Part shown: positions 1 to 44,945 of the stretch, in pieces
Layout of the letters: the number at the start of each line of letters is the position of its first letter
How positions within the stretch are numbered: position 1 is the first letter of the stretch
Source of the DNA: Nitrosovibrio tenuis
Lineage (GTDB): Bacteria; Pseudomonadota; Gammaproteobacteria; Burkholderiales; Nitrosomonadaceae
DNA: 44,945 bases
Direction of reading: 5' to 3'
Assembly (NCBI RefSeq): GCF_900109785.1
Contig: NZ_FOBH01000016.1
Coordinates: 1-44,945 of the forward strand
Notes under the pieces: generated by a model
What the model saw: the letters and a program-made list of their open reading frames with translations, nothing else
What the model was told of the DNA's origin: nothing
The model's database searches: none
Program-made: the position numbers and the translations under genes

Positions 1-14
1 CGGGATCTCTTCAT
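1..14 (-). CDS. Start of a possible IS3-type transposase OrfA (partial)
   Basis: A minus-strand ATG at 14-12 is preceded by a good ribosome site (AAGGAG, nine bases of spacing) and continues with codons for MKRS before the window ends. The MKRSRF type of N-terminus is common in IS3-family OrfA proteins. Only four codons can be read, so the assignment rests on the start context and the leader. Confidence 0.35.
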
Positions 15-95
15 CGCTTCAAACTCCTTCAATAGGGGAGCCAGATGCGACTTTACTCTAATTTAGAATTGCCCAGGTTTTTGGGGATGACGTCA
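1..95 (-). mobile_element. Edge of a probable IS3-family insertion sequence, cut by the window
   Basis: Read on the minus strand, the segment begins TGACGTCATCCCC at position 95 and leads, about 80 bases on, to a strong ribosome site and an ATG whose first codons (MKRSR) match the usual start of IS3-family OrfA transposases. A terminus beginning TG followed by a short leader and OrfA is the normal layout of such elements. Only this edge is visible, so the inverted repeat and target duplication cannot be confirmed. The boundary at 95 is an inference. Confidence 0.35.
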
Positions 96-751
96 CGTTG
101 GGACTCTCCCAATGTATAGTCACTGATCGCTTTCGCGGAGATGGTGCAGAAAGAGTTGACGAAAAAAGACGAGCGGCCGCCAAAAAACTCGTTTTCTACT
201 GGACAAAGCTATCCGCGCGATAAAGAGCCCACGCAAACCTTAGGGGCGAACTCATGCAGTCCCCCTTACTGATTGCTTAACTAACGCGCGACGCCTGCAT
301 TTTTGCTTAGCTGTGCGCTTCACAGGGATTACTGAGAGGTGTTTGCTGTAGGTTATGAATGATAAAGGACGTTAGCATTCTCGGCGCGTAGACTCAGGGC
401 GAATTCACAAACTCCTGAGAAGCAAATAAGGGATAGAGGCATGGTGATGATTTTCGCGTCCCATCTTCAGAAAATCTTTTCTGACCTGGTTCCCTCGGCA
501 ATATCCTGCCAGCCGAATTTACGGCTAAACTGAACTTGTAAACCGGGTTACCGCCTTCGGCGCTAATTCTCGGGAACAGTCTTCCAATCTCTGCTATATA
601 TATATTTCTATCCGAGACGATTACCCGGGTTATGAGGTAAGAATCCCCACCGTTATCTTATATAGCGTTATTCTTTCGCTGCGACCGTAGCAATATAGTA
701 GCAATAAACAATTTTATCTGTGTCCATATTTCAGGAACTACCTGATTTATT
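96..751. other. Intergenic stretch with no recognisable gene
   Basis: This stretch lies between the putative insertion-sequence edge and the left attachment repeat. I see only short reading frames: a 43-codon frame from an ATG at 141, and an open minus-strand frame without a start, roughly 620-395, that matches no family I know. A TA-rich run lies near 594-606. Nothing resembles a tRNA or another RNA gene. It may be eroded mobile DNA. Confidence 0.4.
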
Positions 752-796
752 TGGCGCCCTGAACACGAATCGAACGTGTGACCTACCCCTTAGGAG
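752..796. repeat. Left attachment repeat (tRNA-Arg 3' fragment)
   Basis: This 45-bp copy is identical to 8363-8407. It carries the CCA end, T arm and anticodon loop of tRNA-Arg but no 5' half, so it is the remnant left after integration. Identity stops at 797. Confidence 0.93.
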
Positions 797-912
797 TTAG
801 TTTTCGCACACTTTCCGCAAGTTTCCCCTCTTTACACCTTCCTTTCTCAAGCTATACAAAACAGCAAGTTACTGATACTCTTCGGTTCACGCCGCTTCAT
901 CTAGATCGCTCA

Positions 913-1003
913 GGTTGCATTAAAAAGGTTGCACTATGGTTGCACAGGAGAACAACTCCTCATCTTCCGGCGTTTTAACCAGATAGCTTAGAGCTGTGCA
1001 ACC
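913..1003. repeat. GGTTGCAC sites at the left end (probable integrase arm sites)
   Basis: GGTTGCAC occurs at 927-934 and 938-945, a variant GGTTGCAT at 913-920, and an inverted copy at 996-1003 just before the integrase start. The 23 bases at 925-947 recur exactly at 8274-8296 near the other end in the same orientation. Short repeats just inside both attachment sites are typical of arm-type binding sites for the N-terminal domain of tyrosine integrases or for excision factors. The site near 1000 could also let the protein repress its own promoter. The function is inferred. Confidence 0.55.
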
Positions 1004-1030
1004 GTATATAAGACAGGCAAATAAAAGCAT

Positions 1031-2191
1031 ATGAACCGTATTCGATTTACCAAAGCTGCTTTAGATGCGCTCTCCGTTGATTCGTCTGCTTCGCGGGTAG
1101 TCTACTACGACGACAAGGCGCGTGGACTTTGCATCATGGTTGCGCCACGTACCAAGACGTTCTACGTTCTCAGAAAGCATCAAGGCAAAACTGAGCGCAT
1201 CCTAATTGGGCGTTATCCTGATACCACAATCGAGCAAGCGCGAAATCGAGCGGGGCAGATCAACAGCGAGCTAGATGCGGGAAGGAATCGGAATGACGTA
1301 AAGCGCCAGCGTCGGGCAGAGTTGACCTTGGGAGAATTGCATACGATCTACATGGAGAGGCATGCAAAAACGCGCAACAGAAAGCCCGAGAATGCTGAAA
1401 ATAACTATAGAAGATACCTTTCGGAATGGGCCAACCGGAAATTGTCGGAGATAAAGCGCAGCGAGGTGCAGGTTCTCATTGCCAAGCTCGCAAAAGACAT
1501 AAGTCCTGCTACAGCAAATATCACGCTTGCCTTGTTGCGAGCAATGTTCAACCGCGCCATTGATTGGGAGTTATACAAAGGTGCGAACCCTACAGCCAAC
1601 ATTCCCACGTATCCAGAACTATCAAGAGATCGATTTCTATACGGTGACGAACTGGAGCGCTTCCTTGCAGCGCTGCCCAAGGTGGAAAGTGCAACAATGC
1701 GGGATTTCTTTACGATGCTACTCGCTACGGGTGCCAGAAAAAGCAATGTTGCGGCAATGCGCTGGGCTGATATTAATTTGAGTGCCGCGGTCTGGCGCGT
1801 TCCTGACACAAAAAATGGAGAGCCATATCAGGTGGCACTTACTGGCCCTGCTCTACAGATACTTAAACGCCGCCGTGAGGTAGAAAGGGGGGAATGGGTA
1901 TTCTCAGCGACGAGTAAAAGCGGACACATTCAAGAACCTAAAAAGGCGTGGAGTTCCTTGTTAAAGGATGCCCAAATCGAAAATCTGCGAATGCATGATT
2001 TGCGCCGCACGTTTGGCAGCTTTATGGCAGCGCAAGGCGCAAGCCTGCAAATGATTGGCAAGGCCCTAGGACATAAGAGTCAGGACGCCACACTGATATA
2101 TGCACGGCTAAACCTCGACCCGGTGCGTCAAGCAGTGGACGCGGCAGCGGCTGCGATGTTTCCGAATGCAACGGAGTTTGTTACAGAGTAG
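1031..2191 (+). CDS. Tyrosine-type site-specific integrase
   Basis: This 386-residue phage-type integrase should insert and excise the element at the tRNA-Arg site. The N-terminal 90 residues look like the arm-DNA-binding domain found in P4-like integrases. A SAM-like core-binding domain follows at about 95-180, then the catalytic domain. The tyrosine recombinase residues are visible: Arg236 (ATGARKSN), His322 and Arg325 (HDLRRTF), His348 (LGHKS) and Tyr357 (IYARL). It looks intact. The gene starts about 235 bp inside the left repeat and reads into the element. An unknown gene begins three bases after its stop, so the two are probably cotranscribed. Confidence 0.95.
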   Translation: MNRIRFTKAALDALSVDSSASRVVYYDDKARGLCIMVAPRTKTFYVLRKHQGKTERILIGRYPDTTIEQARNRAGQINSELDAGRNRNDVKRQRRAELTLGELHTIYMERHAKTRNRKPENAENNYRRYLSEWANRKLSEIKRSEVQVLIAKLAKDISPATANITLALLRAMFNRAIDWELYKGANPTANIPTYPELSRDRFLYGDELERFLAALPKVESATMRDFFTMLLATGARKSNVAAMRWADINLSAAVWRVPDTKNGEPYQVALTGPALQILKRRREVERGEWVFSATSKSGHIQEPKKAWSSLLKDAQIENLRMHDLRRTFGSFMAAQGASLQMIGKALGHKSQDATLIYARLNLDPVRQAVDAAAAAMFPNATEFVTE

Positions 2192-2194
2192 ACA

Positions 2195-3109
2195 ATGAGC
2201 GATAAATTGAATAAACCCGATCGCCTCAAGACGCATGCTGAGATTCTTAAAGAAACGTCGGAGATATTGAAGCAGCATGAGTTTCCAGCAAACTCCGAAC
2301 ATCCTGTACTGGAAAGATTCACAAAGTTTGGTGAGGTCTACACTCGGTTAAATCAGGAGAATGAGGCGCGAAAAAGCGCGGAGCAACGAGCAAAGGAGCA
2401 AGCAGAGAACACGCTGCGATGGGCACGGGAACGTGAAAATAAGGCGCAAGCCAAGACAGAAAAGGAGCGGTTACGACTAAAGGCGCTTTTTTCCCAGTGG
2501 TGCAAGCGGGATACCTGGCTGCTTCATGATGAGGCGATACCGCTAGTAAAGGGCTATGAGCCGACCACAGCATCTTTGTTAGTCGGATTCGACAATAAAA
2601 GCCTGGGGGAACTCGCTCAAAGCTGTGCCGGGCACTCACTTAAGGTCGTTAATCTCAACGAAAGGCAAAACTTGTGGCGGGTGGAACCGCGCGAATGGGC
2701 GCGCTGGCTTACGGAAAAAGGACAAGCTGTACCACAGGAGTTGATCGATATCTTGCTACCCAAACCGAACAACGCTGAACCTGAGAAGAAAACGACTCGT
2801 GCAACTCAGACTAGGGAGAGAAAAAAGCGCGACAAAATTGTAGCGCTTAAAAAGTTTCTGGCGGATGCGGGAGAGCGAGCAAGAAATGCGGGGTTAGACT
2901 GGGATGAGCAAGCTATACCAGTCACGAAAGATGAGTTCCTAGAAGTGTTTTGTCGTCAATATCCAAAAACTGAGCAGATTGGCGCTGACTCTTTTGATAG
3001 ATACATTAAAGAGATTGGAATAAAGTTTAAACACGGCGTTAAACATAAGTTAAACAACATGTTATTTCAACTGTTCAAAACTGCTAAAACTCCGAAAAGC
3101 TTCTCGTAA
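2195..3109 (+). CDS. Unknown coiled-coil protein coupled to the integrase
   Basis: I do not recognise this 304-residue protein. Residues about 50-95 are rich in Glu, Lys, Ala and Arg and should form a long charged coiled coil (for example EQRAKEQAENTLRWARER). The middle, about 105-180, is a compact region with Trp and Arg. After a basic linker near 195-220 a second small domain runs to the end and finishes with a lysine-rich tail. There is no signal peptide or membrane segment. Its ATG lies three bases after the integrase stop and a terminator overlaps its own stop, so int plus this gene look like a two-gene operon. A DNA-binding or partner role in recombination is possible but unproven. Confidence 0.75.
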   Translation: MSDKLNKPDRLKTHAEILKETSEILKQHEFPANSEHPVLERFTKFGEVYTRLNQENEARKSAEQRAKEQAENTLRWARERENKAQAKTEKERLRLKALFSQWCKRDTWLLHDEAIPLVKGYEPTTASLLVGFDNKSLGELAQSCAGHSLKVVNLNERQNLWRVEPREWARWLTEKGQAVPQELIDILLPKPNNAEPEKKTTRATQTRERKKRDKIVALKKFLADAGERARNAGLDWDEQAIPVTKDEFLEVFCRQYPKTEQIGADSFDRYIKEIGIKFKHGVKHKLNNMLFQLFKTAKTPKSFS

Positions 3110-3144
3110 TTACCCAGTTTAACAACGTATTTGGGTAATTTTTT
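3108..3144 (+). terminator. Rho-independent terminator of the integrase operon
   Basis: A 9-bp stem, AATTACCCA at 3108-3116 and TGGGTAATT at 3132-3140, encloses a 15-base loop and is followed by a short T run. It overlaps the stop codon of the upstream gene and precedes the AlpA-like gene, which would therefore need its own promoter. Confidence 0.7.
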
Positions 3145-3171
3145 CCCATTTCAAATTGTTCCATTATGCCG

Positions 3172-3189
3172 ACAGTGCACTTGCACTGT
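3172..3189. promoter_or_regulatory. Palindrome upstream of the AlpA-like gene (candidate operator)
   Basis: ACAGTGCA and TGCACTGT form a perfect 8-bp inverted repeat with a 2-bp spacer, 23 bases before the AlpA-like start codon and its GGAG ribosome site (3201-3204). Such a dyad suits a dimeric regulator, perhaps the element's XRE protein. The binding protein is not known. Confidence 0.45.
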
Positions 3190-3212
3190 TAAATTTACAT
3201 GGAGCGATTTAA

Positions 3213-3416
3213 ATGGAAAAGCAAGTTAAGCTGCTTACGGCAGATCAAGTTGCCGACATTCTCGGCGTTACCTCACACACTCTTGCCGTTTGGCGTTCAA
3301 CAGGTCGTTACTCGCTATCCTACGTAAAGACTGGGCGCTTAGTACGATATCTTGAAGCAGATGTTTTGAGCTTCATAGAACGTCGCACGCAAACACACAA
3401 TGCTTGTGGAGCATGA
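3213..3416 (+). CDS. AlpA/excisionase-like helix-turn-helix protein
   Basis: This 67-residue protein is a MerR-type winged HTH of the helix-turn-helix 17 or AlpA class. Residues 7-30 (LLTADQVADILGVTSHTL) form the HTH, the segment KTGRLVRYLEADVLSFIE is the typical wing and closing helix, and the last residues are a short tail. Small proteins of this type act as excisionase or activator of excision and replication genes in P4-like and other integrative elements. A ribosome site GGAG precedes the ATG by eight bases. Its stop overlaps the start of the DUF927 gene (ATGA), so the two are translationally coupled. Confidence 0.85.
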   Translation: MEKQVKLLTADQVADILGVTSHTLAVWRSTGRYSLSYVKTGRLVRYLEADVLSFIERRTQTHNACGA

Positions 3417-5209
3417 GGCCCAATATGACCACGCTGGAAAATATCGCTGGGGCTACTCACCCTGTTCCTGACGCGAAAGAGGAGGTAGGTTCGGACGCAC
3501 TGAAAATGCCTTGGAATGATGTAGCGTCCTTTATCCCGCAGGGCTTTAGCTTGGCAGTAGATGGTCTGTATCGCGAGACGAAAAACAACGATGAACGGCT
3601 ATCGGGCGCCGTATGGGTATCTGCGAAAACCCGCGACCCTCAGAGCGAGGAGTGGGGTATCGTCGTTGAGTGGATTGACCCAGATGGTAAACAGCATAAA
3701 CAAGCTTTTCCCCGTAACCTGTTACACGACAAGAGGGGAATTGCGTTAGTACAAGCGCTAAGTGCTGGCGGGCTGGAAGTCATACCTGGATGTGAAAATG
3801 CCGTGGTCAAATATCTCGGTAGTTTTGATATCCCAAATAGACTGCGTTCAGTAGCCCAACTGGGGTGGTTACGGGGTGAAGAACTTGTGTTTGTGTTGCC
3901 GCAAAAAGTAATCGGTAAAGACGCGAGTTCAAACATCGTTTATCAACCTGAGCGGTACAGTCCAACGTCTTCAACAATGGGAAGCCGTGGCACTCTAGCG
4001 CAATGGCAGATGAACGTGGCTATGCCATGCAAAAACAACGATTATCTTATTTTTGCCTTATGCCACTCCTTTGCAGGTGCGCTCCTCGAATTTTCAAATA
4101 TGGAAAGCGGGGGATTTCACTTGTACGGCGCGAGCAGTAAGGGAAAGACAACAGCGCTGCAATGTGCAGCTAGTGTATGGGGTAATGGAGCCGATCCAGC
4201 GGCCTCCCATGATTCCTACATTCGCAAATGGAATACAACCGGAAATGCACTCGAAGCGACGGCGGCGGCTCATAACGACGGAATACTGATTCTGGACGAG
4301 CTAGGGACGTGCTCGGTTCAGGACGTCGGAAAAATCGTCTACGACCTTTTTGGTGGGCAAGGCAAGGCTCGGATGGGTAAAGATGCATCGCTTCTTTCCC
4401 GACGCTCATGGCGCTCTGTAGGGCTATCAAGCGGGGAGGTATCAGTTCAACAGCGGATAGAGCGCGAAGGACGGCAGGTGGCACATGCTGGGCAATTAAT
4501 ACGGTTTATAGACATTCCGATAGATGGCGGCATAGTTCGGGACACCCACGGCCAAAGCTCATCGGCATTCGTTAAGCAACTTAAGGAGAATTCTGCGAAG
4601 TATTACGGTACTGCCGGGTCTGCTTTTCTGAATAAATTTATCAGGTACTTCGAGCATCATGAAAAGGCAATGCGCGAGGTTTGTGAAAGCATCCAATATT
4701 GGGTAACAGCAGTTGCGAATGCGCATGCAGGGTTAACAACGTTACAAGAACGCGCTTTACAACGTTTTTCACTTGTGAAAAGTGCAGGTATTCTTGCGGT
4801 CGAGCTCGAAATACTGCCCTTCAATATAAGGGAGATTGACGAGTCGATTTTAGGTGTTTGGCGGGCATGGCTTAACGATGCTAGCAATCTGAGCGACGCA
4901 GATCGAGGAGTAAGAAATGTGCGTGAATTTCTTCAAAGACACGGCTCATCTCGTTTTGACTCAGGGAAAAGCTACCAGCCAATTAGGGACTGTGCTGGCT
5001 TTTTACATAGAAACTTATTTCTTTTTACTGATGCCGGGTTTAAGGAAGCGTGTGGGGAATTTGATACTCGACAGGTTGCAGCAGAGCTTCTTAATCGCCG
5101 ATTACTGGTTATAGATGATGCTAATCGTTTTAAAAGTAGATTCTCCGTACCCGGGCAGCCTGGGCGGCAACGCTTGTATGCCGTTAGAGAGAGCATTTTG
5201 GAGGGTTGA
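3413..5209 (+). CDS. DUF927-family P-loop ATPase, probable replication protein of the element
   Basis: This 598-residue protein matches the DUF927 family found in phages and integrative elements, often in the place of a primase-helicase. A beta-rich N-terminal region of about 180 residues precedes an ATPase core. The Walker A motif is GASSKGKTT near residue 240 and the Walker B is ILILDEL near 291-297. The C-terminal 200 residues are mostly helical. I see no zinc finger or classical primase catalytic motif. I chose the ATG at 3413 because it overlaps the stop of the AlpA-like gene; a TTG at 3404 and an ATG at 3425 are alternatives. A role in replicating or unwinding the excised element is inferred from family and context. 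Confidence 0.85.
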   Translation: MRPNMTTLENIAGATHPVPDAKEEVGSDALKMPWNDVASFIPQGFSLAVDGLYRETKNNDERLSGAVWVSAKTRDPQSEEWGIVVEWIDPDGKQHKQAFPRNLLHDKRGIALVQALSAGGLEVIPGCENAVVKYLGSFDIPNRLRSVAQLGWLRGEELVFVLPQKVIGKDASSNIVYQPERYSPTSSTMGSRGTLAQWQMNVAMPCKNNDYLIFALCHSFAGALLEFSNMESGGFHLYGASSKGKTTALQCAASVWGNGADPAASHDSYIRKWNTTGNALEATAAAHNDGILILDELGTCSVQDVGKIVYDLFGGQGKARMGKDASLLSRRSWRSVGLSSGEVSVQQRIEREGRQVAHAGQLIRFIDIPIDGGIVRDTHGQSSSAFVKQLKENSAKYYGTAGSAFLNKFIRYFEHHEKAMREVCESIQYWVTAVANAHAGLTTLQERALQRFSLVKSAGILAVELEILPFNIREIDESILGVWRAWLNDASNLSDADRGVRNVREFLQRHGSSRFDSGKSYQPIRDCAGFLHRNLFLFTDAGFKEACGEFDTRQVAAELLNRRLLVIDDANRFKSRFSVPGQPGRQRLYAVRESILEG

Positions 5210-5267
5210 TTGAGGCTTAATCGCAAGATCAAGCCTGTTACTAACAAGTTGGCCTAGGCGACCTATT

Positions 5268-7082
5268 CTAGGCAAATCGTTTAAATAGATCAGCAAAATT
5301 TTCCGGGGGCACCTCAACAACGCTAGTCCCATGGCGAACATAATACTTCCCACCGTATATTGACGGCTGAGAATCAGATTCAAGTTTTAAAATGATCACG
5401 GTCTTATCGAAATACTTAACCGATGTGATATTCCGCGAAATATAGTCTTTATCCCTGGGGCTGATTGGCTCACTTTTGATTATTTGGGTTAACTTTCCAA
5501 AGTAAATATCAATATCGGAGTGATGCTTTATCGCCTCATCATTGATTCCAGTTATATAAAAATTCGAGAACTTTTTCGGTTTTGACTTATAAAATTTTTC
5601 GAATTTTAATGACGCCTCAGGATTGTCTGCAACACCAAGTATGCAGTAGCCTGTTGAATTAGGCAGAGTATTAGCCATTGCGGCTAAGGTTTTGATTATT
5701 TTAGAGAATAAAGTTTTATTAAATGTGCGATTTTCTTGGTCAAATGAATGTAAGCCAATCTTGAAGTCATACAACGCCTGCTCGGTAGATGACTGCATTA
5801 ATATGTTTTCAAACCTAGTAATCCAATGATTGCGGGCGGGATCATTTTGTTTGGTTTTTTGGAAACATCTACCTATAACACCGCATAGCGAATCGATGGC
5901 TGTCTGTTTTTCTTTTGCAGACCAATTTCCACCTCCTTGGCTCAGTTTGATTGTTTTATCTCCCGCCTTGTCGAGCGTTTTAACCAGTTTGTCAATGTCA
6001 ACAATCTCTCTGTCCTGTTCTATAAGCAACTCATACAGAGACAAATAGACAATCTGAAAATATCTTGGAATTCTCGCTTGCCGTTCTTCGAACAAAAGCC
6101 CGTTAAAGGTTTTTCCCGAGGCGGTTAGAATTTCGATGAGTTTGTCGAACACATATTGAATATTAGCTATCAATTGTTCTTCGTTTATCTTTTGAATTTG
6201 GAGCTCGACTTGGTTAGCTAGTGATAAGTCAGTGCTCGCCTCTTCCTGCTGAGCTAAACCATATAGCTGATCCAAAATATCAGAACTTGATCTTGTGTTT
6301 TTTTCCAGAGCTGCCCACGCCACAATATTCGCTACAATCTCCTCGTCTTTGGATTCCCTGAGATTCTCTTTTGTTATTATGTTGTTTTTTACCCAGAAAA
6401 TGTCAGAGACATTAATTCCGTAATCTAAGTTGCGGTTGGTTATGCTGATGTTTTTCATCGCGCTTAAATTCAGTACATCCGAAGCACTCGAATCGCCTCG
6501 AATGTTGCTGGAAAGTTTTCGCACGATAGAGGCAAACTTGCTAACTGCACCTGCTTGACGTAGTTCTTGTTTTGACAGGTGTCTGCCATTCGAATTTAAA
6601 CGTCTAAATACTTCATCCACATGGTTTTTACCAGTTTCAGGATAAACCGATAACGGAACTTGATAACGAACCAGGTTGGCGCACACGGTACGGTTCATTA
6701 CATTTTGCTTTTGGATAAGCTTTCCCGTGTCTTTAAGTAACTTTGTATCTGCCATGGTATCTAAATCGAAGTATTCACCATTAACGTCAAACTCTTGTTC
6801 GATAAACGATACAATTGCGTTTAGCCTTTGCATACCATCGATAATCTCTAGCAGCCTTTTGGGTGTGCTACTGGATATCTCTGCTAACAATACTAATGGC
6901 ACGGGATAACCTTTGATAATGGAATCTATAAACGATCTTTTTTCCTCAATTGTCCAAACGAGCTTGCGCTGGTACCTTCGGTTTACTAGGAAGGTATTTG
7001 CTAAATAATAGCCATATAAACTCTGAATACTTTCCCCTTTTATAGACATCTCCACTGCTTCTTTTTTTATATTCGAATTCAT
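5268..7082 (-). CDS. DUF262 nuclease-like and Schlafen AlbA_2 fusion; candidate defence protein
   Basis: This 604-residue protein has two recognisable parts. Residues about 15-190 are a DUF262 (ParB/Srx-like, GmrSD-type) domain, with a YQRKLVW motif, the signature IIDGMQRLNAI and a later RLNSNGRHLSKQEL segment. The middle is helical. Residues about 455-600 resemble the Schlafen AlbA_2 putative nucleic-acid or ATP-binding domain, with AAMANTLPNSTGYCILGVAD and a closing YYVRHGTSVVEV. DUF262 domains occur in DNA- and nucleotide-dependent restriction proteins, and AlbA_2 domains in several defence and tRNase-like proteins. The gene is AT-rich compared with its neighbours, stands alone and converges on the DUF927 gene. 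Antiphage function is inferred. The usual second Gln in the DGQQR motif is Met here. Confidence 0.8.
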   Translation of the reverse strand: MNSNIKKEAVEMSIKGESIQSLYGYYLANTFLVNRRYQRKLVWTIEEKRSFIDSIIKGYPVPLVLLAEISSSTPKRLLEIIDGMQRLNAIVSFIEQEFDVNGEYFDLDTMADTKLLKDTGKLIQKQNVMNRTVCANLVRYQVPLSVYPETGKNHVDEVFRRLNSNGRHLSKQELRQAGAVSKFASIVRKLSSNIRGDSSASDVLNLSAMKNISITNRNLDYGINVSDIFWVKNNIITKENLRESKDEEIVANIVAWAALEKNTRSSSDILDQLYGLAQQEEASTDLSLANQVELQIQKINEEQLIANIQYVFDKLIEILTASGKTFNGLLFEERQARIPRYFQIVYLSLYELLIEQDREIVDIDKLVKTLDKAGDKTIKLSQGGGNWSAKEKQTAIDSLCGVIGRCFQKTKQNDPARNHWITRFENILMQSSTEQALYDFKIGLHSFDQENRTFNKTLFSKIIKTLAAMANTLPNSTGYCILGVADNPEASLKFEKFYKSKPKKFSNFYITGINDEAIKHHSDIDIYFGKLTQIIKSEPISPRDKDYISRNITSVKYFDKTVIILKLESDSQPSIYGGKYYVRHGTSVVEVPPENFADLFKRFA

Positions 7083-7423
7083 TTAGCCAGTAGCCGCGTT
7101 GTGTAAAAAATAAATTGATCAGTAAGGAAAAATGCTTATCCCTCTTCTCACCAGTGCTGAGCTCGGCGCTCACTCGTAATTCGTGCTAGCTTAATTTCCT
7201 ACTATTGTTTTCTGTTGTCCACGTCCTCCTCAAATATAAAAAGCGATCGGCTATAAGCCAACATAATAACGGCAAATCCAACATAGTTCTGTATCCAGAA
7301 ACTCAACTGTATTTCCGATTGCTTAGCGGTTTATTGGACTCCTCAATAAGGCTAGCGTAATGACAGTTATAAAAAATGAACGAGTAGATAAGTAGAACAG
7401 TTTTCGTGCTGGATTGCTGCTCT

Positions 7424-7613
7424 GAGACAGTTGGGACAATTGGGATATATCGACCCACAACAATAAGTTAATGTTCTAACGCTCTAGACGGAGAAGGGGA
7501 CATACTGGGACAATGTCCCGTAATGTCCCTCTAGATAGAGTTATCGGGCCAACTGTTGCTCGACCGTAACATATTGACCTGTTGAACTTTGTCCCAAGCG
7601 TCTCAAGTGTCCC
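7424..7613. repeat. Symmetric GGGACA array (iteron- or operator-like), within a gene-free gap
   Basis: The gap between the XRE stop and the DUF262 start (7083-7628) has no gene but contains three ordered motif clusters. On the left, at 7424-7450, three 9-bp units read GAGACAGTT, GGGACAATT and GGGATATAT. In the centre, at 7497-7529, two GGGACA copies 10 bp apart face two TGTCCC copies 10 bp apart, making a 33-bp interrupted palindrome around GGGACAATGTCCC. On the right, at 7587-7613, three 9-bp units lie in inverse orientation (AAGTGTCCC, AAGCGTCTC, CTTTGTCCC). The whole is inverted about the centre. This could be an origin bound by an initiator or a cooperative operator for the nearby XRE regulator. 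Bases 7083-7423 show nothing else. Confidence 0.75.
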
Positions 7614-7628
7614 TTCTCGATCGTAAAG

Positions 7629-8237
7629 TTAATTCCTCCAAGTTTGGGAAGCTTGGGTTACGTACGATATCAGGCGAAATTCCACAAAATCACTTACTCG
7701 TTTTTTCTCACCTTCTCGGGGTCGTCCGGCGTTAACCAAGATGCCTCCATGCCCCTGTAGCTCTTCAATAATTGTGTAATTTCTTGCCATGAGACCCAGG
7801 ACGTCATCCGTTAATTTCCTGGCCTTATCTTCATCCACTCCAAATCCCAAGAATCCCGAATTGCTGAGATCGATATTACACAGCTCGCGTATTTGGCGAC
7901 GGTTTTCAGCGTATTCATTCAGTAAAGCCTCAACATGATCTTCATCTGCTTCGGGCGGAAGTAAGAACCCGTCACGCAGACGCAGCGTATTACTCTCGTC
8001 ACTATCATCTTTGAGCGGTGCGGCGGGTACTTGTGCTAGAGATTCAACCCCTGCTTCCCGCTTCATATAGTAATCGCGCAGACGATTAACGGTTGCATCG
8101 TCGAACAGTAATTTGCCTGACTCGAATTGGGAAAGATAGGAACGGTTGATGCCAAGATCACTTGCTACTCGGCCTTGCGACAATTGTGCGTTGACCCGCG
8201 CCGTTTTTGCTTGCTGTGCTGTGAATTGAATGACCAT
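7629..8237 (-). CDS. XRE-family transcriptional regulator
   Basis: This 202-residue protein has an N-terminal Cro/C1-type HTH at about residues 8-60 (TARVNAQLSQGRVASDLGINRSYLSQFESGK). An acidic linker and a C-terminal region of about 110 residues that I do not recognise follow; that region may handle dimerisation or signal binding. A GAGGAG ribosome site lies upstream of the ATG. Its start faces the intact tRNA end of the element and its stop faces the GGGACA array. By analogy with satellite and prophage immunity repressors it may control excision, replication or the DUF262 gene. Targets are unproven; the GGGACA array and the dyad at 3172 are the best candidates. Confidence 0.8.
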   Translation of the reverse strand: MVIQFTAQQAKTARVNAQLSQGRVASDLGINRSYLSQFESGKLLFDDATVNRLRDYYMKREAGVESLAQVPAAPLKDDSDESNTLRLRDGFLLPPEADEDHVEALLNEYAENRRQIRELCNIDLSNSGFLGFGVDEDKARKLTDDVLGLMARNYTIIEELQGHGGILVNAGRPREGEKKRVSDFVEFRLISYVTQASQTWRN

Positions 8238-8267
8238 TTTCTTTACAACTCCTCACCAGTTAAAAAG

Positions 8268-8296
8268 AGTTGCAAGGTTGCACTATGGTTGCACAG
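8268..8296. repeat. GGTTGCAC sites at the right end (probable integrase arm sites)
   Basis: GGTTGCAC lies at 8276-8283 and 8287-8294 with the same 11-bp period as at the left end, plus a weaker AGTTGCAA at 8268-8275. Bases 8274-8296 match 925-947 exactly. The sites lie between the XRE gene start and the tRNA, so they may also affect transcription of that regulator. Confidence 0.55.
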
Positions 8297-8362
8297 CCGT
8301 CAATTCACCAAGTTTCACGCGTTAAAATATTTTTTTAACTTATTATTTATTAATGTTAATTC

Positions 8363-8407
8363 TGGCGCCCTGAACACGAATCGAACGTGTGACCTACCCC
8401 TTAGGAG
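8363..8407. repeat. Right attachment repeat inside the intact tRNA-Arg
   Basis: This is the second copy of the 45-bp repeat. It runs from the encoded CCA to the first base of the anticodon loop. The tRNA gene continues beyond it to 8438, so the element restores a complete tRNA at this end. Confidence 0.93.
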
Positions 8408-8438
8408 GGGGTTGCTCTATCCACTGAGCTACCAGGGC
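8363..8438 (-). tRNA. tRNA-Arg (anticodon CCT)
   Basis: This 76-nt tRNA folds as a full cloverleaf on the minus strand: acceptor GCCCTGG with TCAGGGC (one G-U pair), D stem GCTC/GAGC, anticodon stem ACCCC/GGGGT with loop CTCCTAA, T stem ACACG/CGTGT with TTCGAAT, discriminator G and encoded CCA. The anticodon CCT reads the rare Arg codon AGG. The gene is the integration target of the neighbouring element, which restores its 3' half. Confidence 0.96.
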
Positions 8439-8468
8439 GTGGATTGCATTTTACGCTAATATGCGGGT

Positions 8469-9728
8469 ATGGATAAACCCGCCCAAGCAACCGTCGCCAA
8501 TCCCAAGAAAAGCCCTGCCGCTTCAAAAAAACTGCCGCGTACCGTCATCGTCCTCGGGCTGGTCAGTTTTTTCAATGATTTTGCCTCCGATATTGTCATC
8601 CCCCTTATTCCAATACTGCTGGCGACGGTGCTGGCCGCCGGGCCGGTAGCACTTGGATTTATCGAGGGTGTCGCCGATGCCATAGCAAGCCTGCTCAAGC
8701 TATGGTCGGGCAGGCATTCGGACGTCATGAGCGGGCGGCGAAAGGGATTGGCGGTGGTGGGCTATACACTCTCCAACATCGCGCGCCCGTTGCTGGGACT
8801 GGCCGGCTCGTGGCCCATGATCCTGGTGCTGCGCAGCATCGACCGCATGGGTAAGGGGCTGCGCAGCGCGCCGCGTGATGCGCTGGTCGCGGATGCGACG
8901 CCGCCGCATATGCACGGCTATGCCTTTGGCTATCATCGGGCGATGGACAATGGCGGAGCTGTGGCGGGCAGTCTCGCGGCGGCGGCTGTGCTGGCATGGT
9001 CCGGCTTGAGTCTTACCGAGGTGATTCTGTGGTCGGCGGTTCCCGGCTTTGTCGCGGTGCTGCTGCTGGGCGTGGGTGTAAAGGAAGACAAGCCCATCAT
9101 TGTTCACGCTGCCGTTCAAGCTCCTGCTCGTACGGCGCTACCACCCTTGCGCTGGTCAGTATTATCCATGCCCATGCGGCGTTATCTTCTGGTGCTGATG
9201 CTGTTCACATTCGCCCGCGCCTCGGAAACCTTTATTCTGCTGCTTGGGCACCAGTTGGGCATTGGTGTGGTCGAATTGTTGCTGCTGTGGTCGGCGCTGA
9301 ATTTCTGCAAATCCGCTACCTCCACCTGGGGCGGGCAACTGGCGGATAGCCTGGGCCGCGGAGCATTGATGCTGATTGGATGGACTACGTTTTCGCTCTC
9401 ATTCCTCCTTCTGGGCACGGTAGACGACGGGGTACAACTGTGGACGGTGAGCATTTTTTACGGCCTCTGCGCGGGCATGAGCGAAGGCGCGGAGCGGGCC
9501 ATCATCAGCGATTATGCCAATCCTCGCGAGCGCGGCACGGCTTTCGGCTGGTATTATCTGATGGTGGGCATTGCGGCAATTCCGGCGGGACTGCTGTTCG
9601 GATCCATCTGGCAATTTCAGAGCGCGCAGATGGCATTCCTTTTTGCGGGTGGATTGGCGGCTATTGCGGCACTATTGTTGCGAATGTGGGCGTGGCCGGA
9701 ACGCAGGCATAGCCGATTGGAAAGTTGA
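8469..9728 (+). CDS. Major facilitator superfamily transporter
   Basis: This 419-residue inner-membrane protein has about 12 hydrophobic segments. A short Lys-rich cytoplasmic start leads into the first helix (TVIVLGLVSFFNDFASDIV). The loop between helices 2 and 3 holds an MFS-like GRHSDVMSGRRK, and DRMGKGLRSAPRDAL follows helix 4. The substrate cannot be told from the sequence. The start lies only 30 bp from the 5' end of the divergent tRNA, so the two promoters overlap. The nearby peroxiredoxin gene may or may not be cotranscribed. Confidence 0.85.
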   Translation: MDKPAQATVANPKKSPAASKKLPRTVIVLGLVSFFNDFASDIVIPLIPILLATVLAAGPVALGFIEGVADAIASLLKLWSGRHSDVMSGRRKGLAVVGYTLSNIARPLLGLAGSWPMILVLRSIDRMGKGLRSAPRDALVADATPPHMHGYAFGYHRAMDNGGAVAGSLAAAAVLAWSGLSLTEVILWSAVPGFVAVLLLGVGVKEDKPIIVHAAVQAPARTALPPLRWSVLSMPMRRYLLVLMLFTFARASETFILLLGHQLGIGVVELLLLWSALNFCKSATSTWGGQLADSLGRGALMLIGWTTFSLSFLLLGTVDDGVQLWTVSIFYGLCAGMSEGAERAIISDYANPRERGTAFGWYYLMVGIAAIPAGLLFGSIWQFQSAQMAFLFAGGLAAIAALLLRMWAWPERRHSRLES

Positions 9729-9773
9729 ACGCGGTTGATTGATCGGGATTTACTGAAGTGCGCACACGCAATT

Positions 9774-9800
9774 GATGGGTGGCGCTGCGCTCCACCCATC
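9774..9800. repeat. REP-like palindrome
   Basis: GATGGGTGG and CCACCCATC form a perfect 9-bp stem around a 9-base loop (CGCTGCGCT), in the gap between the MFS and peroxiredoxin genes. Palindromes of this GGGTGG-type with a GCGCAGCG core are common dispersed intergenic elements in proteobacteria. I see only one copy in this window. Confidence 0.5.
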
Positions 9801-9818
9801 CTACAACTGGAGGTGAGT

Positions 9819-10358
9819 ATGAGCAGATTGCTAACAGTACTGACGACGTTTGCAGCAATATCGCTGTTTCCCTTTAGCCATACGGCAAATGCCGAGGCGC
9901 CCGAACCGATCAAGGTGGGCCAGCCCGCGCCTGATTTCAAGCTTCCCGACCAGAACGGCAATACGCGTACGCTCGCGGATTTCCGAGGCAAATGGCTGGC
10001 GCTGTATTTCTATGTCAAGGACGATACGCCGGGCTGTACCGAGCAGGCGTGCAAATTCCGCGATGATATCCACGAGCTTTCTGACCTGGGCGTGCAAGTC
10101 GTCGGCGTGAGCGTGGACGATACCGCGAGCCATGCCAATTTCGCCAAGAAATATAGTCTTCCGTTTCCGCTTCTGGCGGATAGCAAGGGCGAAACAGCGG
10201 CGCGTTACGGCTCGCTTCGGGAGGGCGGGACGCTCGCCAAGCGCAATACGTTCCTGATCGACCCGAAAGGCAAAATTGCCAAAATCTACTTGTCGGCCAA
10301 CACCTCGCGAAACTCTGCCGAGGTCATCGCAGATTTGAAGAAGCTAAAGGGCTCATAG
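9819..10358 (+). CDS. Exported peroxiredoxin of the BCP/PrxQ type
   Basis: This 179-residue thiol peroxidase should reduce hydroperoxides in the periplasm. A signal peptide covers residues 1-25 (ending HTANA). The thioredoxin fold follows, with the peroxidatic Cys73 in TPGCT and a resolving Cys78 five residues later, the arrangement of PrxQ proteins. I start at the ATG at 9819 because a GGAGG ribosome site precedes it and it gives a clean signal peptide. An upstream TTG frame opening would only add junk. Exported PrxQ forms are less common than cytoplasmic ones. Confidence 0.9.
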   Translation: MSRLLTVLTTFAAISLFPFSHTANAEAPEPIKVGQPAPDFKLPDQNGNTRTLADFRGKWLALYFYVKDDTPGCTEQACKFRDDIHELSDLGVQVVGVSVDDTASHANFAKKYSLPFPLLADSKGETAARYGSLREGGTLAKRNTFLIDPKGKIAKIYLSANTSRNSAEVIADLKKLKGS

Positions 10359-10591
10359 GGAGGGGCTCATAGGGAGGAATGCCTGATAGCAGCTTTATCG
10401 GATCATGGGGAGAGCCAAGGGATTTTACCTAAAGAAAGGGGCGCTACTTTGTTGCCGCCGGCGCTATTTCATGCTACAACTTTTTATATAGATCCACCAT
10501 TTCATCCGTTAATGATCAGATGCCTGCCCGCTTATAACCGACACTGACATAGCCGGCAGAATGACGCTTCAATATTGCGGAATATCCCATC

Positions 10592-10987
10592 ATGGCACAG
10601 CTGACCGACGAGCAATTGGCACAAATAAAAGCGAAGCTTCAGCGACGTTACCTGGAATTGCTTGAAGAGGTCCGGGGCGAGCTGGAGCGCTCGGGCGACC
10701 AGCATTATGCTGATCTGGTGGGAGGCGTGGCGGACCCCGGCGATGATTCGGTGGCTGACATGCTCGTGGATGTGAACGCCACGCTGGTGGACCGACAGAT
10801 TAGTGAAATGCGCGAGATTGAAGCAGCGTTAAAGCGTCTCGCGGATCTCGATTTTGGTGATTGCATCGAGTGTGGCGGTGAAATCGGCTTTGAGCGGTTG
10901 ATGGCCTACCCCACCGCGCGGAGATGCATACGCTGCCAGGCTTTGCACGAGAAGACTTACATGCATGAGAATAACCCCACGCTTTAA
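10592..10987 (+). CDS. DksA/TraR C4-type zinc finger protein
   Basis: This 131-residue protein has a helical N-terminal half (about 1-85) and a C4 zinc finger with Cys91, Cys94, Cys112 and Cys115 (CIECGGEIGF, then RRCIRCQ). Members of the family insert a coiled coil into the RNA polymerase secondary channel and tune transcription, some with ppGpp. The coiled-coil tip carries ADPGDDSVADM, a DxxDxA-like arrangement. It is somewhat shorter than E. coli DksA and may be a paralogue rather than DksA itself. The gene stands alone, with 233 bp of unremarkable sequence before it. Confidence 0.88.
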   Translation: MAQLTDEQLAQIKAKLQRRYLELLEEVRGELERSGDQHYADLVGGVADPGDDSVADMLVDVNATLVDRQISEMREIEAALKRLADLDFGDCIECGGEIGFERLMAYPTARRCIRCQALHEKTYMHENNPTL

Positions 10988-11078
10988 TCCTGGGTTGGCT
11001 CACGCAGTCTCCAAATAACCCAATCACCTTAAAATTTTTAAGACGTCCAATTCTCTGTCAGCGGGGAAATACCGCGCA

Positions 11079-11717
11079 TCAGCCTGATGGCATACCATGC
11101 CCACGCGCAGGGGACCTGAGCAGGACCAGCACGGCACCGCTGCCGCCATCTTCGGGCCTGGCCTGACAAAAGGCCAGCACATCGTTTCGCTCCGCGAGCC
11201 AGCTGCCGATCCTGGCTTTCAGCACCGGTTCGTGGTTTCTGGAGCTGAGCCCCTTGCCGTGTATCACTCGCACGCAGCGAAATCCTCTTCTATGGCTGTC
11301 ATCGAGAAATGCAATCAGCTCCAGCCGCGCCTGGTCGCGGTTGAACCCATGCAAGTCCAGTTGCGCCTGAATCCCCCAATGGCCGCGCCGCAGCCGGCGT
11401 AAAGTCGGATGCGATAATCCGGGCCGCAAAAAAGACCACTCGTCGCCGGGTTCCACCTCGAGGGAGAAAGGGGCAGAACTTGAAACATCCGGGGGAGATG
11501 GTTCGGCCTGGGGTATCTTGCGCGGTACGGGTTGGGGTTGGCGTGCAGATGGATAACTGATCTTGTCCGATGCAGGCAGCGGGGCGACGTCCCGAACCGC
11601 ATTGCGGAAGAGCGCGGCTTCGTCCTCTTCGATGGTGGCCGCCGAAGGCCCAACTGCCCTATTCCTTCCAGGCGAGGTTGAAGACTCAGTTGCCGACTTC
11701 TTTTCCCACCGTTTCAT
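11079..11717 (-). CDS. Smr-domain protein
   Basis: This 212-residue protein has a long polar, Pro- and Ser-rich first half and an Smr (small MutS-related) domain at about 115-205. The domain signatures LDLHG (120-124), HGKG (153-156) and GSGAVLVLL (192-200) are clear. Smr domains bind or nick nucleic acids; stand-alone YdaL/SmrA/SmrB-like proteins act on branched DNA or on mRNA at collided ribosomes. Which of these applies is not evident. It is followed on the same strand by no close partner, and trxB lies about 110 bp upstream. Confidence 0.88.
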   Translation of the reverse strand: MKRWEKKSATESSTSPGRNRAVGPSAATIEEDEAALFRNAVRDVAPLPASDKISYPSARQPQPVPRKIPQAEPSPPDVSSSAPFSLEVEPGDEWSFLRPGLSHPTLRRLRRGHWGIQAQLDLHGFNRDQARLELIAFLDDSHRRGFRCVRVIHGKGLSSRNHEPVLKARIGSWLAERNDVLAFCQARPEDGGSGAVLVLLRSPARGHGMPSG

Positions 11718-11825
11718 ATATGAAATGAGGATATAAGCGCTGCGGTTACCCAGTCGTTACCGGCCGCTGAACAAGCCGCCCCGATAAGCATTCTCCAGAC
11801 CTCATTCAGAGGATCTCAGAGAATT

Positions 11826-12827
<1,002 letters not shown>

Positions 12828-15416
12828 CTATAGCCGTTGCTCAACCCAGCCCGCCACGCTATCCAACGCTGAAGGGAGATTGTCGGGCTGGGTTCCGCCT
12901 GCCTGGGCCATATCGGGCCGTCCACCGCCCTTTCCACCGACCTGCCGGGCCACGAAATTGACCAGATCACCCGCTTTAACTTTCGACGTGAGATCGGCGG
13001 TAACGCCGGCAATCAGCTTGACTGTTCCATCCTCAACGGCGCCCAGCACCACGATGCCGGATTTGAATTTATTCTTGAAATTGTCCAGTGTTTCACGCAG
13101 GGTCCTCGAATCGGCATCTTCAATGCTTACCGCAAGGACTTTCGCACCCTTGACCTCGCGAACCTGGCTGGCAAGATCATCACCCCGAGAGCTGGCCAGC
13201 TTCGATTTCATCCGGGCCAGCTCTTTCTCCAGTAACTTTACATTGTCGAGAATTTGCATGACGCGCGCGGCGGTATCCTGCGGTTGCGCCTTGATCGCAT
13301 CGGCCACTTGCTGCAATTGCAATTCCTTTTCCTGGACGTAGGCCAGCGCGCGCTCGCCCGTCACTGCCTCCACGCGCCGGATACCCGCAGCCACCCCAGA
13401 CTCGGCCACGATCTTGAAGAGCCCGATATCGCCTGTGCGCTTTACGTGCGTACCCCCGCACAACTCCCGCGAAGAGCCAATATCCAGAACGCGCACCTCG
13501 CTGCCATATTTCTCTCCGAATAGCATCATGGCGCCTGTCTTTTTCGCGTCATCTATGGTCATCATGCGCGCCGTGGTCGCCTCATTGATGAGAATTTCGG
13601 CATTGACCAATGTTTCGACCTCCCGGATTTCCGCATCCGTGACAGGCTGGTTATGCGCGAAGTCGAAACGCGTCTTGTCGGGATCGACCAGCGAGCCTTT
13701 TTGCTGTACATGGCCGCCCAATACCTGGCGCAGCGCCTTGTGCATCAGGTGCGTGACGGAATGGTTGCGTTCGGTTCGCGCCCTCGCTACCCGGTCGACC
13801 TCCGCCAGCACCGTATCGCCGGGAACCAGTCGTCCGCTACGAAGCAATCCCTTGTGGCCAAATACGTTCGCCTGAATTTTCAGGGTGTCGGATACGCTGA
13901 AGGTGCCGTTGGCGGCGAGCAGTTCGCCGCGATCCCCCACCTGCCCGCCCGATTCGGCGTAAAACGGGGTCTGGTCGAGCACGACCACCGCCTCGTCGCC
14001 CGCCTCGATGAAATCGACGCGGCTGCCTTCCTTGTAGATGGCGAGAACCTGCCCTTCATGCCGCAGGCTTTCATAGCCGTGGAATTCCGTCGACGGACCG
14101 CTGTATGCAATGCCGTCCTCCATCGTGAATTTGCTTGTCGCCCTGGCCCGCTCACGCTGGCGCTCCATGGCCCGCTCGAAACCGGCATGATCTATCGTAA
14201 CGCCGCGCTCGCGCGCAATATCGGCGGTAAGATCCAGCGGAAAACCGAAGGTATCGTACAGGCGGAACAGGGTTTCGCCATCCAGCGTACGCCCTTCCTG
14301 GCGCAGCGCTGCTTCCAGCACCTCCATGCCATTTTCCAGCGTCTCGGCGAACCGTTCTTCCTCCTGCTTCAAAACCGCCGCCACGCGCGCCTGGGCTTCA
14401 ACCAGCTCCGGGTAGGCTTGCCCCATCACCTTCGCCAGCTCCTCCACGAGCAGATAAAAGAATGGCTCGTTCTGCCCCAGCTTGTAACCGTGGCGAATGG
14501 CGCGGCGGATGATACGGCGCAGGACGTAGCCGCGCCCTTCATTGCCGGGTATCACGCCGTCTGCGATGAGAAAAGAACAGGCGCGTATGTGATCGGCAAT
14601 TACTCTGAGCGAGCTGCTGGACAGATCGGTTGTGTTCGTGACTTGCGCCGCCGCCTTGATCAGGGCCTGGAACAGGTCGATTTCATAATTACTGTGGACC
14701 TGTTGCATGACTGCGGAAATGCGCTCCAGCCCCATGCCGGTATCCACCGACGGCCGAGGCAGCGGATGCAGCGTTCCGGCACTGTCACGGTTGTACTGCA
14801 TGAACACCAGGTTCCAGATTTCGACGTAGCGGTCGCCATCCGCTTCAGGCGTGCCCGGTGGCCCTCCCGGAATTTCCGGCCCATGATCATAAAAAATTTC
14901 CGAACAGGGACCGCAAGGTCCGGTGTCGCCCATCTGCCAGAAGTTGTCCAGGGTGGCGATCCGGGTAAAGCGGGAGGAGTCTATGCCCACTTCGCTGAGC
15001 CAGATGTCGGCAGCCTCGTCATCCTCTGCGTATACGGTAATCCATAACTTTTCCGGCGGTATGTTCAGCGTGACGGTAAGGAATTCCCATGCGAATTTGA
15101 TGGCGTGGCGCTTGAAATAATCGCCAAAGCTGAAATTGCCCAGCATCTCGAAAAAAGTGTGATGCCGCGCCGTATAGCCGACGTTTTCCAGATCGTTGTG
15201 CTTGCCACCCGCGCGCACGCAACGTTGCGAACTTGCCGCCCGCGCATAGGGACGCTTGTCGTGGCCGAGAAACACATCCTTGAATTGCACCATGCCTGCA
15301 TTGGTAAACAGCAGAGTTGGGTCGTTCCCGGGAACGAGCGAACTCGATGGCACGACGGTATGGCCATGCGACTCGAAGAATTCGAGAAATTTCTGTCTGA
15401 TTTCGCTGCTTTTCAT
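12828..15416 (-). CDS. alaS: Alanyl-tRNA synthetase
   Basis: This 862-residue enzyme charges tRNA-Ala and clears misactivated Ser and Gly. The class II catalytic core fills about the first 240 residues, starting with [13 protein letters not shown]. The editing domain carries a HSVTH metal motif and a CGGTHV segment. A C-Ala domain with a short coiled coil ends the protein. It follows recA-recX and a small lipoprotein gene on the same strand, a common order in proteobacteria. The start ATG ([10 protein letters not shown]) agrees with the family. Confidence 0.98.
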
Positions 15417-15568
15417 ATCGGGTTTTCAACCGCGGAGATTGGCGGACGCACTGCACGGAACTGCATGGGACCGGATGGCACTGCATGGGATTCGCCCATT
15501 CATCCAGGTTTTCTTCAGTTCCACATGATCTCTATTGATCTCGATTGTTTCGATTTTCCTCTGTCCTG

Positions 15569-15925
15569 CTAACGGCGCGATATCTCTGTTACTGTCGTTC
15601 CCAGCGATTCACCATTGATGATCGCGAGATTGGCAACCTTCACCTTGACGGTCAGTTTTTCGTTGGCCTTCGGTAGATCGCCTTCAGTCAATACCATGAT
15701 TTCGCCGGTATCATCTTTCAATACATAAGACTTCATGTTGACCAGCGGAATTCGCGTCGCATCTTTTGCAATACCATGGAGCGTGACTTCCTTTCCGTCG
15801 AAATTCGCAGGGGATGTGGTAACGTCACGGATAGGCGTCGCGTTGATGCCGCCGCAGCCGCCCAGCGCAATCCCGGCTGCGAGCACGATCCAGGCGAATA
15901 GCTTTTGTATTGTTCTTTCTTGCAT
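15569..15925 (-). CDS. Small lipoprotein with an OB-fold-like domain
   Basis: This 118-residue protein starts with a lipoprotein signal ending in the lipobox LGGC (lipidated Cys24). The remainder reads like a small OB-fold beta barrel (GKEVTLHGIAKDATR, then SYVLKDDTGEIMVL), as in tRNA_anti or BOF-type domains, but no ligand is evident. Its ATG overlaps the recX stop by one base (TAATG), so translation is coupled to recX. The position between recX and alaS is unusual. It is probably anchored to the outer membrane, since the residue after Cys is Gly rather than Asp. Confidence 0.8.
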   Translation of the reverse strand: MQERTIQKLFAWIVLAAGIALGGCGGINATPIRDVTTSPANFDGKEVTLHGIAKDATRIPLVNMKSYVLKDDTGEIMVLTEGDLPKANEKLTVKVKVANLAIINGESLGTTVTEISRR

Positions 15926-16374
15926 TATTCTTCCTCGTCAGTATGGCGCAACACCCTGCTTATCGTTTCGGGAGCAAACCCGCGGCCCCTCATGAACCGC
16001 ATCTGCCTGCCAAATTCTCTTGCATTCGCCGGCATGGCGCCGAACTTTTTCCGCCATACCTCATAAGCACTGGACTGTTCAGCTTCCTTCATGTTGGGCA
16101 ACTGCTCGGCGATTAAATTCTCTGCGATGCCCTTTTCGCGCAACTCACGCACAATCCGTTGACTGCCGAACCTGCTCCTGCGCATGTGTAGCACCTGCTC
16201 AACCACTCGAGCGGGTGACAAAGCCCCACACTGTTCAAGAACATCGAGGACGTTCTCAAGCTCTTCGGAAGTTTGAGCATGCGGCGCGAGCTTTCTTTCC
16301 AGTTCCAGCCGGGAGTGCTCTCGACGCGCGAGATGAGCCAAAGCGCGGGTTTTCAGGCTCATACCCTGCGGCAT
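15925..16374 (-). CDS. recX: RecA regulator RecX
   Basis: This 149-residue all-helical protein has the RecX tandem three-helix repeats. RecX binds RecA filaments and limits their growth and coprotease activity. LKTRALAHLARREHSRLELERKL is the typical beginning, and RFGSQRIVRELREKGI and RGFAPETISRVL mark the later repeats. The gene lies 51 bp downstream of recA. An in-frame ATG four codons later (MSLKTRAL) is an alternative start. The stop overlaps the start of the downstream lipoprotein gene. Confidence 0.93.
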   Translation of the reverse strand: MPQGMSLKTRALAHLARREHSRLELERKLAPHAQTSEELENVLDVLEQCGALSPARVVEQVLHMRRSRFGSQRIVRELREKGIAENLIAEQLPNMKEAEQSSAYEVWRKKFGAMPANAREFGRQMRFMRGRGFAPETISRVLRHTDEEE

Positions 16375-16425
16375 GGCAGTTCGTGCGATGTGATGGCCAA
16401 CTGCTTCCGCAGTTAACCGCGGCTA

Positions 16426-17442
16426 CTATGCATCCACGGCTTCCGCCGGGTTGGAGACGCCCACGGCTGTGCGAATTTTGGCCTCTATTTCCATCGCAAC
16501 GTCGTGGTGTTCTTTCAGAAACTCGCGTGCGTTGTCCTTGCCCTGGCCGATTTTTTCTCCTTTATAGGCATACCAGGCGCCGGATTTTTCAATCAGCTTG
16601 TGTTGCACGCCCAACTCGACGATTTCCCCTTCGCGGGAAATACCCTCGCCGTAGAGAATATCGAATTCGGCCTGCTTGAACGGAGGCGCCACCTTGTTCT
16701 TGACCACTTTGACACGGGTTTCACTGCCGATCACCTCTTCACCCTTCTTGATGGAGCCGGTGCGGCGTATATCGAGACGCACCGATGCATAGAATTTCAA
16801 TGCGTTGCCGCCGGTCGTGGTTTCGGGGCTGCCAAACATGACACCGATTTTCATGCGTATCTGATTGATGAAAATCACCATGGTGTTGCTGCGTTTGATG
16901 TTGGCGGTGAGTTTGCGCAAAGCCTGAGACATCAATCTTGCTTGAAGGCCCATTTGAGGCTCGCCCATTTCACCCTCGATTTCGGCACGGGGCGTCAAGG
17001 CCGCGACGGAGTCCACCACCACCACGTCAACCGAACCGGACCGTACCAGCATGTCGGCAATCTCCAGCGCCTGCTCGCCATTATCGGGCTGGGATATCAG
17101 TAATTCCTGGACATTGACGCCGATCTTTTGCGCGTATTGCGGGTCGAGCGCGTGTTCCGCATCAATAAATGCCGCCGTGCCGCCCATCCCTTGCATTTGT
17201 GCGATGACCTGGAGGGTCAACGTTGTTTTTCCCGAGGATTCCGGCCCGTAGATTTCCACAACCCGGCCACGAGGCAGACCACCCACCCCCAGCGCGATAT
17301 CCAGCCCCAATGAGCCGGTTGAAATCACCTCGACGTCTTTGGCAACATCGCTGGCGCCCAGGCGCATGATCGAACCTTTGCCAAACTGCTTCTCGATCTG
17401 GGAAAGTGCTGCCGCCAACGCTTTGCTTCGGTTTTCGTCCAT
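16426..17442 (-). CDS. recA: Recombinase RecA
   Basis: This 338-residue ATPase forms filaments on single-stranded DNA, drives homologous pairing and triggers LexA self-cleavage. The Walker A motif GPESSGKT lies at 66-73, and the loops ending in [10 protein letters not shown] and [11 protein letters not shown] are present. I start at the ATG giving MDENRSKAL, which agrees with the family; the frame is open for 24 more codons upstream, but that part is not RecA-like. I could not find a convincing LexA box upstream. Confidence 0.98.
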
Positions 17443-17625
17443 GTATGTTCCTTTCAAGAATGATGAAATTATCGCACATGTGACCCCGGGGCGGAAAGGC
17501 GAAGCAGGGTACAACTACTGGCAGCGACTTGTTTTTTTCTCCCCTCATGTCAAACGGGCAAGCTGGAGGAATAAATGGGAATGGGCACAATGTCCGAATT
17601 TACGGCGACGGCAACCGCAACCATA

Positions 17626-18996
17626 TCAAGGCAAGATATAGATGTTGAAATACTGTTCCGCTTTTGCCCGGTCCAGTTCGCGCAGGACCCGATAAACTTC
17701 CCTCACCTTGTCGCGGTCGCCCTCGATCGCGTAGTCCACGCCCAGGTGATACCAGGCATCGGTATTTTCCGGCTGTATGCGCAGAGCTTCCCGGTAAGCC
17801 TCGACTGCATCGCCATATAGCTTCATATCGTCGTAGGTAATGCCCAGTTTATACCAGGCGTCAGGATTCTCCGGCTGTATGCGCAACACCTCCCGATAGG
17901 CATGAATGGCGTGAGCGTATTGTTTAACGTCATAGTAAGTGTTGGCCAGTTCATACCAGGCCTCGGCATTTTCCGGCTCCAGGCGCAGCGCATCCCGATA
18001 AGCATGAATCGCGTGATCATATTCCTTGAGATAGGCGTAAGCTCCTCCCAGCTTATGCCAGGCTTCGCCATAGTCGCCCTGGTTGCGTATCGCTTCTCGA
18101 TAGGCGTGAACCGCCCGGTTGTATTGCTTGAAGTGAGCCAGAGCAATACCCGAGCTAAACCAGGCAGCCGCGTTTGCAGGATCACGTTTGATTTCCTGCT
18201 GAGAAGCTTTAAACAGCCCCGGCCAGTCGCCTTTCTTCTCCAGCGCCAAGGTATGGTTGAGCCAGTTTAACCCGTTTTTTTTCGTTACGCCCTGAGATCT
18301 CTGAGTAGCCGGTGTCCTGTTTGCCAATTCGACTACCCAATCCGCAGGCAGTGCAAAAGTGAAATTCTCCCCTTCGATAAACTGGACCGAAAGAATTCCG
18401 ATCAATCGCCCCTGCTCATCGAATAGTCCACCTCCACTGGAGCTCGGCGCAATAGCAGGCGAAATCTGTATATATTGCGAGCCTCCATACGGCCTAAGGT
18501 TGGAAACCACTGCTTCACTCAGAAGCGACTCCCAGCCCTCCCGTCCTTTACCACTTTTTCGCGTGCCAATAGCATAGACCCGCTGCCCGATTCTGATTTT
18601 TTTTGCTGTACCCAGGACGATAGGCGGCGATTGCAAATGTTGCAGCGCCTTCATCTGACAAAGATCACGGGCGGGTTCAGCATGTTGCAGCACAGCTTTG
18701 AAAATTCCACTCGGTCTATGGACATGACCGCTTTTTGCATCTTTCACTACCTGGCATGTGGTGATTACCCGCGCGGTGTCAATCAGGACGCCGCTGCCGT
18801 GGCCAATGAGTCCGCCATCGGTATCAACCAGGCTCAACCCGACTACAGAGGGGCGCACGCGTAAAAAAAACTGGTCACGAGTCTCAGGTGTATCAGCCGC
18901 TGCAATGGGTGAAAGCAACGCGGATACAAAACCTCCGATCATCACGGAGTATAAATGTGAGAGATCGTAATTCTTTTTTGCGGAATTCAGACTCAC
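17626..18996 (-). CDS. Exported trypsin-like domain plus TPR protein, probably not a protease
   Basis: This 456-residue protein has a signal peptide (about 1-34), a trypsin-like fold (about 40-225) of the HtrA/S1C type and five or so TPR repeats of 34 residues (about 275-445, units such as AWYKLGITYDDMKLYGDAVEAYREAL). In the protease part Asp111 and Ser187 (SSSGGG) are in place, but the catalytic His position in ITTCQVV is Gln82 (codon at 18751-18753). It is therefore predicted to be a pseudo-protease that binds peptides or partners through its TPRs in the periplasm. It lies upstream of recA on the same strand, without evident linkage. Confidence 0.85.
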   Translation of the reverse strand: MSLNSAKKNYDLSHLYSVMIGGFVSALLSPIAAADTPETRDQFFLRVRPSVVGLSLVDTDGGLIGHGSGVLIDTARVITTCQVVKDAKSGHVHRPSGIFKAVLQHAEPARDLCQMKALQHLQSPPIVLGTAKKIRIGQRVYAIGTRKSGKGREGWESLLSEAVVSNLRPYGGSQYIQISPAIAPSSSGGGLFDEQGRLIGILSVQFIEGENFTFALPADWVVELANRTPATQRSQGVTKKNGLNWLNHTLALEKKGDWPGLFKASQQEIKRDPANAAAWFSSGIALAHFKQYNRAVHAYREAIRNQGDYGEAWHKLGGAYAYLKEYDHAIHAYRDALRLEPENAEAWYELANTYYDVKQYAHAIHAYREVLRIQPENPDAWYKLGITYDDMKLYGDAVEAYREALRIQPENTDAWYHLGVDYAIEGDRDKVREVYRVLRELDRAKAEQYFNIYILP

Positions 18997-19150
18997 AACC
19001 GTGTGTATTCATCAATTGTAAAAAAACATAAACATATCGTAACGCGTCGAAGGCATGGTGCGGGTCAATTGCTAACGTACGCGCAACAAAAAGATCAGCC
19101 GTGTAAAATGTCGGCTCTTTATTCACCGCAAGGCATAAAATTCCCTATTT

Positions 19151-19765
19151 ATGGAAACCAACGACAACCGTCCTGGCTCTGAACCCGAGGTCTACCCCAG
19201 GAAGATCCAGCCGCTGGCCTATTTCATCTTTACCACGCGGTGGCTGCAATTGCCGTTATATCTTGGGCTGATTCTCGCCCAATGCGTGTATGTGTATCAT
19301 TTCTGGGTTGAATTGCTCGATCTGATCGGTGCCGTGATGGGCAATCAGGCAGCGCTACAGCATATACTGGAAGCCGTCGCTATTGAAGGCGCGGCCAGGC
19401 CCACCAAGATCAATGAGACAACGATCATGCTGGTCGTGCTGGGTTTGATTGATGTGGTGATGATCTCCAACCTGCTCATCATGGTGATCATCGGTGGTTA
19501 TGAAACCTTCGTTTCACGCATGAATCTTGAGGGACATCCCGATCAACCGGAGTGGCTATCGCATGTCAATGCGTCTGTGCTGAAGGTCAAGCTCGCCACC
19601 GCCATAATCGGCATTTCATCCATTCACTTGCTCAAAACCTTCATCAATGCTCACGCGTACGATGAAAAGACCATAATGGCCCAAACCGGGATTCATTTTG
19701 TCTTTCTGATTTCCGCAATTGCAATCGGCCTCAGCGATCGCATTATGGCCAAGGATTCGCATTAA
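19151..19765 (+). CDS. UPF0114 (YqhA-like) membrane protein
   Basis: This 204-residue inner-membrane protein matches the YqhA family of unknown function. Hydrophobic segments lie at about 30-50, 90-115, 140-160 and 175-195. Family features include YETFVSR after the second segment and a conserved HLLKTF. The gene stands alone between divergent and convergent neighbours. Distant relation to channel-like proteins has been suggested for the family, but no activity can be assigned from this sequence. Confidence 0.88.
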   Translation: METNDNRPGSEPEVYPRKIQPLAYFIFTTRWLQLPLYLGLILAQCVYVYHFWVELLDLIGAVMGNQAALQHILEAVAIEGAARPTKINETTIMLVVLGLIDVVMISNLLIMVIIGGYETFVSRMNLEGHPDQPEWLSHVNASVLKVKLATAIIGISSIHLLKTFINAHAYDEKTIMAQTGIHFVFLISAIAIGLSDRIMAKDSH

Positions 19766-19867
19766 TCAGCATGAAGAAATAGGCGCGGAACAAGTGCTTT
19801 CATGAGTAGTTCCGGCTGAGCATCACTGCGTGGTGAAGGGGTCTCCTGCCTGCTGCGCCCGCCTCCT

Positions 19868-19895
19868 GGTATTTTTGGTATTTTGGTATTTTTTT
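19868..19895. repeat. Short tandem GGTATTTT repeat
   Basis: Three copies of GGTATTTT with small length differences lie between the YqhA-like gene and the convergent pncC gene. The strand downstream of the YqhA-like gene is therefore T-rich, but no strong hairpin precedes it. It may be simple slippage-prone sequence. Confidence 0.4.
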
Positions 19896-19914
19896 GTATT
19901 TCAGGTTTTTTCTG

Positions 19915-20424
19915 TCAGGCCACTTCAGGCGGGATACTGTTTAACAGGTCGATCACTCCCTGCAGCGCGCCGGCGACCGATTGGCGCCGTATCTCCTCGC
20001 GACCCCCGGAAAAATAGCGGGTTTCAGTACGCGCAAGACCATCCTTCATCATCCAGGCAAAACTAACCATTCCGACGGGCTTTTTCGCGGTGCCGCCATC
20101 AGGGCCGGCGATGCCCGTAATGGAAACCGCAACCTGCGCATGGCTCCGCCCGATCGCACCGGCCGTCATTTCGGACGCGACCTCCTCGGATACGGCACCG
20201 TACTCTTCAAGTGTCGCCTCGCTCACGCCCAGCATTTCGTGCTTGGAAATAACCGAATAGGTGATAAAGCCGCGGTCGTACCAGGCGGAGCTCCCGGCTA
20301 TCGCTGTGATGGTTTGGCCCAGCCAGCCGCCGGTGCAGGATTCGGCGGTTGCAAGCATCAACCCCTGCTCGGAAAGCAACAATCCGGCCTGCCTGGCGAG
20401 ATCCTCAAGCATTAGATCATCCAT
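19915..20424 (-). CDS. pncC: Nicotinamide-nucleotide amidase (CinA C-terminal domain)
   Basis: This 169-residue protein is the stand-alone CinA C-terminal domain, which deamidates nicotinamide mononucleotide to nicotinate mononucleotide in NAD recycling. Family motifs are ATAESCTGGW (catalytic Ser region), GFITYS and SITGIAGPDGGT. I start at the ATG at 20424 because GGAGGAG lies six bases before it. The frame stays open upstream into pgpA, but that sequence is not family-like. It lies 90 bp downstream of pgpA, probably in one transcript. Confidence 0.93.
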   Translation of the reverse strand: MDDLMLEDLARQAGLLLSEQGLMLATAESCTGGWLGQTITAIAGSSAWYDRGFITYSVISKHEMLGVSEATLEEYGAVSEEVASEMTAGAIGRSHAQVAVSITGIAGPDGGTAKKPVGMVSFAWMMKDGLARTETRYFSGGREEIRRQSVAGALQGVIDLLNSIPPEVA

Positions 20425-20513
20425 GCGCTTCTCCTCCATTGCCTGTGGTTTACGTTTCCTATGGTTTACAATTCTTGAGCGATCGAGAATCCTTCCCTCG
20501 GAGATAGATACCG

Positions 20514-21263
20514 CTATGTGCCAAATGCTTTCCATGCGGCCAGGCAAAGCAATGCATAGAACGCAGCAAGTATATCGTCGAACATCACGCCGAAGCCGCC
20601 ACGCAGTTTGGTGTCGTAATAGCGGATGGGCGGGGGTTTGATTATATCGAACACTCGGAATAGCAGAAACGCGAAGGCCTGCCATATCAAAACGTTGGGC
20701 GTGAAAACCAGCACCAGAAAAAAGGCGGTGATCTCATCCCAGACCATGCCTCCGTGGTCGTGACTGCCGAGCGCCTTGCCCGTGACAGCGCAAGCCCAAA
20801 TACCAATGATAAACATGGCGCCAATCAGCATTAGAAAACCGGGGGCGTCAAGAAAGTAATTGAATATCCAGAATAAAGGAAGTGCGGCGAGCGTTCCGGC
20901 AGTACCTGGCGCAATTTTACTCAATCCCACACCGCCACCAAAGGCAATAAAATGCGCAAGGTGGCGCCGCACGAAGGCCTTGTCAGGCCGTGGCTGAGCA
21001 GATGCGCCGGGCGGCAACGAAGGCGATAACGGGGATGGCATGGGCTCAGGATCGGCTTTTGATCCGTGGCTCGGTTCTGACCCGACCGTATGGGTCGACC
21101 GGTTGTTGGCTTCGGTACCTGGCATCACGTCGCTATCCGGCACGGCTTCGGGCTTCGGCACGACTCCGCCAAGTGGCGCCGTTTCGCCACGAGGCGGGTC
21201 TTCCCCGTGGAGCGCAGCCTCCCCGCCGGGAGTGACTTTCTTACTCGGCACGGAAGTGGTCAT
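20514..21263 (-). CDS. pgpA: Phosphatidylglycerophosphatase A with a long N-terminal extension
   Basis: This membrane enzyme removes the phosphate from phosphatidylglycerophosphate in phosphatidylglycerol synthesis. The family region occupies about residues 90-249, with HFIAFGGGVGLSKIAPGTAGT at its start, several membrane helices and DDILAAFYA near the end. The first 85 residues are Pro-, Gly-, Glu- and Ser-rich and look disordered; the usual enzyme is about 165 residues. The ATG at 21263 has a GAGGGG ribosome site and overlaps the thiL end by 23 bp. An internal start near the MPSPLSPSL segment is possible but has no better signal. Confidence 0.9.
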   Translation of the reverse strand: MTTSVPSKKVTPGGEAALHGEDPPRGETAPLGGVVPKPEAVPDSDVMPGTEANNRSTHTVGSEPSHGSKADPEPMPSPLSPSLPPGASAQPRPDKAFVRRHLAHFIAFGGGVGLSKIAPGTAGTLAALPLFWIFNYFLDAPGFLMLIGAMFIIGIWACAVTGKALGSHDHGGMVWDEITAFFLVLVFTPNVLIWQAFAFLLFRVFDIIKPPPIRYYDTKLRGGFGVMFDDILAAFYALLCLAAWKAFGT

Positions 21264-22215
21264 AACCCCTCGCTTCAAGTTGCATCGGATTGCCGTCCGC
21301 ATCCAGCACGACAAGTCCTTCCTTCTCGCCGATGATTCCAACGCGGGTCAATGGAATGTTCTGTTCGCGCGAGAGTATTCCAATTCTTTGGCGGGTCGAT
21401 TGAGGCGCGGTAAAGCAGAGCTCATAATCGTCGCCGCCGGCGAGCAAGCAATTTATCGCCAACGGATGGGAAAGGTATCGTTTCATTGACGCCGAGCAGT
21501 TTATCTCATCCATTCTGATAATCGCGCCCACTCTGGAGCATTTCAGTATGTGATCGAGGTCTGCGAGAAGTCCATCGGATATGTCGATCGCACTATGGGC
21601 GATGCCGATTAATCGTCGCCCCAGGGCGACCCGCGGCGCGGGCGTATCCAGCGCGGGCAGGCACGCTTCGATATCCTCAGGCTGAAGGTTGATTCGCCCC
21701 AGCACGTGAGCGAGGGCCAGGGCGGCGTCCCCCAAATGGCCGGATATCCAGATGTCGTCACCTGGCCTTGCGCCGCTACGGCGCAGGGCTTTGCCTGCCT
21801 CCACCTCGCCAATGATGGTCACACAGATATTCAAAGGCCCCTGTGTGGTATCGCCACCGATAAGCTCGACCTCGTAGGTCTGCGCCAGCGAAAAAAATCC
21901 TTGGGCAAATATCTCCAGCCATTTTTCATCCGTGCGAACCAGGGGTTCGGGCAGCGCCAGCGAAAGTGTGGCCCAGCGCGGCCTTGCTCCCATCGCCGCC
22001 ATATCCGAGAGATTCACTGCAAGGGATTTATAACCCAGCTTGCGCGGCTCCGCATCGGGGAAAAAATGCCGGCCGCACACCAGCATATCAGTGGAAACCG
22101 CCAACTCCATCCCCGGCGCCGACTGGATCAGCGCCGCGTCATCCCCTATGCCTAATATCGCGCTGGGGGCCGGACGGGTGAAATAGCGTCGAATTATGTC
22201 GAATTCGGAGAGCAA
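21241..22215 (-). CDS. thiL: Thiamine-monophosphate kinase
   Basis: This 324-residue enzyme phosphorylates thiamine monophosphate to the diphosphate cofactor. It has the PurM-like two-domain fold; GIGDDAAL near residue 22, the metal-binding STDMLV, GGDTTQG and a later AIDISDGLLADL are family motifs. The start is a TTG at 22215, since no ATG or GTG in frame fits and the N-terminus (EFDIIRRYF) matches the family. It belongs to the minus-strand run nusB-thiL-pgpA-pncC. Confidence 0.95.
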   Translation of the reverse strand: MLSEFDIIRRYFTRPAPSAILGIGDDAALIQSAPGMELAVSTDMLVCGRHFFPDAEPRKLGYKSLAVNLSDMAAMGARPRWATLSLALPEPLVRTDEKWLEIFAQGFFSLAQTYEVELIGGDTTQGPLNICVTIIGEVEAGKALRRSGARPGDDIWISGHLGDAALALAHVLGRINLQPEDIEACLPALDTPAPRVALGRRLIGIAHSAIDISDGLLADLDHILKCSRVGAIIRMDEINCSASMKRYLSHPLAINCLLAGGDDYELCFTAPQSTRQRIGILSREQNIPLTRVGIIGEKEGLVVLDADGNPMQLEARGYDHFRAE

Positions 22216-22249
22216 CTTTGGACACAGGGCAATTTATGGAACCGGAAGA

Positions 22250-22759
22250 TCAAGCTCTTGCATTGATCTCGACAGTTCGTAATTTTGCCGCCAATTTGTC
22301 CAGGACGCCATTCACATATTTATGCCCATGGGTGCCTCCATAGGTCTTGGCCAGCTCGACCGCCTCGTTGATCACCGCCCGGTAAGGCATTTCAGGGTGA
22401 TTCTTGAGCTCATGGGTGCCCATCAGGAGGATAGAGATCTCCACCGGACTGAGTTCCTTGAAAGGCCGATCGAGATAAGGCTGGATCAGCTTTTCCAGCT
22501 CCGGCACATCCATCAATACGCCGCGGAGCAATCCTGCAAAGTACGCCTCATCTGTTTTTGCGAATTCCCTGGTCTCATGGAGCTGCGCTTCGATAGCTTC
22601 AGCGGTGCCTCCTGCAACGCACCATTGGTAAAGCCCCTGAAGAGCCAGTTCCCGCGAGAGCCGGCGCCGGGTTTTACGGCCCGGCCTGGCTGCGGGATCC
22701 ACTGTGGATTTTGGTCCCCCATGAACTGCCCGTTTACCCGGTGGTCTGGTGGACGTCAT
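22250..22759 (-). CDS. nusB: Transcription antitermination factor NusB
   Basis: This 169-residue helical RNA-binding protein binds boxA RNA with NusE (S10) and supports processive transcription of rRNA operons. The NusB fold begins near residue 30 with [15 protein letters not shown] and ends with [17 protein letters not shown]. The first 30 residues are a basic Pro-rich extension. Its ATG overlaps the ribH stop by four bases, so the two are coupled; ribH-nusB is a common pairing. Confidence 0.96.
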
Positions 22760-23238
22760 TCGGTCGCTTCGTAGAGATCCCGGAGCAGGTTAGCCATCTC
22801 TATCGCAGCCTGTGCAGCCTCGGTGCCTTTCTGGCTCATGCGCGCCAAGGACTGATCCTCGGACTCGGTGGTGAGTATCCCGTTGGCAATAGGAATGCCT
22901 GTGTCGAGCTGCACTGCGGCGATGCCGCTTGCCGACTGGTTGGCCACGATTTCGAAATGATAGGTCTCGCCGCGTATGACGGCGCCCAAGGCTATCAGCG
23001 CGTCAAACTGATCGGACAAGGCCATTTTTTGCAGTGCCAGCGGAATTTCCAGCGCACCGGGAACGGTCACCAATAGCAGGTTCGACTCCTGCACGCCGTG
23101 TTTTGTCAGTTCCGCGGTACAGGCGCTGAGCAACCCGTCGCTCACGTCCATGTTAAACCGGCTCATGACGATGCCGATGTGCAGCTCTGCACCGTCGAGA
23201 TCAGGTTCAAATTCGAGAATGTTGTCATACCGTGCCAT
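22756..23238 (-). CDS. ribH: 6,7-dimethyl-8-ribityllumazine synthase
   Basis: This 160-residue enzyme joins the ribityl-uracil intermediate with dihydroxybutanone phosphate in the next-to-last riboflavin step, and usually assembles as a pentamer or capsid. Signatures are IVMSRFN at the start, [12 protein letters not shown], and [22 protein letters not shown] carrying the catalytic His. The gene lies downstream of ribB across a 124-bp gap and overlaps nusB by four bases. Confidence 0.97.
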
Positions 23239-23362
23239 ATTCGCTCCTGTAGCAAAAGCCCACCATGCGGATGGGGATGTTTTTAGTGTTTCTGAATTAA
23301 AATCCGCTTGGGTTAAATTCCGCCTTCCCGGGTTAAATCCATTCTTCCCAGTTAAATCCGTT

Positions 23363-24490
23363 TTATAGCGCGGTTTGTTCCAGCTTTCCGTTTATCTCCC
23401 GTCTTTCGAGATATCCTGTTACTTCGAGGCCAAACCCCGCCATGCTGGGCATTTTGCGGGGAACTGCCAGTAACCGCATTTTTCCAACGTTCAGGTCCTT
23501 CAATATTTGCGCGCCAATCCCGTAGTCGCGCAAGTCCGTTCTGGCCGTAACGCGAGGTTTTGACTTTGAAGGCGTAACGCGCTCCAGCAATTCCGCCGCG
23601 CTCTCCCTCCGGTGGAGCAGCACGATTACGCCACGTCCCGCCTCCGCGATGACCCGCAAGGTATCATTCACGTTCCACGAATGAGTGTCGTCATTCATGT
23701 CGAGCAGATCGATAACGGAAAGCGGCTCATGCACGCGCACCAGCGTTTCGGTGTCCGGAGCGATGGTGCCCTTTACCAACGCCAGATGCGTAGCATTCGC
23801 GGTCTTATCCAGGTAGGCGACCAGGCGAAACTCACCGTGAATGGTCTGGATGGGGCGTTCCGCCACGCGTTTCACGAGACTCTCGGTACGGCTGCGATAA
23901 TGGATGAGATCGGCAATAGCGCCGATTTTGAGTTGGTGCTTTGCGGCAAACTCAACCAGATCCGGCAGGCGGGCCATACTGCCGTCTTCCTTCAGAATTT
24001 CACAAATGACAGAGGCAGCGGTCAATCCCGCAAGGCTCGCCAAATCGCACCCGGCTTCGGTGTGGCCTGCGCGCACCAGCACCCCCCCGTTTTGCGCCAT
24101 GAGCGGAAAAATGTGCCCTGGCTGGACAAGATCTTCCGGTTTTACGTTCGGATTTACCGCCGCCTGCACGGTCCGAGCACGGTCGGCGGCTGAAATGCCG
24201 GTGGTGACTCCGCTGGCCGCTTCGATGGAAAGGGTGAAATTGGTGCCCAGCGGCGAGCGGTTGGCGGATACCATGAGAGGAAGATTGAGCTGGCGGCAAC
24301 GCTCGTCGGTCAATGTCAGGCAGATCAATCCACGGCCATGCGTGGCCATGAAATTGATTGCCGCCGGTGTGACGAAATCCGCCGCCAAAACCAGATCGCC
24401 CTCGTTTTCGCGATTCTCCTCATCTACGAGAATGACCATTTTGCCGGCCTTGATTTCGGCAATAATTTCCTGTATCGAACTGATGATCAT
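23363..24490 (-). CDS. ribB: 3,4-dihydroxy-2-butanone 4-phosphate synthase with a degenerate RibA-like domain
   Basis: This 375-residue protein is laid out like RibBA. Residues 1-200 are the dihydroxybutanone phosphate synthase, with [10 protein letters not shown] (23-32), THGRGLICL and the catalytic [10 protein letters not shown]. Residues about 205-370 resemble GTP cyclohydrolase II, but they contain no Cys at all, so the C-x10-C-x-C zinc site is missing and that half should be inactive (a RibBX-like form). GTP cyclohydrolase II must then be supplied elsewhere in the genome. It lies between ribE and ribH in the riboflavin cluster. Confidence 0.93.
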
Positions 24491-24524
24491 GTCAAACTTC
24501 AGCCATAACTCGTGCGTTCTTCAC

Positions 24525-25118
24525 TCATGCGTGCATCGTCATCAATCGTTCCACATACCGCGCCAGCATGTCGACTTCCAGATTTACCTTCGCCCCCGCT
24601 TTCAAATCCGCCAATGTCGTCACAGCAAGCGTATGAGGGATAAGATTGACCTCGAACTCGTTTTTATCTATCCGGTTGACAGTCAAGCTTACGCCGTTTA
24701 CCGTGATCGAACCCTTCCTGGCGATATATTTTAACAGTGGGTCAGGCACCTTGATGGTCAGCAGCCAACTCTCACCCACTTGCTCAAATTTGACCGTCTC
24801 GCCGACCCCGTCCACGTGGCCGCTTACCAGATGACCATCAAGCCTGTCGGACAGACGCAGGGCTTTTTCAAGGTTGACCCGGCCGCCCTGTTTATCAAGA
24901 CCTTCGGTACAATTGATGGTTTCGCGCGATACGTCCACGGAGAATTCTTCATTGGCCAGCGCGGTAACGGTAAGGCATACGCCATTGACCGCGATGCTGT
25001 CGCCAGTGTTTATATCGCTTAAATCCAGCGTACCGGACGCAACCCTCAAGCTTATACCTTTCTCCAAAGGCATGACGTGTTTTATCTCGCCAATGGCCTC
25101 AACGATTCCAGTGAACAT
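24525..25118 (-). CDS. ribE: Riboflavin synthase, alpha subunit
   Basis: This 197-residue enzyme dismutates lumazine to riboflavin. It has the two repeated beta-barrel halves; the N-terminus MFTGIVEAIGEI is diagnostic and the second half repeats the lumazine-binding signature with GSITVNGVSLTV. I start at the ATG giving MFTG rather than seven codons upstream. It begins a minus-strand riboflavin run (ribE, ribB, ribH, nusB) and diverges from regB. Confidence 0.96.
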   Translation of the reverse strand: MFTGIVEAIGEIKHVMPLEKGISLRVASGTLDLSDINTGDSIAVNGVCLTVTALANEEFSVDVSRETINCTEGLDKQGGRVNLEKALRLSDRLDGHLVSGHVDGVGETVKFEQVGESWLLTIKVPDPLLKYIARKGSITVNGVSLTVNRIDKNEFEVNLIPHTLAVTTLADLKAGAKVNLEVDMLARYVERLMTMHA

Positions 25119-25298
25119 CGAACTCTTCCTGCTTTCCACTACAATAATCCCCTTGCCGGGGTCTATTCAAACTCAAGATGTGCGGCAATTTGCCGCATGG
25201 TCTTGAATTGCAATATGCGCTAATGTTCAGGGAACCTCTAGGCAAGCCTTTTGCCGAAGCGCAGGACCAGCCAGGGGATAGACTTTTGGAAGATTCCC

Positions 25299-26642
25299 AT
25301 GGCGCTTGTTCAGACTCCCTTTGTTCAGATTCCTTATGTCCTACACACGAAAGTTACCCGCGAACAACCTAAAGTTATGTTCAGTGATCTTAGCCAGTCA
25401 CCATTAAGAAAGAATTTGCAACGCCTGTTTCTGCTCAGGAATATCGTGATTGCCGCGCAGTGCCTGACGTTTGCTCTGGCTTACTGGGTGCTCGAAATGC
25501 AGTTGCCGTGGGCCGAAATGGTTGCGGTAGCGGTTATGCTGGCCGTCCTGAATCTGGCGACCTGGGTCCGCCTGCGTCGTAAGTTGCCCGTTTCAAGCGT
25601 CGAGTTTTTTGCTCAATTACTCGTTGATGTCTTCGCGTTGACGGCATTGCTGTATTTCAGCGGCGGCTCGACAAACCCGTTTATCTCGCTCTATCTGTTG
25701 CCGCTGACGATAGCTGCAGCCGCGTTGCCCTGGGCCTATACCTGGGTTATGGCAGCCATCACGATAAGCTGTTACACCCTGCTCCTGTTTTATTATGTGC
25801 CATTGCCGCACGATCACGAAGAACACAACAGCGAGTTCAATCTGCACGTATCGGGGATGTGGCTGGCCTTCGTGTTAAGCACTGTATTAATCGCGTGGTT
25901 CGTTGTCAAGATGGGCATATCCATCCGCGAACGCGACAAGGATCTGGCATCGGCACGTGAACAGGCTTTGCGGAACGAACAGATCATTGCGCTGGGGACG
26001 CTCGCCGCCGGCGCAGCGCATGAATTGGGTACACCGCTGGCCACGATGGCGGTTGTATCCGGAGAGTTGCAAAATGAATATACCGGCGATTCGGAGTTCC
26101 AGAATAATATCAGAATACTGCGCGACCAGATCACGCAGTGCAAGCGAACTTTAACGCAGTTATTGGCCGATGCCGGACAAGCGCGGGCGGAAGATGGAAG
26201 CGGACAGGCGGTCGACCATTTTTTGCGCCAGGTGCTGGATAAATGGCAGTTGATGCGGCCTTCCGTCAAATATACTTACCATGGCAGCGGCGTGCAGCCC
26301 GCTCCCCAGATTCTCAATACTCAGTTATTGAGCCAGTCCATTTTGAATCTCCTGAACAACGCGGCTGATGCATCCCTGAAACACATCGAGATAGAAGTCA
26401 ACTGGGATCATCAGGAGCTGCACCTCGAAATCCTGGATTATGGCGAAGGGCTTACGGGAGAAGCCGTACAGCGCGCGGGCCAGGCCTTCTTTACCACCAA
26501 GGCGCCGGGGCAGGGTTTCGGCATCGGCTTGTTTCTGGCGAACGCGAATATCGAGCGATTTGGCGGCAGGGTGCGCTTGACCAATCGCGAAGGCGGCGCC
26601 TGCACCCAGGTTATATTACCGTTGATACGTCAAACGATATGA
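25299..26642 (+). CDS. regB: Redox-responsive sensor histidine kinase RegB/PrrB
   Basis: This membrane kinase of about 447 residues senses the quinone pool or respiratory redox state and phosphorylates RegA. Six hydrophobic segments fill about residues 45-205. The family quinone-site heptapeptide GGSTNPF lies at 122-128, the H-box AAGAAHELGTPL has His241, and the redox Cys281 lies in DQITQCKRTL. An N-box and a GFGIGLFLA glycine-rich box follow. The start at 25299 has a GGAAG ribosome site; a start at 25377 (MFSDLSQS) would fit the family length better. The gene overlaps regA by four bases. Confidence 0.93.
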   Translation: MALVQTPFVQIPYVLHTKVTREQPKVMFSDLSQSPLRKNLQRLFLLRNIVIAAQCLTFALAYWVLEMQLPWAEMVAVAVMLAVLNLATWVRLRRKLPVSSVEFFAQLLVDVFALTALLYFSGGSTNPFISLYLLPLTIAAAALPWAYTWVMAAITISCYTLLLFYYVPLPHDHEEHNSEFNLHVSGMWLAFVLSTVLIAWFVVKMGISIRERDKDLASAREQALRNEQIIALGTLAAGAAHELGTPLATMAVVSGELQNEYTGDSEFQNNIRILRDQITQCKRTLTQLLADAGQARAEDGSGQAVDHFLRQVLDKWQLMRPSVKYTYHGSGVQPAPQILNTQLLSQSILNLLNNAADASLKHIEIEVNWDHQELHLEILDYGEGLTGEAVQRAGQAFFTTKAPGQGFGIGLFLANANIERFGGRVRLTNREGGACTQVILPLIRQTI

Positions 26643-27199
26643 CAACATTGGCAACGATGGAAGTGGATGATCAGCCGGCTTTGCTGATTGTGGACGATGA
26701 TCTGACCTTTTGCGGCGTGCTCGCGAAAGCCATGACAAAACGTGGGTTCAATGTCACCTGCGCACACTCGGTGGAGCAGGCGTTGGAATGCGCCGAAGCC
26801 TATATGCCAGAATATGCCATTATCGATCTCCGGCTGCCGGGCACGTCAGGCTTGATGCTGGTGGAAAAACTCAAAAACCTCGATCCCGGCACCCGCATCG
26901 TCATGCTGACCGGCTATGCAAGCATCGCAACGGCCGTGGAAGCGATCAAGCTCGGGGCCACGCATTATCTGGCGAAGCCGGTCGATGTGGATGACATCAT
27001 GATGGCATTCGAGCGCACCACGGGCGATGCGGACGTGCAAATCAGCACTCACCCGCTTTCGGTTGGCCGGCTCGAGTGGGAATACATTCAGCGCGTTCTG
27101 AATGAGAACAAGGGCAATGTTTCCGTCACCGCCCGGGTACTCAACATGCACCGGCGTACCTTGCAGCGCAAGCTAACCAAATACCCTTCAAAAACCTAA
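26639..27199 (+). CDS. regA: Response regulator RegA/PrrA
   Basis: This 186-residue regulator is the partner of RegB. The receiver domain covers about 13-130, with an acidic pocket (DDD), the phospho-acceptor Asp in YAIIDLRLPGTSG and the conserved Lys in YLAKPVD. A short linker leads to a Fis-type HTH (ENKGNVSVTARVLNMHRRTLQRKL) at the end, as in RegA/PrrA/ActR. RegA homologues control respiration, carbon fixation and electron flow genes. The ATGA overlap with regB indicates coupled translation. It converges on ribD. Confidence 0.95.
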   Translation: MTTLATMEVDDQPALLIVDDDLTFCGVLAKAMTKRGFNVTCAHSVEQALECAEAYMPEYAIIDLRLPGTSGLMLVEKLKNLDPGTRIVMLTGYASIATAVEAIKLGATHYLAKPVDVDDIMMAFERTTGDADVQISTHPLSVGRLEWEYIQRVLNENKGNVSVTARVLNMHRRTLQRKLTKYPSKT

Positions 27200-27231
27200 C
27201 CGCTTCGAAGCATATCCAGACGATATCTCTA

Positions 27232-28356
27232 CTATATTGACTTATCGTCACAAAAACGGGCAGTGAGTCGAATATCCGAGCCCACTGAGCGTATATCCTG
27301 GATCTTGAGCGCGCGTTTTTCGGCTAGCTTGGAGAGTTCCGGCAGCTTCAGCATGCCCTGGGCGTTATCGCCAATCAGGTACGGGGCGAGGTAAATGACC
27401 AGTTCATCCACCAGCCCTGCGGCGATAAGAGCGCCGTTCAGCGTGCGACCCGCCTCGACCAGAACCTCGTTGATCTCGAAATCGGCGAGCGTGCGCATCA
27501 TTCCTGCAAGATCGACATGGTTGCCTGAATCCAAATTCGAATCCGGCAAAACGATGGCGCGCGCGCCCACATCCCGCAACGCAACAATTTTGCCCTCGCT
27601 CGCATTTGCGGTAAAAATCAACTCCCCGGCTCCGCGCAGCAATCTGGCATCCACCGGTACATCCAGGCGGCTATCCACCACCACGCGCAGCGGTTGTCTC
27701 GGTGTGTCTACGTGGCGCACCGAGAGTTCCGGGTTGTCGGCCAGCACGGTACCGATTCCGGTCAGGATCGCGCAAGAACGCGCGCGCAGCCGATGACCGT
27801 CGCGCCGTGCCGCCTCGCCGGTAATCCATTGGCTGGTGCCGTTATTGAGGGCTGTCTTGCCGTCGAGGCTGGCCGCGATCTTCATCCGTGTCCACGGCCG
27901 ATTGCGCGTCATGCGCGAAACAAAACCAATATTCAGGGCGGCCGCTTCGGCTTCCATTAAACCGGTCTCCACCTCTATTCCCGCATCTCTTAGCGAGGCG
28001 CTGCCTTTGCCTGCTACCAGCGGATTTGGGTCTTGCATGGCGATCATGACTTTCGCGACGCCCGCCTCGATGAGTGCTTTCGCGCAAGGCGGAGTTCGCC
28101 CGTGATGACTGCACGGCTCGAGGGTGACATAGACGGTGGCACCTTGGGCCGCTGGCCCGGCGGCTTTGAGAGCATTTATTTCGGCATGCGGCTGACCCGC
28201 ACGTTCGTGCCAGCCGCTACCCACCACCTGGTCATTGCGCACGATTACGCAGCCGACGCGAGGGTTGGGGCTGGCGCTATATAGTCCCTTTTCGGCAAGC
28301 CGCAAAGCCTGGGCCATATAGGCGTAGTCGGCCGAGGAAAATAAGTGCGATAGCAT
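27232..28356 (-). CDS. ribD: Bifunctional riboflavin deaminase-reductase
   Basis: This protein of about 374 residues carries out the second and third steps of riboflavin synthesis from the GTP cyclohydrolase product. The N-terminal deaminase domain has the zinc motif HAE (about 57-59) and PCSHHGRTPPC. The C-terminal reductase domain begins near residue 150 with RPWTRMKIAASLDGKTAL. I use the ATG giving MLSHLFSSADYAYM, which fits the family start; the frame opens 15 codons earlier with ATG codons that would also work. It lies just downstream of nrdR on the same strand. Confidence 0.94.
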   Translation of the reverse strand: MLSHLFSSADYAYMAQALRLAEKGLYSASPNPRVGCVIVRNDQVVGSGWHERAGQPHAEINALKAAGPAAQGATVYVTLEPCSHHGRTPPCAKALIEAGVAKVMIAMQDPNPLVAGKGSASLRDAGIEVETGLMEAEAAALNIGFVSRMTRNRPWTRMKIAASLDGKTALNNGTSQWITGEAARRDGHRLRARSCAILTGIGTVLADNPELSVRHVDTPRQPLRVVVDSRLDVPVDARLLRGAGELIFTANASEGKIVALRDVGARAIVLPDSNLDSGNHVDLAGMMRTLADFEINEVLVEAGRTLNGALIAAGLVDELVIYLAPYLIGDNAQGMLKLPELSKLAEKRALKIQDIRSVGSDIRLTARFCDDKSI

Positions 28357-28412
28357 AACTTCAGTGATGCAACGGTTGAAAAGGGAGGACATTCCCCCCA
28401 TCCGGGATCAGC

Positions 28413-28904
28413 TTAACCCTGGGGTGAGGTTTTCTTGGCTGCTCTTTTCCGCTGGGGTCTTTGGACTTCCTTTATCGCATCATGGAAATCGTGAATATCC
28501 TGAAAACTTCTGTAGACCGAGGCAAACCGGATGTAGGCAACCTTATCGAGCTTGTAGAGTTCCTGCATCACCATTTCTCCAATCCTGCGCGAGGGAATTT
28601 CGCGTTCGCCAGAACTGAGAAGCTTTTGCATAATTTGATCCATCGCCGCATCCACCTGCTCGGTGGGAACTGGCCGCTTATGCAGTGCCCGCTTGAAACT
28701 CGTCAGCAGCTTGTCGCGGCTGAACTCCGCGCGGTTGCCATCCTGCTTTACAACCTGTGGCAAACGCAACTCCACGGTTTCATACGTCGTGAAACGTTTA
28801 CCACATTTCAAACAACGGCGGCGCCGGCGTACCCGGTCGCCTTCCTCGCTGACACGCGAATCGATCACGCTGGTGTCATCCTCGTTGCAGAAGGGGCATT
28901 TCAT
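28413..28904 (-). CDS. nrdR: Transcriptional repressor NrdR
   Basis: This 163-residue repressor of ribonucleotide reductase genes senses ATP and dATP. The N-terminal zinc ribbon has CPFC and [12 protein letters not shown] pairs, and the ATP-cone fills about residues 48-140. The start [11 protein letters not shown] is the family's usual start. The gene lies between glyA and ribD on the minus strand, a common order (glyA-nrdR-ribD). Confidence 0.97.
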
Positions 28905-28984
28905 CTTTTAAGAATCACTAGACCCAAGGCATGCGGATACTATATGGGTGCACAGGCGCAGGCAGCCTCGATCGCGAGCAGCAA

Positions 28985-30241
28985 TCAGGCTCTTGTGCCG
29001 TAAACCGGGAATTTTGTGCAAAGCGCTTTCGCCTGGTGCGCAACCTGCGAAATCACCGCAACATCGGTCGGCGCATCCAGCACATCCGCAATCAGGTTGG
29101 CCAGTTGTTCAGCTTCAATTTCGGTGAAACCTCGTGTCGTCATCGCAGGCGAACCGATACGGATCCCACTGGTGACAAACGGTTTCTGTGGGTCGTTGGG
29201 TATGGCATTCTTGTTGACGGTAATATGCGCGAGCTCCAGGGATTCCGCTGCCTGTTTGCCTGTAATGTACTTGGCGCGCAGATCCACCAGAAACATATGG
29301 CAGTCGGTGCGTCCCGAAACGATGCGCAGGCCGCGCTCCTGCAATACCTTGGCCATCACGCGCGCGTTCTCGATCACCTGCTCCTGGTAATTCTTGAACG
29401 CATTGGTGGCCGCCTCCTTGAAAGCCACCGCCTTGGCGGCAATGACATGCATCAGCGGACCGCCCTGGGTTTGGGGAAAAATAGCCGAATTCAGCGCTTT
29501 CTCGTGCTCCGGCTTGGCCATGATGATCCCCCCCCGCGGTCCGCGTAACGTTTTATGCGTCGTGCTCGTCACAAAATCCGCGATGCCGACGGGGTTGGGA
29601 TAATACCCGGCCGCAACAAGACCCGCGTAGTGAGCCATATCCACGAATAAGTAAGCGCCCACTTCATCAGCAATCTTGCGAAAACGTTTCCAGTCGATCA
29701 CCAGCGCGTAAGCCGATGCCCCGGCGACGATCATCTTGGGCTTGTGCTCATGCGCGAGCCGCCGTACTTCGTCGTAATCGAGCTCTTCGGTTTCAGGATG
29801 AAGGCCGTATGAAATCGCGTTGAAAATTTTACCGCTGAGATTGACCGATGCCCCATGGGTCAAATGCCCCCCATGGGCAAGCGACATACCGAGCAACGTA
29901 TCGCCGGGTTTCAGGGCGGTCAGATACACCGCGGCGTTGGCCTGTGAACCGGAATGCGGCTGGACATTGACATACTCGGCGCCAAACAGCGCCTTGACGC
30001 GGTCTATTGCCAACTGTTCCACGACATCGACGTACTCGCACCCGCCGTAATAACGCTTGCCGGGATACCCTTCGGCATATTTGTTGGTCAGCACCGACCC
30101 CTGCGCTTGCATCACCGCCGGGCTGGCGTAATTTTCTGAGGCGATCAGTTCGATATATTCTTCCTGGCGTTGCATCTCACCTTTGATGGCCTGCCAGAGA
30201 TCGGGGTCAACGTGATCCAGAGTCAGTTGCGGGGACAACAT
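28985..30241 (-). CDS. glyA: Serine hydroxymethyltransferase
   Basis: This 418-residue PLP enzyme converts serine and tetrahydrofolate to glycine and methylene-tetrahydrofolate, feeding purines, thymidylate and methionine. The PLP-binding lysine lies in [15 protein letters not shown], and [16 protein letters not shown] is the usual N-terminal signature. The length is typical. It is first in a minus-strand run with nrdR and ribD. Confidence 0.98.
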
Positions 30242-30364
30242 GGCGGTTCAGTCCTTTTGATTATTTTTGAAAAATGAATTGTACAGCTTGGTTATGATAC
30301 TGTTGGTTATCAATGGATCAAAGCGGCAGGAAACATTCGGCGACAAGCTTTGTAATGAACTCGG

Positions 30365-32860
<2,496 letters not shown>

Positions 32861-33087
32861 TTACTTTGACTCATCTGGCTTTGCGGTTGCGGGCCCTGTG
32901 GTTGGGGCCCATGCGGTTGCGGGTCTTGCATTGCCGATCTTTCCTGCTGTGCTGATCAGCAGTTCCGTTTGATGTTTGTAGATGACTGGAGTGAAGTGCA
33001 AGCCATCAAAATCGATAGGATGGGTTACGGCTACAGCTTTCACCCATTCTAGAGCAAGCCGAATTGAGACTGTATTTATGATTCTGT

Positions 33088-34197
33088 TTATATCCTCATC
33101 GGCATTACCACATACTTGAAATCGTCATTTCCTGGAATTGTGATCAGTGCGCTACTGTTGGCGTCTCCAAAGGCGCACCGCACTGTCTCACCGCTAAGAT
33201 GGTTCAGCACGTCCAGCAGGTAACTGATGTTGAACCCGATATCGAGCGCTTCACCATCATAGTGAAGTTCCAGTTCTTCCTCTGCTTCTTCCTGCTCGCT
33301 GTTATTGCAAACGATCCGAAGGTTATCCGTTGTCAGAATCAACCGGACGCCGCGGAACTTTTCGTTGGATAAAATAGATGCGCGCTGCAAAGTCTGCAGA
33401 AGCAATTGCCTGTTGATATCAAAGTGCTTTTGATATCCGGCTGGAATAACCCGGTTGTAATCAGGAAATTTGCCGTCCACCACTTTGGTCACTAGTACAA
33501 CACTTGAAAAACTGAACCGCACCTGATTTTGCAGAATCTCCACCGTTACGGATTCATCGGTATCGTTCAAGAGTCTGGCCAGTTCCAGTACCACCTTGCG
33601 AGGCAGGATCACTTCTCTTTTTTCCTGGGGAGCCTCGAGCTTCATCAGCGCAAACGCCAGACGATGGCCGTCGGTAGCCACGACCTTTATATCGTTGTCC
33701 TCCGTCAACAGGAGCAACCCGTTCAGATAATAGCGAATATCTTGTTGTGCCATGGCGTACTGCACCATGGACAAGAGGTGTTTCAGCTCTTTCTGCTTTA
33801 CGGTTATTTTTGCCTGAGGCTCCGAACCAACCGGAAATTTAGGGAAGTCTTCGGCAGGAAGCGTTTGCAGATGAAAACGGCTTTTTCCTGCTTTCGCATG
33901 AAGCCGGGATTCATCAGTCTCCAGCGTTACCTGGGTTTTATCAGGAAGCGCACGCAATATGTCCTGAAGCTTTTTCGCTGCCACGGTTACCGCATACCCT
34001 TCACTTACGGTATCGCCATCCTCTGCGTACGTCGCGATCTGGATTTCCAGATCTGTTGCGACAAAAGAAATCTTGTCGTCCTTTCGCTCTATCAGGACGT
34101 TGGAGAGTATCGGCAACGTATGGCGGCGCTCGACTATACCGGTAACCATTTGCAATGGTTTAAGTAACGTATCCCTCTCAGCTTGTATTAGCTTCAT
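33088..34197 (-). CDS. dnaN: DNA polymerase III sliding clamp (beta subunit)
   Basis: This 369-residue protein forms the dimeric ring that tethers DNA polymerases to DNA. Three similar domains are readable; the start MKLIQAERDTLLKPLQMVTGIVE and the end YVVMPMRI are diagnostic. It lies downstream of dnaA across a 201-bp gap that holds DnaA-box-like sequences. Confidence 0.98.
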   Translation of the reverse strand: MKLIQAERDTLLKPLQMVTGIVERRHTLPILSNVLIERKDDKISFVATDLEIQIATYAEDGDTVSEGYAVTVAAKKLQDILRALPDKTQVTLETDESRLHAKAGKSRFHLQTLPAEDFPKFPVGSEPQAKITVKQKELKHLLSMVQYAMAQQDIRYYLNGLLLLTEDNDIKVVATDGHRLAFALMKLEAPQEKREVILPRKVVLELARLLNDTDESVTVEILQNQVRFSFSSVVLVTKVVDGKFPDYNRVIPAGYQKHFDINRQLLLQTLQRASILSNEKFRGVRLILTTDNLRIVCNNSEQEEAEEELELHYDGEALDIGFNISYLLDVLNHLSGETVRCAFGDANSSALITIPGNDDFKYVVMPMRI

Positions 34198-34315
34198 GTA
34201 TATAAACCTAGAATAATCGTTAATAGATGTAGGGTAAGTCCGGTATAAAATAATAAATCGAAATGATATCAGGCAATTAGGGTTCCATTTTTGGTTGTAT
34301 CGATAAGGTATTGTC

Positions 34316-34370
34316 TGTGGATGATTTGTGGGCAGAATTCACTTTCACGTTAAACAACAAGTTATCCCCA
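34316..34370. promoter_or_regulatory. DnaA-box-like sites in the dnaA-dnaN gap
   Basis: TGTGGATGA at 34316-34324 (inverse orientation) and TTATCCCCA at 34362-34370 each differ by one base from the DnaA box TTATCCACA. An AT-rich stretch lies at about 34241-34270, beside them. Between the two boxes, 34341-34356 resembles parS in 13 of 16 bases, which is too weak to call. The gap could be part of oriC or an autoregulatory region. Confidence 0.45.
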
Positions 34371-34398
34371 AATAATCCTTTCGTTATCAACTGTGAAA

Positions 34399-35805
34399 TC
34401 AACCGCGCAGAATGTGTAACAGGGTATTGAAGTCGCGGTTGATCGCTGGATCGGACGCGCGTAACTCGGCTATTTTTCGGTAACCATGCAGTACGGTCGT
34501 GTGGTCCCTGCCGCCGAATGCTTCACCGATATCGGGCAGGCTCAGCGGGGTGAGTTCCTTGGATATGGCCATCGCCATTTGGCGGGGCCTCGCCACGATG
34601 CGTGAGCGTTTTTTGGAGTACATTTCCGCAACCTTGATTTTATAGTAGTCGGCAACGGTTTTCTGAATATTCTCAATCGAGATCTGGCGGTTTTGCACGG
34701 CCAGAAGGTCTTTCAATGCTTCCCTTGCCAGATCGAGCGACAAGGAGTGGCCGGTGAATCGGGAATAAGCAACCACGCGTTTCAGCGCGCCCTCGAGTTC
34801 GCGTACATTCGAACGGATATGTTTGGCGATGAAAAAGGCGACGTTTTCATCCAGAACGATATTTTCCAAAAGCGCTTTCTTTAGAAGGATGGCCACGCGC
34901 ATTTCTAATTCCGGCGGTTCGACCGCCACGGTCAAGCCCCAGCCGAAACGGGAAATTAAGCGTTCTTCCATACCTGAGATTTCCTTCGGGTAAGAATCGC
35001 AGGTGATAATGACTTGCTTATGGGCCTCGATCAGAGCGTTAAAAGCATAAAAGAATTCCTCCTGGGTTCGGTTCTTGCCGCCAAAAAACTGGATATCGTC
35101 TATCAATAGAAGATCCAGCGAATGGTAGTACCGCTTGAAATCGTCGAACGCTTTATGCTGATATGCTTTTACCACGTCGGAGACGTATTGTTCTGAGTGG
35201 ATGTATCTCACCTTGGCCGCACTATTGTGCTCCAGAACAAAATTACCAATGGCCTGAATCAAGTGGGTTTTTCCCAAACCCACACCGCCGTAAATAAAAA
35301 AAGGATTGTAAGCAACGCCCGGACGTTCAGCGACCTGGATCGCACCCGCGCGGGCTAGCTGATTGGCTTTTCCGGTGACGAAGTTATTGAATGTAAAAGA
35401 TGAATTCAGCCGGCTGGGATTTTTTTCCTTGGGATCGCCCGGTACTTTCCGTAAGGAAACTGCCGGGGTATCGACGTCGGCAGGAGGTTGAAATGCCGCT
35501 GTCACAGCACTGTTCGACGGTGAAAGTGGCGTTTTTGCCGAAACATGCTCGGCAAGCATGAGTTGAAAGCGGATGCTTTGCGCAAAATATTTTTCCGCCA
35601 TCAGTTCGATGCGAGAAAGAAAATTGTCCTTGACCCATTGCATGACAAAGCGGTTGGGGGCTACCAGAATAGGCTCGGACGCATCGTTCGATGAATCCAG
35701 GCGGAGCGGTTTAATCCAGGTATTGAATTGCTGGGCGCTCAGTTCTTTCTCAAAATATCCGAGACAAGAAAGCCAAAAGGTGTCCACTGCTGGCATGGTC
35801 GTCAT
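34399..35805 (-). CDS. dnaA: Chromosomal replication initiator DnaA
   Basis: This 468-residue AAA+ protein binds DnaA boxes and opens oriC. Domain I fills about 1-90, a Pro- and Ser-rich linker about 90-135, and the ATPase follows with Walker [10 protein letters not shown] (172-180) and Walker [11 protein letters not shown]. Domain IV carries the signature [14 protein letters not shown]. An ATG three codons later is an alternative start. It is transcribed away from rpmH. Confidence 0.98.
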
Positions 35806-35873
35806 TGCTTGCTGGGAAAAAAAGGAAAATTCGAGAGCGAGGTGAGCGGGTATTTTAGACCGTTCCGATAGAC

Positions 35874-35882
35874 TTATCCACA
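35874..35882 (+). promoter_or_regulatory. Perfect DnaA box
   Basis: TTATCCACA matches the DnaA consensus exactly. It lies about 70 bp upstream of dnaA and 20 bp before the rpmH -35 element, so it may serve in initiation, dnaA autoregulation, or both. Confidence 0.75.
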
Positions 35883-35902
35883 GAGGGGGGAAAAAATATA
35901 GG

Positions 35903-35932
35903 TTGACATCAACCGCTGTAAAGAGTTGTAAT
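35903..35932 (+). promoter_or_regulatory. Probable rpmH promoter
   Basis: A perfect -35 TTGACA (35903-35908) is followed after 18 bases by TGTAAT (35927-35932), a reasonable -10. The spacing to the rpmH ATG leaves a leader of about 30 bases. It would drive rpmH, rnpA and probably yidD and yidC. Confidence 0.6.
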
Positions 35933-35969
35933 GTTGAGTTTTTATTTATCAGGCTCAGGGGTAATCATA

Positions 35970-36104
35970 ATGAAACGCACTTATCAACCTTCCGTAACGC
36001 GGAGAAAGCGGACCCATGGTTTCAGGGTTCGGATGAAGACCGCAGGTGGAGCGGCCGTTATCCGGGCGCGCCGCGCCAAAGGACGGGTTCGCCTGGGAAT
36101 ATAG
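35970..36104 (+). CDS. rpmH: Ribosomal protein L34
   Basis: This 44-residue, highly basic protein of the large ribosomal subunit begins [18 protein letters not shown], the diagnostic L34 start. The later part reads [21 protein letters not shown], where most relatives have TRGGRAVI, so the stretch is slightly divergent. The ATG and TAG are clear. It heads the rightward cluster, and the rnpA frame overlaps its 3' half. Confidence 0.97.
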
Positions 36105-36483
36105 CTTCACGCCACAAACATTTAGTTCGGGGATTACTATTCGCTTTCCGAAAACACACAGATTGCACAATGCGGAAGAATTCTCCTCGGTCATTCGGTT
36201 CAGATGTTCCGCCAGCAGCGAACGACTTCAGATTTTCGCCAAACCCAATGGGCTCATGCAATCTCGATTGGGACTGATAGTCGCGGGTAAAATCGAGCGC
36301 CTTGCTGTCAGGCGCAACAGGGTCAGACGTTTACTGCGGGAACTGTTTCGCGCACGGCAACAAGAGTTGGCTGGCCTGGATCTGGTGGTGCGCTTGCGTT
36401 GCCGCGTTGCCGAAATAGATTTGTCCCGGATGGTGGCGGAAGCAGAGAAGCTCATGATTCAATTGCAGCGATGTCGCAGATAA
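36046..36483 (+). CDS. rnpA: Ribonuclease P protein component (start uncertain)
   Basis: This basic protein binds the catalytic RNase P RNA and helps mature tRNA 5' ends. The family region starts at [17 protein letters not shown], and the signature [19 protein letters not shown] is clear. The only ordinary start in this frame before that region is GTG at 36046, inside rpmH (59-bp overlap), giving 145 residues with a 30-residue extension. The next, TTG at 36163, would remove conserved residues. ATT codons at 36133 and 36139 are possible rare starts. The end overlaps yidD by 13 bp. Confidence 0.88.
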
Positions 36484-36680
36484 TCATCGGACTCATCAAG
36501 CTATATCAATATTGTCTGAGTCCTTTTCTTGGTCCCTCATGCCGCTTCAGCCCTTCCTGTTCGCATTATGCGTGCGAGGCGCTGGCTAGGCATGGTCTGA
36601 TACGCGGAATATTCCTGAGCATATGGAGGATATTGCGGTGCAATCCCTGGGGTCGCGGCGGCCATGACCCTGTTCCATAG
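36471..36680 (+). CDS. yidD: Membrane protein insertion efficiency factor YidD
   Basis: This 69-residue protein has an amphipathic, membrane-associating N-terminus and the family's conserved cysteines in [18 protein letters not shown]. It aids insertion of inner-membrane proteins with YidC. The ATG at 36471 overlaps the rnpA end, and yidC starts 31 bp downstream, the usual rnpA-yidD-yidC order. Confidence 0.95.
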
Positions 36681-36711
36681 GTAGCGTTCGTGCATCTCGG
36701 TAAAAAATAAA

Positions 36712-38415
36712 ATGCAAAGCAAGATGGATACCAAACTCGTACTTTTCCTTATTTTTTCCACATCAATGTTGTTCCTCTGGGAGGCATGGCAGAAGGAACA
36801 GCGCCCGCCTTCCCCCGCGCCTGCGGCCCAAGGGACCGCAACCCAGCCATCGGCACGGCAGAACGAAACCCCTGTGCCCGGTGAAAAGCTCGCCTCGACA
36901 CAGCCTGGCATGGACCTTTCCTCCGCTGAGAACGCCCCGCCGGCCAAACCAGGCGGGCTACTCGAGTCAGGGGAAAAAATTACCGTCAAGACCGACTTGG
37001 TGTCGGCGGAAATCGATACCGCTGGCGGTGACCTGCGCCGTCTGGAGTTACTGAATCATCCGGACAAGGAAGACAGGAACAAGCCTTTCGCGCTCTTAGA
37101 GAGCCAATACGACCACGTCTATGTAGCCCAGTCGGGCATGATAGGAGAAGGTCTACCCACCCACAAGACGCATTATAAAGCGGAGTCGAGCGCGTATAGT
37201 CTTGCTCCGGGCCAGGATAAAGTCGAGGTGAGGCTCGTCGCGCCAGAATCGGATGGGGTGCAGGTGACCAAAGTTTATACTTTCCATCGGGGCCAGTATC
37301 TCGTCGACGTACGCTTCGAGATTGCCAACCACCGCGCTGCGCCGATCCAGCCATTCTCCTATTTTCAAATGTTGCGTGATAGCAAACCACCGGTCGGCTC
37401 TGTATTCATGATTCCGACTTATACCGGGGCGGCGATCTATACGGAACAGGAGAAATTCAAGAAAATCGAGTTCTCAGCCCTGGACAAGGGTAATGCGAGC
37501 TACCCCAAAACCGCCGATAATGGCTGGATCGCAATGCTCCAGCAATATTTCCTTACGGCGTGGCTGCCCAAGGATAAATCGCCGCGCGAGTATTACGCCA
37601 AGCGTCTGGGCGAAAACCAGTATACAGCCGGGGTAATAGTCCCGGTCGGCACGGTTGAGCCCGGAAAAACCGCAAGTGTTAGCGTGCCGCTTTATGCAGG
37701 CCCGGAGGAACAGAGCAAGCTCTCCTCCATTGCTCCCGGGTTGGACCTTACAGTCGATTATGGCTGGCTGACTGTGCTCGGTGCGCCGCTCTTCTGGTTG
37801 TTATCGCTATTTCATTCCTGGACCGGAAACTGGGGGGTGGCAATCGTTCTTTTGACCATGTCGGTCAAGCTGGCGTTTTTCCCCTTATCCGCGGCCGGGT
37901 ATCGGTCAATGGCAAAACTGCGGTTGGTAACGCCTAAGTTGCAGCGTTTGCGAGAACAGCACGGAAACGATCGTGAACGTATGCACAAGGCGATGATGGA
38001 CTTTTACAAGACGGAAAAAATCAATCCGATGGGCGGTTGTCTGCCCATACTGGTGCAGATACCCGTGTTTATTTCGCTTTACTGGGTGCTGCTTGCCAGC
38101 GTGGAACTACGTAACGCACCTTTTGCGCTATGGATAGAGGATCTGTCTTCGCCCGATCCGTATTACGTCCTGCCGATCATCATGGGCATCTCCATGTTCA
38201 TACAGTCCAAGTTGAGCCCTCCGGCCACGGACCCGATCCAGCAGAAAGTGATGCAGATCATGCCCTTCGCCTTCAGTATTTTCTTTTTCTTTTTCCCGGC
38301 TGGACTGGTACTGTATTCATTGGTTAATAATGTGCTGTCCATCGCCCAACAATGGCAGATCACGCGCATGATCGAAGGCGCCGCCAGCGCGACCCCGTTA
38401 AGCAAGAAGAGATGA
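36712..38415 (+). CDS. yidC: Membrane protein insertase YidC
   Basis: This 567-residue inner-membrane insertase helps fold and insert membrane proteins, alone or with SecYEG. An N-terminal membrane segment (about 8-25) is followed by a Pro-rich stretch and a large periplasmic beta domain (about 85-350). The conserved five-helix insertase core fills about 360-555, with WGVAIVLLTMSVKLAFFPL and NPMGGCLPILVQIPVFISLY. A start four codons later (MDTKLVLFLIFS) matches relatives better. The basic C-terminus is typical. Confidence 0.97.
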   Translation: MQSKMDTKLVLFLIFSTSMLFLWEAWQKEQRPPSPAPAAQGTATQPSARQNETPVPGEKLASTQPGMDLSSAENAPPAKPGGLLESGEKITVKTDLVSAEIDTAGGDLRRLELLNHPDKEDRNKPFALLESQYDHVYVAQSGMIGEGLPTHKTHYKAESSAYSLAPGQDKVEVRLVAPESDGVQVTKVYTFHRGQYLVDVRFEIANHRAAPIQPFSYFQMLRDSKPPVGSVFMIPTYTGAAIYTEQEKFKKIEFSALDKGNASYPKTADNGWIAMLQQYFLTAWLPKDKSPREYYAKRLGENQYTAGVIVPVGTVEPGKTASVSVPLYAGPEEQSKLSSIAPGLDLTVDYGWLTVLGAPLFWLLSLFHSWTGNWGVAIVLLTMSVKLAFFPLSAAGYRSMAKLRLVTPKLQRLREQHGNDRERMHKAMMDFYKTEKINPMGGCLPILVQIPVFISLYWVLLASVELRNAPFALWIEDLSSPDPYYVLPIIMGISMFIQSKLSPPATDPIQQKVMQIMPFAFSIFFFFFPAGLVLYSLVNNVLSIAQQWQITRMIEGAASATPLSKKR

Positions 38416-38658
38416 GCCTGTCGAGCATTTCACGGACATTTCCGCCCGTCCGGTTTGTCTCTGCGCGGAGGAGAAACTCCCGGGTACGCTCCGGAAGACG
38501 CTGAGCAAATCCATCGGCTCTTCGGAAGATACGCGAATTTTAGGCGCTTCTCATTCATTCAACCGGGCGCAGCCTGGCGGAACCTAAATCCGGCAGCCCG
38601 TTTCAGTTTATCGCCCCTACTCCCTGATTTAGTTGACCATTAGTGTAAAATTGTCCTG

Positions 38659-40020
38659 ATGGAAAACGCAGACACCATTGCCGCCATCGCTACCTCACCG
38701 GGGCGAGGCGCTATCGGCATCGTACGGATTTCCGGGAAAGACCTCGGATTTCTTGCGCTCAAAATCACCGGCCAGGTTCCGCAGCCACGTTATGCCAGCC
38801 TGAGCAAATTTTTTGATGAAAACGGACAGCTCATCGACCAGGGAATTATGCTTTACTTTCCCGCTCCTCATTCCTATACGGGCGAAGATGTGCTGGAGCT
38901 GCAGGGCCACGGGGGCCCGGCAGTGATGAGTCTCCTGCTATCCAGTTGTGTTTCGGCAGGCGCGCGTCTGGCCCAACCCGGCGAATTCACCCTGCGCGCC
39001 TTTCTCAATAACAAGATGGATCTGGCTCAGGCTGAAGCCGTCGCGGATGTTATCGACGCCAGTACCGATGAAGCGGCGCGTTGCGCCATGCGCTCGCTGC
39101 AAGGTGTTTTTTCTGCGGCTATACACGGGCTGGTGCAAGCACTTACTGACCTGAGGATGCTCGTCGAAGCATCGCTCGATTTTCCGGAGGAGGATTTGGA
39201 TATTGTGTGGCGCGCCGATGTCAGCGGCAAGCTGAATGACATCCACGCCCAGCTTGAGACGGTATTCGCGTCGGCCCGTCAGGGCAGTCTCCTGCGCGAG
39301 GGTCTGTGGGTCGTACTGGTCGGAAAGCCCAACGTGGGCAAATCCAGCCTCCTGAATCGGTTGGCTGGCGAAGAGGCTGCCATTGTGACCGAGATACCGG
39401 GCACAACCCGGGACACTGTGCTGCGCTCGATCGAAATAGAAGGGGTTCCCTTGCATCTGCTTGATACGGCGGGGTTGCGAGAAACCGACGATGTCATCGA
39501 AAAAATCGGCATCGCCCGAACGCGGTCGGCCATCGAAAAGGCAGGCCTGGTACTGTTGCTGATGGATAGTCGGGAGGGTATCACGCCTGAAGATCAAGCG
39601 GTACTGGATAGCGTGCCGGCCGGAGTCCGTCGAATTCATGTGTATACCAAAAGCGATCTGCTGGAGGAAGTCCCGCGCATCATAAGCTATCAGAAGCAGG
39701 GAAACTGGCAGGAGATTTATCTCTCCGCCAAGACGGGAGCCGGGGTTGAGTCGCTGCGCCGGATTCTTCTTGAGATGGCGGGCTGGAACCCGCACATGGG
39801 CGAGGGCCTGTTCATGGCGCGCGGTCGTCATCTGGTGGCGCTTGCAGAAGCAGGCGGACATCTGAAATCGGCGGCTGGTCTCGCAGAATATGGGGATCAA
39901 TTGGAGGTGCTCGCGGAAGAACTGCGGCTTGCGCAGCGATGGCTATCATCCATTACCGGCGAGTTTACCGCCGATGATTTGCTGGGCGAAATATTTTCCC
40001 GCTTCTGTATCGGCAAGTAA
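38659..40020 (+). CDS. mnmE: tRNA modification GTPase MnmE
   Basis: This 453-residue GTPase works with MnmG to add aminomethyl groups to wobble U34 of several tRNAs. The N-terminal tetrahydrofolate-binding domain ends near 120, and a helical domain encloses the G domain with GKPNVGKSS (222-230) and DTAG (269-272). The C-terminal FCIGK motif is intact. It is separated from mnmG by a 227-bp gap with a parS-like site. The gap before it (38416-38658) shows nothing recognisable. Confidence 0.98.
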
Positions 40021-40102
40021 TTCGGTGTTCGTTTCCCAGGCTCCAGCCCGGCTTTTTGATCGGCGCTGCGATGCCCTGTCGCAAGTGCCATCGGTGACCT
40101 TG

Positions 40103-40118
40103 TGTTTCACGTGGAACA
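40103..40118. promoter_or_regulatory. parS-like centromere site between mnmE and mnmG
   Basis: TGTTTCACGTGGAACA matches 15 of 16 bases of the conserved parS sequence. It lies about 4.2 kb rightward of the dnaA-rpmH divergence and 3.6 kb from parB. With the site at 32807 it gives the origin region two ParB loading sites on opposite sides. Confidence 0.88.
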
Positions 40119-40247
40119 TTCAGGAAATATGGTTGTGCTGCTTTTTTACAGACTCAGCAGGGCTGACAAGCGCGTTCCATAATCATTCCTTTTGCCGTAG
40201 AATCCTTCCCTTTGATCGCCCCTTCCCTTTGGTCGCTTTAAGTTCGA

Positions 40248-42149
40248 ATGCATTTCGCTGAAAATTTCGATGTGATTGTGATTGGCGGCGGCCACGCGGG
40301 TACCGAGGCTGCGCTTGCGGCTGCGCGCATGGGCCAAAAAACGCTGTTGCTCTCCCATAATCTCGAAACACTGGGGCAGATGTCATGTAATCCCTCGATA
40401 GGAGGAATTGGAAAGGGCCATCTGGTAAAAGAGGTGGATGCGCTCGGCGGAGCGATGGCAGCGGCCGCCGATGAGGCCGGGATACAATTCCGAATCCTTA
40501 ATTCAAGCAAAGGACCCGCGGTGCGCGCCACTCGCGCTCAGGCGGATCGCGTGCTCTATCGCCAGGCGATCCGGCGCCGCCTGGAGAATCAGCCTAACCT
40601 TTGGCTCTTCCAGCAAGCGGTGGACGATCTCACGCTTGAGGGCGGGCGCGTAACTGGCGTGATGACGCAGTTGGGGATAAGATTTTCCGCGCGGGCGGTG
40701 GTTCTGACCGCCGGAACGTTCCTCGGGGGTTTGGCGCATGTAGGATCAGCCAATTTCAAGGCCGGGCGGGCCGGTGATCCTCCCTCCACCAGTCTCGCCC
40801 AGCGTTTACGCGAACTGAAGATGCCCGTGGGACGGTTGAAGACGGGGACTCCGCCGCGGTTAGATGGCCGCAGCATTGATTATTTGGCGACGACCGAACA
40901 ACCCGGCGATGATCCCGCCCCGGTCTTTTCCTTTATAGGCAGTGCCCGGCATCCGCGTCAATTGCCGTGCTGGATCACGCACACCAACAGCCGCACTCAC
41001 GATATTATTCGTGCCGGCCTGGATCGCTCGCCTCTATTCACCGGTGCCATCGAAGGCGTAGGGCCGCGTTATTGTCCATCCATTGAAGACAAGGTGGTTC
41101 GGTTTTCGGCCAAGGAATCGCATCAGATTTTTCTTGAACCGGAGGGACTTGACACCCACGAGGTATACCCGAACGGGATCTCTACCAGCCTGCCGTTCGA
41201 CATGCAGGTGGAACTGGTGCGGTCCATCAAAGGACTCGAAAACGCGCATATCACGCGGCCCGGCTATGCTATCGAATATGACTATTTCGATCCGCGCGGA
41301 CTGAAAAGTTCGCTGGAAACCAAGTCCATCGATGGATTGTTTTTCGCTGGACAGATCAATGGAACGACGGGTTATGAAGAGGCCGCGGCGCAGGGACTGC
41401 TTGCCGGCATCAATGCTGCGCTCAGGACACAGGAGCGGGAGCCGTGGTGTCCCCGCCGGGACGAGGCTTACCTGGGTGTTCTCGTGGATGATCTCATCAC
41501 TCGCGGGGTGAGCGAACCCTATCGCATGTTTACCAGTCGGGCCGAGTATCGTTTGCAACTGCGGGAGGATAACGCTGATTTACGTCTGACCGAAACAGGA
41601 CGAAGCATTGGAGTAGTCGATGATGCACGCTGGGCCGCGTTTGAGGCCAAACGGGACGCCATCATTCGTGAGGAACACAGATTAAAAGCCGTCTGGCTGG
41701 GTCCCAAGGTAAATACTCTATCCGAAGCGGATGTTATACGCGTGCTGGGTAAAATTATTGAGCGTGATTACTCGCTGTACGAGCTATTGCGGCGTCCGGA
41801 TGTGTTCTATAAGAGCCTGATGACGCTGCCCGGTGCGGGCGAAGCTGTTACCGACCCGCTGGTCGCGGAGCAGGTTGAAATTCAGGCCAAATACCACGGT
41901 TATATAGAGCGGCAGAGGGATGAAGTCGCGCGTAATGCCCGTTACGAGGAAATCCGGTTACCGCAGAATCTGGATTACAGGACTGTGCGCGGCCTTTCCA
42001 GCGAAGTGCAGCAGAAATTGAACCAGTTCAAACCCGAAACAGCAGGCCAGGCGGCGCGAATTTCGGGTATAACGCCAGCGGCCATCTCACTGTTGCTGGT
42101 GCATGTGAAGCGCGGATTCTCGCGGCCAGAAAAAAAGCAGATCGCATGA
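40248..42149 (+). CDS. mnmG: tRNA uridine modification enzyme MnmG
   Basis: This 633-residue FAD protein pairs with MnmE in wobble uridine modification. The dinucleotide fold [20 protein letters not shown] starts near residue 10, and the conserved [16 protein letters not shown] follows. The C-terminal helical domain ends with the usual [11 protein letters not shown]. Its stop overlaps the rsmG start by four bases. Confidence 0.98.
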
Positions 42150-42793
42150 ACCTGGCCTCGCGTCTTAATGACGGCATCTCGGCCTTGGGATTTGCGATTT
42201 CGGAACAAACCCAAACCCACCTGCTGCAATATCTTGCGCTCATTCAAAAGTGGAACCACGTGCACAATCTTACTGCGGTACGGGAACCGGAAGCGATGCT
42301 GGCTCGGCATGTGCTCGATAGCCTGGCAATTCTGCCGTATATTGCAGGAGAACGTATTGCCGACGTGGGCAGCGGTGCGGGCTTGCCGGGAATTCCCCTG
42401 GCCTTGGCGCGGCCTGATTGTCACGTGGCACTGATTGAAAGCAATCATAAGAAAGCCATATTTTTGCAACAGGCCCGGATTGAGCTGAAGCTGAAAAATG
42501 TCGAGGTGGTGGCCGGGCGGGTTGAAAATTTCAGCGCGGCGGAAGGATTCGATATTGTGGTTTCGCGCGCTTTTTCCGATTTGGCCGATTTCGTCAAGCT
42601 TGCGGGGCACTTATGCAAGCACGGAGATGACGGGGGCCGGCTAGCGGCAATGAAAGGCATATATCCTCATGAGGAATTGGCGCAGCTGAGGGCTGAGCTG
42701 AAGCCACAATTCATCGTTGAAAAAATATTGCCGATTGCGGTACCCAGCCTTGAAGCAGAGCGACACCTGATTATGATCAAGCGGTATGTTTAA
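42146..42793 (+). CDS. rsmG: 16S rRNA (guanine527-N7)-methyltransferase
   Basis: This 215-residue Rossmann-fold enzyme methylates G527 in the 530 loop of 16S rRNA with S-adenosylmethionine. The SAM-binding motif [12 protein letters not shown] is clear near residue 74, and the N-terminal helix has [12 protein letters not shown]. Loss of this enzyme gives low-level streptomycin resistance in some bacteria. It is coupled to mnmG by an ATGA overlap and precedes parA. Confidence 0.97.
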
Positions 42794-42894
42794 GGGGTTT
42801 TTGCCGTGCAAGGGTTTTGGAGGCGCGGGCCTGCGGACGGCTTGTCCATTATTCGATCACCGTTTCGTGGCGGAGCCGGCATGAGGATAGTGTC

Positions 42895-43725
42895 GTGGTA
42901 AAAATTCTGGCAATAACCAACCAAAAAGGGGGGGTTGGCAAAACCACCACAAGTATCAATTTAGCGGCAAGCCTGGCAGCCGCCCGGCGCCGGGTGTTAT
43001 TGATCGATCTGGATCCGCAGGCAAATGCCACCATGGGAAGCGGCGTGGATAAGCGTGATTTGCAACAGACAGTCTATCAGGTACTACTTGGCAGTCGCAG
43101 TATCGCGGATGTGCGCGTCACCTCTACCAGCGGCAGGTACGACTTGATTCCTGCCAATCGGGATCTGGCGGGTGCTGAAATCGAAATGGTGGACCTGCCC
43201 CAGCGGGAAACACGTCTGAAAGAAGCGCTGTGCGAGATTCAAAATGAATACGATTTCATTCTTATCGATTGTCCTCCCGCCCTTAACCTGCTTACGCTCA
43301 ATGGGTTGTGCGCCGCCGAAGCGGTGATGATTCCCATGCAATGCGAATACTATGCCCTGGAGGGATTGAGCGACCTGGTCAATACGATTAAAAAAGTGCG
43401 CTCCCATCTTAATCCGGGGCTGGAGATCGAGGGGCTGCTGCGCACGATGTTTGACCCGCGCAACATATTGGCGCAACAAGTATCGGACCAGCTGCAGCAG
43501 CACTTTGGCGACAAGGTCTACCGCACCGTGATTCCGCGCAATGTGCGGCTGGCCGAAGCGCCAAGCTTCGGCCAGCCGGCGCTGTATCACGACAAGCTAT
43601 CGAAAGGTACACAAGCTTATCTGGCTCTCGCCGGGGAAATGCTGAACAGACATGGCCCAGGTATGGAGGCGGCGGCTCAACAGGATTTTGAGCGCGGGCT
43701 AAAAGCTAGCGTATTCAAAGAATAG
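42895..43725 (+). CDS. parA: Chromosome partitioning ATPase ParA
   Basis: This 276-residue protein is a Soj-type ATPase that moves ParB-parS complexes over the nucleoid. The deviant Walker A KGGVGKTT lies at 11-18, the signature IDLDPQANAT follows, and DFILIDCPPAL is the Walker B. The start is a GTG at 42895 with a GAGG site upstream; the frame continues upstream into unrelated residues. parB follows after seven bases. Confidence 0.95.
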   Translation: MVKILAITNQKGGVGKTTTSINLAASLAAARRRVLLIDLDPQANATMGSGVDKRDLQQTVYQVLLGSRSIADVRVTSTSGRYDLIPANRDLAGAEIEMVDLPQRETRLKEALCEIQNEYDFILIDCPPALNLLTLNGLCAAEAVMIPMQCEYYALEGLSDLVNTIKKVRSHLNPGLEIEGLLRTMFDPRNILAQQVSDQLQQHFGDKVYRTVIPRNVRLAEAPSFGQPALYHDKLSKGTQAYLALAGEMLNRHGPGMEAAAQQDFERGLKASVFKE

Positions 43726-43732
43726 AGGAATT

Positions 43733-44569
43733 ATGAAAGTGAAGGGATTGGGAAGAGGACTTGATGCATTGCTGGCGGGTAACCAGGAGAGCGCGCAGGC
43801 CGGGGAATCACTGCAGAATCTGTCCGTGCCGCTGTTGCAACCGGGCAAATATCAACCACGCACTCACATGGATAAGGAATCCCTGGCGGAGCTCGCCGAA
43901 TCCATCAAATCGCAGGGGATAATGCAACCAATCCTGGTGCGCCCGGTTCCAGCCGGACGTTATGAGATCATAGCCGGGGAGCGGCGCTGGCGTGCAGCAC
44001 AACTTGCGGGGCTCGCCGAAGTGCCCGCGCTCATCCGCGAGGTCCCGGATGAGGCCGCATTGGCAATGTCATTGATCGAAAATATCCAGCGGGAGAATTT
44101 GAATCCCCTGGAGGAAGCGATGGGAATTCAGAGGCTTATCAAGGAATTCGGGATGACTCATCAGGCGGCAAGCCAGGTCTTGGGCAGCTCCCGGAGTACG
44201 GTGTCCAATCTTTTGCGGTTGCTTAACCTCCCCGCGCCGGTACAAGACTTGCTGATGCAAGGAAAGATCGACATGGGTCACAGCCGTGCATTGCTTTCGC
44301 TTCCCGTGGCCAAGCAGATAGAAACCGCGCATCTGGTGGCGCATAAACAACTGTCAGTGCGAGAGACTGAAAGACTGGTGCACCGGATCGAGCACCCGGC
44401 GTCGAGAAAGCATCCCAAACAGGACCGGGATCTGCTACGTTTGCAGGAAAATATCTCAGCCAGGCTCGGCGCGCAGGTTGCTATAAAACCAGGAAAAACT
44501 GGGAAGGGAAGCATAGTGATCCATTACCACAGCCTCGAGCAGCTGGACGGCATTCTGTCTCGCTTGTAA
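43733..44569 (+). CDS. parB: Chromosome partitioning protein ParB
   Basis: This 278-residue CTP-switch clamp loads at parS and spreads along DNA. The N-terminal MKVKGLGRGLDALL interacts with ParA. The CTP-binding motifs GERRWRA (82-88) and ENIQREN (116-122) are intact, an HTH lies at about 140-165, and a C-terminal dimerisation domain ends the protein. It follows parA closely, in one operon. Confidence 0.97.
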   Translation: MKVKGLGRGLDALLAGNQESAQAGESLQNLSVPLLQPGKYQPRTHMDKESLAELAESIKSQGIMQPILVRPVPAGRYEIIAGERRWRAAQLAGLAEVPALIREVPDEAALAMSLIENIQRENLNPLEEAMGIQRLIKEFGMTHQAASQVLGSSRSTVSNLLRLLNLPAPVQDLLMQGKIDMGHSRALLSLPVAKQIETAHLVAHKQLSVRETERLVHRIEHPASRKHPKQDRDLLRLQENISARLGAQVAIKPGKTGKGSIVIHYHSLEQLDGILSRL

Positions 44570-44945
44570 GCGATTATCAAGGTTGTCCGGGTAGCAAGCC
44601 TCGGCATTTAACTTGGCGTTTAAAAATGCTCATGGCATTATCAGGGGCGTTCTTGCGGCGGCCCGATCCCGGCTTTGCGAGGCTCTTTGAAAAAGAACTG
44701 GCAGGACGGGAGGCGGCTCCACTATCCAACGATATTTCCGATGCACTTATCCCCGCGTTGGCGCCAAAAGCCAGCCACTTCGGCAATGCAGCCCTCTGGA
44801 GCAATGCCGTGATCATGGCGTTGGCTACTTGCTTCGCAATTCCCTCCTGCGCAAACCGCTTGACTTGGGGGATCTTCGCGGATAGTCTTTACAGGGTTGT
44901 GGGTATGTAACGTGCCCGTAATAGATGTGCAACAGTGTATTGTAT
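44570..44945. other. End of window without a recognisable gene
   Basis: Two overlapping open frames, plus 44626-44910 and minus 44577-44816, lie here. Neither has a family motif, a good ribosome site or a consistent context. The minus frame is closed on its upstream side by a stop near 44893. It may be a relic or spacer between parB and the next gene. Confidence 0.4.

Follow-up and report, generated by a model that had tools for sequence, protein, structure and literature searches.

Which function can be assigned to a dense cluster of one short word in a gap between the genes of a small genomic island? The question is raised by the window analysed here, a stretch of 44,945 nucleotides from Nitrosovibrio tenuis (contig NZ_FOBH01000016.1, positions 1 to 44,945). 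Its first 8.4 kb contain a 7.6-kb island bounded by identical 45-bp copies of the 3′ end of tRNA-Arg(CCT). The cluster, an array of GGGACA words, is located between the start of a DUF262 gene and the stop of an XRE-family gene (Table 1). A previous sequence-only reading offered three functions: a replication origin, a large operator for the XRE regulator, or the recognition site of the DUF262-AlbA_2 protein. Judging from sequence comparisons, we consider the array very probably an iteron origin that serves the replication of a small, integrative and satellite-like island and is read by the DUF927 helicase.

In the 190 bp of the array (7424-7613), GGGACA occurs seven times exactly and three times in degenerate form. 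The exact copies lie at 7433, 7497 and 7507 on the forward strand and at 7514, 7524, 7590 and 7608 on the reverse strand. Two of the degenerate units carry one mismatch each (GAGACA at 7424, GGGATA at 7442), and the third, at 7599, reads CGTCTC on the forward strand, with two mismatches, and is kept in the 9-bp register. The resulting spacing is >9>9>, then >10>7<10<, then <9<9<. These coordinates and the three-part layout agree with the earlier description, whose count of at least ten motifs is fair with three of the ten being degenerate. The 33-bp palindrome with motifs 10 bp apart was correctly placed and spaced, but it is imperfect: 26 of its 33 positions equal their own reverse complement.

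The window as a whole is not enriched in the word (13 exact copies of GGGACA/TGTCCC observed, 17 expected); only the clustering is unusual, with seven of the 13 copies falling in the array. Within the 546-bp gap, 2000 dinucleotide shuffles gave a maximum of three GGGACA words and a best count of five for any 6-mer. No other 6-mer forms an equally dense cluster in the island, the next best having five copies. The DUF262 start is 342 bp from the array, which lies upstream of it, and 16 bp separate the array from the XRE gene. AT fractions of the spacers between the modules are 0.57 and 0.56, against 0.55 island-wide, and one 30-bp stretch reaches 0.67. One DnaA-box-like word is found in the gap region, at 7100.

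The gene content resembles that of PICI and PICMI satellites: the small island, bounded by att copies, carries an integrase gene, an alpA-like gene and a replication gene. No capsid or terminase domain occurs among the island genes scanned. The DUF927 protein is the one recognisable replication helicase encoded, and the likely ATG of its gene at 3413 is overlapped by the stop of the alpA-like gene. The gene for the 304-aa protein follows int at a distance of 3 bp; PICMI satellites have iolg, which overlaps int, in this position. Both island ends carry GTTGCA repeats and share a 23-mer (925-947 at the left). These repeats bear on the possibility that the array serves integrase/excisionase as a set of arm sites, or serves packaging. 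A satellite requires sites for both, and the array does consist of ordered repeats near an island end; however, the right att copy is ~750 bp away, beyond another gene, and the GTTGCA repeats are better arm-site candidates. We regard this explanation as highly unlikely.

Table 1. Positions of the island features in the window
Feature	Position	Strand	Remarks
left att copy	752..796	.	45 bp, tRNA-Arg 3′ end; 100% identical to 8363-8407
three GTTGCA repeats upstream of int	914..944	+	candidate integrase arm sites or XRE operator
tyrosine integrase	1031..2191	+	Pfam Arm-DNA-bind_3, Int_N, Phage_integrase
304-aa protein, directly after int	2195..3109	+	no Pfam match; fragment beside int in L037
AlpA-like small HTH protein, 67 aa	3213..3416	+	HTH_17 5.9e-9
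DUF927 helicase, proposed array reader	3413..5209	+	Pfam DUF927 1.6e-69; ORF open from TTG 3404
DUF262 (GmrSD_N) + AlbA_2 protein	5268..7082	-	Pfam; between rep and array
left iteron triple	7424..7450	+	forward units at 9-bp steps: one exact, the other two with a single mismatch each
central imperfect palindrome	7497..7529	.	four exact words, >10>7<10<; same exact pattern in L042-L047, L162, L163
right iteron triple	7587..7613	-	reverse units at 9-bp steps: two exact, the third with two mismatches
XRE-family HTH protein, 202 aa	7629..8237	-	Pfam HTH_31 3.9e-7
three GTTGCA repeats upstream of xre	8269..8293	+	
right att copy	8363..8407	.	within intact tRNA-Arg
tRNA-Arg(CCT), insertion target	8363..8438	-	

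Profile and fold comparisons both make the DUF927 helicase, the candidate reader of the array, a homologue of SaPIbov1 Rep and SCCmec Cch. A profile of the window protein and 61 viral relatives (62 sequences: 59 of 73 viral ORFs, those of L053 and L076, and the window's own) matched 8tch_A at 1e-107 and 5dgk_A at 4.9e-43, the C-terminal region included. For an AlphaFold model (mean pLDDT 84.8), the best fold matches were Cch and the initiation protein of SaPIBov1, followed by MCM helicases; a single-sequence prediction was useless (pLDDT 34.5). The Cch helix-turn-helix domain (Pfam HTH_56) is detected in 55 of the 62 aligned relatives. The C-terminus of the window protein stays below the Pfam cut-off and shows a weak match to a Cch-type C-terminal profile (E 0.0015 among 30 sequences). 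Single-protein scans of genome and viral contigs revealed no close full-length relative, and none at E ≤ 1e-80 was found among 399 genomes of the order except the window's own. A second DUF927 gene in the same genome (L002, G000:C13:92199-93767) is 37% identical and is followed by its own GGTAACA array. DUF927 fragments 59-92% identical to the window's occur in the same genome and another of the genus (L035:6768-7453, L036:286-1247), with no clear array remnant near these decayed pieces.

What is known of the homologous systems, cited here from excerpts of the papers, suggests how such an array could be used. In SaPIs, the iterons recognised by Rep stand just past the rep gene, and the direct repeats downstream of the Cch2 gene are a binding site of the protein's C-terminal domain (PMC7581432). 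A PICI origin directly follows the 3′ end of the initiator gene and has an AT-rich region between two sets of iterons; a PICI rep-ori segment replicates in E. coli and one origin drove a plasmid there (PMC6092414). In GN-PICIs, the origin is located downstream of pri (PMC10111431). The locus in the island resembles the SaPI and PICI origins (SaPIbov1 Rep-ori, EcCICFT073) in its homologous initiator helicase, 8tch being the SaPIBov1 initiation protein, and in the two opposed sets of short words, >9>9> and <9<9<, that lie 3′ of rep and here flank the palindrome. It differs in the word itself, in the central four-word palindrome between the sets, in lacking a clear AT-rich spacer and in the 2.2 kb with a cargo gene separating rep and array. 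Cch (5dgk), itself a DUF927 protein, is related to the window helicase in fold and sequence, whereas Cch2 belongs to another helicase family, and SCC elements, in contrast to the island, use large serine recombinases (excerpt of PMC10061031).

A closely similar plan was found in the Pseudomonas satellite phiAH14b, where 11 words 3′ of a DUF927 gene are arranged as >9>8> ... <9<8<, nearly the same symmetric design. The word is a different one (GGGAAC) and the array directly follows the gene with no cargo between. In the excerpted part of the phiAH14b paper, the DUF927 gene is called a helicase and neither an origin nor iterons are mentioned (PMC4936722). The earlier statement that no named system has this layout does not hold in view of phiAH14b and of the PICI/SaPI origins with their two iteron sets 3′ of the initiator.

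Are such arrays a general property of DUF927 loci? We gathered two sets of loci by protein, without using the motif, and scored an array where the 500 bp following the stop contained, in a span of 250 bp, at least five copies of one 6-mer. Arrays were present in 26 of 29 family loci, which were drawn from 55 places listed with fragments excluded, compared to 1/29 inside the genes and 2/27 further downstream; one of the latter two (L029) is apparently the locus's own array, displaced. The viral set gave 64 of 74 loci (in-gene control 3/74), 74 of the 80 loci being used after exclusion of six with less than 300 bp downstream, and two repeats being counted. No array was seen in 3 of the 29 family loci and 10 of the 74 viral ones. 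The word varies with the DUF927 subgroup and includes GGTAACA, GTAGGGC, TGTCGGAA, GTGGGGC, GTCGGGC, TGTAACA, GGGACA and others; at least four copies of GGGACA follow 12 of the 74 viral genes. Read from rep, the distal end consists of three reverse units exactly 9 bp apart (<9<9<) in 17 of 28 family arrays, counted on 28 of the 29 loci (L025 is without a word) with words picked per locus by hand after looking. The window array ends in the same manner and in the same orientation.

Named elements extend this picture. Six phage or plasmid stretches were examined of 24 matches listed; three of them, satellite phiAH14b and plasmids pMNOD05 and pSR-7, have an array no more than 500 bp away from DUF927. 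The threshold was not reached within 500 bp of the gene in pMaqPC2 and the phage clone L337. In a 10-kb Pseudomonas element (L338), six words are located ~660 bp from the DUF927 gene, past small genes. Loci sharing a word have C-termini modestly more alike than their cores explain (partial r 0.157, a value reached in 14 of 5000 label shuffles; kinship ignored). Column scores favour the C-terminus weakly, with 6 of the top 15 columns in a region of 105 out of 545. In few loci, a wing change from KN to KH accompanies the change from GTAGGGC to GTGGGGC. Apart from the work on SaPI, SCCmec and PICI elements, we found no account of word arrays at DUF927 genes in the literature outside subscription journals.

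The origin reading rests on these comparisons: the array shares the layout and orientation found in DUF927 relatives, and most protein-found DUF927 loci have a 3′ array. Among the functions offered by the sequence-only reading it is the one well supported, by the homology of the helicase and the 3′ arrays. In the mechanism we propose, the C-terminal winged-helix domain of the DUF927 protein would bind the GGGACA words after excision. The inverted triples and the central palindrome would then place two opposed helicase rings, which would open the DNA so that replication of the circular island starts. The DUF262-AlbA_2 gene would represent exchangeable cargo inserted between rep and origin. Counting against the origin reading are the lack of a clear AT-rich spacer, the XRE gene that adjoins the array in both islands (see below) and the fact that the array is not adjacent to rep. 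Indeed, 2,215 bp including the DUF262-AlbA_2 gene separate it from the DUF927 stop, whereas PICI and SaPI origins are immediately 3′ of the initiator. The weak C-terminal match of the window protein, its lack of a close full-length relative among the sequences scanned, the DUF927 loci in which no array was seen, the decayed pieces of L035 and L036 and the few words left in the sister island weigh in the same direction. By analogy, the array may work like a PICI/SaPI-type iteron origin that has been displaced from the helicase gene by cargo, and because of this displacement we file it as a variant of that type.

The distance from rep, together with the extra central module, would also fit a secondary control site, for incompatibility/copy control or partition, which is still read by the DUF927 protein. 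Satellite P4, which has two iteron-type sites with control function, provides a precedent. The island contains no second array of similar density, and therefore replication would under this explanation have to start elsewhere, at a site unlike those of the relatives. We judge it quite improbable.

A decayed sister island (L037) in another genome of the genus bears on the origin reading and its other alternatives. It preserves the order of the window's island: int, DUF927 fragment, other cargo, array remnant, XRE and att, with the same 45-mer at both ends. Its integrase pieces are 84-88% identical to the window's, fragments of the 304-aa protein are also present, and the XRE protein, 79% identical over 72 aa, adjoins the array remnant, in which just three exact words are left. 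The slot of the window's DUF262-AlbA_2 gene holds instead a gene for a SIR2-like protein of 669 aa (L037:5505-7514, SIR2_2), which PADLOC assigns best to a SIR2 model associated with short Argonautes (2e-62). L037 gave no DUF262 match. L170, from a third genome of the genus, retains the start of XRE together with the 45-mer; they stand at a tRNA-Arg(CCT) whose neighbour is again the MFS gene, at 84% identity. A second, different integrase lies directly beside the att copy of L037 (L037:2966-4315), from which islands appear to stack in tandem at the tRNA-Arg site.

The location of the array in the intergenic gap upstream of the DUF262-AlbA_2 gene would suit a site that the encoded protein recognises or uses for self-protection. 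The recognition site proposed earlier finds no support, because the sister keeps an array remnant, beside a SIR2-like gene, without a DUF262 match; arrays moreover generally follow DUF927 genes. We regard this explanation as very improbable. A large XRE operator controlling DUF262-AlbA_2 or other island genes fares somewhat differently. The XRE gene is 16 bp away and the DUF262 start 342 bp, palindromic words suit a dimer, and the XRE gene stands beside the array remnant in the sister as well. In the window, the array nevertheless lies 3′ of xre, outside its promoter, and better operator candidates exist in the GTTGCAC repeats, 11 bp apart, upstream of int and xre in both islands (4586-4602 and 10140-10156 in L037). 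Furthermore, most DUF927 loci examined have similar arrays while the XRE protein was found in just 3 of 125 family genomes, the window's own included. We therefore find the operator improbable, although the proposal retains the association of XRE and array.

With two different cargo genes in the same place, the rep-array interval behaves like a slot with exchangeable contents, as far as two cases of gene order can indicate. Both cargo proteins match defence-gene models, the PADLOC matches of the DUF262-AlbA_2 protein being NsnA (8e-22) and PD-T4-2_A (1.7e-19), and this gene is probably phage-defence cargo. A similar organisation is described for the PICMI satellites of Vibrionaceae, in which int, an int-adjacent gene, alpA and a replication gene are followed by a slot for defence genes, located after the primase. 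PICMI differ in being inserted at fis and in carrying a primase instead of a DUF927 gene, and iterons are not mentioned in the excerpt available (PMC10803314).

The search of related genomes suggested earlier recovered the layout 3′ of DUF927 genes, but the central pattern, with up to three mismatches, was found in 1 of 125 family genomes, the window's own. The pattern GGGACA-N4-GGGACA-N-TGTCCC-N4-TGTCCC is found exactly in 2 contigs of the GTDB collection, where ~0.001 would be expected by simple arithmetic on 24 fixed bases, and in 6 IMG/VR stretches. The latter do not count as six independent cases: L042, L043, L044, L046 and L047 are 86-100% identical around the palindrome, L045 standing apart. 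A looser pattern matched at least 120 viral stretches, compared to 2 for the reversed-word control. From these matches, 82 loci were taken (L042-L123, including the six with the exact pattern), and 46 ORFs were hand-picked because their 3′ end lies close to the array. Of these ORFs, at least two (L071, L109) look spurious. Together with the window DUF927 (47 ORFs), Pfam assigned AAA_25 to 33, Prim-Pol to 14, DUF3987 to 4 and DUF927 to 3, the window included, and so many looser-pattern arrays sit behind replication genes. Three of the loci have 20-27 exact GGGACA words in ~300 bp, far above the others (L090:776-1088, L107:542-819, L122:2372-2684).

AAA_25 replicases found by protein show a 3′ array in 53 of 77 loci (in-gene 4/77; three of 80 loci in which the gene reaches the stretch end were excluded). 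At least four GGGACA words occur in 19 of the 77, other words being GGTCTA, GCGTCC, CGCACG and ATCGTA. The idea of GGGACA as a single universal word of unrelated helicases was dropped; the words vary in both protein-found sets, and much of the GGGACA sharing hence stemmed from our own search pattern. In the pattern-found loci, the forward-pair and centre spacings are likewise biased, since the search pattern fixes both. Tandem spacing in AAA_25 loci peaks at 10-11 bp (31 picked of the 77); for this set and for the viral DUF927 set, loci were found by protein and words picked by script after looking. AAA_25 and Prim-Pol replicases of phage contigs share with the window the exact central palindrome and a similar spacing 3′ of the gene, but they represent another helicase class, and the C-terminal domains of the helicase classes have no detectable homology (hhalign probability at most 2.4).

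A joint reading is possible, though we hold it only tentatively and rather doubt it: unrelated self-loading helicases (DUF927, AAA_25, DUF3987) of phages, satellites, islands and plasmids might share an origin grammar of words spaced 8-11 bp apart in opposed sets, with a word that drifts with the C-terminal reader and, in islands like the present one, exchangeable defence cargo between reader and origin. If true, this drift would allow origin and reader to be paired from sequence.

For the island family, the array provides a concrete, testable candidate origin. The underlying rule is simple, a repeated short word 3′ of the DUF927 gene, and it located a candidate origin in the 26 of 29 and 64 of 74 loci; the DUF927 arrays of two plasmids and the viral AAA_25 arrays suggest that it is wider. 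Lastly, the order of rep, cargo and origin points to a slot in which probable defence genes are swapped while the XRE gene and the origin stay together.
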